Shown here: piece by piece, positions 1 through 64,000 of the stretch
Numbering within the stretch: the stretch's first letter is position 1
Layout: every line of letters starts with the position of its first letter
DNA from: an uncultured SAR116 cluster alpha proteobacterium
GTDB taxonomy: Bacteria > Pseudomonadota > Alphaproteobacteria > Puniceispirillales > Marisalimonadaceae
Length of the DNA: 64,000 nucleotides
Assembly (NCBI GenBank): GCA_902595145.1
Contig: CACJOU010000002.1
Location: 1-64,000, forward strand
Direction of reading: 5' to 3'
Made by a program: the position numbers and the translations under genes
Notes under the pieces: model-generated
What the model saw: the letters and a program-made list of their open reading frames with translations, nothing else
What the model was told of the DNA's origin: nothing
The model's database searches: none

Positions 1-288
1 GTTTTCCTTCATATAAGATACATGAATCCAAAGGTAATGGGAATCGCTCACGACTATCTTGCAGACAATCAACCTGCCAAAAACCCTAAAGGAAGATTAT
101 GGATGAACTCTTTTCATGTTTCTCCAGATAAAGGTTTGGGTGTTCATTGTTTTGATACGAAGGAAAATATGGAAAATTTCTTACCTTTAATGAAAGAGAG
201 AATAGAAAACTTTGCAACAAAGTTTGAATGTAAGTTTACTATAGAAACTGGAATATTAAGTCCTGAGTTAACAAAAAGTTTTGAATAA
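1..288 (+). CDS. small alpha/beta-barrel-like protein, 5' end outside window
   Basis: The reading frame is open from the first base, so the start lies upstream of the window. The first ATG inside is at 22, but the residues before it (VFLHIRY) match the N-terminus of the broken copy at 4070-4369 (VFLNVRY), which shows that the gene continues upstream. About 95 residues are visible, with no signal peptide or membrane segment. The shared core is SPDKGLG, then a charged helix, then IETGI near the end. The size and alternating pattern suggest a dimeric ferredoxin-like (ABM-type) barrel, but I do not recognise the family and the function is unknown. Confidence 0.6.
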   Translation, partial: VFLHIRYMNPKVMGIAHDYLADNQPAKNPKGRLWMNSFHVSPDKGLGVHCFDTKENMENFLPLMKERIENFATKFECKFTIETGILSPELTKSFE

Positions 289-300
289 CCTTACTATAAC

Positions 301-464
301 ACCCCATCTGCTGCACACCCCAACTATACATATGTATCCATCCCCCCATGTTCCATGTCCGGGGAGTTTTACACTTAATGTGATACATATAAGTGGGTAT
401 TAAAGAGAAGTATATTAATACACTTACATACCCACTTGTTCTGTACTAATAACAGTTAATTTAA
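301..464. repeat. non-coding interspersed repeat, copy A
   Basis: About 160 bp that recur, imperfectly but along the whole length, at 1687-1844. Shared blocks include CCCCATCTGCTGCACACCC, ACTATACATAT, CCCCCATGT, ATACATATAAGTG, ATACCCACTT, CTGTACT and ACAGTTAATTTA. Copy A contains a perfect 10 bp inverted repeat, AAGTGGGTAT at 391-400 and ATACCCACTT at 428-437. This repeat accounts for most of the gene-free stretch 289-590. The two copies flank the CBS gene and the small membrane protein gene. Function unknown. Confidence 0.75.
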
Positions 465-466
465 TT

Positions 467-490
467 GATGCACAAACTGATGCACAAAAA
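467..490. repeat. two tandem copies of a 12-base unit
   Basis: TGATGCACAAAC is followed directly by TGATGCACAAAA, just downstream of repeat copy A and upstream of the CBS gene. The corresponding place after copy B (1845 onward) does not show it. The meaning is unknown; it could be a protein-binding site or slippage product. Confidence 0.5.
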
Positions 491-590
491 AGTTCCTATT
501 TTTGAAAATACTCTAAATCATTAAAAGTTTAACTTGTTTATTAAATCCTATTGCTTTAATGGTTAAACTGGATTGAGGAGTTATTTCTAT

Positions 591-1124
591 ATGGAAATGC
601 GTAAAGGTGGTCGTCTTATAGATAGACCTGAATTTAAAACTAAACCTCAACCAGTTACATTTTTAGCTAAAGATAAAGTATTAAAAGCAATTGAGGTTAT
701 GGCTGAAAAAAATTATGGGTCAGTTGTTATAGTCGATAGTAAAGATAAAGTGGTTGGTATCGTAACAGAAAGAGACATTGTTAAAAAACTTGTCAAAAAT
801 AATATGTCACCTAAAACAACTAAATTAGAGGATATTATGACACCAAATCCAAGGGTGGCAAACGAAAATGATGATGTCCTTGATTGGTTGCGGATAATGT
901 CAAATGACAGATTTAGAAGATTACCAGTTGTCGATGCAGATGGAAAAATCAAAGTTATCTTTACTCAAGGTGATTTTGTTTCATATACTTGGCCAGATTT
1001 AATTTACCAAGCATCTCAACTTGCAAAAGCTTCTTTTATGAAAGGTTTTTCTCTTAATACTCTTTTAATAATGATGCTAGTTTATGGAATAGCATTAATA
1101 GCAGCTATGAAAGCAATCTTGTAA
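591..1124 (+). CDS. CBS-pair protein with C-terminal membrane anchor
   Basis: About 177 residues. Two CBS motifs occupy roughly residues 25-140; typical blocks are GSVVIVD, GIVTERDIV, IMTPNP and RRLPVVDADG. A hydrophobic helix at the C-terminus (about 150-172) would anchor it to the membrane. CBS pairs bind adenosine nucleotides and usually regulate a partner; none is evident nearby. The frame is open from a TTG at 573, but AGGAG at 576-580 lies 10 bases before ATG 591, so I choose 591 (ATG 597 is also possible). It is flanked by the two repeat copies, together with the next gene. Confidence 0.85.
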   Translation: MEMRKGGRLIDRPEFKTKPQPVTFLAKDKVLKAIEVMAEKNYGSVVIVDSKDKVVGIVTERDIVKKLVKNNMSPKTTKLEDIMTPNPRVANENDDVLDWLRIMSNDRFRRLPVVDADGKIKVIFTQGDFVSYTWPDLIYQASQLAKASFMKGFSLNTLLIMMLVYGIALIAAMKAIL

Positions 1125-1201
1125 ATAGATAATTATTTTGATGTTGGCATTAGATAATCCTATAAATTTTTTATATTAAAATGTAAGTATTTGTAGAACT
1201 C

Positions 1202-1459
1202 TTAAATTTTGAAAAATTTAGACCAAATTTCTAAAATAAAAACATATATGCCATAACCATATAAACTCCAAACACAAAGCTTAAGCATCTTATTTAAAAC
1301 ATCATCTGAAGTATAAACCCATTGATGATATTTTTTTTCTAATCCAAAACTCAAATTTTTTCTTTTCCATAACAGGAACCAATAAGGAACATTTAGTAAA
1401 ATGTAAAAACAAACGGCAATGGTTATTAAACCTAAACCTAAAATTATCCCAGTACTCAT
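1202..1459 (-). CDS. small membrane protein, unknown
   Basis: 85 residues with an N-terminal hydrophobic helix (about 5-30, containing NVPYWFLLW) and a second near the C-terminus (about 62-80), separated by a charged loop. No recognised motif. It runs opposite to the upstream CBS gene and shares no operon. Its reality rests on the hydrophobic pattern, ATG start and lack of a competing gene, so confidence is moderate. Confidence 0.5.
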   Translation of the reverse strand: MSTGIILGLGLITIAVCFYILLNVPYWFLLWKRKNLSFGLEKKYHQWVYTSDDVLNKMLKLCVWSLYGYGIYVFILEIWSKFFKI

Positions 1460-1686
1460 TTTTTAAATTCACTCATAGTTAATCTTATAACTGTATTATT
1501 TGTCCACTCAATAAAGTATTGTAGGTAAAAACAAAATAAATAAACCCATTAAAATTAATTCTAACCTAGTCATCTATATCTTACATTAAATAAATATGAA
1601 TATTTGAGCCATTTTCAATACGCACTAAATTTATATTAATTTGTAATTTAGTTTAATTATAAATAAATAATTTTGAATAAAATTCC

Positions 1687-1844
1687 ACCCCATCTGCTGC
1701 ACACCCTAACTATACATATCTAGCCATACCCCCATGTCCCATGCACATGATTACACTTTAAGCTATACATATAAGTGTTATTATAGTTAGGTATATTTAT
1801 ACATATCAATACCCACTTACTCTGTACTGGTGACAGTTAATTTA
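1687..1844. repeat. non-coding interspersed repeat, copy B
   Basis: Second copy of the element at 301-464, in the same orientation. The 10 bp inverted repeat that is perfect in copy A is degraded here (AAGTGTTATT against AATACCCACTT). The start (CCCATCTGCTGCACACCCTAAC) and end (CTGTACTGGTGACAGTTAATTTAG) are the best conserved parts. It sits in the 694-base gene-free gap 1460-2153, whose first part (1460-1680) shows only AT-rich sequence. Confidence 0.75.
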
Positions 1845-1878
1845 GATGTAAAACAAAGTGAGAAACATATCGTGCGTA

Positions 1879-1906
1879 TTGACAATGTCATACGTATGGA
1901 TATTTT
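1879..1906 (+). promoter_or_regulatory. sigma-70-like promoter for a candidate small RNA
   Basis: A perfect -35 hexamer TTGACA (1879-1884), a 16-base spacer and TATTTT (1901-1906) as a 4-of-6 match to the -10 box. Transcription would begin near 1913, before a folded, non-coding stretch. The -35 overlaps a near-palindrome (CGTATTGAC AAT GTCATACG) that could be an operator. No sizeable reading frame starts here until the TTG at 2154. Confidence 0.45.
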
Positions 1907-1912
1907 AAGCTA

Positions 1913-2040
1913 TAGTTAGAATGTAATTAGCTATGGTGCATTTCATAGGAATGGAACTCTCTCAGAGCGCACCATTTCATGTGACCTAGTTGCTATAAGC
2001 AGTTGATTTGCAAGCATATTTTGTAATATGTGCTTGGAGG
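1913..2040 (+). ncRNA. candidate structured small RNA
   Basis: Downstream of the promoter-like sequence at 1879-1906. Visible pairings: TGGTGC (1934-1939) with GCACCA (1969-1974), enclosing CTCT-ctc-AGAG (1957-1967); then CAAGCA-TATT (2011-2020), loop TTGT, and AATA-tg-TGCTTG (2025-2036) with a two-base bulge. The stretch is richer in G and C than its surroundings and has no reading frame of note. I do not recognise it as 6S, SRP, tmRNA or RNase P RNA, and see no clear T-tract terminator. It could instead be the 5' leader of the gene at 2154. Confidence 0.35.
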
Positions 2041-2153
2041 GCAGATCATTTAGAGGTTTAAAAAATTATAAATTTGTAAATTATGTAATCATAATTGGAC
2101 TTTACCTTTCTATATTGTTTTGATAATGAAGTTATACATAAAGGAATAAAATA

Positions 2154-2993
2154 TTGAATAAAAATTTAATATTAAAAACTGCCTCGGATGTAAATTTATC
2201 TGTTAAAAGCAATAGCGACTTAAATGAAATTTTTAAAAAAGTTGATAAATTTAAACCCGATAATAATAATGAATTTTTAAAACTAAGTGAAGACGAAACT
2301 GATTTATTGAAAACTACTCAAGTAGATTTAAATCAATTAAAAAAAATAAAAATGATAATAAAAATTTTGAGATTAGGTGTAAAGATATCCAATTTTGAAG
2401 ATTTGAAAACGTTAAAAGATAAAAAAATTGAAAGTTTAATAGATTTAAATGAAAAAAGTTTATCAAAAATTCAAGAAATTTATATTTTAATTGATAATCA
2501 AAATGAAATCTTAAATCTTTTAAAAAATAAGGATAATAAATCAATTGTTGAACATTACAAATTGATGCCACCAACAACTTTTTTTATATTATTTTATTTA
2601 GGATTTATTATTTTATCCATAATTACATCATATTTAGGTTTTTCTTATTTATTCTTGAAAGATAAATATAGCTTTTTCACTGAAACATCTGCATTTTGGA
2701 CAATGCTTACAGGTGGATTGATTTTCATTATTTCAATATACTATTTTTTTCTAAATATTTTTATAAAAATAAAACAGATTAAAGATAAAGATAAAATAAT
2801 TGACGAATTAGCTTCTAACTATTTTGATAGAAGAGAAAACAAAACTAATCGAAATATTTTTAAATTAAGAAAAAAACTATTTGAAATTGAAAGGAAATCT
2901 ATAAGAGATGCATCTATATCAAAATTAAAACAATTTCTTACAGAAGAAAATAATTTATTAAGTTCTTTAAGAAAAAATTTTACTTTACAATAA
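2154..2993 (+). CDS. two-helix membrane protein with coiled-coil flanks, unknown
   Basis: 279 residues, very rich in Lys, Asn, Ile and Leu. An N-terminal cytosolic-looking helical part (1-130) is followed by two membrane helices (about 135-162 and 182-205) and a charged, coiled-coil-like C-terminal part. The start is TTG at 2154, supported by AAGGA at 2141-2145 eight bases upstream. The codon use is even more AT-biased than in neighbouring genes, which may mean transfer. No family recognised; isolated from both neighbours. Confidence 0.65.
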   Translation: MNKNLILKTASDVNLSVKSNSDLNEIFKKVDKFKPDNNNEFLKLSEDETDLLKTTQVDLNQLKKIKMIIKILRLGVKISNFEDLKTLKDKKIESLIDLNEKSLSKIQEIYILIDNQNEILNLLKNKDNKSIVEHYKLMPPTTFFILFYLGFIILSIITSYLGFSYLFLKDKYSFFTETSAFWTMLTGGLIFIISIYYFFLNIFIKIKQIKDKDKIIDELASNYFDRRENKTNRNIFKLRKKLFEIERKSIRDASISKLKQFLTEENNLLSSLRKNFTLQ

Positions 2994-3103
2994 TAATGAT
3001 TTTTTATTGGACATAAAATATAATAATCTAAAACTTTGAGAAAAAAGTTAAGCTAGAAATAATTTTTTAGTTCATTGTACACTTTGTTTGTAGCGATTTA
3101 ATT

Positions 3104-3517
3104 ATGAAGAGTTATATGAATATTAGGATACTTAGAGACATTTTTATTTTTTGTCTTTCAGTCTGGGCAACTTTGACAATTGTATCATTCTACTTTGATG
3201 TATACATTCTTTTTCCTTTTACATTAGTCGAAAATAATGAAGTACCATATGAAAACTTGATTGCAATTAGGCTTGCAATATTTGCTACTTTTGCATTTTA
3301 TGGGTTAATGCATTTGTTGCATGGAAGTAAAGAAGTGTATCCAGTTCACTTTTTAAAAACTTTTCTATTTATGCTTTCAATTATGGGATTGACTGTCTTT
3401 ATTAAAACAAATGAAGAAGTTTCTTTGAAACAATGGTTAATTATTTTGTTTTTTTTCTGTATAGCAATAATTCTTCATATGTCGACTAGTTCAAAAATCA
3501 GACGTTTTGGCAAATAA
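3104..3517 (+). CDS. four-helix membrane protein, unknown
   Basis: 137 residues with four hydrophobic segments (about 10-32, 52-70, 82-100 and 110-128) joined by short loops, and a basic C-terminus (SSKIRRFGK). The start is ATG 3104; ATG 3116 is an alternative with GAAGAG six bases upstream. Its stop overlaps the next start by one base (TAATG), so the two genes are likely translated together. No family recognised. Confidence 0.6.
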   Translation: MKSYMNIRILRDIFIFCLSVWATLTIVSFYFDVYILFPFTLVENNEVPYENLIAIRLAIFATFAFYGLMHLLHGSKEVYPVHFLKTFLFMLSIMGLTVFIKTNEEVSLKQWLIILFFFCIAIILHMSTSSKIRRFGK

Positions 3518-3963
3518 TGATTAAAATATTTTCATTTATATTATTTGTAATAATTTCTAATAACTCAATTGCAACCATTTCAGGTAAAACATTAATTTGT
3601 GATAAAGATAAAAGGGGATATAATTTTATAACTAGCGATAAAGTTGAAGTCTATAGCATCAATTTTGATGAACTAAATATAATTTCTATCAATCATTCAT
3701 ATGAACTAGCTGAAAATGCAATATTTATTCGACGACCTCTAAAGGAATTTAATAAAGACAAAATAATAAAACCTATTGGATGGATATTCAGGAGAAATCT
3801 TGACTATGTATCACTAGATTTTATAGATGGGGACTGGAGAAGAAAATTTTTATGGAGTTGTGAAATTACCTCATCTAAGGGGTTAGAGACAAGATTAAAA
3901 AATAAACTAAATAAATTAATTGAACCTAGTAAAAAAAAACTTAACACCCTATTCAATGATTAA
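3517..3963 (+). CDS. small secreted protein, unknown
   Basis: 148 residues. A signal-peptide-like N-terminus (about 1-20) is followed by GKTLICD, a mixed beta-rich domain and a WSCE motif near residue 115, so the mature protein has two cysteines that could form a disulphide. A basic tail (LKNKLNKLIEPSKKKL) ends it. It is coupled to the upstream membrane protein by a one-base overlap. It likely acts in the periplasm; the function is unknown. Confidence 0.6.
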   Translation: MIKIFSFILFVIISNNSIATISGKTLICDKDKRGYNFITSDKVEVYSINFDELNIISINHSYELAENAIFIRRPLKEFNKDKIIKPIGWIFRRNLDYVSLDFIDGDWRRKFLWSCEITSSKGLETRLKNKLNKLIEPSKKKLNTLFND

Positions 3964-4069
3964 TTAACTTTTTAAACTGAGTGTGTAGAAATTTCATATG
4001 CATATCAAAATAATTTTCATCATTGATTATGTTTAACCTTTGTGATTAATTTATAGAGGGAGTATTCAA

Positions 4070-4369
4070 ATGTTTTGTGTATTTTTAAATGTTAGATATT
4101 CTAATCCTAAATTAATGCATGTTGGTCATTAATATGTAGCATCAAATTTTGACTCTTCAACTTTAAAAGGTTTAGTTGCTGTTGACGCATATCACATATC
4201 TCCTGATAAAGGACTTGGTATCTTTACTTTTAATAACCAGGTTAATCTTGAAAAGCACATTCATGTTTTAAAAGATTTTTTTAAAGACTATGAGGATAGA
4301 TTATCATGTAAGGCAAGTATTGAAACTGGCATAGTTAATGGAGAGTTAGATTATAAAGCTAATAAATAA
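4070..4369 (+). pseudogene. broken copy of the small barrel-like protein at 1-288
   Basis: The frame from ATG 4070 to TAA 4367 has 100 codons and is interrupted only by TAA at 4130-4132 (codon 21). On both sides of that stop the translation matches the product at 1-288: VFLNVRYSNPK before it, then HISPDKGLG and SIETGI after it. At the stop the intact copy has Asp (HDY against H-stop-Y). A reasonable ribosome site (AGAGGGAG) precedes the ATG. The good conservation after the stop means that the damage is recent, or that a shorter product starts internally. Confidence 0.7.
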
Positions 4370-4446
4370 GGCTTAAATGTTTATTTTACTTAACATTTAA
4401 AATTATATGTTATAGCATATAAATTATTTTTTTAGAGAATTTATAG

Positions 4447-4809
4447 ATGTCCAAAGTTTTAATACATATCCATAGTGGCCCAGAATTAAAAAACAAGGCT
4501 ACACTTGGAATGTTAGTCGCTCTTACGGCTTTTAAAAAAGGTGATGAAGTTAATATGTTTTTGGCTGCAGATGGTACACATTTATTAAATGTTAAAAGTG
4601 AAGGTGAAGTAGTCGGACAAGGAACAGGCGATTTAAAAAATCACTTAGATGAACTTAAAGAAAATAACATTAAATTATACGTTTCTGGAATGTCAGCTAA
4701 AGCAAGAGGATATGATGACAGTTTATTAAATGGTTTTAATGCAGAGTTTTCTATGCCTGATAAACTTTTAGAACTAACTAAAGAGAGTGATGCTATTCTT
4801 TGTTATTAA
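4447..4809 (+). CDS. DsrE-family protein
   Basis: 120 residues with the DsrE/DsrF/YchN-like fold pattern: an N-terminal strand (KVLIHIHSGPE), a helix with an Ala-rich stretch, EVNMFLAADG, a middle helix, LYVSGMSAKARGY and a C-terminal DAILCY. Family members are small cytosolic proteins of sulfur relay or related roles; the conserved cysteine of true sulfur carriers is not evident in the middle of the protein, and only one cysteine, at the end, is seen. It stands alone between two broken genes. The family call is good; the exact role is unknown. Confidence 0.75.
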   Translation: MSKVLIHIHSGPELKNKATLGMLVALTAFKKGDEVNMFLAADGTHLLNVKSEGEVVGQGTGDLKNHLDELKENNIKLYVSGMSAKARGYDDSLLNGFNAEFSMPDKLLELTKESDAILCY

Positions 4810-4838
4810 GTTTAAAGAATAACAGTTTTTACTAGTTT

Positions 4839-5117
4839 ATGTCTTTCATTGAATTTGAAGAGAATGCAATTAATAAAGGTTATAGCCCACCAATTTAAAA
4901 AGAATGGGCAATAAATCATTTAAATGAGACCCACTCTCATGATAAAGATCTTTTTTTATTAATTCAATCTGGGGAAATGGAAATAGGTATAAAGAAAAAT
5001 ACAGATTTTCATATTACAACTCTTCTTCAAGGTGACACTATGGAAGTTTTTGCTGGAACGGAGCATTATGAAAAAGCTGGTAAAGGTGGTGTAATTTTTC
5101 TAGTTGCTAAAAAATAG
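4839..5117 (+). pseudogene. broken small cupin protein
   Basis: The frame from ATG 4839 to TAG 5115 has 93 codons and one in-frame TAA at 4896-4898 (codon 20). After it comes a clear single-domain cupin: KEWAINHLNETHSHD, LIQSGEMEIGI, LLQGDTMEVFAGTEHYE and GVIFLVAKK. The part before the stop (FEENAINKGYSPPI) matches the start expected for this cupin group, so the original gene spanned the stop. It is the second gene within 800 bases to carry a TAA near codon 20. Confidence 0.7.
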
Positions 5118-5171
5118 TTTCAGCTTAAATTATTTGATTAATAAAACAAAAATTTAATCTAATATATTTAT

Positions 5172-6377
5172 ATGGATAAACGGCATTTTTTATTTTTAAA
5201 TATAGGTCATTTCCTTGACCATTTTTTTATTTTAATTTTTGCTACCGCAGCCGCATTATCATTAACTAATGAATGGCAGCTCTCTTATGCAGAATTGATA
5301 CCTTACTCTATGGCGGGTTTTATTGCATTTGGATTGTTTTCACTTCCATCTGGATGGCTTGCTGATAAGTGGAGTAGAGAAGGTATGATTTTTGTTTTTT
5401 TTATTGGTATTGGACTAACTTCTATTGGTGTGTCTACAGCAAAGTCACCTTTTGAAATTGCGGTTTGGTTATTTGCTGTTGGAATTTTTGCCTCAATTTA
5501 TCATCCAGTTGGATTAGCTTTAATTGCTAAGGGTGGAAAGAATATGGGAATGGACATTGCTGTTAATGGTATATGGGGTAATATGGGTGTTGGTTTTGCT
5601 GCATTTATTACTGGTATTATGATTGATCAAATAGGTTGGCGTTCTGCATTTTGGCTTCCAGGTGTTTTATCTATTTTAATTGGTGTTGCGTATTTTTTTA
5701 ATCAAAAGGAGAATATTCTTGTTAAATTTAAAGAAGATAAAATTGAGAATACTAAAAAAATTAATATTGAAAACACAACAAACTCTTATAAAATTCATAA
5801 TTTAATTTTTAGAGTTTCTATGGTTGTTTTTTTTACTACTGCTATTTCTAGCATAATTTTTCAAGGAACCACCTTTGCAATTCCAAAAATTTTTGAAGAA
5901 CGGCTTTCAGGGATTACATCTTCAGCTTCTATTCTTGGTTCTTTAGCATTGTTTGTTTTTGCCATTGCTTCTTTTGCTCAAATAATAGTTGGAAAGTTGC
6001 TTGACAAAATTGGTCCTAAAAAGGTTTTTTTAATAGTAGCTGTAATTCAATTAATTTTCTTTATGTTGTTTGTTGGCCAATATAATTGGGTAGCGTTATT
6101 TTTAGCATTAATGTTTATGCTGGGAGCATTTGGACAAATTCCAATTAATGATTATATGATTGGGAAAATGGCCAAATCTGATTTTAGAGCTAGGGTATAT
6201 GCTGTGAGATATGTAATTAGTTTTGCTGTATGGGTAGTTGTTGTCCCTTTAATATCTTTTGTCCACTTAAACTATGGATTTGATTATCTATTCTATATCT
6301 TAGCCATATGCGCCTTAAGTATATTTATTGCAGTTATAACTCTGCCTCAAAAACTTCCAACAACCTCTAATATTTAA
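5172..6377 (+). CDS. MFS transporter, fosmidomycin-resistance-like
   Basis: 401 residues with about 11-12 membrane helices. The N-terminus has GHFLDHFF, the histidine-containing first helix typical of the Fsr-like subgroup; then LPSGWLADKWSRE, the loop 2-3 signature of the major facilitator superfamily, and IYHPVGLALIAKGGK. A charged, Lys/Asn-rich central loop lies near residue 185. The likely role is proton-driven efflux of a small compound; the substrate is not readable. Start ATG 5172 has only a weak ribosome site. Confidence 0.8.
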   Translation: MDKRHFLFLNIGHFLDHFFILIFATAAALSLTNEWQLSYAELIPYSMAGFIAFGLFSLPSGWLADKWSREGMIFVFFIGIGLTSIGVSTAKSPFEIAVWLFAVGIFASIYHPVGLALIAKGGKNMGMDIAVNGIWGNMGVGFAAFITGIMIDQIGWRSAFWLPGVLSILIGVAYFFNQKENILVKFKEDKIENTKKINIENTTNSYKIHNLIFRVSMVVFFTTAISSIIFQGTTFAIPKIFEERLSGITSSASILGSLALFVFAIASFAQIIVGKLLDKIGPKKVFLIVAVIQLIFFMLFVGQYNWVALFLALMFMLGAFGQIPINDYMIGKMAKSDFRARVYAVRYVISFAVWVVVVPLISFVHLNYGFDYLFYILAICALSIFIAVITLPQKLPTTSNI

Positions 6378-6407
6378 TAGATTTTTAAACTTTATAGGGA
6401 TGTAAAT

Positions 6408-6725
6408 ATGGATAAATTGAAAGATGTCAATGTTGACAAATTAGCAAATATTTATTTTGAAGGTAATGTTATAAGTAGGAATGTTTTTTTTAAAGATGGT
6501 ACTAGAAAAACACTTGGAGTAATGTTACCTGGTAAATATGAATTTAATACTGAAGCAAAAGAACTTATTGAAATTATGTCTGGAAAACTAAATTTAAAAC
6601 TTCAAAATGATGACGAATGGAAATTGATAAAAGATGGAATGGATTTCAATATTCCTAAAAACTCATCTTTCCAAGTAGAGGTTTTAGAATTAGTTAACTA
6701 CATATGCTCATACTTTAATGATTAA
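6408..6725 (+). CDS. ppnP: pyrimidine/purine nucleoside phosphorylase (DUF1255)
   Basis: 105 residues of the compact cupin-like DUF1255 family, whose E. coli member PpnP splits nucleosides with phosphate. Matching blocks are LGVMLPGKYEF, IEIMSGKLNLKL, W (residue 67), FNIPKNSSFQVEV and the Tyr-Ile-Cys end. It lies 30 bases after the MFS gene, perhaps in one transcript, preceded by TAGGGATG. A role in nucleoside salvage is inferred from the family. Confidence 0.85.
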   Translation: MDKLKDVNVDKLANIYFEGNVISRNVFFKDGTRKTLGVMLPGKYEFNTEAKELIEIMSGKLNLKLQNDDEWKLIKDGMDFNIPKNSSFQVEVLELVNYICSYFND

Positions 6726-6761
6726 CATTCTTATTTTTATTAGTTTATTTTCAACACAATT

Positions 6762-6953
6762 TTAAATTGTACATGACATGTCTCGACCACAACATAACGG
6801 AGATTTAATCTTACCGTGACCATTTGGACATTTTGAAATTTGGACGTTTGACCCATTATCTAACTCTAACGTATCGTTTATTAGAGTTTCATCACATTTT
6901 CCACATGTTGCATTCACAGACATTCCACATTTATTGCATTCATAAGTTGCCAT
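6762..6953 (-). CDS. small zinc-ribbon protein
   Basis: 63 residues with several Cys pairs: CNKC at 6-9, CGKC at 17-20, a Cys near 42 and CC near 54. These fit one or two zinc ribbons. CPNGHGKI and PLCCGRDM are further recognisable blocks. Ribosome site AAGGAG precedes the ATG at 6953 (TTTAAAAAGGAGTTTAAGATG on the minus strand). The function is unknown; a metal- or nucleic-acid-binding role is likely. Confidence 0.7.
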   Translation of the reverse strand: MATYECNKCGMSVNATCGKCDETLINDTLELDNGSNVQISKCPNGHGKIKSPLCCGRDMSCTI

Positions 6954-7240
6954 CTTAAACTCCTTTAAAAAGTAGTTGAATAATTTTTATGTTAAATTTT
7001 TTTATAAAAAAATCAACTTATCAAATACTTTAAAATCAAATCCTGCGTAGTACAAAACTTGTTTTAAAACTTCTATTAAATCATTAACTATATAAATTAT
7101 TTTTTTTTACTATTAGTAAATTTTATAGTTGTTAACACTTTGCCTGGTTTATTGTATGATTGAATGATGGAGTATTCCTTGATGATCTTTTATGAGTGTT
7201 AGGAAAAAATTGCTTTAGAAATTTGTAAGTAAAAACAGAT

Positions 7241-7588
7241 ATGTTCATTGTTTTGAAAATTATAATAACTGCTTTAATTATAGTAATTATTACAGAAATA
7301 GCTAAGTTTAATGACAGAATAGGTGGCTTAATTGCTGCTTTACCGATAACAACGTTTTTGATTTTATTTTGGTTACATTATGAAAATAATTCGGTAGAAA
7401 AAATCTCTAATCATGTATCATATACTCTTTTATATGTGCTACCTACACTGCCAATGTTTCTTGTTTTTCCTTATATTATAAATAAATTTGGTTTTTACTG
7501 GTCAATTATAATTAGTGTGTTAATAACTACTTTTTTTATATTTTTAGTCCATTTTTTAACTAAAAAATATGGGTATAAGATTTTTTAA
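7241..7588 (+). CDS. DUF3147 family membrane protein
   Basis: 115 residues with four hydrophobic segments. LIIVIITEIAKFNDRIGG and AALPITTFLILFWLHYE match the conserved first half of the DUF3147 family of small inner-membrane proteins of unknown function. The 287 bases upstream (6954-7240) hold only AT-rich sequence with no gene that I can see. Start ATG 7241 has no strong ribosome site. Confidence 0.75.
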   Translation: MFIVLKIIITALIIVIITEIAKFNDRIGGLIAALPITTFLILFWLHYENNSVEKISNHVSYTLLYVLPTLPMFLVFPYIINKFGFYWSIIISVLITTFFIFLVHFLTKKYGYKIF

Positions 7589-7665
7589 AATTATTTTAAT
7601 GATAATCTGGGAGCATTAATGTAAAGAAACATCAATAGACCCAATTTTAAGGCATAAAGTAATAT

Positions 7666-8415
7666 ATGGATTTAGACTACTTTGAAACTTTTACTATAAC
7701 TTTAATTTTTTTATCTATTTTTTTGGGAGGCATAGTTAAAGGGTCTGTAGGCATTGGCATGTCTATGTTTTCTGTTCCGATAATAGCTTTTATCTTACCT
7801 CCTACTAAAGCGATGATGCTTTTATGTTTTCCTGTAATTATAACGAATCTAATTCAAATGAATATAAAACAAGGAATAAGCAATTATAGATTTCTTCCAA
7901 TGTTCTTAACGCTTTTTGTAGGAATATTAATTGGTGGTAAGTTGATATTAAAACTAAACTTTCAGACAATTTCAATTGTAATTGCTTTAACTATTATTTT
8001 TTTTACATTAATTAATTTTTTTGGCTTAAATCTAAAAAATATAAAACAAAAAAATGAAAAAATATTATCCGTAATTATTGGTTTTTTCTCAGGAATACTT
8101 GGCGGATTATCTACATTTTATGCACCACCAATAATTACCTTTTTAGTTTCATTAAATTTAGAAAAAGAGAGCTTTATAAGAACAACAGCTACAATGTATT
8201 TTTTAGCTTCAATCCCGTTGTATTCATCACTTATTTATCATGGTTTAGGTAATTTTTATGATTTATTAATAAGTTTGGTTGTAACTGCTCCAGCATTATT
8301 AGGTCAGTATTTTGGAACTAAAATTAGAAAGCAGTTATCTAATGAAATATTTAGAAAGACTATTTTATCAATATTAATCATTATTGGATTTTCATTATTA
8401 ATTAAAAATTTATAA
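7666..8415 (+). CDS. TauE/SafE (TSUP) family membrane permease
   Basis: 249 residues with about eight membrane helices and the two repeated TSUP signatures: FLGGIVKGSVGIGMSM near the start and GFFSGILGGLSTFYAPP in the middle. The family moves sulfite, sulfonates or other organic anions across the inner membrane. A clear paralogue lies at 31600-32343 (shared ISNYRFLPMF-type block and GLSTxYxPP). Convergent with the broken CBS gene, seven bases away. Confidence 0.85.
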   Translation: MDLDYFETFTITLIFLSIFLGGIVKGSVGIGMSMFSVPIIAFILPPTKAMMLLCFPVIITNLIQMNIKQGISNYRFLPMFLTLFVGILIGGKLILKLNFQTISIVIALTIIFFTLINFFGLNLKNIKQKNEKILSVIIGFFSGILGGLSTFYAPPIITFLVSLNLEKESFIRTTATMYFLASIPLYSSLIYHGLGNFYDLLISLVVTAPALLGQYFGTKIRKQLSNEIFRKTILSILIIIGFSLLIKNL

Positions 8416-8422
8416 AATCTTA

Positions 8423-8874
8423 CTAATATAACCAACTCTTTAAGTAATCATTTTCTAAATTAAATTTTTCTATTAACCTTTTTACTACATCTCCAATAGA
8501 TATTATTCCTATTAGATTTTCTCCTTCTATTATTGGAATGTGTCTAATTTTATTAACTGTCATAATAACCATAAGTTCATCTGATTTAGTGAATTTATTA
8601 CATGTTATAACCCTGGAGGTCATGATTGTACTAACAAGAGATTTTTTAGATTTTTCTTAATATCTTTAGCTAATTCACGAATTATATCTCTTTCAGAAAT
8701 AATACCACACAATATTTTTTGATTTTTAACTACAGGTAAAGCGCCTATTTTATTTTTAGCTAATAGATTTATTGCATCATAGATTGTATTATCTTCATTT
8801 AAGGAAATTACATCTCTGCCTAACAGCTTTGAGATAAGAACATTTTCATTTATTGAAACCATTTCATCCCCCAA
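8423..8874 (-). pseudogene. CBS-pair protein split by a frameshift
   Basis: On the minus strand the first CBS domain (from ATG 8874: LLGRDVISL, IGALPVVKN, GIISERDIIREL) runs into a stop at 8620-8622. The second CBS domain continues in the next frame from about 8640 (VSTIMTSRVITC, IRHIPIIEG, GIISIGDVVK) to 8423. Both halves together match the usual soluble CBS-pair protein of about 150 residues. One lost base between GKAL-type loop positions near 8645 would explain the break. The overlap also makes an ATGA junction at 8620-8623, so two coupled half-proteins cannot be excluded. Confidence 0.65.
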
Positions 8875-9061
8875 AAAACGTAATTTTTACCTTTCAATAA
8901 TATTTTATTTTTCAGATAATGTTTAGTTTTTTTAGTTAACTTATTAATTTAAAGCCTTAATTTCGGCATAATTTAGTAAAAAAATTATAATATGAATATT
9001 ATTGTAGAAAGAAAAATTTTTTAATTTAATTAAACATCAATTTACCTATGAGGTGAATCAG

Positions 9062-9504
9062 ATGGAAAAACAAGGAAATCTTTTTGATAAATATGGAGGT
9101 GTTCCTACCATAAAACTGATATTGAAGGCTTTTTATAGAGAGGTATTAAAAAAGCCTTATTTTAAAAAATTTTCGTTAATGTTAATATGGAAAAGTTAAT
9201 TCTTCATCAAGTTGAATTTATTTCCTTCGCAATGGGGAAGCCCTTAACGGATTATCCTGACGATTTCTTAAGAAAAGGCCATGCAGGTTTAAATATAACT
9301 GATATTCAATTCGATGAAATAGTAAATATTCTAGAAAAAATTTTAATAAATTTTCAAGTTGAAAATAAGGATATTACTTCAATCAAAGATGCTATTGAAA
9401 GAAAAAGACATTTAATAGTCATGGTTGATAAATTAGAAAAAACTGAAGAACAAAAAATAGATAAAGATATGGAGCTTTATTTAAAAATGAAGCTTGTGAA
9501 TTAA
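9062..9504 (+). pseudogene. truncated haemoglobin (group 1-like) with frameshift
   Basis: ATG 9062 follows a ribosome site GAGGTG and gives LFDKYGGVPTIKLIL, then FYREVL and PYFKKF. The frame then fails and the protein resumes one frame over as FVNVNMEKLILHQVEFIS, GKP, Tyr, and RKGHAGLNI with the proximal haem His, to the stop at 9502. The order is that of the PF01152 globin fold. The break lies in AAAAAATTTTCG near 9163-9174; one extra T would restore it. It is a recent pseudogene or a sequencing error. The C-terminus is longer than usual. Confidence 0.7.
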
Positions 9505-9694
9505 AATTAGATATTACAAGCTTTTAAAAATTTTAAGAATATTTTATCTTATAAATTTAATTATTAGTTATCTGTTAATCAAATTGGAAGTTTCTTAATC
9601 AGATTTATTATAATTTTTTAAAATTTTCTTATATTTTATTTTTATTTAGTTTAGAACATAGATAATTTTGTAACTAATATCTCTGGTAATTTTG

Positions 9695-10237
9695 ATGAAT
9701 AATAATATAGCTGTTCTTTTAAGTGGTAATGGTTCCAATTTGAAAGCTATAATAGATAAAGGTATAAAGGTAAGTTTTGTTGCATCTAATAATTCTAAGG
9801 CGTTAGGCTTAAAGATTGCCAAAAATGCAAATATACCATCATATTCCTGGAAGAACATCTTAGAGTTAGAAGAAGAAGTATTAAAGTTAATAATTGAGTA
9901 TGATATTAAATTATTGGTGCTTGCTGGTTATATGAAATTGTTAAGTCAAAATTTTGTAAATTCTCTACCTTCTAAATTTATTGTTAATGTTCATCCATCT
10001 CTATTACCAAAATATAAGGGTATGCACGCTATTAAGCAGGCAATTGACGATTGTGCTGAATATACAGGTGTAACAATACATTACGTAGATGAGGGGATGG
10101 ATAGCGGATCCATAATTAAGCAAGATAGTATAAAAATCAATGAAAATGATACTGTGGAAACTTTAAAAGACCGTTTGCAAAATATAGAACATCATCTTTA
10201 TGCTGATACAATAAAGTCTATTTTAATTAAGAATTAA
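9695..10237 (+). CDS. purN: phosphoribosylglycinamide formyltransferase
   Basis: 180 residues from ATG 9695 (a TTG at 9692 is in frame). The enzyme transfers formyl from 10-formyl-THF to GAR, the third step of purine synthesis. Seen: the N-terminal LLSGNGSNLKAII phosphate loop, LAGYMKLLS, the formyltransferase signature VNVHPSLLPKYKG, the His-Asp catalytic region (TGVTIHYVDEGMDSG) and a C-terminal ENDT helix. It is slightly short but complete. It stands alone, not next to purM as in many bacteria. Confidence 0.93.
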   Translation: MNNNIAVLLSGNGSNLKAIIDKGIKVSFVASNNSKALGLKIAKNANIPSYSWKNILELEEEVLKLIIEYDIKLLVLAGYMKLLSQNFVNSLPSKFIVNVHPSLLPKYKGMHAIKQAIDDCAEYTGVTIHYVDEGMDSGSIIKQDSIKINENDTVETLKDRLQNIEHHLYADTIKSILIKN

Positions 10238-10291
10238 CAAGATTTAAATTTAAATATTTTTTATTACTTTATAGTTAACTATGTCTAGTGT

Positions 10292-10322
10292 ATAACTCTA
10301 CTTTTAGTGGAAGGTTTAAGTT
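10292..10322 (+). promoter_or_regulatory. candidate CueR-type operator/promoter
   Basis: The segment GTGGAAGGTTTAAG resembles the right half of the E. coli copA promoter (CTGGAAGGTTTAAC). Reading by that alignment, the -35 is about 10292-10297, the spacer is 19 bases (the stretched spacing that MerR-family activators need) and the -10 is TAAGTT at 10317-10322. The start point would fall at or next to ATG 10328, giving a leaderless message. The left half-site is poor, so confidence is moderate. Confidence 0.4.
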
Positions 10323-10327
10323 AAACT

Positions 10328-10717
10328 ATGAATATTGGGAAAGCGTCAAAATTATCAGAGTTAACAGTTAAAGCAGTTAGATATTATGACAATATTGGTC
10401 TTGTAAAACCATATCAAAACATTTCTTCTAATTATCGTGAGTATAACGAAGAAGATGTATTAAAGTTAAAATTTGTGGGTAAAGCACGAAAATTCAATTT
10501 TAGTATAGATGAATGTAGAGAATTATTATCATTATATGAAAACAAAAGTAGGCCTAGTAAAGATGTAAAGAAATTAACTTTAGAAAAAATTTCTCAAATA
10601 GATGAAAAATTAAAGCAGTTACAAAATTTAAAAGATGAATTGACTTATCTGGCAGATAATTGTCAGGGAGATGATAGGCCAAATTGTCCAATACTTGATG
10701 CTTTATCAAAAAAATGA
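10328..10717 (+). CDS. MerR-family copper-responsive regulator (CueR-like)
   Basis: 129 residues: an N-terminal winged helix-turn-helix (MNIGKASKLSELTVKAVRYY), a dimerisation coiled coil (about 75-108) and a metal loop with Cys112 and Cys120 (CQGDDRPNC), the same spacing and numbering as the Cu(I)-binding cysteines of E. coli CueR. It should sense monovalent Cu, Ag or Au and activate promoters with 19-base spacers. No copper ATPase or chaperone lies nearby; it overlaps the following EamA gene by four bases (ATGA). Confidence 0.85.
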   Translation: MNIGKASKLSELTVKAVRYYDNIGLVKPYQNISSNYREYNEEDVLKLKFVGKARKFNFSIDECRELLSLYENKSRPSKDVKKLTLEKISQIDEKLKQLQNLKDELTYLADNCQGDDRPNCPILDALSKK

Positions 10718-11565
10718 AAAACCTTTCTGATACGACTGTATCAATTATATTAATGATTATATCTGGCTTTAGTTTTGTAGTAATGCATAGTGCTGCAAAA
10801 TTTCTATCAGATCAAATTCACATTTTTGAAATCACATTTCTTAGATGCGCACTTGTTGCTGTTGTACTAGCTCCAATGATATTCAAAGAAGGGAAGTCTT
10901 CATTAATAACTAAACAACCAAAATTTCAAATTTATAGAATTATTACAAATTCAATTGCCATGTTATGTTTTTTTTATGGATTAACATTAACCACACTTGC
11001 AGAAGTAACTGCTCTTAATTTGACAGTTCCTATTTTTACAACACTCTTAGCATTCCTATTTTTAAATGAAAAATTAAAAAAACATAGACTTTCAGCTTTG
11101 TTTATTGGCTTTTTAGGTGCAATTATAGTTTTAAGACCTGATATTTCTATTAATATTGGAGGAGTTTTAATACTTATTTCAGCATTAATATGGTCGGTTT
11201 CATTGATTTTTATTAAAAAATTAACTGAAACAGACTCTCCAGTTACAATATCTCTTTATGCGGGTGTAGGGATGATACCTGCTACATTTGTAGCTGCATA
11301 CCCATATTTAATAATGCCTAATTTATATCAATTTTTAATAATTTTATTTATTGCTGTAACTGGAACAATTGCCCAAACACTTTTAAATAGTGCATTTAAA
11401 AGAGGCCAACTTGCAATTCTGTTACCTTTTGATTATTTAAAATTAATTTGGTCGGTATTGATTGGGTATACTATTTTTGTAGAAAGTACACCAATTAGCT
11501 TATGGATTGGTGGTACTTTGATTGTAGGGGCATCCTCATATATTGCTTGGAGAGAGAGAAATTAA
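10714..11565 (+). CDS. EamA/DMT family transporter
   Basis: 283 residues with ten membrane helices in two EamA halves (about 8-135 and 145-280). Recognisable: VMHSAAKFL in the first helix, TVPIFTTLLAFLFLNEK at the end of the first half, FLGAIIVLRP, and the matching end of the second half. The family exports amino acids, metabolites or drugs; the substrate is unknown. Translation is coupled to the CueR-like gene by an ATGA overlap, which suggests shared control. Confidence 0.85.
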   Translation: MKNLSDTTVSIILMIISGFSFVVMHSAAKFLSDQIHIFEITFLRCALVAVVLAPMIFKEGKSSLITKQPKFQIYRIITNSIAMLCFFYGLTLTTLAEVTALNLTVPIFTTLLAFLFLNEKLKKHRLSALFIGFLGAIIVLRPDISINIGGVLILISALIWSVSLIFIKKLTETDSPVTISLYAGVGMIPATFVAAYPYLIMPNLYQFLIILFIAVTGTIAQTLLNSAFKRGQLAILLPFDYLKLIWSVLIGYTIFVESTPISLWIGGTLIVGASSYIAWRERN

Positions 11566-11579
11566 ACATTAATTATATA

Positions 11580-11611
11580 AAAAAAGTCTACTTAATTGTG
11601 CAGACTTTTTT
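11580..11611 (+). terminator. intrinsic terminator after the EamA gene
   Basis: AAAAAAGTCT (11580-11589), a 12-base loop and AGACTTTTTT (11602-11611) form a 10 bp stem ending in a T run. The A run on the other arm lets it work in both directions, between the EamA gene and the broken gene on the minus strand. Confidence 0.75.
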
Positions 11612-11625
11612 AAATATTAAATTTA

Positions 11626-12255
11626 TTAAATTATTTTAACCACGTTAGATGTTTTTAATTTTCCAATTTCGTTTGCTCTATTTACAACATTTTGGAAAGC
11701 ATCAGACATTCCTATTCTGTCAATAATATCACCCATTGCTTCAAAAGATGAGTAATAATAAACAACAAATTATGAATCCATTTTGTCTGCAATTATAGGA
11801 TAAAGAGCTAATACTTTAGTATCTTCATCCTTTCCAATTTCTTCCACTTCATTCAGTAATTCAATCGTTTGAGGAATATATTTTCTGTCAACACCGTATT
11901 CCCTTATCAATAAAATATTATGATCACCAGAGGGCTGTCCAAAGACAGTCCTGTAAACTTCAGGGCCAATTAAATGTCCTGATGGATCATGTTCTCTTAT
12001 ACTCACCATTTCCATAATTTCTTTATTTTTACTAAGTTCTGCATATGATTTTGTTGCAGTAGTCATGTTGGAATATATTGCATTCAACTGTAAACAACCA
12101 TTTAATTCACCTCAAATAAATGTTCCCAATCTTGCTTTTATTCCTTGGGAAACCATAATATTTTTATATTTTGTAGCTCTTTCCATCGCCTATTTATTTT
12201 TACCCAAAATTGGTTTTAAAATTCGTCTAGATACTATTCCCAATTTATCCTCCAT
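11626..12255 (-). pseudogene. two-domain protein gene with three nonsense codons
   Basis: One minus-strand frame of 210 codons, ATG at 12255 to TAA at 11626, is conserved-looking throughout but holds TAG (12190-12192), TGA (12112-12114) and TAA (11770-11772). Blocks in order: IVSRRILKPILG, then KARLGTFI, CLQLNAIYSNM, GPEVYRTVFGQPS, LLIREYGVDR, VVYYYSSFEAMG and GMSDAFQNVV. Two similar halves suggest a tandem dimeric alpha/beta barrel. I cannot name the family. Three different stop codons show real decay rather than recoding. Confidence 0.75.
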
Positions 12256-12436
12256 TAAAAATTTTTGATTAGCCTAAATTTTATTTTTTTGGAGCAAAGA
12301 TCTTATTTCAATTTATTACTAACTGATTAATAATTAATCATTAGCAGGAAAAGTTTTCTTATTCGTAATAATGTTGGTGTAGAACATTAAATTCTAATTA
12401 AAGTGGATTATTTATTAAATTTGAAAGGAGACAATT

Positions 12437-13438
12437 TTGTTTAACAAATTACCAATAATATTAGCTTCGTTATTAATTTCAATTACAAGTTATGCAGATA
12501 CTAAAATACCATTTACATTAGATTGGAAATTTGAAGGTCCATCAGCGCCATTTTTTAATGCTATCGATAAAGGTTATTTTAAAGATGCAGGTTTAAATGT
12601 TGAGATTTCACCTGGTAAAGGATCATTAGATGCAATTCCAAAAGTTGCAACGGGTTCATTCCCTCTTGGCTTCGCTGATATTAATTCTTTGATTAAATTT
12701 TTAGATCAAAATCCTGGTGCACCAGTTACAGCAATTATGATGATTTATGATAAACCTCCATTTGCAGTAATAGGAAGAAAATCTCTCGGTATTAAATCAC
12801 CGGCTGATTTGCCTGGCTCAGTTTTGGGTGCTCCTCCCCCTGATGGTGCCTGGGCTCAATTTCCATCTTTTGCGAAAGCAAATGGCTTAGACATGAATAA
12901 AATCAAAGTTGAACCAGTTGGCTTTCCTACTCGCGAACCCATGTTAGCTGAGGGGAAAGTCTCTTCCGTAACAGGTTACTCATTTTCATCTTTTCTTAAT
13001 TTAGTTCGCCTTGGAGTTCCGGAAGATGATATTACTACCATATTAATGGCCGATCACGGGCTCAAGCTTTATGGAAATGCAATCATTGTCAATACCGATT
13101 TTGCATCTTCAAATGCTAAAGTTGTTAAATCTTTTCTTGGCGCAGTTGGTAAAGGTTGGAAAGATGCTGTTTCAAATCCAAGTTCAGCCATTGATGCACT
13201 TGTTAAGAGAAACCCAGCAGCTGACAAAAACTTAGAAGAAAGAAGATTTAATTTGGCCCTGTCTGGTAACGTTATGACAGATTATGTTCTTAAGAATGGA
13301 ATGGGTAATATTGATAAGGCACGTTTTGAAGCAGCTATCGCCCAATTAAGTGAGACTTATAAATATAAAACTAAACCTGATTCAAAGTTATATTTTACAG
13401 ATGTGTATTTACCCAAAGGTGGGTTTAAGTTGAAGTAA
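12437..13438 (+). CDS. ABC transporter substrate-binding protein, NMT1/THI5-like
   Basis: 333 residues. A signal peptide of about 20 residues is followed by the NMT1/THI5/SsuA-type fold: IPFTLDWKFEGPSAPFFNAIDKGYF-like start (the ligand-entry helix), then GSLDAIPKVATGSF and LPGSVLGAPPPDG. The start is TTG 12437 with AAAGGAG six bases upstream. It delivers ligand to the permease/ATPase that follow; relatives bind thiamine precursors, nitrate, sulfonates or nucleobases. No TPP riboswitch is visible upstream (12256-12436), so the substrate is open. Confidence 0.88.
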   Translation: MFNKLPIILASLLISITSYADTKIPFTLDWKFEGPSAPFFNAIDKGYFKDAGLNVEISPGKGSLDAIPKVATGSFPLGFADINSLIKFLDQNPGAPVTAIMMIYDKPPFAVIGRKSLGIKSPADLPGSVLGAPPPDGAWAQFPSFAKANGLDMNKIKVEPVGFPTREPMLAEGKVSSVTGYSFSSFLNLVRLGVPEDDITTILMADHGLKLYGNAIIVNTDFASSNAKVVKSFLGAVGKGWKDAVSNPSSAIDALVKRNPAADKNLEERRFNLALSGNVMTDYVLKNGMGNIDKARFEAAIAQLSETYKYKTKPDSKLYFTDVYLPKGGFKLK

Positions 13439-13453
13439 TTTTAAAACAAATAT

Positions 13454-13483
13454 AAAATAGGATGAAATTTTTCGTCCTATTTT
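13454..13483 (+). terminator. hairpin between binding protein and ATPase genes
   Basis: AAAATAGGATGA (13454-13465), a six-base loop and TCGTCCTATTTT (13472-13483) form a 12 bp stem with one G-T pair, followed by two more bases before AAGG. Such hairpins after the binding protein gene usually stop or trim part of the transcript, so that binding protein exceeds membrane components. Confidence 0.65.
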
Positions 13484-13495
13484 TAAGGTATATTT

Positions 13496-14299
13496 ATGTC
13501 ATTATATAAAAAAAAAGACACTATAATAATTAAAGACGTAACACATACCTACAAAACTGAAACTGGTTTACTACCAGTTATAAAAAACTTAAATATGAGC
13601 GTACCAGAAAATGGTTTTACAGCTGTTGTAGGACCCTCTGGTTGCGGGAAATCCACCCTAACTAAACTAATTTCAGGTCTTTTGCAACCTGACGAAGGTG
13701 AGGTTTACCTTGGTGGAGAAAAAATTACTACACCTAGACCTACGGTTGGAATGGCTTTTCAAAATCCTGTTTTATTAGAGTGGAGAACTATTATTAAAAA
13801 TGTCATGTTGCCACTAGAAATTGTCCCAAATAAACTAAATTCACTAGAAAAAGAGCAAAGAGCAAAACAACTTTTATCCTTAGTAGGATTAGAGGGATTT
13901 GAAGAAAAAAAACCTTCTGAACTATCTGGGGGGATGCGACAAAGAGCATCATTATGTAGAGCATTAGTACACAAACCTGAAGTCCTTATTTTAGACGAAC
14001 CTTTTGGAGCATTAGATGCGTTTACACGTGAAGATTTATGGCAAGTAATGCACAATCTAAGAAAAGAAGAACCATTTACTGGAATACTTATTACACATGA
14101 TTTAAGGGAGTCAATTTTCCTTGCTGATGAAGTTGTAGTTCTTTCTGGTAGGCCAGCTTCAAAACAATTCTTTGTTAAAGTAACAAAATCCAAAATACCA
14201 AAACTTGAGAGCCTATATACATCTAAATCCATCGACCTGTTAAAAAGTCTTCGAAAACAAATAGAAATAGCTCAAAATCAACAAGAGCAAAATAAATGA
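13496..14299 (+). CDS. ABC transporter ATPase, SsuB/TauB type
   Basis: 267 residues. Walker A GPSGCGKST (about 46-54), Q-loop in AFQNPVLLEWRT, signature LSGGMRQRASL, Walker B VLILDEPFGALD and switch His in ITHDLRES are all present. The signature and the EWRT Q-loop place it with nitrate/sulfonate/taurine-type importers. AAGG lies seven bases before ATG 13496. The next gene overlaps by four bases (ATGA). Confidence 0.92.
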   Translation: MSLYKKKDTIIIKDVTHTYKTETGLLPVIKNLNMSVPENGFTAVVGPSGCGKSTLTKLISGLLQPDEGEVYLGGEKITTPRPTVGMAFQNPVLLEWRTIIKNVMLPLEIVPNKLNSLEKEQRAKQLLSLVGLEGFEEKKPSELSGGMRQRASLCRALVHKPEVLILDEPFGALDAFTREDLWQVMHNLRKEEPFTGILITHDLRESIFLADEVVVLSGRPASKQFFVKVTKSKIPKLESLYTSKSIDLLKSLRKQIEIAQNQQEQNK

Positions 14300-15051
14300 G
14301 ACATATTTTAGTACCATTATACGCTATCATTATTTTTCTTGTTTTGTGGGAGCTTTTAGTATGGGTAAATGAATGGCCAAACTATAAAATGGCGTCTCCT
14401 TCTGACATATGGCCTGCATTTTGGAAATTTAAAGTTTTATTTTTCCAATATGGTTGGGATACTCTTTGGCGAACGGTTGTTGGCTTATTTATAGCAGTAC
14501 TATGTGGTGTTTTTTTAGGCATGATTATGGGTTTTTCAAAGGTTTTGCGTGAAGCAATATATCCTTTGTTAGTAGGATTTAATGCAATTCCGAAAGCTAC
14601 TGTCGTGCCTATTATTGCATTAATGTTTGTAGGTCAGCACGATCTAAACACTATTTTGATAGCTTTTATGATTTCTTTTTTCCCAATAGCAGTTTCTGTC
14701 TCAATTGGTTTATCAACTTTAGAACCAGAATATAGAGACATTTTAAGGTCTTTAGGAGCATCCAAATCATTAATATTTTGGAAAATTGCATTGCCTAAAA
14801 CTTTGCCTGAGTTTTTTGGAGCATTAAAGGTAGCTGTTACACTTGCATTTATTGGTACAAACTTGATGGAAATTGTATCTCCTCATGGTAGAGGGTTAGG
14901 TGCTCTGTTTGATAGTGGTAAGACTAATTCAGATTACCCTCTAATGTTTGCAGTACTTATTGCTTTAGCATTATTAGGTATTGGTTTATATTATGTAGTA
15001 GTTGTTTTAGAGAAAATTTTTGCGGGATGGGCAGAACGTTCCTCTGATTAG
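14296..15051 (+). CDS. ABC transporter permease, SsuC/TauC type
   Basis: 251 residues with about six membrane helices. The cytoplasmic coupling helix EYRDILRSLGASKSLIFWKI-region (EAA-like loop, about residues 153-172) and FNAIPKATVVPIIALMF are typical of BPD_transp_1 permeases of this importer group. It starts inside the ATPase stop (ATGA at 14296). It forms the channel for the importer with the two upstream products. Confidence 0.9.
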   Translation: MRHILVPLYAIIIFLVLWELLVWVNEWPNYKMASPSDIWPAFWKFKVLFFQYGWDTLWRTVVGLFIAVLCGVFLGMIMGFSKVLREAIYPLLVGFNAIPKATVVPIIALMFVGQHDLNTILIAFMISFFPIAVSVSIGLSTLEPEYRDILRSLGASKSLIFWKIALPKTLPEFFGALKVAVTLAFIGTNLMEIVSPHGRGLGALFDSGKTNSDYPLMFAVLIALALLGIGLYYVVVVLEKIFAGWAERSSD

Positions 15052-15097
15052 AAACTTAAAACTATTATTTAAATGAGAATTAATTTTTACTTGAAAA

Positions 15098-15298
15098 ATG
15101 CTTATTAAAAAAGAATCTTTAATTAAAAATATTAGGGGAGATTTCGGCAAAGGTATAATAATTTGTACAGCAAGTATATTGTATGCAATTTTCAGATTAT
15201 TTAATCTATTAAATAACCCAATGCTTTTTCTTGATATTTTTATGCTAGGAATTTTTATATATTCGATTTATCTTATTTTATTTAAATATGTAAAATAA
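15098..15298 (+). CDS. small membrane protein, unknown
   Basis: 66 residues: a basic N-terminus (MLIKKESLIKNIRGDFGKG) and two hydrophobic helices (about 20-34 and 40-62). There is no ribosome site of note at ATG 15098. It may be the last gene of the ABC operon, 46 bases after the permease, or a chance frame. Convergent with the cyclase fusion gene. Confidence 0.4.
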   Translation: MLIKKESLIKNIRGDFGKGIIICTASILYAIFRLFNLLNNPMLFLDIFMLGIFIYSIYLILFKYVK

Positions 15299-15315
15299 TT
15301 TTTATCTAATTTACT

Positions 15316-16656
15316 CTATTCACCACCTATCCAAATATATCCGTCTTTATCCATGATTGGTAATAAATCTAATGGTATTTCTTTAATGGCTTTGGTGAGT
15401 TCTACTGCTTCATCTGGCATCCAGTCTGCACTTGTTGTAACCCATTTTTTTACAGCACCAGTTCTTAAACAAAATTTACTATCGTGGAATGGGCATAAGA
15501 ACTCATTATCTGTTGTAATTTGACCCATTTCTAGTGGTAAATTCATATGAGGACATAAATTAGAAAATGCTGATAAATTATCGTCATTTCTAACAATTAA
15601 AATCTCTTCATTTTGATAACTAATCTTCTTTTTTTCACCATTATCTAAATCTTTAGATAGCATTACTTTATTCCAAAAAATACCCGATTCAAAAATTTTA
15701 TCATCTTGAGATTTTAAAGATTTTCCTTTAAGTTTTGAAATTTCATATAACGTAGATCTTTGAGAGGAGCCTTTTAATTTAACTCTTACAAAATCCTCAA
15801 CCTCAGCTCTATCTTCAATTTCTTTAAATGCCTCTTCTGAGATCAATAATCTTGTTTCAGCTTCTTTGTTAGCAGTTTCAACTCTACTGGCTATATTAAC
15901 AGATTGACCAATTATGCTTAAACGCTGATTTCCAGCATTTCCAAGCATACCTACTATTGCTTCACCATAATGAATACCTACTCTCACATCAAAATCAATA
16001 TTATAATTATCTAAAAAAACTTTTTTCTTGTTATCTACATCTTCTAATATTTCTATAGCGGCTTGAGTGCATCGATAAACTGAATCAATTTTATCGTCTA
16101 TGCCAAAAGCTGCAAGAAAGGCATCTCCAATAAAATTATTTATATCACCTCCATTTTTTTTTACTATTGTTCCCATATCATCAAAGTATCTATTTAGAAT
16201 ATACATAACGTCATAAGAGGGTAGTTGTTCACTTAAAGGTGTAAATGCGACTATATCTACAAACATGAGTGCAAGTTTTTTGGTGCTACCAATTGAACCA
16301 ACAGAATTCTTAGTCATTTGATTGGCTAAAATCATGTCTTTCTGGTCAAGCAATAATCTTTTGAGCTTTACATCGCCTTTAATTTTTGTTTGACATGCTA
16401 ATCGAATGTTATTTGGTAATTCTAGTTTTTCAGACAAGCTTTGCTCAGACTTGGTTTTTGGAGATAAATTCTCTTCTCCTTCTAAAATTTCAACCCTACA
16501 AGTAGAGCACATTCCAAGACCACCACAAGCATGAAGATGTTGTATGTCATTTCTTAATGACGCTGTTAAAATAGTTTCATCTTCTGAAATTGATATTTCA
16601 GTATTGTCTGGTGTTAAGTCGATTTTAAATATGTTACCATTCATAAATAAAATCAT
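15316..16656 (-). CDS. ferredoxin - class III nucleotide cyclase - Rieske fusion
   Basis: 446 residues in three domains. Residues 1-100 are a [2Fe-2S] ferredoxin with Cys44, Cys50, Cys53 (CGGLGMCSTC) and Cys88 (ACQT). Residues about 125-310 are a class III adenylyl/guanylyl cyclase homology domain with metal-binding Asp134 (FVDIVAF) and Asp178 (FIGDAF), and transition-state Asn254 and Arg258 (VNIASRVE). Residues about 325-445 are a Rieske domain with Cys368-Pro-His370 and Cys388-Pro-Phe-His391. No membrane segment, so cytosolic. The purine-selecting Lys/Asp pair is Asn174/Gln251 here, so substrate and even activity are uncertain. It probably couples redox or iron state to nucleotide signalling (inference). 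It is transcribed alone. Confidence 0.88.
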   Translation of the reverse strand: MILFMNGNIFKIDLTPDNTEISISEDETILTASLRNDIQHLHACGGLGMCSTCRVEILEGEENLSPKTKSEQSLSEKLELPNNIRLACQTKIKGDVKLKRLLLDQKDMILANQMTKNSVGSIGSTKKLALMFVDIVAFTPLSEQLPSYDVMYILNRYFDDMGTIVKKNGGDINNFIGDAFLAAFGIDDKIDSVYRCTQAAIEILEDVDNKKKVFLDNYNIDFDVRVGIHYGEAIVGMLGNAGNQRLSIIGQSVNIASRVETANKEAETRLLISEEAFKEIEDRAEVEDFVRVKLKGSSQRSTLYEISKLKGKSLKSQDDKIFESGIFWNKVMLSKDLDNGEKKKISYQNEEILIVRNDDNLSAFSNLCPHMNLPLEMGQITTDNEFLCPFHDSKFCLRTGAVKKWVTTSADWMPDEAVELTKAIKEIPLDLLPIMDKDGYIWIGGE

Positions 16657-16760
16657 AATGATAATAAAAATTGAATCAACTAATGAAAAAAAACTTCCAA
16701 ACTTAAAACTTTTTTGATTAAATTTTTCCCAATTAATTTAATGTACTTAAGGAATTTATT

Positions 16761-16958
16761 TTGAAATATAAAAGTCTTCAAGAAATACAGCAAAACCCTG
16801 TATGGATCAAATTACAGTCTAAAGGTACTGGTAAGAAACAACTTAATGAACAGTTTTTGTCTCTTACTGAGGATGAAAAGGTTATTGCAATTGATTTATT
16901 TGAGTCATTAAAAGTCGTTATGGAAGATTTATTAAAAAAAAATAACACGCAACATTGA
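16761..16958 (+). CDS. small hypothetical protein
   Basis: 65 residues, charged and helical, without signal peptide or membrane segment. Start TTG 16761 with AAGGA seven bases upstream (16749-16753). It ends in LLKKNNTQH. Divergent from the cyclase fusion, with about 100 bases between them. No family recognised. Confidence 0.5.
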   Translation: MKYKSLQEIQQNPVWIKLQSKGTGKKQLNEQFLSLTEDEKVIAIDLFESLKVVMEDLLKKNNTQH

Positions 16959-17031
16959 TAATTTAAATATTAAATATATTTTTTAAATTATTTTCTGATA
17001 GTATTTTTAAAAATCATTGTACTCATAAAAA

Positions 17032-17418
17032 ATGTTAAAAAAAATAATTCTAATAATTTTATTTAGTTTTTATAGCTTCCATATATATGCATTCGAACCT
17101 TATTCAGGTATTTCATGCCATAGTGACAGGGTAAAGGGAAAAGAAGAATATTTTTTTAAACATGATGAAAATCATATCTATGCAACTGCTTATAAAAGGG
17201 TTAATGGACAATTCAGAAAAGTAGGAAATGTTGTTGGACAAAAAGTTTCATCTTTTTTATTGTTTGAAGATATGACAATCGATAAAAATTTAAATTTTGC
17301 ATGGCATTTAGATATGGTCACAAAAAATTTAAAACCATTTATATTGACTCTGGATGATAAAAATAAGTTTGAAATGCCAGAAAAATATGATTGCATAAGT
17401 AAAAATTTTTGGTTTTAG
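17032..17418 (+). CDS. small secreted protein, paralogue of 23577-23948
   Basis: 128 residues with a signal peptide (about 1-21, ending IYAFEP). The mature part contains Cys29 and a Cys near the end (YDCISKN). Its middle matches the product at 23577-23948: GNVVGQKVSSFLLFED, then NFAWHLD and LKPFIL. It is likely periplasmic or surface associated; the family is unknown to me. It leads a run of short genes to 18650 on the same strand. Confidence 0.65.
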   Translation: MLKKIILIILFSFYSFHIYAFEPYSGISCHSDRVKGKEEYFFKHDENHIYATAYKRVNGQFRKVGNVVGQKVSSFLLFEDMTIDKNLNFAWHLDMVTKNLKPFILTLDDKNKFEMPEKYDCISKNFWF

Positions 17419-17434
17419 TAAGTGTGTTCAAAAT

Positions 17435-17710
17435 ATGACTAAGTCTGAAATAATGATTGATAATGAAAAGACACGAGTTACACGTTGGTCTTTTGAGCCA
17501 GGTGAAGATACGGGTGAACATATTCATGAATATGATTATGTTGTAGTTCCATTAATGGATGGTCAACTTAAGATTATTAACCATGATGGAGAAATTTCTA
17601 TTTCAGAACTTTCTGAGGGAGTAAGTTATTTTAGAAAAAAGGGCGTCAACCATAATGTAATTAATAATAATGATTTCCCATATTCATTTGTTGAAATTGA
17701 GTTTAAATAA
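17435..17710 (+). CDS. cupin domain protein
   Basis: 91 residues forming one cupin barrel. Motif 1 metal ligands are seen in GEHIHEYDYVVVPLMDG (two His and a downstream Glu/Asp region) and motif 2 in GVNHNVINN. The start VTRWSFEPGEDTGEH is typical of small stand-alone cupins. Substrate unknown. Sixteen bases after the secreted protein and 26 before the next start. Confidence 0.75.
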   Translation: MTKSEIMIDNEKTRVTRWSFEPGEDTGEHIHEYDYVVVPLMDGQLKIINHDGEISISELSEGVSYFRKKGVNHNVINNNDFPYSFVEIEFK

Positions 17711-17736
17711 AAAAATATTCTGTGAAGGTTTTAAAA

Positions 17737-18066
17737 ATGAGTAATTCAAAGCTTATAAGTTATATAACTTCTGACTTTCAAACAAAGAGTGACATGAAAG
17801 TTGGGGAAGTTGAATGGGAAAAGATAATGAATAAAAACTTTGATAAATTCAAAAAGGCTGGAGCAGTCAGACAAACAGTTACTCAAATATGGAATAAAGA
17901 GGGTACATTAAGGTTAGGCCATTTGTGGGAATATAAAGATGAAAAAGCTTTTGTAGAATGTCAGAAAATTTTTAGAGAAGCTGAATTAGAATTCAAAAAT
18001 AAAACTGGTATAGTTTGGAGGGTTTTTTCTAATAGAGGAATTATTTTGTATGATGTTAATTATTGA
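17737..18066 (+). CDS. small ABM-like alpha/beta-barrel protein, unknown
   Basis: About 109 residues from ATG 17737, chosen over GTG 17722 because GAAGG lies eight bases before it. No signal or membrane segment. The layout strand-helix-strand-strand-helix-strand (ISYITSDF, a long helix, AVRQTVTQIWN, TLRLGHLWEYKD, helix, GIVWRVFSNRG) suggests a dimeric ferredoxin-like barrel. Its stop overlaps the next start (TGATG). Function unknown. Confidence 0.6.
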   Translation: MSNSKLISYITSDFQTKSDMKVGEVEWEKIMNKNFDKFKKAGAVRQTVTQIWNKEGTLRLGHLWEYKDEKAFVECQKIFREAELEFKNKTGIVWRVFSNRGIILYDVNY

Positions 18067-18650
18067 TGAGTAATTATTTGGAAACAAAATCTTTTCATCA
18101 TTTACTAGTAATCAGTAAAATTTTATTATTTTTCATAATTATTTTTATTTCTTTTTTTCATAATGCGTTTTCTTCTGAGTTAGATAATCTTTTTTTAAGA
18201 TTAAAACAATCCGAAAATCCTATGATAGCAAAAATTTATGAAAGTAAAATTTGGAAATTATGGCTAAATAATGGAACAAGTAATGGAAGTAATACCCAAA
18301 TGCAAAAAGGTGTAGATTTACTAAATAATGGTCAATTAGATCAAGCACTTACAATATTTATAGAAATATCCAAAAAAGACCCTAAATGGGCAGAATCATA
18401 TAACAAAATTGCAACTATCAAGTTTTTAAAAGGTGATTATTTAGGTTCAATAAATGATATAAAAAAAACTCTTAAGTTAGAACCAAGACATTTCGGTGCT
18501 ATTTCAGGTTTAGTGCAAATCAATATAATTTTAAAAAAATATGAAGAGGCGTTAATAAATCTAGAATACGTACTTAAAATACACCCTTATATTGGCATCA
18601 AAAAACTTAAACCATATCTCAAGAAATTGTTAAAAAAATCTTCTATATAA
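18066..18650 (+). CDS. exported TPR protein
   Basis: 194 residues from ATG 18066. A hydrophobic segment (about 16-37) is a signal peptide or anchor. TPR-like repeats follow: a first helix pair at about 80-112 (QKGVDLLNNGQLDQALTIF), a second (YNKIATIKFLKGDYLGSI) and a third (LKKYEEALINLEYVLKI). TPRs mediate protein contacts; the placement suggests a periplasmic partner-binding role. Coupled to the upstream barrel gene by a one-base overlap. Confidence 0.75.
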   Translation: MSNYLETKSFHHLLVISKILLFFIIIFISFFHNAFSSELDNLFLRLKQSENPMIAKIYESKIWKLWLNNGTSNGSNTQMQKGVDLLNNGQLDQALTIFIEISKKDPKWAESYNKIATIKFLKGDYLGSINDIKKTLKLEPRHFGAISGLVQINIILKKYEEALINLEYVLKIHPYIGIKKLKPYLKKLLKKSSI

Positions 18651-18694
18651 ATTAAATTTTTGTATGTATTGATTAAGAAATAATTGAGTAATTT

Positions 18695-19603
18695 ATGGAC
18701 AATAAAAATTGGCTATTAGTACTAATCCTAGGGATTTTATGGGGATCAAGTTTTTTATTTGTAGAAATTTTACTTAATTTTATGAATCCATTTATAATTG
18801 TTTACCTCAGAGTAGCTATAGCCTCAATTATTTTAATTTTTTATTTGTTACTTATAAAGATTGAAATTCATTTTTCAAATAAGCTTATTTTTAATCTTTT
18901 CATTATGAGTCTTTTAAATAATGTCTTTCCTTTTCTTCTAATAACTACTGGTCAACAGTACATAACAGGAGGATTAGCATCAATTCTTAACGCTAACACA
19001 TCTTTTATGACAATTTTAATCGCATCTTTGTTTATTAAGAATGAGAAGCTTTTAAGATCAAGACTTATTGGTGTTGCGATTGGGTTGATAGGTGTGATAA
19101 TAACAATTGGTTATGAAAATCTATCAGATATTGTTTCCACTGAAATTGGTAAATTTTTTATAATTCTTTCTAGTGTTTCTTATGCATTTGCTGCCATTTT
19201 TGCAAAAATTAAATTAAATGAAGTAGATCCAAGCTTAGCGGCAACAGGAATGTTAACCACTAGTACAATAATTTTAACTCCGATTATGTTTTTTTACTAT
19301 AGTGATGAAATTTACAATTTGAATTTTATCTCTATTAAATATTCTATAGCCTTTGCCATTGTGTGCTCAGTTTTATCGTATTTAATTTATTTTAAAATAC
19401 TTTCAACTACAGGTCCTGGAAATTTGCTTTTATGCACAATTATTATTCCACCTTCTGCAATTATTCTAAATGTAATTTTCATCAATGAAATGATAAAAAT
19501 TCATGAATTTATAGGGATGTTGATTATAATTTTTGGTTTGATAATTTTAGATGGGAGGATTTTTAAAAAAGTAAAGGAAATTAGTTTGTTTAGATCACAT
19601 TAA
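18695..19603 (+). CDS. EamA/DMT family transporter
   Basis: 302 residues with ten membrane helices in two EamA halves. The first helix has GILWGSSFLFVEI and the end of the first half NANTSFMTILIASLFIKNEK, classic for RhaT/YdcZ-like DMT exporters. GVAIGLIGVIITIG follows. Substrate unknown. Convergent with and overlapping the next gene by four bases at the 3' ends. Confidence 0.85.
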   Translation: MDNKNWLLVLILGILWGSSFLFVEILLNFMNPFIIVYLRVAIASIILIFYLLLIKIEIHFSNKLIFNLFIMSLLNNVFPFLLITTGQQYITGGLASILNANTSFMTILIASLFIKNEKLLRSRLIGVAIGLIGVIITIGYENLSDIVSTEIGKFFIILSSVSYAFAAIFAKIKLNEVDPSLAATGMLTTSTIILTPIMFFYYSDEIYNLNFISIKYSIAFAIVCSVLSYLIYFKILSTTGPGNLLLCTIIIPPSAIILNVIFINEMIKIHEFIGMLIIIFGLIILDGRIFKKVKEISLFRSH

Positions 19604-19842
19604 ATATTTAATAATTTTAAACTTTCAAGTTTTAAATCTAAATTTTTTTTAAAAAGAATGTCATTTTCTTTTGAAATATCTTTTTCATTTTCAAAGCAAC
19701 TATAGCAAAGTTCAATCTTTCTGCCTTTTTTAGACGTAAAAATTTTAGTAGGTATAGTTTCATATGAATAGTCAGGATGTGGATTTTGAATTCTTTTACA
19801 CCACATGCATTTAGCATTTTTTTTGTTATAATTGAATGTCAT
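19600..19842 (-). CDS. small Cys-pair (zinc-binding?) protein
   Basis: 80 residues with CMWC (12-15) and CYSC (46-49), which could form one zinc site, then a charged helix. No family recognised. Ends 12 bases before the stop of the sodium channel gene upstream on the same strand, so probably co-transcribed with it. Confidence 0.55.
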   Translation of the reverse strand: MTFNYNKKNAKCMWCKRIQNPHPDYSYETIPTKIFTSKKGRKIELCYSCFENEKDISKENDILFKKNLDLKLESLKLLNI

Positions 19843-19854
19843 AAATATAATCGA

Positions 19855-20637
19855 TTATTTTTTTTTCTTTAGAGCCTTAGAAATTTCTTTTAATTGTTTT
19901 TCAATATAAAAAATTTTTTGATGTAATTCTTTTTCAGATATTTCATCTTCTGCATTACCATCGTTTGATATTTGTTGCATTGCATCAACGATTATTCCTA
20001 TAAATAAATTTAGCACTGCAAATGTTGTAACGAGAATGAATGGCACAAAAAACAACCATGCTAATGGAAATTCTTTCATTACTGGCCTAACAATTCCCAT
20101 TGACCAACTTTCTAAAGTCATAATTTGAAATAGTGTATACATTGAACTTCCAACTGTACCAAACCACTCATAAAATTTGTCTCCAAAAAAAGTAGTGGTC
20201 AGTACTGAAGAAATATAAAAGATCAAAACTATAATTGTGCCTACAGATAAAATACCAGGAATAGAAATAAATATAGCTTGTATTATCCTTTTCATTGACG
20301 GGACAATTGATAATAATCTCAATGTTCTGAAAATGCGGAAAGCTCTTAAAACTGAAAAAGGGCCCGATGCTGGAATTAGGGAGACTACAACTATTATAAA
20401 ATCAAAAATATTCCAGCCATCTCTAAAGAAACTGAATCTGTAAACAGTAATTTTGGCTAGTAATTCAATTGTAAAAATTGTTAAAGCTATAGTGTCAATT
20501 AAAGATAAATAAACACCATAATCTTTTTTTATGTTCTTGCTAGTTTCAAGACCAAGGGTAATTGCGTTGATTATGATTACTGATGTAATAAAAGTAACAA
20601 AATACTTATTTTCTATAATATTTTTTAATGTAGACAT
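19855..20637 (-). CDS. voltage-gated sodium channel, NaChBac/NavAb type
   Basis: 260 residues from ATG 20637 (a TTG at 20649 is in frame). Six membrane helices. The S4 sensor has Arg98, Arg101, Arg104 and Arg107 (LRAFRIFRTLRLL). The pore loop is TLESWSM at 174-180, identical to the selectivity filter of bacterial NavAb, with GIVRP after it. S6 is rich in Phe, Leu and Asn (AVLNLFIGIIVDAM) and is followed by an acidic neck and a C-terminal coiled coil (about 235-258), as in homotetrameric BacNav channels. It should pass Na+ inward on depolarisation; in marine bacteria this is linked to pH balance or motility. Confidence 0.93.
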   Translation of the reverse strand: MSTLKNIIENKYFVTFITSVIIINAITLGLETSKNIKKDYGVYLSLIDTIALTIFTIELLAKITVYRFSFFRDGWNIFDFIIVVVSLIPASGPFSVLRAFRIFRTLRLLSIVPSMKRIIQAIFISIPGILSVGTIIVLIFYISSVLTTTFFGDKFYEWFGTVGSSMYTLFQIMTLESWSMGIVRPVMKEFPLAWLFFVPFILVTTFAVLNLFIGIIVDAMQQISNDGNAEDEISEKELHQKIFYIEKQLKEISKALKKKK

Positions 20638-20790
20638 AAAACTAACCAAAAATTTTTAATAAGCTGTTTTTAATAAAAAACTTAAATTATACAAGTACAA
20701 AATTTTAAGCTTCTACAAATAGGTTTGCACTTTACGTTTAATTATTTCTTTGATTTAATTAATATTATCTAATTTTTATAGGTGAATTCA

Positions 20791-21134
20791 ATGTATGTGA
20801 GAACTATTAAAATAACATTTAAAGATAAAATGTCCAAAGACATGTTCGTAAATTATACTGATACCAAGGCAGATGCTAAGGGCATAAAAATGGTACACTT
20901 ATGAAGTTGATTTTTAGTAACTCAGACGTTATTGCTACTTTAGTCTTAATTTTTCCAGATCATAAAACTTTTATGAAAGATCATAATAATTTAGCTGGTC
21001 CTATTATAGAATCATTTAAAGAACAAGGTCTTAAGGTTGATTTAAATGATGGTGAAGTATTAGGAGCTACAGCGGTGTCTTCTAATTTCTTAGAAACATT
21101 AACTAAAGAAGCTACATTTTATAAACCTGATTAA
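20791..21134 (+). pseudogene. small barrel-like protein split by a frameshift
   Basis: ATG 20791 gives MYVRTIKITFKDKM, VNYTDTKADAKG and stops at 20902-20904. The frame from ATG 20901 continues with DVIATLVLIFPDHKTF, a helix, GLKVDLNDGEVLGA and ends at 21134. Together they make about 113 residues of ferredoxin-like strand/helix order, the usual size for one such protein. One lost base near 20880-20900 would explain the break. An ATGA overlap at 20901 leaves two coupled genes as an alternative. Function unknown. Confidence 0.55.
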
Positions 21135-21168
21135 AGTATCTTTTAAAAATCTTTGAATTGAAAAAACT

Positions 21169-21366
21169 ATGAGTAATTGGAAAACTGATTTTGAAGTAAA
21201 ATTTAGACTTGAATTCAAACATGAAAATGGAAGAAAAGAAATTAAAAATAATACTTTGATTGTAGAAGCAGAAAACGAAGATCAAGCTATTAAAATGGTA
21301 AAAAATGAATATGATAATAGTGAATTTTTAAAAGTAGATGGGGTTAAGAAGATTTGGAATTATTGA
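21169..21366 (+). CDS. small hypothetical protein
   Basis: 65 residues, charged, starting FEVKFRLEFKHENGR: two beta strands, a helix (EDQAIKMVKNEY) and a final strand. No signal or membrane segment. Its stop overlaps the next gene. No family recognised. Confidence 0.5.
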   Translation: MSNWKTDFEVKFRLEFKHENGRKEIKNNTLIVEAENEDQAIKMVKNEYDNSEFLKVDGVKKIWNY

Positions 21367-21623
21367 TTGCTGAATTATCTAAGGATAAGTTTGAAATTAC
21401 AGTGAATGCTGATCAATTAACAAAACATGTTGTAAGTGTAACAGACCAAATGCTGCTCAACTTAACCAACAATAAAATTTCAAAAGAAGAACTTTTAAAT
21501 TTTAGCTTTAATTTTCTTCTTGAAAGAGAACCTAACACTTCAATTTTATCCAAATTTGATATTGTTGTAATTTCAAAATATTTTCCTGAATATATTTCAA
21601 AAGTAGAGAACTACTGTAGTTAG
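21354..21623 (+). CDS. conserved small protein, unknown
   Basis: Up to 89 residues. In-frame TTG starts at 21354 and 21363; the latter overlaps the upstream stop (TTGA) and gives 86 residues. The order is strand-rich start (FEITVNADQLTKHVVSV), a helix, then SFNFLLEREPNTSILSKFDI and ISKYFPEY. The REPxxSIL...FDxxVIxxYFPEY pattern is, to my knowledge, shared with short uncharacterised alphaproteobacterial proteins. Function unknown. Confidence 0.6.
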   Translation: MELLIAELSKDKFEITVNADQLTKHVVSVTDQMLLNLTNNKISKEELLNFSFNFLLEREPNTSILSKFDIVVISKYFPEYISKVENYCS

Positions 21624-21640
21624 TATATTTATTAATTTTA

Positions 21641-21997
21641 TTGGTTAATGAATTGCAGTCTTATCAATTATTTATAAACGTAACAAAAGAAATAGATTTA
21701 ATCATTGGGAAATTAGGAAGATTTATCTTTCCTATAGGATCTTATGTGTATACTGGCTCTGCCAAAAAAGATATGAATAAAAGAATTGAAAGACATCTTT
21801 CTAAGAACAAAAAGCTCCACTGGCATATAGATTATTTACTTAATAATGATGCAGTTCAAATTATTGATATAAAAAAATCAGAAATTATTGAATGTAGTTT
21901 AAATAAAAAAACAAACGGAACGATAATTATCAAGGGTTTTGGTAGTACTGATTGCAATTTAGATTGCAAGAGTCATTTAAAATATTTAGGAAATTAA
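21641..21997 (+). CDS. DUF123 / GIY-YIG-like nuclease-fold protein
   Basis: 118 residues from TTG 21641. YQLFINVTKE, GSYVYTGSAKKDMNKRIERH, then KKLHWHIDYLL and a Cys/His-rich end (STDCNLDCKSHLKYLG) are typical of the DUF123 group, which has a GIY-YIG-like fold and is often linked to endonuclease III in archaea. Stand-alone here. The catalytic competence is not known for the family. Confidence 0.78.
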   Translation: MVNELQSYQLFINVTKEIDLIIGKLGRFIFPIGSYVYTGSAKKDMNKRIERHLSKNKKLHWHIDYLLNNDAVQIIDIKKSEIIECSLNKKTNGTIIIKGFGSTDCNLDCKSHLKYLGN

Positions 21998-22023
21998 GCA
22001 TTAGCTGAATTCTCAGCTAATGC
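21998..22023 (+). terminator. perfect 11 bp hairpin without T run
   Basis: GCATTAGCTGA (21998-22008), tetraloop ATTC and TCAGCTAATGC (22013-22023), directly after the DUF123 stop. It is not followed by T residues but by TACTAGGAGG, so it may act as a stabiliser, processing site or leader hairpin for the following ribosome site, rather than a standard terminator. Confidence 0.45.
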
Positions 22024-22039
22024 TACTAGGAGGTTATAA

Positions 22040-22069
22040 ATGAAAAAATTTTTTCAATTCAACCTTTAA
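22040..22069 (+). other. nine-codon reading frame behind a perfect ribosome site
   Basis: AGGAGG (22028-22033) lies six bases before ATG 22040; the frame MKKFFQFNL ends at TAA 22067. The same frame continues after the stop for 12 codons (SKDYEVNLKIIR) to a second TAA. It could be the stub of a lost small gene or a leader peptide; no gene follows on this strand for about 940 bases. Confidence 0.3.
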
Positions 22070-22140
22070 TCAAAAGATTATGAAGTAAATCTTAAAATAA
22101 TAAGGTAAATTAATGGCAAACATTTAGATAAATTAAAATT

Positions 22141-22902
22141 TTAGTTAAGATTTTTAACACATCTAAATCCAATATAAACTGCTGACATATCTTTATCCTT
22201 TCTTGCTTGATGTTTTAAATGCATCTGTTCTTTTCCATACCACCAAGAACCACCTTTCGTAGCTTTGATTAGATCATTGTCTATATTAGCCCATTCCCAA
22301 ACATTAGCGCCCATATCATATAATCCATTTATCCCTTTTTTTGTAAAACCAATTTTCGAATGACAATTACCTCTTGATAATAGTTTCTTGTAATTCACAT
22401 AATTGTTAAAGTTACAATCTCCTAAACAATTTGCACCGGTAGGTGTGTTGCCAACTGGGTACTCATAAGTTTTATTATAAATAAAATTGCTTAGAGATTT
22501 TTCTCGAGTTTCTGTATATGCTGCGTATACCCATTCTTCTTCAGTTGGTAGTCTTTTGTTTTTCCATTTACAAAACATTTGAGCTTCATCAAAATTAATA
22601 TGAACCGCAGGTTCTTCTAATTCGGCTTTTATTCCATAAGGTTTTTTCCAGTCCCATCCTTCTTTTTTAACCCAACCAAATTCATACACATAACCCCAGC
22701 CTCTTTTTTCAGCTTGTGTAATATAATTTGTTGCTTTGGTGAATTTACTAAATTCAGCTATAGAAACCTCAGTTAGATCAATTGAAAAATAAGAAATTTT
22801 TTGCATTCTATCATCTTTCGCCAATGCACAATTGGCAAAAAAAATAAAAGAAATGTTAAAAAAATAATTAAGAACCTTGTTAGTAAAATGTTTAAATAGC
22901 AT
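22141..22902 (-). CDS. formylglycine-generating-enzyme-like (SUMF1) domain protein, exported
   Basis: 253 residues. A hydrophobic export segment (about 12-28) ends at ALAKDD. The FGE-sulfatase domain follows: IDLTEVSIAEFSKF, HINFDEAQMFCKWKNKRLPTEEEWVYAA (split by position 130), NGLYDMGANVWEW, GGSWW and IGFRC. Family members oxidise a Cys of sulfatases or act as C-type-lectin-fold modules. No sulfatase gene is in the window. The copper-binding Cys pair of true FGE is not clear, so a binding role is equally likely. Confidence 0.82.
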   Translation of the reverse strand: MLFKHFTNKVLNYFFNISFIFFANCALAKDDRMQKISYFSIDLTEVSIAEFSKFTKATNYITQAEKRGWGYVYEFGWVKKEGWDWKKPYGIKAELEEPAVHINFDEAQMFCKWKNKRLPTEEEWVYAAYTETREKSLSNFIYNKTYEYPVGNTPTGANCLGDCNFNNYVNYKKLLSRGNCHSKIGFTKKGINGLYDMGANVWEWANIDNDLIKATKGGSWWYGKEQMHLKHQARKDKDMSAVYIGFRCVKNLN

Positions 22903-23010
22903 ATGTCTAATTTATATTATTATGATAAATTTGTATGCTAAATATGCTATAAATAATGATGATTTTAATTAACATTAATAATTTACTATAAGATCTATAA
23001 TTAAAATTTA

Positions 23011-23166
23011 ATGGATCAGTTTGATATGATAAATAAATTTAAAGCATGGCATATAGATTTAATTGAAAAAGTTCAAAAAATTACTGGTTTATCAAATTAC
23101 CAGATAATTTGGATTAGTTTTGCTGAAGGTTTTATAATTGGGTTTTTTGTTTGTTACTTTATGTAA
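23011..23166 (+). CDS. 51-residue single-helix membrane protein
   Basis: ATG 23011 to TAA 23164. An amphipathic start (DMINKFKAWHIDLIEKVQKITGL) leads into one membrane helix (WISFAEGFIIGFFVCYFM). The sharp division between charged and hydrophobic halves supports a real gene. There is no clear ribosome site. Function unknown; probably membrane-anchored. Confidence 0.55.
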   Translation: MDQFDMINKFKAWHIDLIEKVQKITGLSNYQIIWISFAEGFIIGFFVCYFM

Positions 23167-23204
23167 ACTAGATTTACTTTCTTGAAAACACAAATTTTTA
23201 TTCT

Positions 23205-23504
23205 TTAAAATATGTCCTTATAAAATTCACTTTCATCCATATGTTTTGGATTTTTATTTCCCGTGAATGCTTGTATTTTTTTTATTAAAGTTTCAATTTC
23301 TATCTTTGAAAAATTGATTTTAGTCCATTTATTATTTTTAATTACTTCAGTCTTAATACCAGGAAGATCAACAGGTAATTTAGCTCTATTAAAAATTGTA
23401 CATGAGTAGGAGCTTTTATCTTGAGAAGCAGTGAAAGAAATTACATAATAATTATAATCAAGTTGACAAATCCCTCTAATAAACTTTAATTCTTTAAATT
23501 TCAT
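23205..23504 (-). CDS. small hypothetical protein
   Basis: 99 residues without signal peptide or membrane helix. The first half is beta-rich (FIRGICQLDYNYYVISFTAS) and the second half helical, with KNPKHMDESEFYKDIF at the end. Downstream on the minus strand of the secreted protein gene 23577-23948, with 72 bases between them. No family recognised. Confidence 0.5.
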   Translation of the reverse strand: MKFKELKFIRGICQLDYNYYVISFTASQDKSSYSCTIFNRAKLPVDLPGIKTEVIKNNKWTKINFSKIEIETLIKKIQAFTGNKNPKHMDESEFYKDIF

Positions 23505-23576
23505 TTTTATATTATGTTAAATTTTCTACATTCATATTTTAAGTTGAGATTTTTACAATTTTATTTGTTAATTGTT

Positions 23577-23948
23577 TTAAATTAACACACACGATAATTC
23601 TTCAGGTAATTTATTTAATTTTATAGTTCCTTTACTCAATAAGACTGGTTTCAATTTAAGAGTATTTTTATCATAATGCCAGGCAAAATCTACTCCAAGG
23701 TAAGCATATTTATCTTCAAATAAGATAAATGTATCTTTTTTTTGACCAACCACCTCCCCAATTTCAATAAAATTGTTTTTTATCTTTTTGAACACCGTTG
23801 TGTACAGTTCGTTATCTTTATTTATCTTAAAATCTAAAATTGTGATGTCATCTAAGCTTTTGCATTTTATAAAAAGAGGTTTTTCCTCAGCTTTAACTAA
23901 TTTAATGATTAGAAATGATAAGAATAACAAAATCCAAAGAAATTTCAT
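23577..23948 (-). CDS. small secreted protein, paralogue of 17032-17418
   Basis: About 123 residues from ATG 23948, which gives a good signal peptide (MKFLWILLFLSFLIIKLVKAEE); an in-frame ATG at 24008 would put a non-signal stretch before it. The mature protein has two cysteines (FIKCKS near the start, LSCVLI at the end). The core GEVVGQKKDTFILFED, DFAWHYD, LKLKPVLL matches the other copy. Likely periplasmic; function unknown. Confidence 0.65.
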   Translation of the reverse strand: MKFLWILLFLSFLIIKLVKAEEKPLFIKCKSLDDITILDFKINKDNELYTTVFKKIKNNFIEIGEVVGQKKDTFILFEDKYAYLGVDFAWHYDKNTLKLKPVLLSKGTIKLNKLPEELSCVLI

Positions 23949-24085
23949 GCTTGATAACCGAATATAACCTAACCTAGAAAAAATACTAAACTTTTTAAAT
24001 ATAAACAATTTTATTTGATTAATTAATCATAAATTAGTTAAATTGCATCATTATTAATCTTTAATTCAGAGAATGATATTTTAAA

Positions 24086-24250
24086 ATGAATACTAAGCTT
24101 CCTTGCCCATACTGTTCAAGTAAAAAGGGGTATGTATATATCCATTCACATTATCAATGTCTTGAATGCAAGAGGGTTGTTGATGATTGTTGTAGTGGAG
24201 AAATCATAAGCTGTAATTCTCAAAAAGAACTCCAACAAGATACCCAATAA
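24086..24250 (+). CDS. 54-residue zinc-ribbon protein
   Basis: ATG 24086 to TAA 24248. CPYC (7-10) and CLEC (25-28) make a zinc ribbon, followed by DDCCSGE and a further Cys. The regular CxxC pairs and the spacing of 14 residues support a real gene. The rest of the gap to 24467 is AT-rich and empty apart from a 20-codon frame without ribosome site. Confidence 0.65.
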   Translation: MNTKLPCPYCSSKKGYVYIHSHYQCLECKRVVDDCCSGEIISCNSQKELQQDTQ

Positions 24251-24467
24251 AAAATTTTAAAACTTATCGATTATCTATAATATTGGTAAAAATAGATATT
24301 TATGTTAGCTGATATTCTATCGCTTTTAGTAAGATTTTTTGGAAAAAATTTTAGAAAATTGTAGATAGATAATAAATTAATAATTTTAATAAAGCTAGAT
24401 GTTTCTATTGTGTCGACTTTAAATATTACTTAATGATAAGATCTTCAAAATTTACTGGAGTTAAGGT

Positions 24468-25115
24468 ATGACTGATTTAACAAGCCGTCTTTCAAAATGT
24501 TATGCTAGTGCTATTCATGACGTACTAAGAGAAAAGGGGTATGGAAATTGTGTCCTTCCACCTGAAATACAAGCTTTAGAAAGGGGTCAAAAGCTATTTG
24601 GAGAAATTTACACAGTATCTGGCCATGTAGACAAAACACTATCTAGACACGAATCTCTTCTTTTATGGTCTCAAGTTTTATCAAAGGTTCCAAATGATAA
24701 AGTTATTGTTTGTCAACCAAACGCACATTCAATTGCACTTATGGGAGAATTATCTGCACGAGCATTAATGGTAAAAGGGACTAAAGGTTATTTAATGGAT
24801 GGGCATTGTAGGGACGTTGAAGAAATTATAGATGCTAATTTTCCAGTTTTTTGCAGGTTGTCAACTCCTGCTGATATCGTAGAAAGATGGAAATATAACT
24901 CTCTTGGACAACCTGTCACTATAGGAAGCGTCACGATATGTTCAGGTGACTTTATTATAGCTGATATGGATGTAGCTGTAATAATACCTCAAAATGTAGC
25001 AGAAGAAGTAATACAAAAGACCGAAGAAGTTATGGCTACTGAAAGTGAAATGAGAAAAGCTATATTAGATGGTATGGACCCTGAACAAGCTTATCTAAAA
25101 TTTAGAAAATTTTAG
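24468..25115 (+). CDS. RraA-like / HMG-aldolase-fold protein
   Basis: 215 residues. The family signature G-x(3)-DG-x(2)-RD is present as GYLMDGHCRDVEEI (about 107-120), with Asp-Arg-Asp for metal/pyruvate binding, and GDFIIADMDVAVIIP is the usual C-terminal block. Members are either RNase E inhibitors or 4-hydroxy-4-methyl-2-oxoglutarate/oxaloacetate lyases; the short and catalytic-site-complete form favours a lyase (inference). The MATE gene starts 21 bases later. Confidence 0.85.
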   Translation: MTDLTSRLSKCYASAIHDVLREKGYGNCVLPPEIQALERGQKLFGEIYTVSGHVDKTLSRHESLLLWSQVLSKVPNDKVIVCQPNAHSIALMGELSARALMVKGTKGYLMDGHCRDVEEIIDANFPVFCRLSTPADIVERWKYNSLGQPVTIGSVTICSGDFIIADMDVAVIIPQNVAEEVIQKTEEVMATESEMRKAILDGMDPEQAYLKFRKF

Positions 25116-25136
25116 TTTCTTTTTGGTCTAAATTAT

Positions 25137-26453
25137 ATGATTATTAACAGAAGAAATATTTGGTCATTATCTTGGCCATTGATAATTGCAAATTTCACCA
25201 TCCCCTTAGTTGGCCTTACCGATACCATAATTATGGGTCATATGCCTGAAAGCACTTATATTGCAGCAATTGCACTTGGGGGTATAGTATTCAACTTTAT
25301 GTATGCAGGACTAAATTTTCTAAGGATGGGAACTACTGGAATAGTATCTCAAAAACTAGGTTCTAAAGACTTCGATGAAGTATTGTTAAGTTTGTTAAGA
25401 CCATTATTTATAGCCCTTTTAATTGGAATAATTTTATTTTTATCAAAAGAATTTCTGTTCAATTTATCAGTTTATTTTTTAACTCCTGAGGAAAAACTAC
25501 AAATATTGTATAAAGAATATCTCTTTGTAAGAATGATTGGCTTGCCGGCTGGGTTGCTAAATATAGTATTTTTAGGTTGGTTTTTTGGAATGCAAAAAAC
25601 AAGAGCAGTCATGATTCAGCTTATCACTATAAATGTTATTAATGTAATTTGTTCTTTATATTTAGCAGTTATTTTAGATTATGGCATTTTTGGTGTTGCG
25701 CTAGGTAGTGTGTTAGCACAATTTTCTGGACTTTTTATATCAATTATAATTTTTTCATATTCAATAAAAAAATTAAATTTAGAAACTTTAAATTTTAAAA
25801 AGTTTAAGAATATATCAAGCTTTCTTAAATTATTTTCCATTAGCAAAGATTTATTTATAAGGACAATGCTGATGGTTGCAGTACAAGCATATGTGATCAA
25901 AAAAGCAGGTCTGATTGGTGTTGATGAGCTTGCTACAATTGAAATTTTATTAGTAATTTTTAGTTTATCATCATACTCGTTAGATGCATTTGCACATTCT
26001 GCAGAGTCTTGTGTAGGTGTTTCTATTGGATCTCAAAATAAAAAAAATATTTATAAAGCCATAAGAATCACTACTGAATTTGCTTTGTTTTTTTCAATAT
26101 TTATTGGTATTATTCTGTACATTTTTGAGTTTTATCTAATTTCTATTTTCACTGATATAAGCGTATTAAGAGATTTAACATTAGGATTATGGGGATTAGT
26201 TATTATTACACCATTTATATCTATGTCAGCTTTTCAATTGGATGGAATTTTTATTGGCTCAACATTAGCTAAAGAAATGCGCAATTGTATAATATTTTCA
26301 TCGTTAATTTTTTTAATTATTTTAGAATTTTGGTTTGAAAATAATTTAGATTTAAAAGAGTTATATTCTTCTTTTCTTTTATTTTTAATTTCAAGGGGAG
26401 TTTTTTTAACGATTTATTTACCTCGTGTTTTCAAATTGGTTAAAATTGATTAA
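25137..26453 (+). CDS. MATE family efflux transporter (DinF-like)
   Basis: 438 residues with twelve membrane helices. The start IWSLSWPLIIANFTIPLVGLTDT is the typical first MATE helix; GTTGIVSQKLG and AHSAESCVG belong to the family's repeated halves. It exports cationic organic compounds in exchange for Na+ or H+. Possibly co-transcribed with the RraA-like gene and the next membrane protein. Confidence 0.88.
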   Translation: MIINRRNIWSLSWPLIIANFTIPLVGLTDTIIMGHMPESTYIAAIALGGIVFNFMYAGLNFLRMGTTGIVSQKLGSKDFDEVLLSLLRPLFIALLIGIILFLSKEFLFNLSVYFLTPEEKLQILYKEYLFVRMIGLPAGLLNIVFLGWFFGMQKTRAVMIQLITINVINVICSLYLAVILDYGIFGVALGSVLAQFSGLFISIIIFSYSIKKLNLETLNFKKFKNISSFLKLFSISKDLFIRTMLMVAVQAYVIKKAGLIGVDELATIEILLVIFSLSSYSLDAFAHSAESCVGVSIGSQNKKNIYKAIRITTEFALFFSIFIGIILYIFEFYLISIFTDISVLRDLTLGLWGLVIITPFISMSAFQLDGIFIGSTLAKEMRNCIIFSSLIFLIILEFWFENNLDLKELYSSFLLFLISRGVFLTIYLPRVFKLVKID

Positions 26454-26462
26454 GGTTTATTA

Positions 26463-26903
26463 ATGAATAATGAAAAAGTAGAAACTAATAAAATATTTTT
26501 TAGAAGAATTATTTTATTAATGGTTTTTATAGTAATATTGACAGGGTTTATTCCAAGTGTTTTTGATTTTGAAAAATATTATGGGATTAGTCGTTTCATA
26601 AATCCAGGTTATACATCAGTATTATTAAAGGGTAAGTTTGAATTATATTCTACAATATTCATGTCTTTTTTTTCACTAATTAGTTTGATTTTAATATATT
26701 TTTTTATACCAATTGGGAAATACTTTTTCTTAATATATTTTTGTACGAATATTTTTTTAATCATGTTAGGTGGTGATATTATCAATTATGGTTTTTTATA
26801 TCCTTTAGAATGGTTAAAAAACGTAACTGAAGCTCTTTTGTTATATCAAATGTTTATAGGAGCAAATAAAGAAAATTTTCGAATAAGAAAATTTAAAAGT
26901 TAA
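26463..26903 (+). CDS. hypothetical membrane protein
   Basis: 146 residues with about four hydrophobic segments (14-34, 58-80, 86-104 and 108-125) and a basic end. Nine bases after the MATE gene with the start ATG 26463 behind a short AAGG. No family recognised. Confidence 0.6.
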   Translation: MNNEKVETNKIFFRRIILLMVFIVILTGFIPSVFDFEKYYGISRFINPGYTSVLLKGKFELYSTIFMSFFSLISLILIYFFIPIGKYFFLIYFCTNIFLIMLGGDIINYGFLYPLEWLKNVTEALLLYQMFIGANKENFRIRKFKS

Positions 26904-26942
26904 TTTTTATATAACAAATTCAATTGCATCAACTTGTATAAA

Positions 26943-28445
26943 TTATATAAAAGTTTTCTTTTCAATGAAATGTTTTGCCTTTTCAAATATCATCTTTTTT
27001 CTATTCTCATTCATTCTTTCTAATGATTTAACTAATATTGCAAGTCTTGGATTGCTTTTAAAAAAAGATATATTATTGCTCATAAACATCCAATATAATC
27101 CATCTACAATATCACACCACTCATCTTTTTTATAATTACTCATTTTTAAAATATAGTTGGAGCCACATGAATAAGGTTTCGTTGCAAATATTCCACCGTC
27201 TGCGAATGTACCCATTCCATAAACGTTAGGTACCATTACCCAGTCAGAGGAATCTACAAACATTTCCATAAACCATTTGTATATTTCATTAGGATCTATT
27301 TTTGAGAGATTCATTATATTACAAATTATCATTAATCTTGGTATGTGGTGTGTGTAACCATATTTTATACAATCTTTTATTGCATCATCTAAAGGTGCGA
27401 TACCAGTAGTACCTTCATACCAATCTGTAGTTAATTTTCGATCATGTTTCCAAAAATTAGAATTTTGTTCCTCTTTCCCTTTATAATGGTATATACCTCT
27501 AATAAATTCTCTCCATCCAATAATTTGCCGAATGAAACCCTCTAAGGAATTGATAGGAATTGAATTTAACTTCGCATAGTCTAAGGCTTTTTGAATGACT
27601 TCATTAGGTGTTAAAAGGCCCATATTAAGTATTGGACTAATTGCGCTATGAAAAAGAAAATTGTTTTCTGAAATTATAGCATCTTCGTAATTTCCAAAAT
27701 CAAAAAACTTTTCTTTGAAAAAAATATCTAACCATTTTAATGAATCTTCTCTGTTAGTTGGCATCCACAAGTTATCTGTTATACCTGGATGATCTTTAAA
27801 TTTTAAATTAATAATTGATTTTAAATTATTGATATTATTATTTAACTTTTTATCATGAATTTTTGGTAATAAAGTATTTTTAGGAATTTTTTTTCTATTC
27901 TCTTCATCATAGGACCATTTTCCTCCAATTGGTTTATTATTCTCATCAATAAGAATATTCATTTTAGTTCTTATTTTTTGATAAAAACTTGCCATGCGTA
28001 TTAGCTTTTTTTGTTCATTCGCAAACTCAAAAAAATTATCTCTTGAAGTTAGAAACATAGGGCTTTGAAATAATTCATAATCAATATGTTTTTGATTTAT
28101 AAATTTGATAATTTTATCTTCAAAATCACTGTCTTCAATTTCAAAATATTTTAATTTTTCGATATCATGATCTTTAATCACTTTAAGTAACTTATCTTCA
28201 TATTTATCATGAAAACTTTCTTCATCAATTGAATGATAAAATACAGTGTAACCATTCTTAATAAGATTGTCCCTATACTGCCTCATTGACCACAAAAACA
28301 TTAAAATTTTTAATTTATGATGTTTATGATTTGTAGTTAAGCCAAAATCTTCAGCCATAAAAATTTTGTTAACTTTAGTCTTTTTTATATATTCAATTGG
28401 AAATAATTGATTACCTAAAATAAGTAATATTTCTTTATCAGACAT
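26943..28445 (-). CDS. photolyase/cryptochrome-related protein (DPRP family)
   Basis: About 500 residues from ATG 28445; upstream in-frame ATGs would overlap the neighbouring gene's stop. An N-terminal Rossmann-like half (LLILGNQLFP, MRQYRDNLI) is followed by the FAD-binding helical half: GFIRQIIGWREF, NFWKHDRKLTTDWY, THHIPRLMIICNIMNL, GMGTFADGG and SCGSNYILKMSNYKK. These are hallmarks of the bacterial FeS-type (6-4) photolyase family. Of its four cluster cysteines, the one before KYGYTHH and the last are placed plausibly, but the CxxC after MSNY is replaced by KKDE, so a 4Fe-4S cluster is unlikely. Probably DNA repair or blue-light sensing. Confidence 0.82.
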   Translation of the reverse strand: MSDKEILLILGNQLFPIEYIKKTKVNKIFMAEDFGLTTNHKHHKLKILMFLWSMRQYRDNLIKNGYTVFYHSIDEESFHDKYEDKLLKVIKDHDIEKLKYFEIEDSDFEDKIIKFINQKHIDYELFQSPMFLTSRDNFFEFANEQKKLIRMASFYQKIRTKMNILIDENNKPIGGKWSYDEENRKKIPKNTLLPKIHDKKLNNNINNLKSIINLKFKDHPGITDNLWMPTNREDSLKWLDIFFKEKFFDFGNYEDAIISENNFLFHSAISPILNMGLLTPNEVIQKALDYAKLNSIPINSLEGFIRQIIGWREFIRGIYHYKGKEEQNSNFWKHDRKLTTDWYEGTTGIAPLDDAIKDCIKYGYTHHIPRLMIICNIMNLSKIDPNEIYKWFMEMFVDSSDWVMVPNVYGMGTFADGGIFATKPYSCGSNYILKMSNYKKDEWCDIVDGLYWMFMSNNISFFKSNPRLAILVKSLERMNENRKKMIFEKAKHFIEKKTFI

Positions 28446-28449
28446 ATAT

Positions 28450-29625
28450 TTACTCATAAACACTTATATTAGAAGTGTTTGCTTTTATAAAGTCCCAATC
28501 ATATTTAACTCCTAACCCAATTCCATCAGGCACAGGAACAAAACCATCTTTGTTTATACAATCAATCATATCACTGTAACCGCATATGTATACGGGAGCC
28601 ATTGTATTAGGACAATCAGGACCAACTAAAGCAACTTCGTAAAAGTTTGTGTTTCTAGTTGCTGCCATGACATGTCGATGAGCAGGGCCGCAGGCATGGA
28701 TTTCAACATCTACTCCAAAAGATTCTGCTAAATGAGATATTTTTATTGCTCCAGTTATGCCCATGTCATATTCAGGATCTGATCTTAGAAAGTCAGTTCC
28801 ACCGGCAATAAGAAAATCACATTTGGTTTCTAAACCTCTAATATGCTCAGTTTGTAATAATGGAGTTTTTAACATCTCCCTTAGGCGTTTATGTGAAAAA
28901 GCTGACACACCGCTATCTCTATATGGATCTTCTAACCAAAAGAAATTTGCTTCATCACAAGCTTTGCCAACATAAAGTGCGTCGGCAAAAGTTTTAAGTT
29001 GGCAAGCTGGGTCAAGCATTAATGTCATTTTATCTCCAACTTTTTTTGCTACATGTAAAACATTTTTTGCTTCTTCTTTTGCATCTCCTTCATGCCATCC
29101 ATGTATTTTAAAGGCTTTGTAACCCATATCAAAACATTGCTCAGCAAAATCAGCAAAAGCTTCCTTGCTATCTAAACCGCCATTTCTGTCACCATGATAC
29201 GTGCTTGCATATGCTCTAAGATATTTTCTGTAACTTCCTAGTAATACAGCAATTGAACAATTTAATTTCTTTCCAGCCCAATCCCACAATGCGATATCTA
29301 ATGGGCCATGGCCCATATGATCAAATTGCCTAAGTTCTCTTTTAAAGTCATCGTATATTTTTTCTCTTTCTTCAGCATTATATTCTAATAATTTGGGTGC
29401 CAACATTTTAGCTTGTGCGCAAGCTGCTTTATTGCCTCCCCAGTGAGTGACGTACTCACCTCTACATCCATCCTTAGTTTCTATTACAACCGCAAATTTA
29501 TCCAATTTAATAGTTTGGCCTTTAGAATATCCTACTGCTCCAATTGTGTTTGCATTAGTCAATAAACCCAAATTTATTGCTGAGTGAGTGAATTCGTGTA
29601 TTTCAACTCTTTTAATTTGGTTCAT
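28450..29625 (-). CDS. mandelate racemase / muconate lactonising family enzyme
   Basis: 391 residues, enolase superfamily. N-terminal capping part (1-125), then the barrel. KIHGW (about 173-177) holds the Lys of the second-strand motif (KxH, not KxK); metal ligands follow as LDPAC (Asp), WLEDP (Glu) and QTEHI (Glu). The seventh-strand His is likely in VEIHACGP, near the C-terminal end. Such enzymes dehydrate or epimerise sugar acids. With the alpha-hydroxy-acid oxidase divergent to it, sugar-acid use is a reasonable inference. Confidence 0.85.
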   Translation of the reverse strand: MNQIKRVEIHEFTHSAINLGLLTNANTIGAVGYSKGQTIKLDKFAVVIETKDGCRGEYVTHWGGNKAACAQAKMLAPKLLEYNAEEREKIYDDFKRELRQFDHMGHGPLDIALWDWAGKKLNCSIAVLLGSYRKYLRAYASTYHGDRNGGLDSKEAFADFAEQCFDMGYKAFKIHGWHEGDAKEEAKNVLHVAKKVGDKMTLMLDPACQLKTFADALYVGKACDEANFFWLEDPYRDSGVSAFSHKRLREMLKTPLLQTEHIRGLETKCDFLIAGGTDFLRSDPEYDMGITGAIKISHLAESFGVDVEIHACGPAHRHVMAATRNTNFYEVALVGPDCPNTMAPVYICGYSDMIDCINKDGFVPVPDGIGLGVKYDWDFIKANTSNISVYE

Positions 29626-29750
29626 TTATTTTCCATTTAAAATTTGCATAGACAAAATAAAAAAAACTTATATTTATGTAATACTAGTAAAAATATTAAA
29701 ATTTATTATTTTAAACTAATTACTACAGTATTGCATGTAAAGGAAATTAA

Positions 29751-30899
29751 ATGAATTTAAACGATTGTCATAACTTTCAAGATTTTAGAAAACTTGCTAG
29801 AAAAAAACTTCCTTCACCTATATTTCATTACATAGATGGTGCAGCGGATGATGAAGTTACATATAATAGAAATACTGCCGCTTATAATGATGCTGACTTA
29901 ATACCAAATGTACTTAGAGGTGTTGAAAATGTTGATTTATCTACCACTATTTTTGGAAAAAAATTAGATTTACCCTTTTACTGTGCTCCAACTGCTTTAC
30001 AAAGATTATTTCATTATGATGGAGAAAGAGCTGTTGGGAAAGCAGCACAAAAATTTGGAACTATGTTTGGAGTATCTTCATTAGGTACGGTTAGTGTTGA
30101 AGAGATATCTTCTATTGTTTCTACACCTAAAATGTTTCAATTTTATTTTCATAAAGACAGGGGTCTTAATGACAGTATGCTTGAGAGGGTTAAGGTAGCT
30201 AAATTTGATGTTTTAGCTCTTACTGTTGATACAATTACAGGAGGAAATCGAGAACGAGATCTAAGAACTGGGTTTACATCCCCACCTAGACTAACTCTAG
30301 CTAGCCTATTTAGTTTCGCATCTAAGCCAATGTGGGCAATAAATTATTTAACAAAACCTAAATTTGAATTACCACAATTACAAGATCATGTAAGTGAAGG
30401 TACAAACACAGCAACGTCAATAGGAAATTATTTTTCATCAATGTTAGACCAATCTATGAATTGGAAAGATGCTGAACGTTTATGCTCAAAGTGGGGTGGT
30501 CATTTTGCATTAAAAGGTATAATGAGTGTTGAAGATGCCAAAAAAGCTGTTGATATTGGTTGTACTGGTATAATGGTTTCAAATCATGGTGGTCGACAAT
30601 TAGATGGAGCTAGAGCACCTTTTGATCAATTAGCTGAAATTGTTGATGCTGTAGGAGATAAAATTGATGTAATTTGTGAAGGTGGAATCCAAAGAGGCAC
30701 TCATATATTAAAAGCATTATCAGTAGGAGCAAAAGCTTGTTCTGGTGGAAGGTTATACTTATATGCTTTAGCTGCAGCCGGTCAAAAAGGTGTTGAAAAA
30801 GCTCTAGGTTTATATCGGAGTGAAATAGAAAGAGATATGAAGCTCATGGGTTGCACAAGCATAAAAGAATTAAATAGATCAAATATAAAATTTAGATGA
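29751..30899 (+). CDS. FMN-dependent alpha-hydroxy-acid oxidase/dehydrogenase
   Basis: 382 residues, LldD/glycolate oxidase family. N-terminal FHYIDGAADDE, then CAPTALQRLFHYDGERA, VSSLGTVSVEEI, LTVDTI and the signature SNHGGRQLDGARAP with the catalytic His and FMN-contacting Arg. GGIQRGTHILKAL closes the phosphate site. It oxidises L-lactate, glycolate or a related 2-hydroxy acid; the electron acceptor is unknown. AAAGGA lies seven bases before ATG 29751. Confidence 0.92.
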   Translation: MNLNDCHNFQDFRKLARKKLPSPIFHYIDGAADDEVTYNRNTAAYNDADLIPNVLRGVENVDLSTTIFGKKLDLPFYCAPTALQRLFHYDGERAVGKAAQKFGTMFGVSSLGTVSVEEISSIVSTPKMFQFYFHKDRGLNDSMLERVKVAKFDVLALTVDTITGGNRERDLRTGFTSPPRLTLASLFSFASKPMWAINYLTKPKFELPQLQDHVSEGTNTATSIGNYFSSMLDQSMNWKDAERLCSKWGGHFALKGIMSVEDAKKAVDIGCTGIMVSNHGGRQLDGARAPFDQLAEIVDAVGDKIDVICEGGIQRGTHILKALSVGAKACSGGRLYLYALAAAGQKGVEKALGLYRSEIERDMKLMGCTSIKELNRSNIKFR

Positions 30900-30919
30900 T
30901 AAATTAAATTGGCAAATTA

Positions 30920-31594
30920 TTGAAATCAAATTTGAAACTAATTTCAAAAATTTTTTTGATAACTTCAGTCCCTAAAACTAATTGGAGTTCAAACAAACCT
31001 GATAATGTTAAGCCAAAATTAGAAACTTTTTTTTTTCTATGCTTTGGTTTGTTTTTATTTGGTTTGGGTGAAAGTATATTAGTAATTTCTCAAAATGGCG
31101 TTACACCGTGGACAGTCTTAGCCGAGGGTATTGCAAGTGAATTTGATATTGGTGTAGGTTTATCTACGTTTTATATAAGTTGTGCAGTATTAATTTTATG
31201 GTTCCCATTAAAACTTAAACCTGGATTAGGTACAATCATGAATATAATTATAATCGCATTGACAATGGGAGGTTTGATACCATTAATTCAATTTTTAAAT
31301 GAAATCTTTAATCCCTTGATTTTATCTGTTTTAGGAACATTCATAGTTGCTTTTGGAAGTGGTATTTATTTAATTGCTAACCTTGGGCCAGGGACTAGAG
31401 ATGGTTTAATGACTGGAATTGCTAAAAACTATAACAAACCTATTAGCCTCATTCGTTTCAGCATAGAATTTTTTGTAGTTTTTTTGGGCTGGCTTTTAGG
31501 GGGTACTTTCGGCATTGGAACAATTATCTTTGCAATTTTTATAGGACCATTTATATCACTAAGCCTAAAGTTAGTTCCTATTTTAAAAAAATAA
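30920..31594 (+). CDS. YczE/YitT-like membrane protein
   Basis: 224 residues from TTG 30920. A basic N-terminal part of about 35 residues is followed by five membrane helices. LFGLGESILVISQNGVTPWTVLAEG and NLGPGTRDGLMTGI match the YczE/YyaS family of uncharacterised membrane proteins. 20 bases after the oxidase gene. Convergent with the TSUP gene, six bases apart. Role unknown, perhaps transport. Confidence 0.7.
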   Translation: MKSNLKLISKIFLITSVPKTNWSSNKPDNVKPKLETFFFLCFGLFLFGLGESILVISQNGVTPWTVLAEGIASEFDIGVGLSTFYISCAVLILWFPLKLKPGLGTIMNIIIIALTMGGLIPLIQFLNEIFNPLILSVLGTFIVAFGSGIYLIANLGPGTRDGLMTGIAKNYNKPISLIRFSIEFFVVFLGWLLGGTFGIGTIIFAIFIGPFISLSLKLVPILKK

Positions 31595-31599
31595 TTTAT

Positions 31600-32343
31600 T
31601 TATATTGTTTTAATAAAAAGCATTATACCAAGAATGACTAAAGTTACTAGAATACAGTTTCTAAACTGTTTCTGATTAATTTTATCCCTTATTTTTGTAC
31701 CTATTTGTTGCCCTATCAAAGCTGGTATTATCAATAACAAGCTCATAATAAGATCTTGTTTTGTAGCAAATCCATAATAAATCAATGATCCATATAATGG
31801 AAAAGAACCTATAAAGTACATAGTTGACACTGTTCTTACAAATTTCTCTTTTGGTAAGTCTACTGCAACTAAATAAGCTAACATTGGTGGTCCGTAGACA
31901 GTTGATAATCCTCCTAATATCCCAGATCCAAAGCCAATAAAAGATGTGATTATTCTTTCGTGTTTTTTATTGATATTATTATTGATTTTAAAGCCAAAAC
32001 AATTAATTACAGCTGCAAATATTATTAAAATTGCAATTATTTGGGTAATCGTATTTAAATTTATTTCAAGTATCAGCCGTGCACCTATAATTAGCCCTAC
32101 AACTAGGAATAAAAACATTGGTAAAAACCTATAGCTACTAATACCTTGTTTAAATTTTATTTGTAAAAAATTAGTTAAAAAAATAGGAGCACAAAGTATA
32201 ATCATGGCTGTTGTTACAGGCACTGCGAACGCAATTAACGGCAAAGCTACCATCGGCATCCCAAATCCAATAGTACCTTTAACAAGCCCTCCAGCCATTA
32301 CTGCTAATATTATCACAATTACTACTATTGGATCATTATACAT
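31600..32343 (-). CDS. TauE/SafE (TSUP) family membrane permease
   Basis: 247 residues with about eight membrane helices. GGLVKGTIGFGMPM and GFGSGILGGLSTVYGPP are the paired signatures. It is a close paralogue of the product at 7666-8415 (GISSYRFLPMF, TVSTMYFIGSFPLYGSLIYYG). It probably exports or imports an organic or sulfur-containing anion. Divergent from the nitroreductase gene. Confidence 0.85.
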   Translation of the reverse strand: MYNDPIVVIVIILAVMAGGLVKGTIGFGMPMVALPLIAFAVPVTTAMIILCAPIFLTNFLQIKFKQGISSYRFLPMFLFLVVGLIIGARLILEINLNTITQIIAILIIFAAVINCFGFKINNNINKKHERIITSFIGFGSGILGGLSTVYGPPMLAYLVAVDLPKEKFVRTVSTMYFIGSFPLYGSLIYYGFATKQDLIMSLLLIIPALIGQQIGTKIRDKINQKQFRNCILVTLVILGIMLFIKTI

Positions 32344-32427
32344 TGTTAATCTTTAAAAAGTATGGCATTGATAATAACGTTTGTATTATAACACTTAACA
32401 AGTAAAGCTTTATTTTTGTTTAATTAA

Positions 32428-33003
32428 ATGAATAACGTTATTAATTTTCTTAAAACTAGAAGATCCACTACTGCAAAAACTATGACTTCAGGTCATATTA
32501 GTGAAAGTGATCTAAATGACATCTTAGCATGCGGTATCAGAGTGCCTGATCATGGTGCTTTAAATCCTTGGTCTTTAACCGTTATAAAAGACGATGCAAG
32601 ATCTAGAATAGGTAAAGAAATTTTAGTACCTGAATATATTCAAAATAATCCTGAAGCTACAGAAGAAGAAATAGATTTTGAAAAAAATAGATTTTTAAGA
32701 GCTAGTGCTTTGATAGCAGTGTTATTTAAACCTGTTTCACATCCTAAAATACCATCATGGGAGATGGAATTATCTACTGGAGCAGTGTGTTCAAATATAC
32801 TTGTTGCTGCTCAATCTTTAGGTTATGCCGCTCAGTGGTTAACAGAGTGGTATTCTTACAATGATAGAATGATAAAGGTAGTTGGTGGAAAGCCAGAAAC
32901 TGATAAACTGGCTGGTTTCATTTATATTGGAGATAAAGAAAAAGAACCAGTTGAAAGAAGAAGACCTAAGATTGAAAACGTGATTAATTATTTAACAGAA
33001 TAA
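32428..33003 (+). CDS. nitroreductase family protein (YdjA-like)
   Basis: 191 residues. The FMN-binding start TRRSTTAKT, GIRVPDHGALNPWS and SIL-type centre GAVCSNILVAAQSLGYAAQW match the minimal-form nitroreductases such as E. coli YdjA. It reduces nitro, quinone or similar compounds with NAD(P)H; the substrate is unknown. Convergent with the dehydratase gene, two bases apart. Confidence 0.88.
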   Translation: MNNVINFLKTRRSTTAKTMTSGHISESDLNDILACGIRVPDHGALNPWSLTVIKDDARSRIGKEILVPEYIQNNPEATEEEIDFEKNRFLRASALIAVLFKPVSHPKIPSWEMELSTGAVCSNILVAAQSLGYAAQWLTEWYSYNDRMIKVVGGKPETDKLAGFIYIGDKEKEPVERRRPKIENVINYLTE

Positions 33004-33005
33004 TT

Positions 33006-33989
33006 TTAAATTTCTTGTTGATTCAAGCAATTTTCAAAAATATCTTTATCAACATTTCCTCCAGATGCAATTACTAAAACATTTTTATCTCTAATATCTA
33101 TTTTTTTAAATATAGCAGCTGCTAGTGCAACTGCACCACCAGGTTCAAGAACAATCTTAAGATATTTAAATGCTGTGTTCATTGCAATTAAAGCTTCTTT
33201 ATCTGAAACTGACAAACCAGATGTTAGATTTAATTTGTTAATTTCAAAAGTAATTTTTCCTGGTTTATCAGCTAAAAGTGCATCGCAAATAGAATTATGT
33301 TTCATTGAATTTGGAATTATAGAATTTTCTTCAAGTGATTTTTTGGTATCATCAAAATTTTCTGGTTCAACAGAATATATTTTGGCATTTTGAAATTTTT
33401 CTTTTATTGCTGTACTTATACCAGCAATAAGACCACCACCTCCGCAACAACATAAAACAACGTCTGGTTTAACATTTATTTCATTTAATTGTTCAATACA
33501 TTCTATACCAGCAGTTCCTTGCCCAATTATAACTTTTTCATCATCAAAGGGTGGAATAATCTTGGCATTTATATCCTTTGCTATTTTTTTTCCTATTTCT
33601 TCTCTGTTTTCTTTATTCCTATCATACTTTATAATTGTTGCACCCCAAAAAGCTGTTCCATTTAATTTTGCCTTTGGAGAATCTTCTGGCATTACAATTG
33701 TTGCTTGGCGACCCGTTATTTTTGATGCGGCAGCAATCGCTTGAGCATGATTACCACTTGACCATGCTACAACTTTTTTGATATCCGATGGAAGCTGGAG
33801 TATCGAGTTCATGGCGCCTCTAAATTTAAATGCACCAATAGTCTGAAGATTTTCAGCTTTCAAAAAAATATTAGATTCTAACTTTTCATTAATATATTTT
33901 GATTGTAAAATAGGTGTTCTTACAATTTTCCCTTCCAACCTTTTAGATGCCTCTAAAATAGAATTGAACGTAACATTATTATTAACCAT
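33006..33989 (-). CDS. threonine/serine dehydratase (PLP)
   Basis: 327 residues, single catalytic domain without the regulatory ACT domain of IlvA. KFRGAMNSI holds the Schiff-base Lys; SSGNHAQAIAAA binds the carboxylate and CCCGGGGLIAG the PLP phosphate. Members deaminate Thr/Ser (TdcB) or 3-hydroxyaspartate, or racemise Ser; the sequence alone does not decide. Divergent from dapA with 91 bases between them. Confidence 0.88.
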   Translation of the reverse strand: MVNNNVTFNSILEASKRLEGKIVRTPILQSKYINEKLESNIFLKAENLQTIGAFKFRGAMNSILQLPSDIKKVVAWSSGNHAQAIAAASKITGRQATIVMPEDSPKAKLNGTAFWGATIIKYDRNKENREEIGKKIAKDINAKIIPPFDDEKVIIGQGTAGIECIEQLNEINVKPDVVLCCCGGGGLIAGISTAIKEKFQNAKIYSVEPENFDDTKKSLEENSIIPNSMKHNSICDALLADKPGKITFEINKLNLTSGLSVSDKEALIAMNTAFKYLKIVLEPGGAVALAAAIFKKIDIRDKNVLVIASGGNVDKDIFENCLNQQEI

Positions 33990-34021
33990 TAATATTTTCC
34001 TAGATTATTTTATTCTATATC

Positions 34022-34050
34022 TTGTTAAATTTAAATGACATGAGTATGAT
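34022..34050 (+). promoter_or_regulatory. sigma-70-like promoter for dapA
   Basis: TTGTTA (34022-34027), a 17-base spacer and TATGAT (34045-34050), preceded by TGAG. The start point would be near 34057, giving a leader of about 24 bases with GAGG five bases before ATG 34081. It probably serves dapA-smpB and perhaps further genes. Confidence 0.5.
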
Positions 34051-34080
34051 AAACAAATCATTTTTTTTGACGAGGTTTTT

Positions 34081-34956
34081 ATGTTATTTCATGGTTCTTA
34101 CACTGCATTATTAACACCATTCAAAGATAATAAAGTAGACTTTGATGCTTATAGAAAATTAATAGATTTTCAAATAGAAAATGGAACAAATGGCTTAGTT
34201 CCAGTTGGAACAACTGGTGAGTCACCTACTTTATCTCATGATGAACATAAAAAGCTTGTTGAAGTATGTATAGATCAGTCAAATGGAAGAGTTCCAATTA
34301 TAGCAGGTGCAGGCTCAAATTCTACGAATGAAGCTGTTGATTTTGTAAAACATGCATGTTCAGCTGGTGCGGATGGTTTGTTAGTTGTTACGCCTTATTA
34401 TAACAAACCTACCCAATCAGGCTTAATTGCTCACTATAATGAACTTATTAAAAATTCAAGTAAGCCAATAATCATCTACGATATACCAGGTCGTTCTGTA
34501 ATAAAGATGAATGATGCTACTATGGCCAAGCTAGCTGAGAATGAACTAATTGTAGGTGTAAAGGATGCAACTGCTGATTTAGCAAGACCTACAAGACTGC
34601 AAAATACAATCGGTGACGATTTTATTCAATTATCTGGTGAAGATGGAACGGCATTGGCTTATTTAGCTGCAGGTGGACATGGTTGTATTTCTGTTACATC
34701 AAATATTGCACCTAAATTACTTTCAAGAATGCATAATGCATGGAAACAAGGGGATATCTTAACTGCACAAGAAATAAATAAAAAACTGATGCCTCTACAC
34801 GATGCATTATTTTATGAAACAAGCCCAGGTCCACTCAAATATGCTGCATCATTATTAGGGCTATGTTCTTCAGAGGCTAGACTTCCAATTGTAGAAATTG
34901 AAGAAGTAAGTAAAACAAATGTAAGAGATGCTCTAGGAAAAGCTGGATTATTATAA
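34081..34956 (+). CDS. dapA: 4-hydroxy-tetrahydrodipicolinate synthase
   Basis: 291 residues, full length. It condenses pyruvate with aspartate semialdehyde in lysine/diaminopimelate synthesis. Seen: GTTGESPTLSHDEH (substrate loop), VTPYYNKPTQSG with the catalytic Tyr, IIYDIPGRSV, and VGVKDAT with the Schiff-base Lys (about 161). Followed 15 bases later by smpB. Confidence 0.96.
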   Translation: MLFHGSYTALLTPFKDNKVDFDAYRKLIDFQIENGTNGLVPVGTTGESPTLSHDEHKKLVEVCIDQSNGRVPIIAGAGSNSTNEAVDFVKHACSAGADGLLVVTPYYNKPTQSGLIAHYNELIKNSSKPIIIYDIPGRSVIKMNDATMAKLAENELIVGVKDATADLARPTRLQNTIGDDFIQLSGEDGTALAYLAAGGHGCISVTSNIAPKLLSRMHNAWKQGDILTAQEINKKLMPLHDALFYETSPGPLKYAASLLGLCSSEARLPIVEIEEVSKTNVRDALGKAGLL

Positions 34957-34971
34957 ATACTTGTGTTTTGA

Positions 34972-35457
34972 ATGAACAAAAAAAAAATAAACAAAGCTAT
35001 TTCTCAAGGTAGAGTTGCAGAAAATAGACGTGCTAAATTTGATTATTCAATAATTGATACTATAGAAGCTGGAATAGTTTTGTTAGGCAGTGAAGTTAAA
35101 AGTTTAAGACTTGGTAGGGCTAGTATTAACGAATCTTATGCAACTAATGAATTTGGACAAATTGTTTTAGTAAATTCAAATATCCCACAATACAATTTAG
35201 CGGCATCTGGTCAAAATCATGATCCTAAAAGAGTAAGACGTCTCTTAATACATAAAAAAGAAAGAGATAAAATTTTAGGACAAATAAAAAAAGATGGATG
35301 TACGGTTGTGCCTTTAAGTTTGTATTTCAATAATAAAGGTTTGGCTAAAATATCTTTAGGAATTGCAGAAGGTAAAAAGAAAGCTGATAAAAGAGAAGTT
35401 ATTAAAAAAAGAGATTGGGATAGAGAAAAACATAGAATATTAAAAAACAACAATTAA
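34972..35457 (+). CDS. smpB: SsrA-binding protein
   Basis: 161 residues. It binds tmRNA and brings it to stalled ribosomes. Blocks: VAENRRAKFDYSI, IVLLGSEVKSLR, NIPQYNLAASGQNHDPKR, RRLLIHKKE, and a basic C-terminal tail (KADKREVIKKRDWDREKHRI) that enters the mRNA channel. The dapA-smpB order is found in alphaproteobacteria. tmRNA itself is not in the window. Confidence 0.96.
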   Translation: MNKKKINKAISQGRVAENRRAKFDYSIIDTIEAGIVLLGSEVKSLRLGRASINESYATNEFGQIVLVNSNIPQYNLAASGQNHDPKRVRRLLIHKKERDKILGQIKKDGCTVVPLSLYFNNKGLAKISLGIAEGKKKADKREVIKKRDWDREKHRILKNNN

Positions 35458-35495
35458 ACCTTGTATTATTTAACAATTAACTTCTATATCAACTT

Positions 35496-36011
35496 ATGCA
35501 AAATCATAAAATAATAATTGGGATTGGTGGAAATTTAAAGTCTAATGATGGAACACATCCAATTGAGGTTGCCATGAAGGCAATTAGGTATTTCAATAAT
35601 TATTCGATTAAGGTCACTGATCAGTCAAGCTGGTATGAGACTGAACCAATCCCGAAAAGTGAGCAACCTAATTATTTTAATTGTATTGTTTTTGCGAATA
35701 CAATCTTAAATGAGTTAGATGTTTTAAAATCATTACATGAAATAGAATATAAACTTGGCAGAAGAAGAAGGGTAGTAAATGAAGCAAGAGTAATTGATTT
35801 AGATCTTATTGATTATTCAAATAAAATATTGAGAAATAAAGAAATTATTGTTCCTCATCCAAGGGCTCATCAAAGAAAATTTGTAATGGAACCATTAGCC
35901 GAATTAGATAAAAACTGGGTTCATCCAGTTTTAAAAACAAATATTAAAAAAATATTAAAAAATTTAGAAGATCAAAATATAAAAATTGTAAATGAAAAAA
36001 AAATAATTTGA
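35496..36011 (+). CDS. folK: 6-hydroxymethyl-7,8-dihydropterin pyrophosphokinase
   Basis: 171 residues. It transfers pyrophosphate from ATP to the pterin in folate synthesis. IGIGGNL at the start, SSWYETEPIP, NYFNCIVFANT, LHEIEYKLGRRRR and the signature ARVIDLDLIDY followed by PHPRAHQRKFVMEPLAEL are present. Stand-alone, without folB or folP beside it, as in other alphaproteobacteria with folK-rpoZ. Confidence 0.95.
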   Translation: MQNHKIIIGIGGNLKSNDGTHPIEVAMKAIRYFNNYSIKVTDQSSWYETEPIPKSEQPNYFNCIVFANTILNELDVLKSLHEIEYKLGRRRRVVNEARVIDLDLIDYSNKILRNKEIIVPHPRAHQRKFVMEPLAELDKNWVHPVLKTNIKKILKNLEDQNIKIVNEKKII

Positions 36012-36065
36012 TTTTTTAGCGTATATTATTTATTTAAATCATCATTAACCTGGAGAATTATTACT

Positions 36066-36470
36066 ATGGCTCGTGTTACTGTTGAAGACTGTGTTAAAAA
36101 GATACCAAATAGATTTGATCTTGTAATTGCTGCTGCGCAACGTTCTAGAGAAATTTCAAATGGAATTTCCATTGAAGTTGATAGAGATAATGATAAAAAT
36201 CCTGTTGTTTCTCTTCGTGAAATAGCTTCAGAAGCTATTGATGCAGAAAGTTTACAAGAGAGATTTATACGTTCTATGCAAAAAAATTTAATTAAAGAAG
36301 AGAATAATACAGAGGAAGAAGCATCATTAGAAGAAGAATTTGCTGCTTATTTAAATGAATCAAAGTCAGAAACAAAGACCAATGATGAATTTATTTTAAA
36401 TAAAATTAGACAAGAAGATGAAGGTTCTTTTGAAGACATATCTGAAGAAAAGATTAAAAACGAAGATTAA
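36066..36470 (+). CDS. rpoZ: RNA polymerase omega subunit
   Basis: 134 residues. [30 protein letters not shown] is the family start (here given by its first parts), and [12 protein letters not shown] the conserved helix that folds round the beta' tail. A C-terminal acidic extension from about residue 75 ([15 protein letters not shown] and on) is longer than the E. coli protein. GGAG lies 11 bases before the ATG. Its position before the (p)ppGpp synthetase gene is classic. Confidence 0.95.
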
Positions 36471-36532
36471 ATTTTTTAATTCTTTCATTATTTAATATAG
36501 ATAAGTCGTTTCATATAATATAATATTATGTG

Positions 36533-38650
36533 ATGATTATAACAGCATCACAACTTTATAAAAAAATAACTAAATATGATAGCCTTGTTTCATATAAGTC
36601 TATAAATAATGCTTATAATTTATCAAAGAAAGCACATTCAAATCAATTCCGAGGAAGTGGCGAAGCTTATTTTACTCATCCCTTAGCTGTAGCTGATTAT
36701 TTAATTGATATGAGATTAGATTCCTCCACAATTATTACAGCTCTTCTTCATGATGTTGTTGAAGACAGTGAGATTACTCTTAAAAAAATTGAAGATGAAT
36801 TTGGATCTGAAATATCAAAACTCGTTGACGGGGTAACTAAACTATCCAAGTTAGATTTAAAATTTGGATTTGCTCAAGCTGAAAACTTTCGTAAACTTTT
36901 ACTAGCATCGTCGGATGATATTAGAGTTTTGTTGGTAAAATTAGCTGACAGATTGCATAATATTAGAACTATTGATGGCATTAAAAACGATGAAAAAAGG
37001 TCTAAAATTTGTTTTGAGACTTTAGAGATTTTTGCCCCATTAGCAGAACGCCTAGGTATTAATGCTATACAAAGAGAATTAGAAGATAGATGTTTTGCTG
37101 TTTTGAAACCAGAAACTCGTGACTCAATTTTAAAGCGATTAAAATTAATATATTCCCAAGACGAATTGAATATTCCATACATAACAAAAGAAATTGAAAA
37201 TCTTTTAAAAAAAAATAATATCAAATGTTTAGTAACAGGAAGGATTAAAAGTAGTTATTCAATTTGGAAAAAAATGCAATATAAAAATTTAAGCATGGAT
37301 CAATTGTCTGATATAATGGCATTCAGAGTTATTGTCGATGATGTACCTAGTTGTTATAAAAGTCTTGGATTATTGCATCAAGAATATACTGCAATAATGG
37401 GACGTTTTAAGGACTACATTTCTGCTCCTAAAAGAAATGGTTATCAATCACTTCATTCAAGTTTAATTGGACCAAAGAAAACAAGAATTGAAGTACAAAT
37501 AAGAACTTCAATTATGAATGAATTTGCTCTCAATGGAGTTGCTGCACATTGGATTTACAAAGAGGGTGCAAAATGGTCAGAAGGCATAAAATATAAGTGG
37601 GTAAGAGAATTAATTCAAATTATAGAGGAAAGCAGCGAACCAGAAGAATTTTTAGAAAATACTAAATTAGAAATGTATAATGACCAAATTTTTTGTTTTA
37701 CGCCAAACGGAAATTTAATAATTTTACCTAAAGGAGCAAACGCAATTGACTTTTCATATGCCGTTCATTCTGAAATTGGTAATGCAGCAGTTGGTGCAAA
37801 AATAAATAATAAAAATAGATTGATAACAACAGAAATTAAAAATGGTGATCAAGTAGAAATTTTAACCTCTAAAAATGGTTTTCCAGATCCAAAATGGATA
37901 GAAATTTGTGTTACTGGAAAAGCTAAATCAGCCATAAAAAGATTTTTAAGAAATAGAGAAATTAAAGAATTTTTACAATTGGGAACCGCATTACTTCACA
38001 AAGAATATAGACAACAAAACAAGAAAATGCACGAAAAAAGTTTAATTAAAGTAATTGATAAATTTGGTCTTTCTGACGTTGAAGAATTACTTATCGAAAT
38101 TGGAAAAGGAAATATAAAATCAAGAGATGTATTAAATTTTTTATATCCAGAAAAAGCAAATTCAAAAAATAAATTACCAATTTTAAAAAAACCTCAATTA
38201 CAAGAAAGTATGAAAATCAAAGGTGTAATTTCTGGAATGGCAATACATTATGCACATTGTTGTCATCCGCTACCAGGTGAACGTATTGTTGGAATAGTTA
38301 CTACTGGAAAAGGGATTACTGTTCATGCTTTAGATTGTTTTGCTTTAGAGAAATTTAATGATATGCCTGAGGTATGGCTTGAAATATCGTGGGATAGAGA
38401 AGGTGAATCTTTTCATAAAGGTAGTCTAGTAACAGTTTTATCAAATGAGCCTGGCAGTCTAGCAGACGTTACTAAAATAATTAGTTTAAATGATGGAAAT
38501 ATATCTAATATTCAAGTAGTTTCAAGAGATTTAGATTTTTATAAATTTAATATTGATTTAGAAGTTAGAAACTTAAGTCATTTAAACCAAATTATTGCAG
38601 CAATAAGGTTGTCTCATTTTGTAGAAAGTGTACAAAGAGGCAAGGATTAG
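36533..38650 (+). CDS. rsh: bifunctional (p)ppGpp synthetase/hydrolase (RelA/SpoT)
   Basis: 705 residues from ATG 36533 (GTG 36530 also in frame). The HD hydrolase domain has FTHPLAVADYLI and LLHDVVEDSEIT; the synthetase domain has RFKDYISAPKRNGYQSLHS, whose RFKD form marks bifunctional enzymes. TGS (FCFTPNGNLIILPKGANAID), a Cys-His helical part (HCCHPLPGERI) and a C-terminal ACT domain (VLSNEPGSLADVTKII) complete it. It sets the stringent response. The next gene starts inside its 3' end. Confidence 0.96.
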   Translation: MIITASQLYKKITKYDSLVSYKSINNAYNLSKKAHSNQFRGSGEAYFTHPLAVADYLIDMRLDSSTIITALLHDVVEDSEITLKKIEDEFGSEISKLVDGVTKLSKLDLKFGFAQAENFRKLLLASSDDIRVLLVKLADRLHNIRTIDGIKNDEKRSKICFETLEIFAPLAERLGINAIQRELEDRCFAVLKPETRDSILKRLKLIYSQDELNIPYITKEIENLLKKNNIKCLVTGRIKSSYSIWKKMQYKNLSMDQLSDIMAFRVIVDDVPSCYKSLGLLHQEYTAIMGRFKDYISAPKRNGYQSLHSSLIGPKKTRIEVQIRTSIMNEFALNGVAAHWIYKEGAKWSEGIKYKWVRELIQIIEESSEPEEFLENTKLEMYNDQIFCFTPNGNLIILPKGANAIDFSYAVHSEIGNAAVGAKINNKNRLITTEIKNGDQVEILTSKNGFPDPKWIEICVTGKAKSAIKRFLRNREIKEFLQLGTALLHKEYRQQNKKMHEKSLIKVIDKFGLSDVEELLIEIGKGNIKSRDVLNFLYPEKANSKNKLPILKKPQLQESMKIKGVISGMAIHYAHCCHPLPGERIVGIVTTGKGITVHALDCFALEKFNDMPEVWLEISWDREGESFHKGSLVTVLSNEPGSLADVTKIISLNDGNISNIQVVSRDLDFYKFNIDLEVRNLSHLNQIIAAIRLSHFVESVQRGKD

Positions 38651-39146
38651 GTGGAGTGCATATATAGTTAATTTAAATTTATATTACAAAAATTTTTTAA
38701 GTAAGGTTAATAGAATAATATCTTATTATAAATTAAGATTAGCTCGTTTACCTGATTCTAATTATGCCATCTCCTCAGGCTTTGCATGTGGGGCAATGGT
38801 TTCCTTTACACCTCTTCTAGGATTTCATTTTGTCTTAGCTGTGGTTTTTGCTTATTTGATAAGAGGTAACTTTATAGCAGCATTGATTGGAACAGTGGTT
38901 GGAAATCCGTTAACTTTTCCGTTTATTTGGGGATTGATATATAATATTGGTACTTATGTTACAAATATTAAGTTAGAGAAAATAACTCATGAAATAAATT
39001 TTGATATGATAGTAAACCAAACTTATGAAATTTTTTTCCCAATGCTTGTAGGTGGTGTGATTATAGCACCTTTAGTTTGGATAATAAATTACTATATTAT
39101 TTATAGTTTTATTGCGTCTTTCAAGAAAAGAAAAAAAAAAAAATAA
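38628..39146 (+). CDS. DUF2062 membrane protein
   Basis: 172 residues if GTG 38628 is used, which overlaps rsh by 23 bases; no later in-frame ATG precedes the conserved part. RLARLPDSNYAISSGFACGAMVSF, TPLLGFHF and NFIAALIGTVVGNPLTFPF are the DUF2062 signature with three membrane helices. The end is a run of Lys and Arg. Uncharacterised; commonly found in alphaproteobacteria next to rsh/pdxJ. Confidence 0.85.
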   Translation: MYKEARIRWSAYIVNLNLYYKNFLSKVNRIISYYKLRLARLPDSNYAISSGFACGAMVSFTPLLGFHFVLAVVFAYLIRGNFIAALIGTVVGNPLTFPFIWGLIYNIGTYVTNIKLEKITHEINFDMIVNQTYEIFFPMLVGGVIIAPLVWIINYYIIYSFIASFKKRKKKK

Positions 39147-39158
39147 AAGGCTATTGTA

Positions 39159-39893
39159 ATGAAAAGACATGTTAGGTTAGGTATAAATATTGATCATGTT
39201 GCTACACTCAGAAATGCTCGTGGTGAAAATTATCCAGAAGTTGTGAAAGCTGCAAGGATTGTTGAAAAATCTGGCGCAGATTTAGTAACTGTGCATGTTA
39301 GAGAAGATAGAAGACATATCAATGAAAAGGATTTAGGCGACATTTTGAACGTTCTTAATATTCCTGTTAATCTTGAAATTGGAGCAAATTCAGAAATGAT
39401 TAAGATTGCAAAAGAATATAGGCCTAAATGTGTATGCTTTGTACCAGAAAAAAGACAAGAAATTACTACAGAGGGTGGTTTAGATGTAATAAATAATTTT
39501 GATAAATTAAAAAAGATTATTAAATCATTATCTAATGATGATATAAACGTAGCAATTTTTATTGATCCAGATAAAGATCAATTGATTGCAACTCAAAAAT
39601 TAGGTGTAAAAACAATCGAGTTCCATACTGGTAGTTATGCAAATGCCTTTATTAAAAAAAATAATGTTGAATTAGAATTAAAAAAAATTACTGACAGTAC
39701 TGCTTTTGCAAAAAAAATAGGTTTAAATTGTCATGCAGGTCATGGTTTAACATATGATAATGTAGGTGCAATTGTATCGATAGAAGATATTATTGAATTA
39801 AATATAGGACATTTTATTATAGCTAATTCTATATTTAATGGGTTAGAAAATTCAATATTAAAAATGCGTAACATAATTTCAGAAGCAATTTAA
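39159..39893 (+). CDS. pdxJ: pyridoxine 5'-phosphate synthase
   Basis: 244 residues, TIM barrel. It joins 1-deoxyxylulose 5-phosphate and aminoacetone phosphate to form vitamin B6. INIDHVATLRNARGENYP, VTVHVREDRRHI, CFVPEKRQEITTEGG, IEFHTGSYAN and HAGHGLTYDN hold the active-site residues. Its stop overlaps the acpS start (TAATG). Confidence 0.97.
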   Translation: MKRHVRLGINIDHVATLRNARGENYPEVVKAARIVEKSGADLVTVHVREDRRHINEKDLGDILNVLNIPVNLEIGANSEMIKIAKEYRPKCVCFVPEKRQEITTEGGLDVINNFDKLKKIIKSLSNDDINVAIFIDPDKDQLIATQKLGVKTIEFHTGSYANAFIKKNNVELELKKITDSTAFAKKIGLNCHAGHGLTYDNVGAIVSIEDIIELNIGHFIIANSIFNGLENSILKMRNIISEAI

Positions 39894-40300
39894 TGATTAT
39901 TGGAATAGGAACAGATATTTTGAATTTAGAGAGACTAAAAAATATTATAAATAAATATGATCAAAAGTTTATTGATCGAATTTATGGGAAGAATGAGATT
40001 GAAATTTCAAATGGCAAATTTAATAACTCTATTAATTATTTTGGAAAAAGATTTTCGGCAAAAGAAGCCACTTGGAAGGCTTTAAGTCCTACTAGAGGAA
40101 AAGGACTTTTTTATAGAGAAATAGAAATTTTAAATGATATCAATGGTAAACCATATTTATTTTTTTCAGGTAAAACAAAAGAATTTATTGAAAAAAAAGA
40201 AAAAAATTTCAAAGCCAAATTAAAATTTGATATTTCTCTATCTGACGATACTCCATTTGTTATTTCTTTTGTTGTAATTTCACTTGCTCCTTATGTTTAG
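39893..40300 (+). CDS. acpS: holo-[acyl-carrier-protein] synthase
   Basis: 135 residues. It attaches phosphopantetheine from CoA to ACP. IGIGTDILNLERL with the Mg-binding Asp and FSAKEATWKALSPTRGKG with the Mg-binding Glu are intact, as is LSLSDD-type end (ISLSDDTPFVIS). Overlaps pdxJ by one base; pdxJ-acpS-lepB-rnc-era-recO is a conserved order. Confidence 0.95.
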   Translation: MIIGIGTDILNLERLKNIINKYDQKFIDRIYGKNEIEISNGKFNNSINYFGKRFSAKEATWKALSPTRGKGLFYREIEILNDINGKPYLFFSGKTKEFIEKKEKNFKAKLKFDISLSDDTPFVISFVVISLAPYV

Positions 40301-40351
40301 CTATTGCATAAGTTAATTATTTAAACAACTCATATCTTTGGAGTGTATTTT

Positions 40352-41077
40352 ATGAAAAATTCTATTAAAGAGCTATCTAAAACTCTGTTAATTGCTGGCT
40401 CAATAGCAATTTTTTTTCGTTCTATTTTTTTTGAACCTTTCAACATTCCATCAGGCTCTATGATACCAACATTGTTAGTGGGTGATTATTTATTTGTTTC
40501 AAAATATTCATATGGTTATTCAAAATATAGTTTCCCGTTTGGATTGGCGCCTATAAAAGATAGAGTATTTTATAATGCTCCACAAAGGGGAGATGTGATT
40601 GTTTTTAGAAAACCAGGAGATGAAACAATTGATTATATTAAAAGGTTGGTTGCGCTTCCAAATGACACAGTACAAGTTAAAGAGGGTATACTCTATATTA
40701 ATTCAAAAAAAGCTAAAAGAATTAAGACAAATATAGGAATAATGAAAAATATATTAGGCGATGAAAAAGTTTTTACACAATACGATGAAGTTTTTGAAGG
40801 ATCAAAAAATCATAAGATAATTGAGGCTAGTGACAATGATCCATTTGATGATACAATTTTATTCAAAGTTCCACCAAACCATTTTTTCTTTATGGGTGAT
40901 AATAGAGATAATAGCCGAGATAGTAGAACACCAGAAGTTGGCTTTGTACCAAAGAAAAATTTAATTGGTAAAGCACAAATTATTTTTTTCTCGCACAATA
41001 GTACCGCTTCAATTTTTGAGTTTTGGAAGTGGCATAAAGCTATAAGATTTTCAAGAATAGGTAAGGCAATAGAATAG
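40352..41077 (+). CDS. lepB: signal peptidase I
   Basis: 241 residues from ATG 40352, which has GGAG eight bases upstream (GTG 40343 is in frame). One N-terminal membrane helix, then catalytic Ser in IPSGSMIPTLLVGD, catalytic Lys in YIKRLVALPND and the box E block FFMGDNRDNSRDSR. It removes signal peptides at the outer face of the inner membrane. Its stop overlaps the rnc start. Confidence 0.96.
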   Translation: MKNSIKELSKTLLIAGSIAIFFRSIFFEPFNIPSGSMIPTLLVGDYLFVSKYSYGYSKYSFPFGLAPIKDRVFYNAPQRGDVIVFRKPGDETIDYIKRLVALPNDTVQVKEGILYINSKKAKRIKTNIGIMKNILGDEKVFTQYDEVFEGSKNHKIIEASDNDPFDDTILFKVPPNHFFFMGDNRDNSRDSRTPEVGFVPKKNLIGKAQIIFFSHNSTASIFEFWKWHKAIRFSRIGKAIE

Positions 41078-41748
41078 TGTGTTTAAATAAACTAGAAAAA
41101 CAGCTTAATTACAAGTTTAAAAATATTTCTTTATTAGAAGAAGCCGTAACACATTCCAGTTTTCAAAAAAATAATTTGAAAATTAAAAAAAAAAATTATG
41201 AAAGGCTAGAATTTCTTGGTGATAGAGTTTTAGGTTTGGTATTATCAGAATATCTCTTTAAAACTTTTCCTAATGTCAAAGAAGGTATTTTAGACAATTA
41301 TTTTCAGAAATTTGCTAATCAAGAAAATTTATTTAATTATGCTAAAAAAATTAATCTTTCTGTTTTTTTAAAGACACAAAAAGGTGATAATTTAAAAAAT
41401 AACAAATCTATATTGAGCGATGTAATTGAGGCAATAATTGGAGCAATTTATATTGATTCAGGATTAAAAAATTGTAAAAATTTTATAATAAATAACATTG
41501 TTGATAAATACTCAATTTATTCTAAACCTTTAAAACATGCTAAATCTATACTCCAAGAGTATTGTTTAGATCAGTATAATGATCTACCCAAATATAGTAT
41601 TTTAAATAAATTTGGAAATGAACATCAACCCACTTATGAAGTTTCTGTATCTATTAAAAATCATGATGTGGTATCAGCAAAAGGTACTAATTTAAAAAAA
41701 GCTGAAGAAGCTGCGGCAATAAAATTATTAAGTGTTTTAAAAATTTGA
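41077..41748 (+). CDS. rnc: ribonuclease III
   Basis: 223 residues from GTG 41077, inside the lepB stop. The catalytic motif ERLEFLGDRVLGLVLSEYLF and the second acidic site SDVIEAIIGAIYIDSG bind Mg; a C-terminal dsRNA-binding domain (about 155-222, ending AEEAAAIKLL) follows. It processes rRNA precursors and other double-stranded RNA. Confidence 0.96.
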   Translation: MCLNKLEKQLNYKFKNISLLEEAVTHSSFQKNNLKIKKKNYERLEFLGDRVLGLVLSEYLFKTFPNVKEGILDNYFQKFANQENLFNYAKKINLSVFLKTQKGDNLKNNKSILSDVIEAIIGAIYIDSGLKNCKNFIINNIVDKYSIYSKPLKHAKSILQEYCLDQYNDLPKYSILNKFGNEHQPTYEVSVSIKNHDVVSAKGTNLKKAEEAAAIKLLSVLKI

Positions 41749-41769
41749 GTAATTAAATAGAAGAGGCGT

Positions 41770-42696
41770 ATGTTCAATTTGGGAAAAATAGACTTAAAAT
41801 CAGGTTTTGTAAATTTGGTTGGAATTCCTAACTCAGGTAAATCTACTCTTATAAATAAACTAGTAGGCAGAAAAATTTCTATAGTATCTCATAAAGTACA
41901 AACTACTAGATTTTGTGTAAGAGGAATACGTAATTATCATTTATCTAGTAAATTGAAATCGCAAATAATTTTTGTTGATACACCTGGAATTTTTTTGCCA
42001 AAAAGAAGGCTTGAGAAAGCTATGGTAACTGCTGCATGGTCAGAGCTAAATTTAACCGATAAAGTGGTTTTTATTCATGATGTTTTAAAAAAAATAGACA
42101 ATGAAACTAAAGCAATAATTGAAAAAATTTTTGAAAAAAAATCTGATGTAATTTTAGTTTTAAATAAAATTGATTTGTTACCAAAAGAAGATCTTCTTAA
42201 AAAAATTTCTGAAATTAAAAATTTATATAACTTTGAAGAAACATTTTTGATTTCAGCAAAAAATGGAAGTGGTTGTAACAAGTTTATAGAATATTTGGCA
42301 AAAAAAATGCCACCACACTCTTTTTTTTATGATGAAAATACTATTTCAGATTTACCTCAATCTATTTTAGCTTCTGAAATCACAAGGGAAAAGTTGTTTA
42401 AAAATCTCAATCAAGAATTACCATATAATATAACGGTTGAAACAGAAAAATGGGTAATAAATACTGATGAAAGTTTAAATATCCAGCAGACAATATACAT
42501 TAATAAACAAAGCTACAAACCTATAATATTAGGAAAACAAGGTCAAAATATTAAAAGAATTGGTACTTTGGCTCGTAAAGAACTTGAAAATTTATTAGAT
42601 TGTAAAATTCATTTATTTTTGCATATTAAATACAAAAGAAATTGGATGGATGATCCAACCAAATACTCGTCTATTGGCTTGAATTATAATGCCTGA
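41770..42696 (+). CDS. era: GTPase Era
   Basis: 308 residues. G1 GIPNSGKSTL, G2 VQTTRFCVRGI, G3 DTPGIFLPKRRLE, G4 NKIDLL, then a C-terminal KH domain (VETEKWVINTDE, IILGKQGQNIKRIG, LFLHIKYKRNW). It helps mature the 30S subunit by binding the 16S rRNA 3' end. AGAGG precedes the ATG. Overlaps recO by eight bases. Confidence 0.96.
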   Translation: MFNLGKIDLKSGFVNLVGIPNSGKSTLINKLVGRKISIVSHKVQTTRFCVRGIRNYHLSSKLKSQIIFVDTPGIFLPKRRLEKAMVTAAWSELNLTDKVVFIHDVLKKIDNETKAIIEKIFEKKSDVILVLNKIDLLPKEDLLKKISEIKNLYNFEETFLISAKNGSGCNKFIEYLAKKMPPHSFFYDENTISDLPQSILASEITREKLFKNLNQELPYNITVETEKWVINTDESLNIQQTIYINKQSYKPIILGKQGQNIKRIGTLARKELENLLDCKIHLFLHIKYKRNWMDDPTKYSSIGLNYNA

Positions 42697-43447
42697 ATGG
42701 AATGATGTTGGGATAATATTATCTGCAAAAAAATATGGTGAAAAAGGTCTTATAGTTAATATTTTGACAGAGTCGCATGGACGTTATTTAGGTTGGATTA
42801 ATAATTATAAAACGAAAAATTTTTTATCTAATATTCAACCTGGTAATCTAGTTAAAGTTTTTTGGAAATCCAGATTAATTGAACAAATGGGAAACTTTAA
42901 AATTGAACTAATTTCTTCAATTTCAGGAAAGATTTTTGATGAAAAACTTAAATTACAAGCTTTAATATCATTATGTTCTTTGTTAGAAAAATTTTTACCT
43001 GAAAGGCAAAGTTATTCTGAGATTTTTAATGCAACTAAGGCTTTCTTAAACGTTTTAGTAATTAATAATGAACTTGATGATAAACAATGGATAAAAGGGT
43101 ATTTGAAATGGGAAATTGGATTATTATCCTCAATAGGTTTTTCTTTAGATTTAGAAAAATGCGCTGTAACGGGACAAAAAAATAATTTGTATTATGTAAG
43201 CCCAAAAACTGGGAAAGCAGTATCCAAACAAGGTGCTGGAAAATTTGCTCCTAAACTTTTAAAATTGCCAATGTTTTTAGGAGGTGCAGAAGACATTCTA
43301 TCAAGTCTTAATGAAGAAATTATTATGGGGTTAAACATAACAACTTATTTCTTCAAAAATAAATTATTATCATCTATTAATGACACTAGACTAATGAATT
43401 TACCAAAACCTAGAGATAGATTAGAAAATATGATTAAAAAACTATAA
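42689..43447 (+). CDS. recO: DNA repair protein RecO
   Basis: 252 residues. The N-terminal OB fold ([22 protein letters not shown], shown in part) and [13 protein letters not shown], then a helical domain with [18 protein letters not shown] and [20 protein letters not shown] (the zinc-site region, mostly without the Cys set), match the family. It loads RecA at gaps with RecR. Starts inside era. Confidence 0.93.
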
Positions 43448-43463
43448 TTATAGAGAGTTATTT

Positions 43464-45680
43464 ATGGAAAATGAAGATTTACAAAATGAAAATATAAGCC
43501 TTACCTCGTTTTCACAAGCAATCTCTGAGCGATATCTTGCTTATGCATTATCAACAATAACATCAAGATCTTTGCCAGACGTAAGAGATGGTTTAAAGCC
43601 AGTTCATAGAAGAGTTTTGTTTGCAATGATGCAATTAAAACTTAATCATAACGTATCATTTAAAAAGTCTGCTCGTGTAGTAGGTGATGTAATGGGAAAA
43701 TTCCATCCTCATGGGGATGCTGCAATTTATGAATCGATGGTACGAATGGCCCAAGATTTTGCATTGAGATATCCTTTAGTTGATGGTCAGGGTAATTTTG
43801 GTAATATCGATGGGGATAATGCGGCAGCCATGAGATATACTGAGGCAAGGATGTCTAAGGCTGCAGAATTATTATTAGCTGATATTGATAAGGATACAGT
43901 AGATTTTAGAGTTACTTATGATGACGAAGGAAAAGAACCTGTTGTATTACCTTCAGCTTTTCCTAATTTATTGGCTAATGGGTCGCAAGGTATTGCGGTT
44001 GGTATGGCAACTTCAATTCCTCCCCATAATATATACGAATTAATCGACGCTCTTCTTCATTTAATCAAATTTCCAAATGCTTCTGATACTACTATTTCTA
44101 ATTTTGTAAAAGGACCAGATTTTCCAACTGGAGGTATTTTAGTTGAACCAAAATCATCAATTGAAAACTCTTATAAAAATGGAAAAGGTAGTTTTAGATT
44201 GAGAGCTAGATGGAATATTGAAAATATAAAAGGCGGACAATGGAAAATAATTATAAGTGAAATTCCATACCAAGTTCAAAAAAGTAGATTATTAGAAAAA
44301 ATTTCTGAGTTGATGGATAATAAATCTCTTCCAATGCTTTCTGATATAAGAGATGAAAGTGCAGAAAATGTTAGAATAGTTATTGAGCCAAAAAGTCGAA
44401 ATTTGTCATCTGAAATGATTATGGAAACACTTTTTAAAAAAACCGACTTAGAGGTTAGAGTTTCTCTTAATTTAAATGTAATTGATGATAAAAATATACC
44501 TGGTGTAAAATCTCTTAAAGATGCACTAAAATCTTGGTTAGATCATAGGCAAATAATTCTTCAGAGAAAAAGTAAATATAGATTAAATCAAATTGAAAAT
44601 AGAATTAATATTTTAAATGGTTATATAATTGTATATTTAAACATTGATAAAGTTATCGAAATTATAAGAGAAGAAGATAATCCCAAGGAAGTTTTAATAT
44701 CATATTTTAAAATAAACGAAATTCAGGCTAATGCTATTTTAGATATGCGTTTACGTTCACTTAGAAAGTTAGAAGAAATTGAACTAAGAAATGAACTCAG
44801 TAAATTAGAAAATGAACGTAATAATCTTAATGAGATTTTGAATAACATTGATGCACAATGGAAAGAAATTTATTCAGACATAAAAAATCTAAAGAAAGAT
44901 TTTCAAGATATTTCATCTAGAAAAACAGAAATCAGTGACTTGCCTTTAGTTGAAGAATTTGATGAAGATCAATTTGTAACTAAAGAGCCAATAACAATAA
45001 TATTATCTGATCAAGGTTGGATCAGAACTCAAAAAAATCATTTAAATAACGATGTTGAACTTAAATATAGGGAAGGCGATAAAGAAAAATTTAAGATACA
45101 TGCCTTTACTACTGATAAGATAATTTTCTTTGCAGACAATGGAAGATTTTTTTGTGTTTCTGCAAACAAACTTCCATCTGGAAGAGGTTTTGGAGAGCCT
45201 ATATCTCTTACTATAGATCTCAAAACAGAAAATAAAATTATATCTTGTTTTCCATTTTTTGAAGGAAATATTGTTTTAGCGCTTGAATCAGGTCATGGGT
45301 TTAAAATTAACACTTCTAATATTGTTGCACAGACAAAATCTGGAAAACAAATTTTAAATTCTAAAGGTGATAATAAAGCAAAAGTATGTAAAAAAATCGA
45401 AGGAGATACTATTGCTATTGTTGGAAATAATAGGAAATTATTAATGTATTCAATAGATGAAGTTCCAGAATTAAATAAAGGAAAGGGTGTAATTTTTCAA
45501 AGATATAAAGATGCTTCTTTGTCTGACATTACTACATTTAATAAAGAAGATGGATTAACTTGGAAAATGAATGGTGGACGTCAGAGAACAGAAAAAGATC
45601 TGCTAACGTGGCAAGGTAAAAGAGGAGGTGCTGGAAGGATGGTGCCCAATGGATTTCCAAGACCACCTATTTTTGATTAG
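43464..45680 (+). CDS. parC: DNA topoisomerase IV subunit A
   Basis: 738 residues. [38 protein letters not shown] (quinolone-region block) and [12 protein letters not shown] with the DNA-breaking Tyr are in the N-terminal half; the coiled gate follows. The C-terminal beta-propeller is short and ends in [17 protein letters not shown], a ParC rather than GyrA end. It decatenates chromosomes with ParE, which is not in the window. The 173 bases after it hold no gene. Confidence 0.95.
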
Positions 45681-45853
45681 AATTTAGTTACATGTATTAT
45701 GTTAAATTATAATTTGATCAATCTTTATGCAGTTTTTCTTAAGCAAATTTATTTTTAAATATTTTAACAAATATCTTTAATTACATTTAAATTTGTGTAG
45801 TAATTAAATAACTAAATCTTAATTAAAATTTAAAACTATATGGAGGACGTTCA

Positions 45854-46954
45854 ATGAAACGTAGAGAATTTATTAGTAAAGCAGGTGTTGGAGTTGTAGC
45901 AGGTGTTGCTGGAGCTTCTTCATTATCAGCTCCTGCTCTAGCAGGAGGTCACAAAGAGATTAACATTGTATCAACTTGGCCAAGAGATTTTCCAGGTTTA
46001 GGATTGTCTGCACAAAGATTGTCAGCAAGAATTACCGAATTATCAAAAGGTAAATTAAAGGTCAATTATTTCGCTGCAGGTGAAAAAGTTGGAGCATTTG
46101 ACGTTTTTGATGAAGTCGCATCTGGAAACTCAGAAGCTTATATCGCTGCGGATTATTATTGGAAAGGCAAACATCCTGGCTTCGCTTATTTTACAGCGGT
46201 ACCTTTCGGGATGACTACTGTTGAATGGAATGCTTGGATAAAGTTTGGAGGTGGACAGCAGCTTTGGGATAAAATGTCAGGTGAGTTTGGTCTTAAAGCA
46301 CTTCCGTGTGGTGGAACTGGCACACAAGCTGGTGGATGGTTTAATAAAGAAATTAACTCAAGTGAAGATCTAAAAGGTCTAAAAATGAGAATTCCTGGAT
46401 TAGGTGGTACTGTAATGTCAAAATTAGGTGCTTCTCCAGTTTCACTTCCAGGTGGACAAATCTATGAAAACTTAGTTTCTGGCTCAATCGATGCTACAGA
46501 GTGGGTTGGACCTTACAATGACTATTTCATGAAATTTTATGAAGCTGCTAAATATTATTACACAGGTGGTATGCATGAACCAGGTTCATGTCTCGCTTTA
46601 GCATTCAATGCAAGTTTCTGGGGTAAGTTAACAGATAACGAAAAAGCGCTTATTACTGCAGCGTCTATGGAAGAGCATGCAGCTCAATATGAAGAAACCT
46701 GTGCCAAAAATGGTGAGTATCTTGCTAAACTTATAAATGAACACGGTACTAAGGTAAAATCATTTAATGATGATGTTTGGGATTCATTTGGAGAGGCTGC
46801 AGCAGAAGTTTTTGAAGAAACAAGAAATCATTCTGCATTAGCCAAAGAAATAGATGATGCTTATCAAGCATTTTTAAAAGAATGTGGAAGTATGATGGCC
46901 AAGTTTGAAATATCATATGTTAATCAAAGAAATAGAGTCTTAGGACTTTCATAA
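45854..46954 (+). CDS. TRAP transporter substrate-binding protein (DctP family), Tat-exported
   Basis: 366 residues. The N-terminus KRREFISKAGVGVVAG is a twin-arginine signal, cut after APALAGG. Mature blocks: FTAVPFGMTTVEWNAW, GGGQQLWD, GGWFNKEINSSEDLKGLKMRIPG (split here in two), DATEWVGPYND and GGMHEPGS. This pattern is that of the TakP/2-oxo-acid and related TRAP binding proteins. It captures a carboxylate, probably a 2-keto acid (inference). GGAGG lies seven bases before the ATG. Confidence 0.9.
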   Translation: MKRREFISKAGVGVVAGVAGASSLSAPALAGGHKEINIVSTWPRDFPGLGLSAQRLSARITELSKGKLKVNYFAAGEKVGAFDVFDEVASGNSEAYIAADYYWKGKHPGFAYFTAVPFGMTTVEWNAWIKFGGGQQLWDKMSGEFGLKALPCGGTGTQAGGWFNKEINSSEDLKGLKMRIPGLGGTVMSKLGASPVSLPGGQIYENLVSGSIDATEWVGPYNDYFMKFYEAAKYYYTGGMHEPGSCLALAFNASFWGKLTDNEKALITAASMEEHAAQYEETCAKNGEYLAKLINEHGTKVKSFNDDVWDSFGEAAAEVFEETRNHSALAKEIDDAYQAFLKECGSMMAKFEISYVNQRNRVLGLS

Positions 46955-46965
46955 AAATATAAATT

Positions 46966-46987
46966 GAGGTCAGCTTTTGCTGACCTC
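46966..46987 (+). terminator. perfect 9 bp hairpin without T run, inside TRAP operon
   Basis: GAGGTCAGC (46966-46974), loop TTTT and GCTGACCTC (46979-46987). It is followed by TATTAAAAAAAATGG, an A run, not T. It probably limits or trims transcription between binding protein and permease genes. It ends 11 bases before the next start, where no ribosome site can be seen. Confidence 0.55.
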
Positions 46988-46998
46988 TATTAAAAAAA

Positions 46999-47964
46999 AT
47001 GGATAAAAATATTTACACTTATTACCGATTATTTGGATGGTCGATATTAGCAATTATATTTGCTTTTTTAATTGATAATGTATTAATGGTTGGCTTCGAT
47101 TTTCCTGGTATTTTATCTTTGACGGAAGAATTTACAATATTCTCATCCATTGAGTTAATCATCTATATATTTGCTTTATCTTTTGTCTTTTATCTAATTC
47201 CAAAATACAATAATTATTCTTTAAGAAATGACTCTAAATTTTTACATAATTTGAATATATACATTATACGTTCTTGTTTTTGGGTAATTTTTCTAATAGG
47301 TATAGTTGATATTTCTATTGCTTTTCTAAGAGTTGAAAAAATTTTTGATCTCTTCTTATCAAAAGAGATTACAGCTCAATTCACAAGACCTGTTTTTGTT
47401 GGTACTTATATTCATATACCATTAATAATAATTGGTTTTATTCTAGGCATATTCACTAGAACACTAGGTTTTCACTGGCTATCTCTCTTAATAGTTTTAA
47501 GTGAACTTGTAATAGTTATTACTAGATTTATTTTTTCATATGAGCAAACATTTATGGGTGATCTTGTTAGATATTGGTATGCAGGATTATTTTTATTTGC
47601 ATCAGCTTACACACTTTATGATGAGGGTCATGTTAGGGTTGATATTTTGTACCAAGGACTTAAAGATAGAACAAAAGGTCTAGTTAATTCAATTGGTTCA
47701 ATAACTTTGGGTGTATCAACTTCATTAACAATTATTTTTATTGGATTTAATGGGAAACAATCAATTATTAATAGTCCAGTATTAAATTTTGAAATAACTC
47801 AACAAGGAAGTGTTGGCATGTTTATTAAATATCATCTCGCTATGTTTTTAGGTATTTTTGGTTTAACAATGCTAATTCAATTTATAAGTTATTTTTTTGA
47901 ATCTCTAGCTGATTATCATGGAGAAAAAGGCAAACGAATTATAGAAGATCAGTTGGGGCATTAA
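46999..47964 (+). CDS. TRAP transporter small permease (DctQ), extended
   Basis: 321 residues with about eight membrane helices, twice the usual four. The family part is the C-terminal half: WYAGLFLFASAYTLYDEGHVRVDILY carries the typical HVRVD motif (shown split). The N-terminal 150 residues add four helices of unknown use. It pairs with the large permease that starts three bases after its stop. Confidence 0.85.
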   Translation: MDKNIYTYYRLFGWSILAIIFAFLIDNVLMVGFDFPGILSLTEEFTIFSSIELIIYIFALSFVFYLIPKYNNYSLRNDSKFLHNLNIYIIRSCFWVIFLIGIVDISIAFLRVEKIFDLFLSKEITAQFTRPVFVGTYIHIPLIIIGFILGIFTRTLGFHWLSLLIVLSELVIVITRFIFSYEQTFMGDLVRYWYAGLFLFASAYTLYDEGHVRVDILYQGLKDRTKGLVNSIGSITLGVSTSLTIIFIGFNGKQSIINSPVLNFEITQQGSVGMFIKYHLAMFLGIFGLTMLIQFISYFFESLADYHGEKGKRIIEDQLGH

Positions 47965-47967
47965 TAG

Positions 47968-50622
47968 ATGGAATTATTATTTTTAGCATTATTAATAATT
48001 TTAATGGCCATTTCTCTTGGTTCAGGTTTTCCAGTAGCTTTTGCTTTGCCTGGTTCAGCTATAATTTCAATAGGTGTTGCAGCTCTTTTCGGTTATCTAT
48101 TTGAAAATAACTCGGATGCATATTTTTATTCTGGTGGCCCATCAGAATGGTTATCTGCTGGAGTAACAAACCTCAGAGGTGTTTATTGGGAGGTTGAAAG
48201 AGATACACTGATAGCTATACCTCTATTTATTTTTATGGGCTTGATGCTGCAAAGGTCAAAAATTGCTGAAGATTTATTAGTAACTATGGCCCAACTTTTT
48301 GGGCCTGTTCGTGGTGGTTTAGGAATTTCTGTTGTTTTTGTTGGAGCATTACTAGCTGCTACGACTGGAATTGTTGGTGCAACAGTCGTTGCAATGGGAT
48401 TAATATCCTTGCCAGCTATGCTTAGAAATAAATACTCTGCACCCCTTGCTACTGGAACAATAGCCGCATCTGGAACCTTAGGACAAATCATTCCTCCATC
48501 AATTGTTTTAATTATTTTAGCCGATCAACTTGCAACAGCCTCAGACCAGGCAAGCACTATGAGAAAAGCTCTTTATAAAGAAGCTACAGGTCAAATATCA
48601 ATGCCTTCAGTATTTGATGTTGTGTCTACTAGCGCTGGAGAAATGTTTTTAGGAGCTTTTCTACCTGGTATTTTGCTTGTAGGCATATACATGCTTTTTA
48701 TTTTGGTACTAGCTTTTGTTTCACCAAAAAGTGCACCCTCAGTCCCATATGAGGGTAAAATGGATAAAAAATTCTGGCTAAATGTTATGTTAATATTAAT
48801 ACCTCCACTAACATTAATTATATTAGTATTAGGCTCAATTATTACTGGAATAGCTACTGTCAATCAGGCTGGAGCAATAGGGGCAGCTGGTGCTATTATT
48901 ATGGCTGGTTATAGACAAACAGAAGGGAAAAAATCCTCATTATATCCAGCTATATTAGTTTTAATAGCAATATTACTTTTGGCATATGCAGTGAGCAATT
49001 ATACTATGAATGTTAAACTTATTAATACTTTTGATGATAAAATAGGTATTTTCATAGGTGTTTTAGGTTCATTTATTTTATTATTATCTCTTGCATGGAG
49101 TTGTTGGAGACTATTTAAATTTAATAATACCATGCAGGGTGTTATGATGGAAACTGCTAAAACAACTTCTTTGGTTTTCATTATTTTACTTGGCGCAGCT
49201 ATGCTTACAGCAGCCTTTAGAGCTTTTGGAGGAGAAGAACTCGTAAAAGAATATTTAAACTCTTTGCCTGGTGGTTTTTGGTCAAAATTTGTTATTGTAA
49301 TGTTAGTGATTTTTATACTAGGTTTTTTTCTAGATTTTATTGAAATTGCAGTTGTTGTAGTACCAATTGTTGCCCCTATTTTACTTGCTGACCCATCCGC
49401 TAATATTACCGCTGTATGGTTAGGTGTTATGATAGGTCTAAATATTCAAACATCTTTTTTAACCCCTCCTTTTGGTTTTGCATTATTTTATTTAAGAGGT
49501 GTTGCATCAAAAGCTGTTAAGACTATCCAAATGTATAAAGGTGTAGTGCCGTTTATAACTCTCCAATTGATAGCCTTAGCTGTTGTGGGCTCATACCCTT
49601 TTTTAGTAAATTATTTACCAAATAGATTAAATTTTCTTTCAGAAACATCGCCTCCTCCTAAAAACCCAAAACTACAATTATGTACAGAAAAATATATGAA
49701 AAATAATGTATTAAATTCAAATAGTTTAACAAAAGTTTCACTTATAAATTTATCTAAAACTAATTTGTCTTCAATGCCTAAAAAATATAAGAATACTGTT
49801 ATTAAGTCCATTAATACTATTGAAAGTGGATTTTTGAACTTAGATAAAGCATTTGAAATTGAAACAAAAATACAAGATCAAGCAAAAGATTATTTACCAC
49901 TTCTTAGGATTGTAAGAAATAAAGAAAAAAATATCAGAGAACTTGAATTTTTAATTAAACAAAATGAAACCACGATTTCAAGGATTGAAAAAAATGATGA
50001 GCAAAAAATTTCTTTGTTAAAATCAGAAGTTAAAAAACTTAAAAATTTTATTCAAATTGAAAAGCGAGATTTACCTAAAAATTGGTCAGAAACCTATAAA
50101 AATTTTCAGAAATTAATAAAGGAAGAAAATTTAAATCGAATTAAATACAGGAGAGCAATGGATAATTCTTATGAAGAAATGACAATATTGCTTAACATCT
50201 TATTATCAAGAGATGAATTTTATGCATTTAGAGATGATTTTAAAAAATTTAGTAAAATATTAGAAACAAATGAGCCCAAAAATTTGTCCAAAGAAATAAA
50301 AGCGTTTTCAAAAAAAATTTCACGTTTACCTGATAATTCAAGAATCACATCCAAACTATCTAAGGTGTCTAGGAACTTAAAAAAGAAAAAAGTAAATTAT
50401 GAAAAAGTATTCAAAGATTTTAACAAATCTTTTGCAGAGTATGAAAAAAAATATAGTAATCTCGAAAAAATTGATAATAAAGTAGTCAAAGACTTATCAG
50501 TATTCCTAGATAATACAAAGTTTACAATAGGGTTAAGACAACAGCAAAAAATTCCAAGAGATATTGCCCTATTCTTGGCAGGTTGTAGATCTGATCATCG
50601 TGATTTGTCCTTATATTTTTAA
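47968..50622 (+). CDS. TRAP transporter large permease (DctM) with long coiled-coil tail
   Basis: 884 residues. Residues 1 to about 551 are a DctM subunit: SGFPVAFALPGSAI, IPLFIFMGLMLQRS, GALLAATTGIVGATV, SGTLGQIIPPSIVLII and FLTPPFGFALFYLRGV. The tail, about 552-884, has no membrane helix and is rich in Lys, Glu, Asn and Leu with long predicted helices, like a coiled coil; it ends IPRDIALFLAGCRSD. After the last helix the tail would lie in the cytoplasm or periplasm (not settled). A tail of this size is unusual for DctM. Confidence 0.88.
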   Translation: MELLFLALLIILMAISLGSGFPVAFALPGSAIISIGVAALFGYLFENNSDAYFYSGGPSEWLSAGVTNLRGVYWEVERDTLIAIPLFIFMGLMLQRSKIAEDLLVTMAQLFGPVRGGLGISVVFVGALLAATTGIVGATVVAMGLISLPAMLRNKYSAPLATGTIAASGTLGQIIPPSIVLIILADQLATASDQASTMRKALYKEATGQISMPSVFDVVSTSAGEMFLGAFLPGILLVGIYMLFILVLAFVSPKSAPSVPYEGKMDKKFWLNVMLILIPPLTLIILVLGSIITGIATVNQAGAIGAAGAIIMAGYRQTEGKKSSLYPAILVLIAILLLAYAVSNYTMNVKLINTFDDKIGIFIGVLGSFILLLSLAWSCWRLFKFNNTMQGVMMETAKTTSLVFIILLGAAMLTAAFRAFGGEELVKEYLNSLPGGFWSKFVIVMLVIFILGFFLDFIEIAVVVVPIVAPILLADPSANITAVWLGVMIGLNIQTSFLTPPFGFALFYLRGVASKAVKTIQMYKGVVPFITLQLIALAVVGSYPFLVNYLPNRLNFLSETSPPPKNPKLQLCTEKYMKNNVLNSNSLTKVSLINLSKTNLSSMPKKYKNTVIKSINTIESGFLNLDKAFEIETKIQDQAKDYLPLLRIVRNKEKNIRELEFLIKQNETTISRIEKNDEQKISLLKSEVKKLKNFIQIEKRDLPKNWSETYKNFQKLIKEENLNRIKYRRAMDNSYEEMTILLNILLSRDEFYAFRDDFKKFSKILETNEPKNLSKEIKAFSKKISRLPDNSRITSKLSKVSRNLKKKKVNYEKVFKDFNKSFAEYEKKYSNLEKIDNKVVKDLSVFLDNTKFTIGLRQQQKIPRDIALFLAGCRSDHRDLSLYF

Positions 50623-50633
50623 CAGAAATTATA

Positions 50634-52226
50634 ATGTTTTCTTCAAAACTTTCTTACAATTATATGATGATAGCTCCTCATCACTTAGCAGCAAAAACTG
50701 GTTCCGAAATATTAAAAGAAGGTGGTAATGCTATAGAAGCAATGATTGCGTCTGCGGCAATGATATCTGTTGTATACCCACACATGAATTCAATGGGTGG
50801 CGACAATTTTTGGTTAATTTCTGACAAAAATAAAAATGTTCACGCAATTGATTCTTGTGGGCCAGCAGCTAATAATGCAAATATAGAATTTTATAAAAAT
50901 CAAGGCTTTAGCTCTATTCCTTCACGTGGACCTTTGTCAGCCTTAACTATTCCTGGCGCCGTCGCAGGTTGGAAACTTGCATATGATTTTAGTGTTAAAA
51001 ATTTAGGGGGTAAAATTCCAATTAGTAGACTTTTGTTTGATGCGGAACAAGTTGCTAAAGAAGGTATTGCTGTAACTAACACTTTAAGAAATAATTTAAA
51101 ATCTAAATTAAATAAGCTTGTAGATGTTGTAGGTTTCAAAGATGTTTATTTAAAAAATGGCAAAATTCCAAATGTTGGAGATAAATTAATTATTCCAAAA
51201 TTGTCGAATACTTTTTCTTTACTTATTAAAAATGGATTAGAAGACTTCTATTCAGGGGATGTTTTTAGTAAAATCATTTCTGACTTAAATATTTTAGGAT
51301 CTCCATTAAATTCAGATGATTTTAAAAACTACAAAGCAACTTTTGTAGAACCTTTAGAATTAAAAATTAAAGATGCTAAATTATTTAATTTGCCACCACC
51401 TACTCAAGGATTAGCATCTATATTAATTTTAGGATTGCTAGACGAATTATCAATTACTTGCAAAAATGATGTTGAACTAATCCATAATATTGTTGAGATA
51501 ACAAAAGTAGTTTTTAAGATAAGAGATAAACACATATCTGATCCGAGATATATGAGCGTTCATGTAAGTAAATTTCTAACTAAAGATTTTATAAAAAATT
51601 TAGCTAAAGAAATTAATTTTGAAAAAGCTACACCATGGCCTTCTTCTTCTCCAGGTGGTGATACAGTTTGGTTAGGTGCCACAGATTCATATGGAAATAC
51701 TGTAAGTTTTATACAGAGTATTTATTGGGAGTTTGGTTCAGGTTTAGTCTTGCCTAATACTGGCATAACAATGCAAAATAGAGGTGTTAGTTTTTCTCTT
51801 GACCTTAAAAATCATAATCATTTGTTACCTGGCAGAAAACCATTTCATACAATTCAACCTGCTTTAGCTCATTTTGATGACGGAAGGGTAATGTCATATG
51901 GGACTATGGGTGGAGAAGGACAACCACAGACACAGGCTGCAATTTTTTATAGATATAATGTACAAAATTTAAATCTACAAAACTCTATTAACGAACCAAG
52001 ATGGCTACTTGGTAAAACATGGGGTGAGGAAACGACATCATTAAAAATTGAAGAACGTTTTTCTGCCGATACTTTTGATAAATTAAAATCTATGGGTCAT
52101 ATCGTTGAAAAGGTAGGAGCATATGAAGAAATAATGGGTCATGCAGGTGCTTTAGTGTGTTATCCTAATGGTCTAAAAGAAGGGGGCTATGATTTAAGAA
52201 GCGATGGCTTAGCTATTGGCGGATAA
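50634..52226 (+). CDS. gamma-glutamyltransferase family protein
   Basis: 530 residues, Ntn-hydrolase type that cuts itself. AAKTGSEILKEGGNAIEAMIASA, MNSMGGDNFW and SALTIPGAVAGW are in the large part; GGDTVWLGATDSYGN holds the catalytic Thr that becomes the new N-terminus; GKPF-type block GRKPFHTIQPAL and GTMGGEGQPQTQAA follow. No export signal, so cytosolic. It splits gamma-glutamyl compounds or a related amide. Twelve bases after the TRAP operon and probably part of it. Confidence 0.9.
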   Translation: MFSSKLSYNYMMIAPHHLAAKTGSEILKEGGNAIEAMIASAAMISVVYPHMNSMGGDNFWLISDKNKNVHAIDSCGPAANNANIEFYKNQGFSSIPSRGPLSALTIPGAVAGWKLAYDFSVKNLGGKIPISRLLFDAEQVAKEGIAVTNTLRNNLKSKLNKLVDVVGFKDVYLKNGKIPNVGDKLIIPKLSNTFSLLIKNGLEDFYSGDVFSKIISDLNILGSPLNSDDFKNYKATFVEPLELKIKDAKLFNLPPPTQGLASILILGLLDELSITCKNDVELIHNIVEITKVVFKIRDKHISDPRYMSVHVSKFLTKDFIKNLAKEINFEKATPWPSSSPGGDTVWLGATDSYGNTVSFIQSIYWEFGSGLVLPNTGITMQNRGVSFSLDLKNHNHLLPGRKPFHTIQPALAHFDDGRVMSYGTMGGEGQPQTQAAIFYRYNVQNLNLQNSINEPRWLLGKTWGEETTSLKIEERFSADTFDKLKSMGHIVEKVGAYEEIMGHAGALVCYPNGLKEGGYDLRSDGLAIGG

Positions 52227-52228
52227 AG

Positions 52229-52948
52229 TTAAAAATTTTCCCAATCATTATTGTTTAATATTTGTCCTGGCTTAAACCTGGATTTGTATGACATGCTAGA
52301 TAGTTCTTGAATATAATAACCAAGGTACAAATACTCATATTTTTTTCTTTTGCCATACAACAAGCATTGTATGATCATATAGTTTCCTAGGCCAAATTTA
52401 TTAAATTTTGGGTCAAAAAAACTATAAACAGCTGATAAGTTTTTTTTATCAACATCTAAAAGAATAACCCCTGTTAGATTTTTAGATTTATCTCTAAACT
52501 CTAAAAGTGAAGTTTTTATTGGTGATGTTTCTATCATTGAGGTAAATTCATCTTTATCCATATCTGACATAGATCCACCAGCGTGTCTTTCTAATTGATA
52601 CTTTTTAAAAAGTTCAAAATGTTCTTTAGTTGAGATATTTTTTACTAATTTAAAACTAAAATTTTCAAAATTTTTTGAAACTCTTCTTAAACTTTTTGTT
52701 ATTTTAAAATCTTGTATATCTACTCTATAAGATTTACAGGCACTACAATTATCACAAACAGGTCTATACATCCAATTTTCAACTCTTCTAAAACCATTAA
52801 TTGAGAGTTCTTCATAAATATTTTTGTTGTTAGATATATCTGTAGCTATTCTTTTTTCAACTTTTCCAGTTAAATACGGACATGAGGTTGCTTTAGTAAG
52901 CATGTAAATAGGTTGTTCTAGAACGCTTTTAGGTTTTATATCAATCAT
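52229..52948 (-). CDS. bpt: aspartate/glutamate leucyltransferase
   Basis: 239 residues. The N-terminal CPYLTGKVEKRIATDIS, NGFRRVENWMYRPVCDNCSAC and C-terminal YLYLGYYIQELSSMSYKSRFKPG match bacterial ATE-type transferases (ATE N- and C-terminal domains). It adds Leu from tRNA to proteins with N-terminal Asp or Glu, marking them for ClpS/ClpAP. Next to hemB on the same strand, as in many alphaproteobacteria. Confidence 0.92.
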   Translation of the reverse strand: MIDIKPKSVLEQPIYMLTKATSCPYLTGKVEKRIATDISNNKNIYEELSINGFRRVENWMYRPVCDNCSACKSYRVDIQDFKITKSLRRVSKNFENFSFKLVKNISTKEHFELFKKYQLERHAGGSMSDMDKDEFTSMIETSPIKTSLLEFRDKSKNLTGVILLDVDKKNLSAVYSFFDPKFNKFGLGNYMIIQCLLYGKRKKYEYLYLGYYIQELSSMSYKSRFKPGQILNNNDWENF

Positions 52949-52977
52949 AATTTTAAATACGACATGTTTACTAATTT

Positions 52978-54006
52978 TTAAAAAGTTTTATTAATTAATT
53001 TTTGTGCAACAAATGGAGCAAAATAAGTTATTATACCGTCACAGCCAGCTCTTTTAAAACACATCATGGTTTCAAATATAATCTTTTCTTCATCAAACCA
53101 ACCATTTTGAATTGCAGCTCTTATCATTGAATACTCTCCAGACACTTGATAGGCAATAACAGGAAAATTAAGCTCATTTTTTGCTTTACTAATAATATCT
53201 AAATAGGGCATTCCTGGTTTGATTATTATCATGTCTGCGCCTTCATTAATATCAAGTCTAATTTCTCTTAATGCTTCAGCTGAATTTGCTGGGTCCATTT
53301 GATAACTTTTTTTTGATTTTTTTGATAAATTGACCGCAGAACCCACTGCATCTCTAAAAGGACCATAAAATGATGATGCATATTTAGCAGCATATGACAT
53401 GATTTGTACGTTGATAAGTCCATGTTCATCTAAAGAGTCTCTAATTGCTCCAACTCTTCCATCCATCATGTCACTTGGTGCTAGAATATCACATCCAGCT
53501 TGTGCCTGCACAATAGCTTGTTTACATAGGATATCTAGCGTTAAGTCATTATCAATTTGATTATTATTTATTATACCGTCATGGCCATGATCTGTATAAG
53601 GATCTAGTGCAACATCAGTTATAACACCTAGATCTGGGTTAACTTTTTTTGAAATCTTAATAGCTTCACATATAAGATTATTACTATTCAGAGCTTCTTT
53701 ACCATCAGGTGTTTTCAATTCATTTTCAATTTTGGGAAACAGAGCAATTGCAGGAATATTCAAAGAAGAAATATATTCAATTTCTTTATGAAGTTGATCT
53801 AATGAAAATCGATAAATTCCTGGCATGGAACTTATTTCTTCTTTAACTTTTGATCCATAAGTAATAAAAATTGGGTAAATCAAATCATTAACTGAAATAT
53901 TATTTTCACTTACAATTTTTCTAGAAAATTCTGACAAACGATTTCTTCTCATTCTTACTCTTGGAAAGCTATTTATAGAGAATTGTCTATTAGACCGTTG
54001 TTTCAT
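52978..54006 (-). CDS. hemB: delta-aminolevulinic acid dehydratase
   Basis: 342 residues. It joins two 5-aminolevulinates to porphobilinogen in haem synthesis. ALFPKI, DVALDPYTDHGHDGI (Asp instead of the zinc-binding Cys triad, so the Mg-type enzyme), DILAPSDMMDGRVGAIR, the two active-site Lys in YGPFRDA region (KYASSFYGP) and IIKPGMPYLD are present. Confidence 0.95.
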   Translation of the reverse strand: MKQRSNRQFSINSFPRVRMRRNRLSEFSRKIVSENNISVNDLIYPIFITYGSKVKEEISSMPGIYRFSLDQLHKEIEYISSLNIPAIALFPKIENELKTPDGKEALNSNNLICEAIKISKKVNPDLGVITDVALDPYTDHGHDGIINNNQIDNDLTLDILCKQAIVQAQAGCDILAPSDMMDGRVGAIRDSLDEHGLINVQIMSYAAKYASSFYGPFRDAVGSAVNLSKKSKKSYQMDPANSAEALREIRLDINEGADMIIIKPGMPYLDIISKAKNELNFPVIAYQVSGEYSMIRAAIQNGWFDEEKIIFETMMCFKRAGCDGIITYFAPFVAQKLINKTF

Positions 54007-54117
54007 GTTGATGTCCCGTTAATAATTACATAAGTTATAATTTATACTGGTATAAACTATCAATCAAATTAGTTTTAATTTAATTTTAGATGAATGTCTT
54101 ATTAGGAAATAAATATT

Positions 54118-55437
54118 ATGTTATTAACAAGATTTTTTCTTCCTGTTTTAAAGGAAAATCCAAAAGAAGCTGAAATTATATCACATATTTATATGCTTAG
54201 AGCTGGAATGATACAACAATCAGCATCTGGAATTTATTCGTGGTTACCTCTTGGTAAAATTGTATTAGAAAAAATTACAGAAATTTGTAGACAAGAAATG
54301 ATAAAAGCTGGTGCTAATGAGATTTTAATGCCTACACTTCAATCTGCTGAGATATGGAAAGAATCTGGAAGATACGAAGATTATGGTAAAGAAATGCTAC
54401 GTATAAAGGACAGAAATAATAGAAATTTATTATATGGTCCAACCAATGAAGAGTTAGTAACTGAAATATTTAGAACTCATGTGAACAGTTATAAAGAGTT
54501 ACCATTAAATCTTTTTCATATTCAATGGAAATTCAGAGATGAATTAAGACCAAGATTTGGTGTTATGAGAGGAAGAGAATTTTTAATGAAAGATGCATAC
54601 TCTTTTGATGTTGATTACAACTGTTCCATTAAATCGTACAATATCATGTTTATAGCTTATATGCAGTTATTTAAAAAAATGGGATTAAAAGCAATACCTA
54701 TGAAAGCTGACACTGGTCCAATTGGAGGAGATTTAAGTCATGAATTTATTATTATAGCTGATACTGGTGAAAGTGAAGTTTACGTAGAAGAACAATTATT
54801 AAATTTTGAAGGCTCATTAGCAAACATTAACTACAATGACGACCTTCAAAAAGAAGTAAATAAATTTACCTCTTTTTATGCTGCAACAGAAGAGAAGCAT
54901 GATGAAAGTAATTTTAAAAATGATAAAAATACCTTAATTAAAACTAGAGGTATTGAAGTAGGTCATATTTTCCATTTTGGACAAAAATATTCTTTGCCAA
55001 TGAGAGCTACTATATCAGATAGAGTAGGTGAGAAAATTCCAGTTTTTATGGGCTCTTACGGTGTAGGGCTCTCTAGGTTAGTGGGTGCTGTAATTGAAGC
55101 AAATCATGATCAAAAAGGTATAATTTGGCCTAAAGAAATTACTCCTTGGGATTATAACATAATTAATTTAAAATGTGGTGATACTGATTGTGATAGAATT
55201 TGTTTAGACATGTACAATCAGATGAATCAAAATACATTAAAAGTATTGTATGATGACACTGAAGAAAGGGCAGGCGCTAAACTAGCTAGAGCAGATTTAA
55301 TTGGTTTACCTTATCAAATTATAATTGGGCCGAAAGGAATAAAAGATCAATTATATGATTTAAAGTGCAGAAAAAGTGGAGATATATCTAGATTATCGTA
55401 CAATGAGCTATTAAATTTTGTTCAAACTAATAAATAA
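54118..55437 (+). CDS. proS: prolyl-tRNA synthetase, short alphaproteobacterial form
   Basis: 439 residues, class II. Motif 1 in LPLGKIVLEKITEI, motif 2 in RPRFGVMRGREFLMKDAYSF, motif 3 in GSYGVGLSRLVGAVIE, then an anticodon-binding domain (YDDTEERAGAKLARADLIG). The editing domain inserted between motifs 2 and 3 in E. coli is missing, as usual in alphaproteobacteria. LolC starts five bases after it. Confidence 0.95.
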   Translation: MLLTRFFLPVLKENPKEAEIISHIYMLRAGMIQQSASGIYSWLPLGKIVLEKITEICRQEMIKAGANEILMPTLQSAEIWKESGRYEDYGKEMLRIKDRNNRNLLYGPTNEELVTEIFRTHVNSYKELPLNLFHIQWKFRDELRPRFGVMRGREFLMKDAYSFDVDYNCSIKSYNIMFIAYMQLFKKMGLKAIPMKADTGPIGGDLSHEFIIIADTGESEVYVEEQLLNFEGSLANINYNDDLQKEVNKFTSFYAATEEKHDESNFKNDKNTLIKTRGIEVGHIFHFGQKYSLPMRATISDRVGEKIPVFMGSYGVGLSRLVGAVIEANHDQKGIIWPKEITPWDYNIINLKCGDTDCDRICLDMYNQMNQNTLKVLYDDTEERAGAKLARADLIGLPYQIIIGPKGIKDQLYDLKCRKSGDISRLSYNELLNFVQTNK

Positions 55438-55442
55438 AGCAT

Positions 55443-56702
55443 ATGAGTAATTTTATTTTTAATGAAACTGAAAGAACTATAGCCATAAGGTATATTAAAT
55501 CTAGGCGAGTTGAAGGTTTTATTTCAGTTTCAGCCTGGTTTTCTCTTATTGGCATAGTTTTAGGAGTAGCTACTTTAATAGTTGTTATGTCGGTTATGAA
55601 TGGTTTTCGAACTGAATTAGTAAACAGAATATTAGGAATTAATGGTCATTTAATAGTTTATAAAAAGAACGGGTTATCTATTGAAAATTATCATAAAATA
55701 GTTAATCAAATTTCAAATACACAAAACATTATTGCTGTTACACCATATTTGGAAGGACAAGCACTTGCTAAAACTAAGAATTCAGTCTCAGGAATAATTA
55801 TCAGAGGTACCAAATGGTCAGATTTATCTGCTAAAAAATTACTTTGGGCTTCTCTTGATAACGCTACTATTGAAAATTTTAAAATTAAACAAAATGTAAT
55901 TTTAGGATATAGACTTGCGCAAAGATTAAATTTAAGCGTAGGAGATTATATATCGCTAATTTCCCCTAATGTTATGGAGACTGCCATTGGAGTATTGCCA
56001 ATCAAACAAAACTTTATGGTTGGCGGTTTTTTTGATATTGGTATGTATGAATATGACAATAATTTTATTTTCATACCATGGGAAAAAGCTGAAAAATTTC
56101 TTTCAACAAAACAAATTGCTCATGGAATTGAAATTTTTTTGCAAAATCCAAAAACAACTCAGAATATTCATTCAGATTTAAATACTAAATTAGATGAGAG
56201 TTTTACAATAATTGATTGGAAAAAAAGAAATTCATCTTTTATGAACGCTCTTGATGTTGAAAAAAATGTAATGTTTGTAATTTTAACATTAATAATTATT
56301 GTAGCAACATTCAATATAATATCTTCTATGATAATGTTGGTTCAAACAAAAAAATCTGATATTGCTCTTATGAGAACAATGGGTGCTTCAAAATTTTTAA
56401 TTATAAGAATTTTTATGTTAACAGGTTCTATTATTGGTATTTTAGGTACAATTATAGGAGCAATATTAGGCATAATTGTATCTATCAATATTGAAACTAT
56501 CAGAAATTTTATATCAACTCTTTTTGAAAAAGAATTATTTTCTCCTCAGATTTACTTTTTATCTACATTACCTTCAAATATAAATTTTAATGAAGTTTTT
56601 GTTGTAATGGGTTTGTCTGTTTCCTTAACTCTGCTAGCCAGTATGTTTCCTGCTTGGAAAGCCTCCAAAATATCTCCAGCAGAGGCATTAAGATATGAAT
56701 AA
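55443..56702 (+). CDS. lolC: lipoprotein-releasing ABC permease LolC/LolE
   Basis: 419 residues with four membrane helices (one N-terminal at about 23-50, three C-terminal) and a periplasmic domain. GFISVSAWFSLIGIVLGVATLIVVMSVMNGF (shown in part), LMRTMGASKFLIIRIF (coupling helix) and the end KISPAEALRYE are typical. With LolD it pulls lipoproteins out of the inner membrane for LolA. Overlaps lolD by eight bases. Confidence 0.94.
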   Translation: MSNFIFNETERTIAIRYIKSRRVEGFISVSAWFSLIGIVLGVATLIVVMSVMNGFRTELVNRILGINGHLIVYKKNGLSIENYHKIVNQISNTQNIIAVTPYLEGQALAKTKNSVSGIIIRGTKWSDLSAKKLLWASLDNATIENFKIKQNVILGYRLAQRLNLSVGDYISLISPNVMETAIGVLPIKQNFMVGGFFDIGMYEYDNNFIFIPWEKAEKFLSTKQIAHGIEIFLQNPKTTQNIHSDLNTKLDESFTIIDWKKRNSSFMNALDVEKNVMFVILTLIIIVATFNIISSMIMLVQTKKSDIALMRTMGASKFLIIRIFMLTGSIIGILGTIIGAILGIIVSINIETIRNFISTLFEKELFSPQIYFLSTLPSNINFNEVFVVMGLSVSLTLLASMFPAWKASKISPAEALRYE

Positions 56703-57390
56703 TTTATTAAGTAATAAAGATTTATTAATTTTAAAGAATATTTCTCATATTTATAATCAAGATTCACAAAAGATTAAAGTTCTAAATAATATAAATATTA
56801 AAGTTTTGAAAGGTGAAATGATTTCCTTAATTGGCCCTAGTGGAACTGGAAAATCAACTTTATTGAATATAGCAGGCTTGCTTGAAAAACCAACATTTGG
56901 ATCAATTAGTTTAAGTGGATATGATTGTACAAAATTAAGTGAAGACAATAAAACTATTTTACGAGGTACTGAAATTGGGTTTATCTTTCAGTCACATCGT
57001 CTTTTCCAAGAATTTTCTGCTATTGAAAATGTAATGTTACCACAATTAATCATGGGAAAATCCAAAATTGAGGCAGAAAAAAAATCTAAGGATTTATTAT
57101 CTGCTCTTGGCTTAAAAAACAGACTTGAATTTAGACCTGCAAAGTTATCAGGTGGAGAAGCGCAAAGAGTTGCTATTGCAAGAGCATTGTCCAATTCGCC
57201 CAATTTAATATTAGCGGACGAACCTACAGGAAATTTGGATACTATTAGTGCCAAAAACGTATTTGAAATTTTATACAAATTAGTTAAGTCATTAGATATA
57301 AGTTGTATTTTTGCTACCCATAATAACGATTTAGCAAAATTAATGGACAGAAAAATAGTTTTAAAAAATGGTTCTGTTTCCAATGAATAA
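56695..57390 (+). CDS. lolD: lipoprotein-releasing ABC ATPase LolD
   Basis: 231 residues. Walker A GPSGTGKST, Q-loop GFIFQSHRLFQEFSA, signature LSGGEAQRVAIARAL, Walker B LILADEPTGNLD and switch His (ATHNND) are intact. It powers LolC, whose gene it overlaps. The dnaE gene starts 21 bases later. Confidence 0.95.
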   Translation: MNNLLSNKDLLILKNISHIYNQDSQKIKVLNNINIKVLKGEMISLIGPSGTGKSTLLNIAGLLEKPTFGSISLSGYDCTKLSEDNKTILRGTEIGFIFQSHRLFQEFSAIENVMLPQLIMGKSKIEAEKKSKDLLSALGLKNRLEFRPAKLSGGEAQRVAIARALSNSPNLILADEPTGNLDTISAKNVFEILYKLVKSLDISCIFATHNNDLAKLMDRKIVLKNGSVSNE

Positions 57391-57411
57391 TTTTCAAATT
57401 AATTCTTTAAA

Positions 57412-60400
57412 ATGAAAAATTTATTTATACATCTAAGATTACACTCAATTTTTTCACTCGCTGAAGGAATGTTATCCTTTGAATATTTATCAAAGTTTTG
57501 TATTGAAAACAATCAACCTGCAATTGCAATTACTGACACAAATAATCTTTTTGGAGCTCTAGAATTTTCTTTAAAAATGATTTCTTGTGGCATCCAACCA
57601 ATAATTGGAATTCAAGTAAATATTAGTCAAAATGGAAAAGACGATAAAGATATAGGAGAGGTCGTTTTATTAGCTAAAAATGAAAAAGGTTATAAAAATT
57701 TATTAATTTTAACCAATGGTTTTTCGAGTAATGAAAATTATGATAAGTTCATAAGTGGAATTGATTTAGAAAAGCACAAAGATGGTCTTTTGCTTCTAAC
57801 TGGGGGTATTGAAAATGGTTTTTTGGCAAAACCTGCTTCTTTAAACAATACAAAATTAGTTAGAGAACGTTTAAAATATTTAAAAAATATATTTAATGAA
57901 AATTTATATGTTGAACTCCAGAGACATGGTATTAAAACACAATTAGTTGCTGAAAAAATTTTGATAGATCTTGCATGTAAGTTTGATCTTCCTCTAGTAG
58001 CAACAAATGATTGTTTTTTTCAAAATGAAAAAAAATTTGAATCTCATCAAGTATTAACATGTATAGATAAGGGGCTAACAATCTCATCTGATAAAAGAAG
58101 AATTTTGACTAAACAACATTATCTAAAAGACCCTAAAAAAATGATTTCCTTATTTAAAGATATTCCAGAAGCTATTGAAAATACTGTATCAATTGCAAAA
58201 AGATGTTCATTTTATTTAAAAACAAGAAACCCAATTTTACCAAAATATCCTGGTTTACAAAATATTTCTGAAGCTGATCATCTTTCAAAAATATCTTATA
58301 AAGGTTTGTATGACAGACTTGACTTGTCAACAAATAAGCTTTCTGATGATGAAAGGAATAATTACAAAATTCGTCTTGAAAATGAACTCAAAATAATTAA
58401 TGAGATGGGTTTTGCAGGTTATTTTTTAATTGTTTATGATTTTATAAAATGGTCAAAAGAAAACAAAATACCAGTTGGTCCGGGTCGTGGATCCGGAGCG
58501 GGATCAATAGTTGCGTGGTCATTAAATATCACAGACCTTGATCCAATTAGATGGGGCTTGTTGTTTGAACGTTTTCTAAATCCAGAACGTATTTCTATGC
58601 CTGATTTTGATATAGATTTTTGTCAAGATAGGAGGGAAGAGGTAATTGAATACGTTAGAAATAGATATGGTAAGGATAAAGTTGCTCAAATAATTACTTT
58701 TGGAAGTTTGCAGGCAAAGGCAGCTATTCGGGATGTTGGTAGAGTATTAGAAATGCCCTATGGTCAAGTGGATAAAATTGCAAAATTAATTCCTTTTATT
58801 CCATCTAAACCAATTACAATTCAAGAAGCTATTGACACTAATGAGATTCTTCAAAATGAAATATCTGATAATGAGCAAATACAAACTTTAATTGATACTG
58901 CTATTAATGTTGAAGGTTTAAATAGGCACGCATCAACACATGCAGCTGGTTTAGTAATCGGAGATAAACCACTACATGAATTACTTCCATTATACAAGTT
59001 TAGTGAAGATGAAATTCCAGCCACTCAATTTAACATGAAATTTATTGAAAAAGCTGGGCTTGTTAAATTTGATTTTCTTGGTTTAAAAACTTTAACTGTA
59101 CTCTCTAAAGCTGAGGCATTAATAAAAGTTAAAGATAAAAATTTTAATCTTAGTAAAATCCCATTAAATGATAAAAAAACATATGAAATGTTATCAACTG
59201 GTTCTACAACTGGTATTTTCCAGTTAGAATCTCCTGGTATGAAAGATGTTTTAATTGGCTTAAAACCAGACAGGTTTGAAGACATAATTGCTGTTGTTTC
59301 TTTATACAGACCAGGTCCGATGGAAAATATTCCAAGTTATATAAACAGAAAACATGGAAAAGAAAATATAGTTTATATGCATTCTAGCCTAGAAACAATT
59401 TTAGAGGAAACCTATGGCATATTTATTTATCAAGAACAAGTTTTAAGAGCTGCACAAATACTAGCAAATTTTTCACTAGGTAAGGCAGATATTTTAAGAA
59501 GAGCTATGGGTAAAAAAGATAAAAATGAGATGTCCGAACAAAAGAAATCATTTTTAGATGGTACAAAAGAAAGAGGAATTAGTTCAGAAAAAGCAAATGA
59601 AATTTTTGATCAAATCGCCGCTTTCGCTGGATATGGTTTTAACAAATCACATGCAGCTGCTTATGCTTTGATTGCTTACCAAACTGCTTGGATAAAAACA
59701 AATTATATATATGAGTTTTTTGTTTCTATGATGACTTTAGAAAATAATAATACTGATAAATTATCTTTATTTGTAGAGGACGCAAAAAAAATAGGATTAA
59801 AAATACTTCAACCATGTATAAATAAAAGTAGTTTTGAGTTTCAAATTGAAGTTGTTTCGTCTAGTGAATTTAGAATAAGATACTCATTATCCTCTATAAA
59901 AAATGTTGGAACTGATGCTATTAAAAATATTGTACAAATCAGAGAAAAAGATGGTGAATTTAAAAACATTGACGATTTTTTAAACAGAGTGCCATACAGT
60001 TTGATAACAAAAAAATCAATTGAAAGCCTAATAAAATCTGGAGCTTTTGACAAAATTGAACCAAATAGAAATAAATTATTCAAATCTATTGATTTGATGT
60101 TGAATTATTCTCATTCAATAGAAAAAGAAAAAAAATCTTACCAATCAAACCTTTTTAACAACAACGACTTTAACAAGTTACCAATTAATCTCCAAGAAGC
60201 TACAAAGTGGAGTTTTCAAGAGACTATAAATAATGAGTTTTCATCTCTAGGATTATACTTGTCAGCTCATCCATTAGATAGTTATTCAAATATCTTATCA
60301 AAAATTAATGTTGTAAAAAGTATGGAAATTCTAAACGAACCTAATAAATACGTTAAAAAGAATGTAAAGTTATGTGGTTTAATTTTCAATATTCAAAAAA

Positions 60401-60837
60401 GACAATCTACTAGAGGAAGATGGGTATCAATTCAGTTAAATGATTTAAGTGGCTCGGTTGACATAAATATATATTCAGATGTTTTGATTAAGTATGAAGA
60501 TTATTTGACAGAAAATAATCTTATCTTAATTGATGCTGAAATTAAAAATGAAAATAATCAAATTTATAGAATTGCTGCAAAAAGGATATATTCGTTAAAT
60601 GATTATATCTCAAACAAAAAATATAATATCACTATATTTACAAATAGTAATAAATATTTAGACAAACTTGTACCCTTATTAGGAGTTTTAGAAGTTGGGT
60701 ATTCTGATATTTTAATTTCTTGTTCAAATAAAGAAAGACAGGTTGAAATTAAAATTAAAGAAAATATAAAATTGTCATCGAAATTCATTAATGATCTGTC
60801 AACAATAAGTGGAATTGATCATATTAGATTTTCATAA
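57412..60837 (+). CDS. dnaE: DNA polymerase III alpha subunit
   Basis: 1141 residues. N-terminal PHP domain (LRLHSIFSLAEG), polymerase palm with the catalytic aspartates in MPDFDIDF and a VGPGRGSGAGSIVAWSL nucleotide loop, fingers (FGFNKSHAAAY-type block GYGFNKSHAAAYALIAYQTAW), a helix-hairpin-helix part, an OB fold (VSIQLNDLSGSVDINIY) and a C-terminal part. It replicates the chromosome. The lolC-lolD-dnaE order is common in alphaproteobacteria. Confidence 0.96.
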   Translation: MKNLFIHLRLHSIFSLAEGMLSFEYLSKFCIENNQPAIAITDTNNLFGALEFSLKMISCGIQPIIGIQVNISQNGKDDKDIGEVVLLAKNEKGYKNLLILTNGFSSNENYDKFISGIDLEKHKDGLLLLTGGIENGFLAKPASLNNTKLVRERLKYLKNIFNENLYVELQRHGIKTQLVAEKILIDLACKFDLPLVATNDCFFQNEKKFESHQVLTCIDKGLTISSDKRRILTKQHYLKDPKKMISLFKDIPEAIENTVSIAKRCSFYLKTRNPILPKYPGLQNISEADHLSKISYKGLYDRLDLSTNKLSDDERNNYKIRLENELKIINEMGFAGYFLIVYDFIKWSKENKIPVGPGRGSGAGSIVAWSLNITDLDPIRWGLLFERFLNPERISMPDFDIDFCQDRREEVIEYVRNRYGKDKVAQIITFGSLQAKAAIRDVGRVLEMPYGQVDKIAKLIPFIPSKPITIQEAIDTNEILQNEISDNEQIQTLIDTAINVEGLNRHASTHAAGLVIGDKPLHELLPLYKFSEDEIPATQFNMKFIEKAGLVKFDFLGLKTLTVLSKAEALIKVKDKNFNLSKIPLNDKKTYEMLSTGSTTGIFQLESPGMKDVLIGLKPDRFEDIIAVVSLYRPGPMENIPSYINRKHGKENIVYMHSSLETILEETYGIFIYQEQVLRAAQILANFSLGKADILRRAMGKKDKNEMSEQKKSFLDGTKERGISSEKANEIFDQIAAFAGYGFNKSHAAAYALIAYQTAWIKTNYIYEFFVSMMTLENNNTDKLSLFVEDAKKIGLKILQPCINKSSFEFQIEVVSSSEFRIRYSLSSIKNVGTDAIKNIVQIREKDGEFKNIDDFLNRVPYSLITKKSIESLIKSGAFDKIEPNRNKLFKSIDLMLNYSHSIEKEKKSYQSNLFNNNDFNKLPINLQEATKWSFQETINNEFSSLGLYLSAHPLDSYSNILSKINVVKSMEILNEPNKYVKKNVKLCGLIFNIQKRQSTRGRWVSIQLNDLSGSVDINIYSDVLIKYEDYLTENNLILIDAEIKNENNQIYRIAAKRIYSLNDYISNKKYNITIFTNSNKYLDKLVPLLGVLEVGYSDILISCSNKERQVEIKIKENIKLSSKFINDLSTISGIDHIRFS

Positions 60838-60898
60838 TATTCTATTGATTTAATAACTTGCAAAATTAATGAAAGTATTCTAATAGATAAAAATCTTG

Positions 60899-60958
60899 TG
60901 TAATGTTTGGTTTTATTACCATCCGGTGTTCGTAAACATTACTTAAACATTAACCGGT
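60899..60958 (+). promoter_or_regulatory. candidate structured leader of rpsB
   Basis: CCGGT (60923-60927) pairs with ACCGG (60953-60957) to enclose 25 bases. TAATGTTT (60901-60908) is complementary to AAACATTA, which occurs twice (60934-60941 and 60945-60952), so two exclusive pairings are possible. AAGGAA (60961) and ATG 60972 follow at once. In many bacteria S2 represses its own mRNA through a leader; this is a likely counterpart, by inference. Confidence 0.45.
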
Positions 60959-60971
60959 AAAAGGAATTATC

Positions 60972-61853
60972 ATGTCACTACCTACTTTTACAATGCGTCA
61001 GTTACTAGAAGCTGGAGTCCATTTTGGTCATCATACCAGAAGATGGAATCCAAAGATGGCACCATACATATTTGGAAAAAGAAATAACATTCATATCATT
61101 GATTTAGAAAAAACAGTTCCAATGTTACATGAAGCATTGGAAGCCGTACATTCTATCGCTAAAAATGGAGGTAAATTTCTCTTTGTTGGAACAAAACGTT
61201 CCGCTTCTGATTTGATTGCACAAGCAGCAACTAACTGCGGACAATATTATGTTAATCACAGATGGTTAGGTGGCATGCTTACAAATTGGGAGACTGTGTC
61301 TAAATCTATAAAAAAACTTAAAGTTTTAGAAGAAAGAATATCTTCTGGTGAAATCAATAATTTAACCAAGAAAGAAAGACTTAATATAGAAAGACAAAAA
61401 GAAAAACTAGATTTAACCTTAGGTGGTATTAAAAATATTAATGGTCTTCCAGACGCCTTATTTATTATTGATACAAATAAAGAGGCAATTGCTGTTTTAG
61501 AGGCAAATAACTTAAATATACCAGTAATTGCTATATGTGATACAAATACCAATCCAACTGGGGTAGATTTTCCTATTCCTGGAAATGATGATGCATTAAG
61601 AGCAATCTCTTTATATTGTGATTTAATTGCGGCAGCAGTTCTAAAAGGATTAGAAAGTAATCTAGAGGACAGTGGTGTTGATATTGGTGAGTCACAAGAT
61701 TTAACTGAAGAAAAAGTCATAGATAATACTCTGAATGAAAACACTGCAGAAAAAAATGTTATAAGTGAAGATATTGTGGATAATGAAAGCATCAACAAAA
61801 ATACTTCTGGTGAAGAAGTTATTATTGAAGAAAATTTAAACAAAAATGATTAA
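60972..61853 (+). CDS. rpsB: 30S ribosomal protein S2, with acidic tail
   Basis: 293 residues. The S2 core (1 to about 226) has [68 protein letters not shown] and [17 protein letters not shown] (pieces of each). Residues about 228-293 are an extra tail rich in Glu, Asp and Asn without hydrophobic core; likely disordered. First gene of rpsB-tsf-pyrH-frr. Confidence 0.96.
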
Positions 61854-61912
61854 ATAACTTTATTCGCTTATGGATTTTGTACTTCATATAAAAAGTTTAG
61901 AAAGGAAAAACA

Positions 61913-62839
61913 ATGACTTTGTCAGCATCTATGGTTAAAGAATTAAGAGAAAAAAGTGGTGCAGGCATGATGGACTGTAAAAAAGCTTTAGTCGAAACTA
62001 ATGGAAACATGGAAGATGCAATTGATTGGCTTAGAAAGCAAGGTTTGTCTGCCGTTGCAAAAAAATCTAGCAGAGTTGCAGCTGAGGGTTTGATAGGCAT
62101 AAGTATAAATGGTGTTCAGGGCGCAATAGTTGAAATTAACTCTGAAACAGACTTTGTGGCAAGAAATGAATTATTCCAAAGTTTTGTAAAAAAATGCAGT
62201 GATTTAGTACTAACACATAAATCTGACATTGAAGCTTTAAAAGCTTTACCTTTTCCTGATACAGATAGATCTGTAGATCAAGAACTTAGTAATAACATTG
62301 CTACGATCGGTGAAAATATGAATATTAGGAGAGTTGAATATCTTGAGGTATCAGAAGGTGTTTTAGTTTCATATATTCATAATAAAATTACAGAGGATCT
62401 TGGAAAGTTAGGAGTAATTGTTGCTATTGAATCAAATGCTAAACAAAGTCAATTGTTAGAAGTAGGAAAACAAATTGCTATGCATATAGCCGCCACTTCT
62501 CCTAAATCTTTAAATATTGAAGATCTTGATAGTGATTTAGTAAATAGAGAGAGAGAAGTTTTAATTGATCAAGCAATGTCATCTGGAAAACCTAAAAAAA
62601 TTGCAGAAAAAATGGTTCAAGGAAGATTACAAAAGTTTTTTCAAGAAGTTGTTTTAAACGAACAAACTTCAGTTATTGACGGTGAATCTAAAATAAAAGA
62701 CATAATTAAAAATTTATCTAACGATTTAGGTACTGATGTACAAATAAAGGACTTTAAAATACTAAAATTAGGCGAAGGAATAGAAGTGGCTGAGAATGAT
62801 TTTGCAGCTGAAGTTGCTGCGACAGCTGGAATGAAGTAA
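61913..62839 (+). CDS. tsf: translation elongation factor Ts
   Basis: 308 residues. The N-terminal UBA-like part ([21 protein letters not shown]) and the EF-Tu contact [11 protein letters not shown] are clear. It exchanges GDP for GTP on EF-Tu. AAAGGA lies before the ATG; 59 bases after rpsB. Confidence 0.97.
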
Positions 62840-62862
62840 TAAAATTAATTTTAGGAATTATT

Positions 62863-63579
62863 TTGAATAAATTTAATTGGAAAAAAATTCTTCTTAAAAT
62901 ATCTGGTGAGTCCTTAATGGGTAATGATTCTTTTGGGATAAATCCATCAGTTGTAAAATCCTTTGCTAATCAAATTAACGAAGTTGTTAAATCAGGTGTA
63001 CAGTTATGTATAGTTGTAGGTGGTGGTAATATATATAGAGGTGTATCAAACACTCAAAACGGTATGGATAGAGCTACTGGAGATTATATGGGTATGCTTG
63101 CCACTGTTATGAACAGCCTGGCAATTCAAAATGCTATGGAGCAAATTGGCATTCAAACAAGGGTTCAATCTGCATTACCAATTTCTGCAGTTTGTGAACA
63201 ATACATAAGAAGAAGAGCAAAAAGACATATGGAAAAAGGGAGAGTGGTTATTTTTGCTGCTGGAACTGGTAATCCATATTTTACAACAGACACAGCAGCA
63301 GCTCTTAGAGCATCAGAAATGAGTTGTGATGCAATTATTAAAGCAACTCTTGTTGATGGTGTGTATTCTGCTGATCCAAAAAAAGATAAAAATGCAGTTA
63401 AATTTAAAAATCTTAATTATCTTGATGTATTAAGTAGAGATCTTAAAGTTATGGATGCTTCAGCTATATCTTTGGCTAGAGAAAACAAAATACCAATTGT
63501 AGTTTGTTCTATAAACAATGATAAAAATCTAACCAAAGTGATAAAAGGTGAAGGTTCCTTCACTATAATTTCAGATTAG
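62863..63579 (+). CDS. pyrH: uridylate kinase
   Basis: 238 residues from TTG 62863, with TAGGAA seven bases upstream. [54 protein letters not shown] and [12 protein letters not shown] belong to bacterial UMP kinases of the amino-acid kinase fold. It makes UDP from UMP and ATP. Its stop lies in the ribosome site of frr. Confidence 0.96.
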
Positions 63580-63590
63580 GAGGAATTTTT

Positions 63591-64000
63591 ATGGTTGAAT
63601 TAAAATCTAATGAGATAAAAGCTAGAATGGAAAAAGCTATAGATTCCTTAAAAAAAGATTTAAGTGGACTTAGGGTTGGAAGAGCATCTTCTTCAATGTT
63701 AGATCAGATTAACGTAAATGCTTATGGCAGTTTAATGCCTATAAACCAAGTTAGCACTATTAGTGTTCCAGAAGCTAGATTATTGCTAGTGAATGTATGG
63801 GACAGTACAATAGTGTCTGCAACAGAAAAAAGTATAAGAGAAAGTCCATTGGGTCTTAATCCAATGGTAGAAGGTAATGTAATTAGAATAAATATTCCAC
63901 CTTTATCTGAAGAAAGAAGAGTAGAAATTACTAAGGTCGCAGCAAAATATGCTGAAAATTCAAAAATTTCTGTAAGGAACATTAGAAGAGATTATGTTGA
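63591..64000 (+). CDS. frr: ribosome recycling factor, 3' end outside window
   Basis: The first 136 codons are present. AGGAGGA (63578-63584) precedes ATG 63591. KARMEKAIDSLKKDLSGLRVGRAS, then NVNAYGSLMPINQVSTIS and the helix SEERRVEITKVAAKYAE are the RRF helical domain and its hinge. It splits post-termination ribosomes with EF-G. Confidence 0.96.
   Translation, partial: MVELKSNEIKARMEKAIDSLKKDLSGLRVGRASSSMLDQINVNAYGSLMPINQVSTISVPEARLLLVNVWDSTIVSATEKSIRESPLGLNPMVEGNVIRINIPPLSEERRVEITKVAAKYAENSKISVRNIRRDYV

Follow-up and report, generated by a model that had tools for sequence, protein, structure and literature searches.

A predicted soluble class III nucleotide cyclase fused to ferredoxin and Rieske [2Fe-2S] domains in SAR116 and other Alphaproteobacteria

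The stretch of DNA analysed here (the window; 64,000 nucleotides from an uncultured SAR116 alphaproteobacterium) contains, on its minus strand from 16656 to 15316, a reading frame of 446 codons and a stop that joins ferredoxin, class III nucleotide cyclase and Rieske domains in one chain (Table 1). An initial annotation of this DNA had described a single intact frame of 446 codons, and this is borne out, as the frame contains no internal stop. Its extent stands, and the strand, which that annotation left unstated, is minus; the start, however, is more likely to be the ATG at codon 5 than codon 1, because, of the 11 SAR116 copies in which the first codon was read (the window and ten others), 5 have ATT or ATA there and because the G020 copy has a stop upstream of codon 5. 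The frame is not a product of chance, since 200 base shuffles of the 3 kb around it produced no stop-free frame longer than 136 codons, compared to 473 for the real one. A crude hydropathy scan placed the sole hydrophobic segment of the window frame ahead of codon 5 and revealed no membrane segment from that codon onward. One such segment was detected in 12 of the 27 frames with this domain order, all from SAR116, and each of the 12 precedes or overlaps approximately the first six codons of the coding part within the stop-to-stop frame. Membrane insertion was therefore rejected for these proteins: the hydrophobic segments fall at or before the start, and the extension ahead of it varies among family members from none to 52 residues. 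A structure prediction from 15 close SAR116 sequences (91-99% identical to that of the window) reached a mean pLDDT of 32.7, too low for use.

Table 1. Domains and key residues of the ferredoxin-cyclase-Rieske frame, with coordinates in the window.
Feature	Position	Strand	Basis or remark
Whole coding frame, Fer2 - class III cyclase - Rieske	15316..16656	minus	likely start ATG codon 5 = 16644
Fer2 [2Fe-2S] ferredoxin domain, residues 15-93	16378..16614	minus	Pfam PF00111, 48.4 bits (cut-off 21)
Fer2 cluster loop C44-x5-C50-x2-C53	16498..16527	minus	invariant in nine representatives and in 57/57 aligned rows
Fourth Fer2 ligand C88	16393-16395	minus	invariant in nine representatives
Fer2-cyclase linker, residues 94-123	16288..16377	minus	pN/pS 0.06
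Class III nucleotide cyclase domain, residues 124-299	15760..16287	minus	Pfam PF00211 (Guanylate_cyc), 81.5 bits (cut-off 21.9)
Metal-binding Asp134	16255..16257	minus	alignment, invariant
Asn174, replacing the usual substrate-recognition Lys	16135..16137	minus	alignment
Metal-binding Asp178	16123..16125	minus	alignment, invariant
Ser247, second substrate-recognition position (mostly Thr in relatives)	15916..15918	minus	alignment
Transition-state Asn254 and Arg258 (N-x3-R)	15883..15897	minus	alignment, invariant
Rieske [2Fe-2S] domain, residues 328-406	15439..15675	minus	Pfam PF00355, 61.9 bits (cut-off 20.3)
Rieske ligands C368-P-H370	15547..15555	minus	sequence and alignment, invariant in nine representatives
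Rieske ligands C388-P-F-H391	15484..15495	minus	sequence and alignment, invariant in nine representatives

The ligands reported initially (Cys44, 50, 53 and 88, CPH at 368-370 and CPFH at 388-391) all lie at those places, the two metal Asp residues mentioned with them are D134 and D178, and the domain-profile check that had been proposed put Fer2, Guanylate_cyc and Rieske above their Pfam cut-offs, with neither Fe-S domain failing its profile. Among solved structures, the first match of the N-terminal Fe-S part was the ferredoxin 1i7h, the catalytic part matched CyaB 3r5g (phmmer, E 3.1e-20), and the C-terminal part matched the soluble Rieske ferredoxins 3gce, 8jng, 3dqy and 1fqt (phmmer, PDB). 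The Rieske fold probably extends past residue 406 towards residue 446. Rieske proteins of the bc1 type contain a disulfide-forming Cys pair adjoining the ligands. This pair is absent from the window protein (P0001), which reads CPHMNL and CPFHDS at its two ligand sites, and the best PDB matches of the domain are of the soluble ferredoxin type.

Within SAR116, almost the full query is matched at 15 loci in single-cell and metagenome genomes, including one (L015) that is split over frames. Among 61 related genomes searched, 17 of the 37 belonging to the window's genus contain a full-length match and G025 a split one, with the copy broken over three frames, and a profile search of the window's order matched 26 of 136 genomes, 18 of them in the window's genus (G1232 partial). 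The distribution of the gene within the genus is patchy, because three of its genomes that are each >90% complete (G013, G021 and G030) yielded no full-length match. The same order of Fer2, cyclase and Rieske domains (referred to below as a triple) also occurs at 38-45% identity in other Alphaproteobacteria, namely on Rhizobium plasmids and in families f182 and f264, and, preceded by a further two CDGSH motifs at the N-terminus (a quadruple), in genera g222, g566 and g568. The latter two, from the window's order, include eight matching genomes, one partial and four read.

In wider surveys, a class-wide sample of 385 genomes contained, besides the window's own, only G316 as a match reaching the Rieske part at E <= 1e-25, a phylum-wide sample of 398 genomes only G682, and a profile centred on G316 recovered G316 and G682 from the same number of genomes. 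Matches were found in 2 of 10 genomes from the order of G316, in 5 of 249 from that of G682 (G682, G840, G978, G867 and G1009) and in 5 of 148 from genus g287; counts from the large surveys are lower bounds, only 4 to 11 candidates having been scored per genome. Two of the g287 copies lie at nearly the coordinates of copies that tblastn located on plasmids in Rhizobium etli 8C-3 and R. gallicum R602sp; of the 166 matching plasmid records, no others cover 80% or more of the query. Viral and phage collections yielded cyclase-domain matches only and no triple (three loci by a two-peptide-pattern scan and eight records in a further search); class III cyclase domains were seen in Pelagibacter phage HTVC008M (KC465899.1:13148-13798) and in three IMG/VR contigs (L092-L094). 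A Desulfocapsa MAG contig (L016:37-237) begins with about 67 residues that are 91% identical to the SAR116 ferredoxin and continues with unlike sequence; this contig is probably chimeric.

The two N-terminal CDGSH motifs are present in six proteins that were read, from G316, G444, G1256, G1258, G1278 and G1282 (loci L058:6211-7722 for G316, L075 and L116-L119), and the Pfam profile zf-CDGSH scored 62-65 bits over two stretches in the three that were tested. These chains, of 503-514 residues, contain motifs for four [2Fe-2S] sites of three coordination types in addition to the cyclase. The G316 gene is located 3 nt after a guaB-like frame and 26 nt before a guaA-like frame (L058:4741-9287; frames named by eye), the same gua gene order is seen on the G444 contig, and this neighbourhood was found only in genus g222; the gua-like neighbours of the G316 gene hint at a link with guanine nucleotides. 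The SAR116 neighbours (an NMT1-type ABC transporter, a cupin and DUF6974) are syntenic across the genus, and none of them was seen next to the other triples examined. A functional link through neighbours was rejected, as the flanking genes differ between lineages and indicate no reductase or partner. The R. etli 8C-3 gene follows an aromatic ring-hydroxylating dioxygenase-like operon (L080:83-5689; names by eye), and no such cluster lies ahead of the R. gallicum gene. Elsewhere in the window, 19855-20649 on the minus strand encodes an ion-channel domain (Ion_trans, 145.7 bits), and the window's genome, which is 72% complete, includes three short cNMP-binding proteins above the Pfam cut-off (L089, L090 and L091; frames of 139, 117 and 164 residues).

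Nine representatives were compared, namely P0001 and eight homologues at 38-45% identity, among which there are some close pairs; the Fer2 and Rieske ligands, the two metal Asp residues and the transition-state residues Asn and Arg do not vary in this set. The four Fer2 Cys, two metal Asp and transition-state Asn and Arg are also kept in 57/57 rows of an alignment of the Fer2-cyclase part; the triple ('TRI') and CDGSH ('CDGSHTRI') groups were defined by ligand motif, so that their ligand counts hold by construction and Pfam serves as the independent check. By the latter, all three domains exceeded the cut-offs in P0001, in P0002 and in seven of a set of nine proteins, the other two being Rieske-less relatives. 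Judged by pN/pS, the SAR116 orthologues, which are 87-99% identical and have conserved neighbouring genes, are under purifying selection over all three domains and the linker: across 13 sequences (78 pairs), the ratio was 0.10 over the gene as a whole, with 0.14 in Fer2, 0.06 in the linker, 0.05 in the cyclase, which is the most conserved of the three domains, and 0.13 in Rieske. The spacing from C88 to the metal-binding D134 is 46 residues in 33/33 triples and quadruples (17 of which are SAR116 near-copies), 43 in 16 of 20 CyaC-like frames and 42 to 47 in 12 Rieske-less ones. This fixed spacing is consistent with a set coupling of ferredoxin to cyclase.

Class III cyclases coupled to a ferredoxin domain are already known. 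The available portion of PMC10463352 presents CyaC as a dimer with a [2Fe-2S] cluster indicated in a scheme, the heme-B of whose 6TM domain is oxidised or reduced by ubiquinone, with an effect on cyclase activity. The window protein resembles CyaC of S. meliloti in combining a [2Fe-2S] domain with a class III catalytic domain, and redox control is reported for CyaC in that same portion; in the CyaC-like frames that we collected, Fer2 likewise comes directly before the catalytic domain, and the Cys, metal and transition-state positions hold the same residues (19/19 rows). However, S. meliloti CyaC is membrane-bound through a hexahelical (6TM) diheme-B domain, whereas the window protein is predicted to be soluble, without a 6TM anchor, carries a C-terminal Rieske domain and lacks the substrate Lys. 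The window protein also stands apart in our tree from the CyaC-like branch, the rows of which do not include S. meliloti CyaC itself. In the available portion of PMC4821796, a ferredoxin domain between membrane and catalytic domains is described for 30 class IIIb cyclases, such as Rhodopseudomonas palustris Q132R4; here too the ferredoxin adjoins the catalytic domain, but these proteins have a 6TM anchor, and that portion mentions neither Rieske nor CDGSH. The portion of PMC2904730 that was available uses 'ferredoxin' only for a fold.

Closer in overall form are the soluble Fer2-cyclases without a Rieske domain (f191 genomes, G578, G126 and Hymenobacter volaticus WP_245126431.1), which are approximately 35-45% identical over Fer2 and cyclase and are the nearest outgroups in the tree; they differ in lacking the Rieske domain and in being mostly about 300-340 residues long. 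The closest solved sequences to the C-terminal domain, the Rieske ferredoxins of carbazole (3gce), toluene (3dqy/4emj) and biphenyl (1fqt) dioxygenases, have the CxH...CxxH ligands, but are stand-alone electron carriers, unlike the cyclase-fused domain of the window protein. The quadruples pair CDGSH with Rieske, as do the bacterial CDGSH-Rieske_2 multidomain proteins in the available portion of a CDGSH survey (PMC5859297), in the main text of which 'cyclase' occurs 0 times. No description of a Rieske-cyclase or CDGSH-cyclase was found in open-licence full text, among the matches listed and mostly judged by title and the start of the abstract; within this literature, the added [2Fe-2S] modules would be new. 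The first reading of this DNA had known of no such described architecture; the domain order is not common and, within the literature covered, not characterised, although it proved to be wider than one protein.

For the phylogenetic analysis of the Fer2-cyclase part, the final tree comprised 58 sequences, reduced from 65, and an earlier one 46, reduced from 57; matches with less than 200 residues of Fer2-cyclase and duplicate cores were left out, and near-identical SAR116 copies were dropped beforehand. Frames from outside the triples were divided into soluble ('SOL') and CyaC-like ('CYAC') groups by the length of the frame before Fer2 (200 residues), a crude rule. All 26 triple and quadruple rows clustered in one clade (100/98) with a single Rieske-less row, G126, and the quadruples formed one clade (100/99) beside the window's genus; for this tree, the tool flagged long branches and, in several rows including CDGSH ones, unusual composition. 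Constraining the 26 rows to one clade improved the score by 4.0 log units over the free search (p-AU 0.61); the 46-row tree agrees in outline, and there the same constraint lowered the score by 3.9 log units (p-AU 0.19). The Rieske-less ferredoxin cyclases come next outside the triple clade, the nearest outside clade consisting of seven rows, and the CyaC-like frames (20 rows), which have an N-terminal extension of >200 residues with 3 to 7 segments in the crude hydropathy scan, are set apart on one branch (100/100). The tree does not support an origin directly from CyaC through loss of its membrane domain, as the ferredoxin cyclases lacking that domain branch separately. Across 14 representatives, distances in the Rieske part correlated with those in the Fer2-cyclase part at 0.95, with 0 of 5000 permutations as high; by this measure, the two parts share a history. 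The tree would most simply be explained if a Rieske domain had fused once to a soluble ferredoxin cyclase and CDGSH had been gained or lost on a single occasion. No Rieske remnant was found by tblastn near the G126 gene (best E 0.079, chance level), and the other 60 of the 61 genomes searched in its family contained no such gene at E 1e-70. Immediately downstream of the G126 gene is a pair of frames that by eye resemble an IS91-like integrase and transposase (L057:7919-10018).

Asn174 and Ser247 occupy what we take to be the purine-base recognition positions of class III cyclases. The canonical pair for ATP is Lys with Asp or Thr, and the window protein departs from it. In the 57-row alignment, the pair is N/S in 17/17 SAR116 rows, N/T in two CDGSH and two Rhizobium rows, L/T in two rows (G682 and G840) and K/T in G867, G1009, G978 and G126 as well as in 19/19 CyaC-like rows, and the Rieske-less rows are mixed, with D/A commonest (6/12). 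Lys is also present in the triple of G1179 (g287), and the Lys motif occurs in four sibling cyclase frames of the window's genome, a fifth not matching the pattern used. Since the pair varies within the family, we take it to bear on specificity and not on class III membership. The product is probably cAMP, going by the family; with Asn in place of the substrate-site Lys in the window protein, it may instead be cGMP or another product.

The reading that we favour, with somewhat better than even confidence, is that of a soluble homodimeric class III cyclase whose activity would be set by its [2Fe-2S] centres, with the ferredoxin as the switch and the Rieske domain (and CDGSH, where present) as inputs. 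Cluster loading, redox control, the identity of the switch domain, the direction of control and dimerisation are what we infer in proposing it. As a class III cyclase, the protein would act as a homodimer, each chain having both the metal and the transition-state residues. The ferredoxin domain, at its fixed distance ahead of the catalytic domain, would be a switch adjoining the enzyme, and the C-terminal Rieske domain, of the soluble ferredoxin type, would supply a second input, either by relaying to the ferredoxin the electrons of a cytosolic reductase or partner, or by reporting its own redox or cluster state; the two CDGSH centres of some relatives would provide a third kind of input. The protein may work like the CyaC-type ferredoxin cyclases, but would sense the cytosol rather than the membrane quinone pool. 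Fer2 and cyclase stay together throughout, and the outer module varies between a membrane domain, nothing, Rieske, or CDGSH with Rieske. These roles for ferredoxin and outer modules are suggested because the ferredoxin keeps its fixed spacing while the outer module differs. A Rieske domain is not needed for a ferredoxin cyclase as such, because G126 and the seven rows of the nearest outside clade are without one. The proposal in the initial annotation of a soluble sensor thus holds as far as a soluble [2Fe-2S]-linked cyclase is concerned, given the fused domains, the absence of a membrane segment from codon 5 on and the complete sets of metal ligands; that electron or cluster state controls a nucleotide signal is suggested by analogy with Sinorhizobium CyaC.

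Several other explanations bear on parts of this reading. An annotation or assembly artefact, in which separate genes were joined by sequencing error, has virtually no chance of being correct: the split G025 copy and the chimeric-looking fragment at the start of the Desulfocapsa contig are in its favour, but the gene is intact in many separate single-cell and metagenome assemblies and on two complete Rhizobium plasmids and is conserved down to 38-45% identity, and these independent copies already refute it. We also consider it improbable that the protein has no signalling role, with a cyclase domain devoid of activity acting as the dimerisation scaffold of an electron-transfer protein. Loss of the substrate-recognition Lys in several lineages would fit such a scaffold; the invariant metal Asp and transition-state Asn and Arg residues, and the strongest conservation of the cyclase among the SAR116 domains, argue against it. 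Compatible with the favoured reading, though less likely than not, is a catalytic domain whose product or specificity has shifted, to cGMP or another cyclic nucleotide, through the Asn/Ser pair. The N/S, N/T and L/T pairs of triples and quadruples, set against K/T in all CyaC-like rows, point this way, as do the Lys motif in four siblings from the same genome and the position of the G316 gene between guaB-like and guaA-like frames (by eye). However, K/T in G867, G1009 and G978 and Lys in G1179 indicate that the change is not tied to the architecture, and the gua neighbourhood is confined to g222 (G316 and G444). Moreover, Rv1900c, a class III cyclase with Asn at the position of the substrate Lys, makes cAMP. 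The name Rv1900c has 0 occurrences in the text of PMC2447327.

A rather unlikely alternative to the proposed switch is a sensor of cluster integrity, in which the Fe-S domains report loss of or damage to [2Fe-2S] clusters by oxidants, nitric oxide or iron shortage, with no electron flow between domains; cyclase activity would then require every site to be occupied or, alternatively, every site to be vacant. Three [2Fe-2S] coordination types with one cyclase, as in the six CDGSH-bearing proteins read, are hard to reconcile with a single wire, and this combination of motifs (checked by Pfam in three) would fit a check of cluster supply. Against this, the best solved relatives of both Fe-S parts are mostly electron-transfer ferredoxins, and no conserved iron-metabolism neighbour was noticed across lineages. 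The favoured reading of a [2Fe-2S]-controlled soluble cyclase also has a bolder extension, which is less likely than not. In it, these proteins would be a previously undescribed class of multi-cluster cyclases, each soluble chain carrying between two and four [2Fe-2S] sites that belong to two or three coordination types. Such cyclases would combine distinct electron or cluster inputs in a single cyclic-nucleotide signal, perhaps with a changed nucleotide specificity, and so act as a coincidence detector for the iron-sulfur or redox state of the cell.

To our knowledge, the sensing of iron-sulfur clusters or of cytosolic redox state is described mainly for transcription factors and, among cyclases, for the membrane-bound CyaC. 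If the favoured reading is true, a direct and spectroscopically tractable link would be provided by a soluble cyclase that pairs its ferredoxin switch with a second centre of different chemistry. Two types of centre with distinct EPR signatures in one chain would allow each input to be followed and mutated separately, and because Rhizobium with copies of the gene can be cultured, the question can be tested beyond the uncultured marine SAR116. The architecture suggests a little-known route by which cells may turn iron-sulfur or redox state into a signal.
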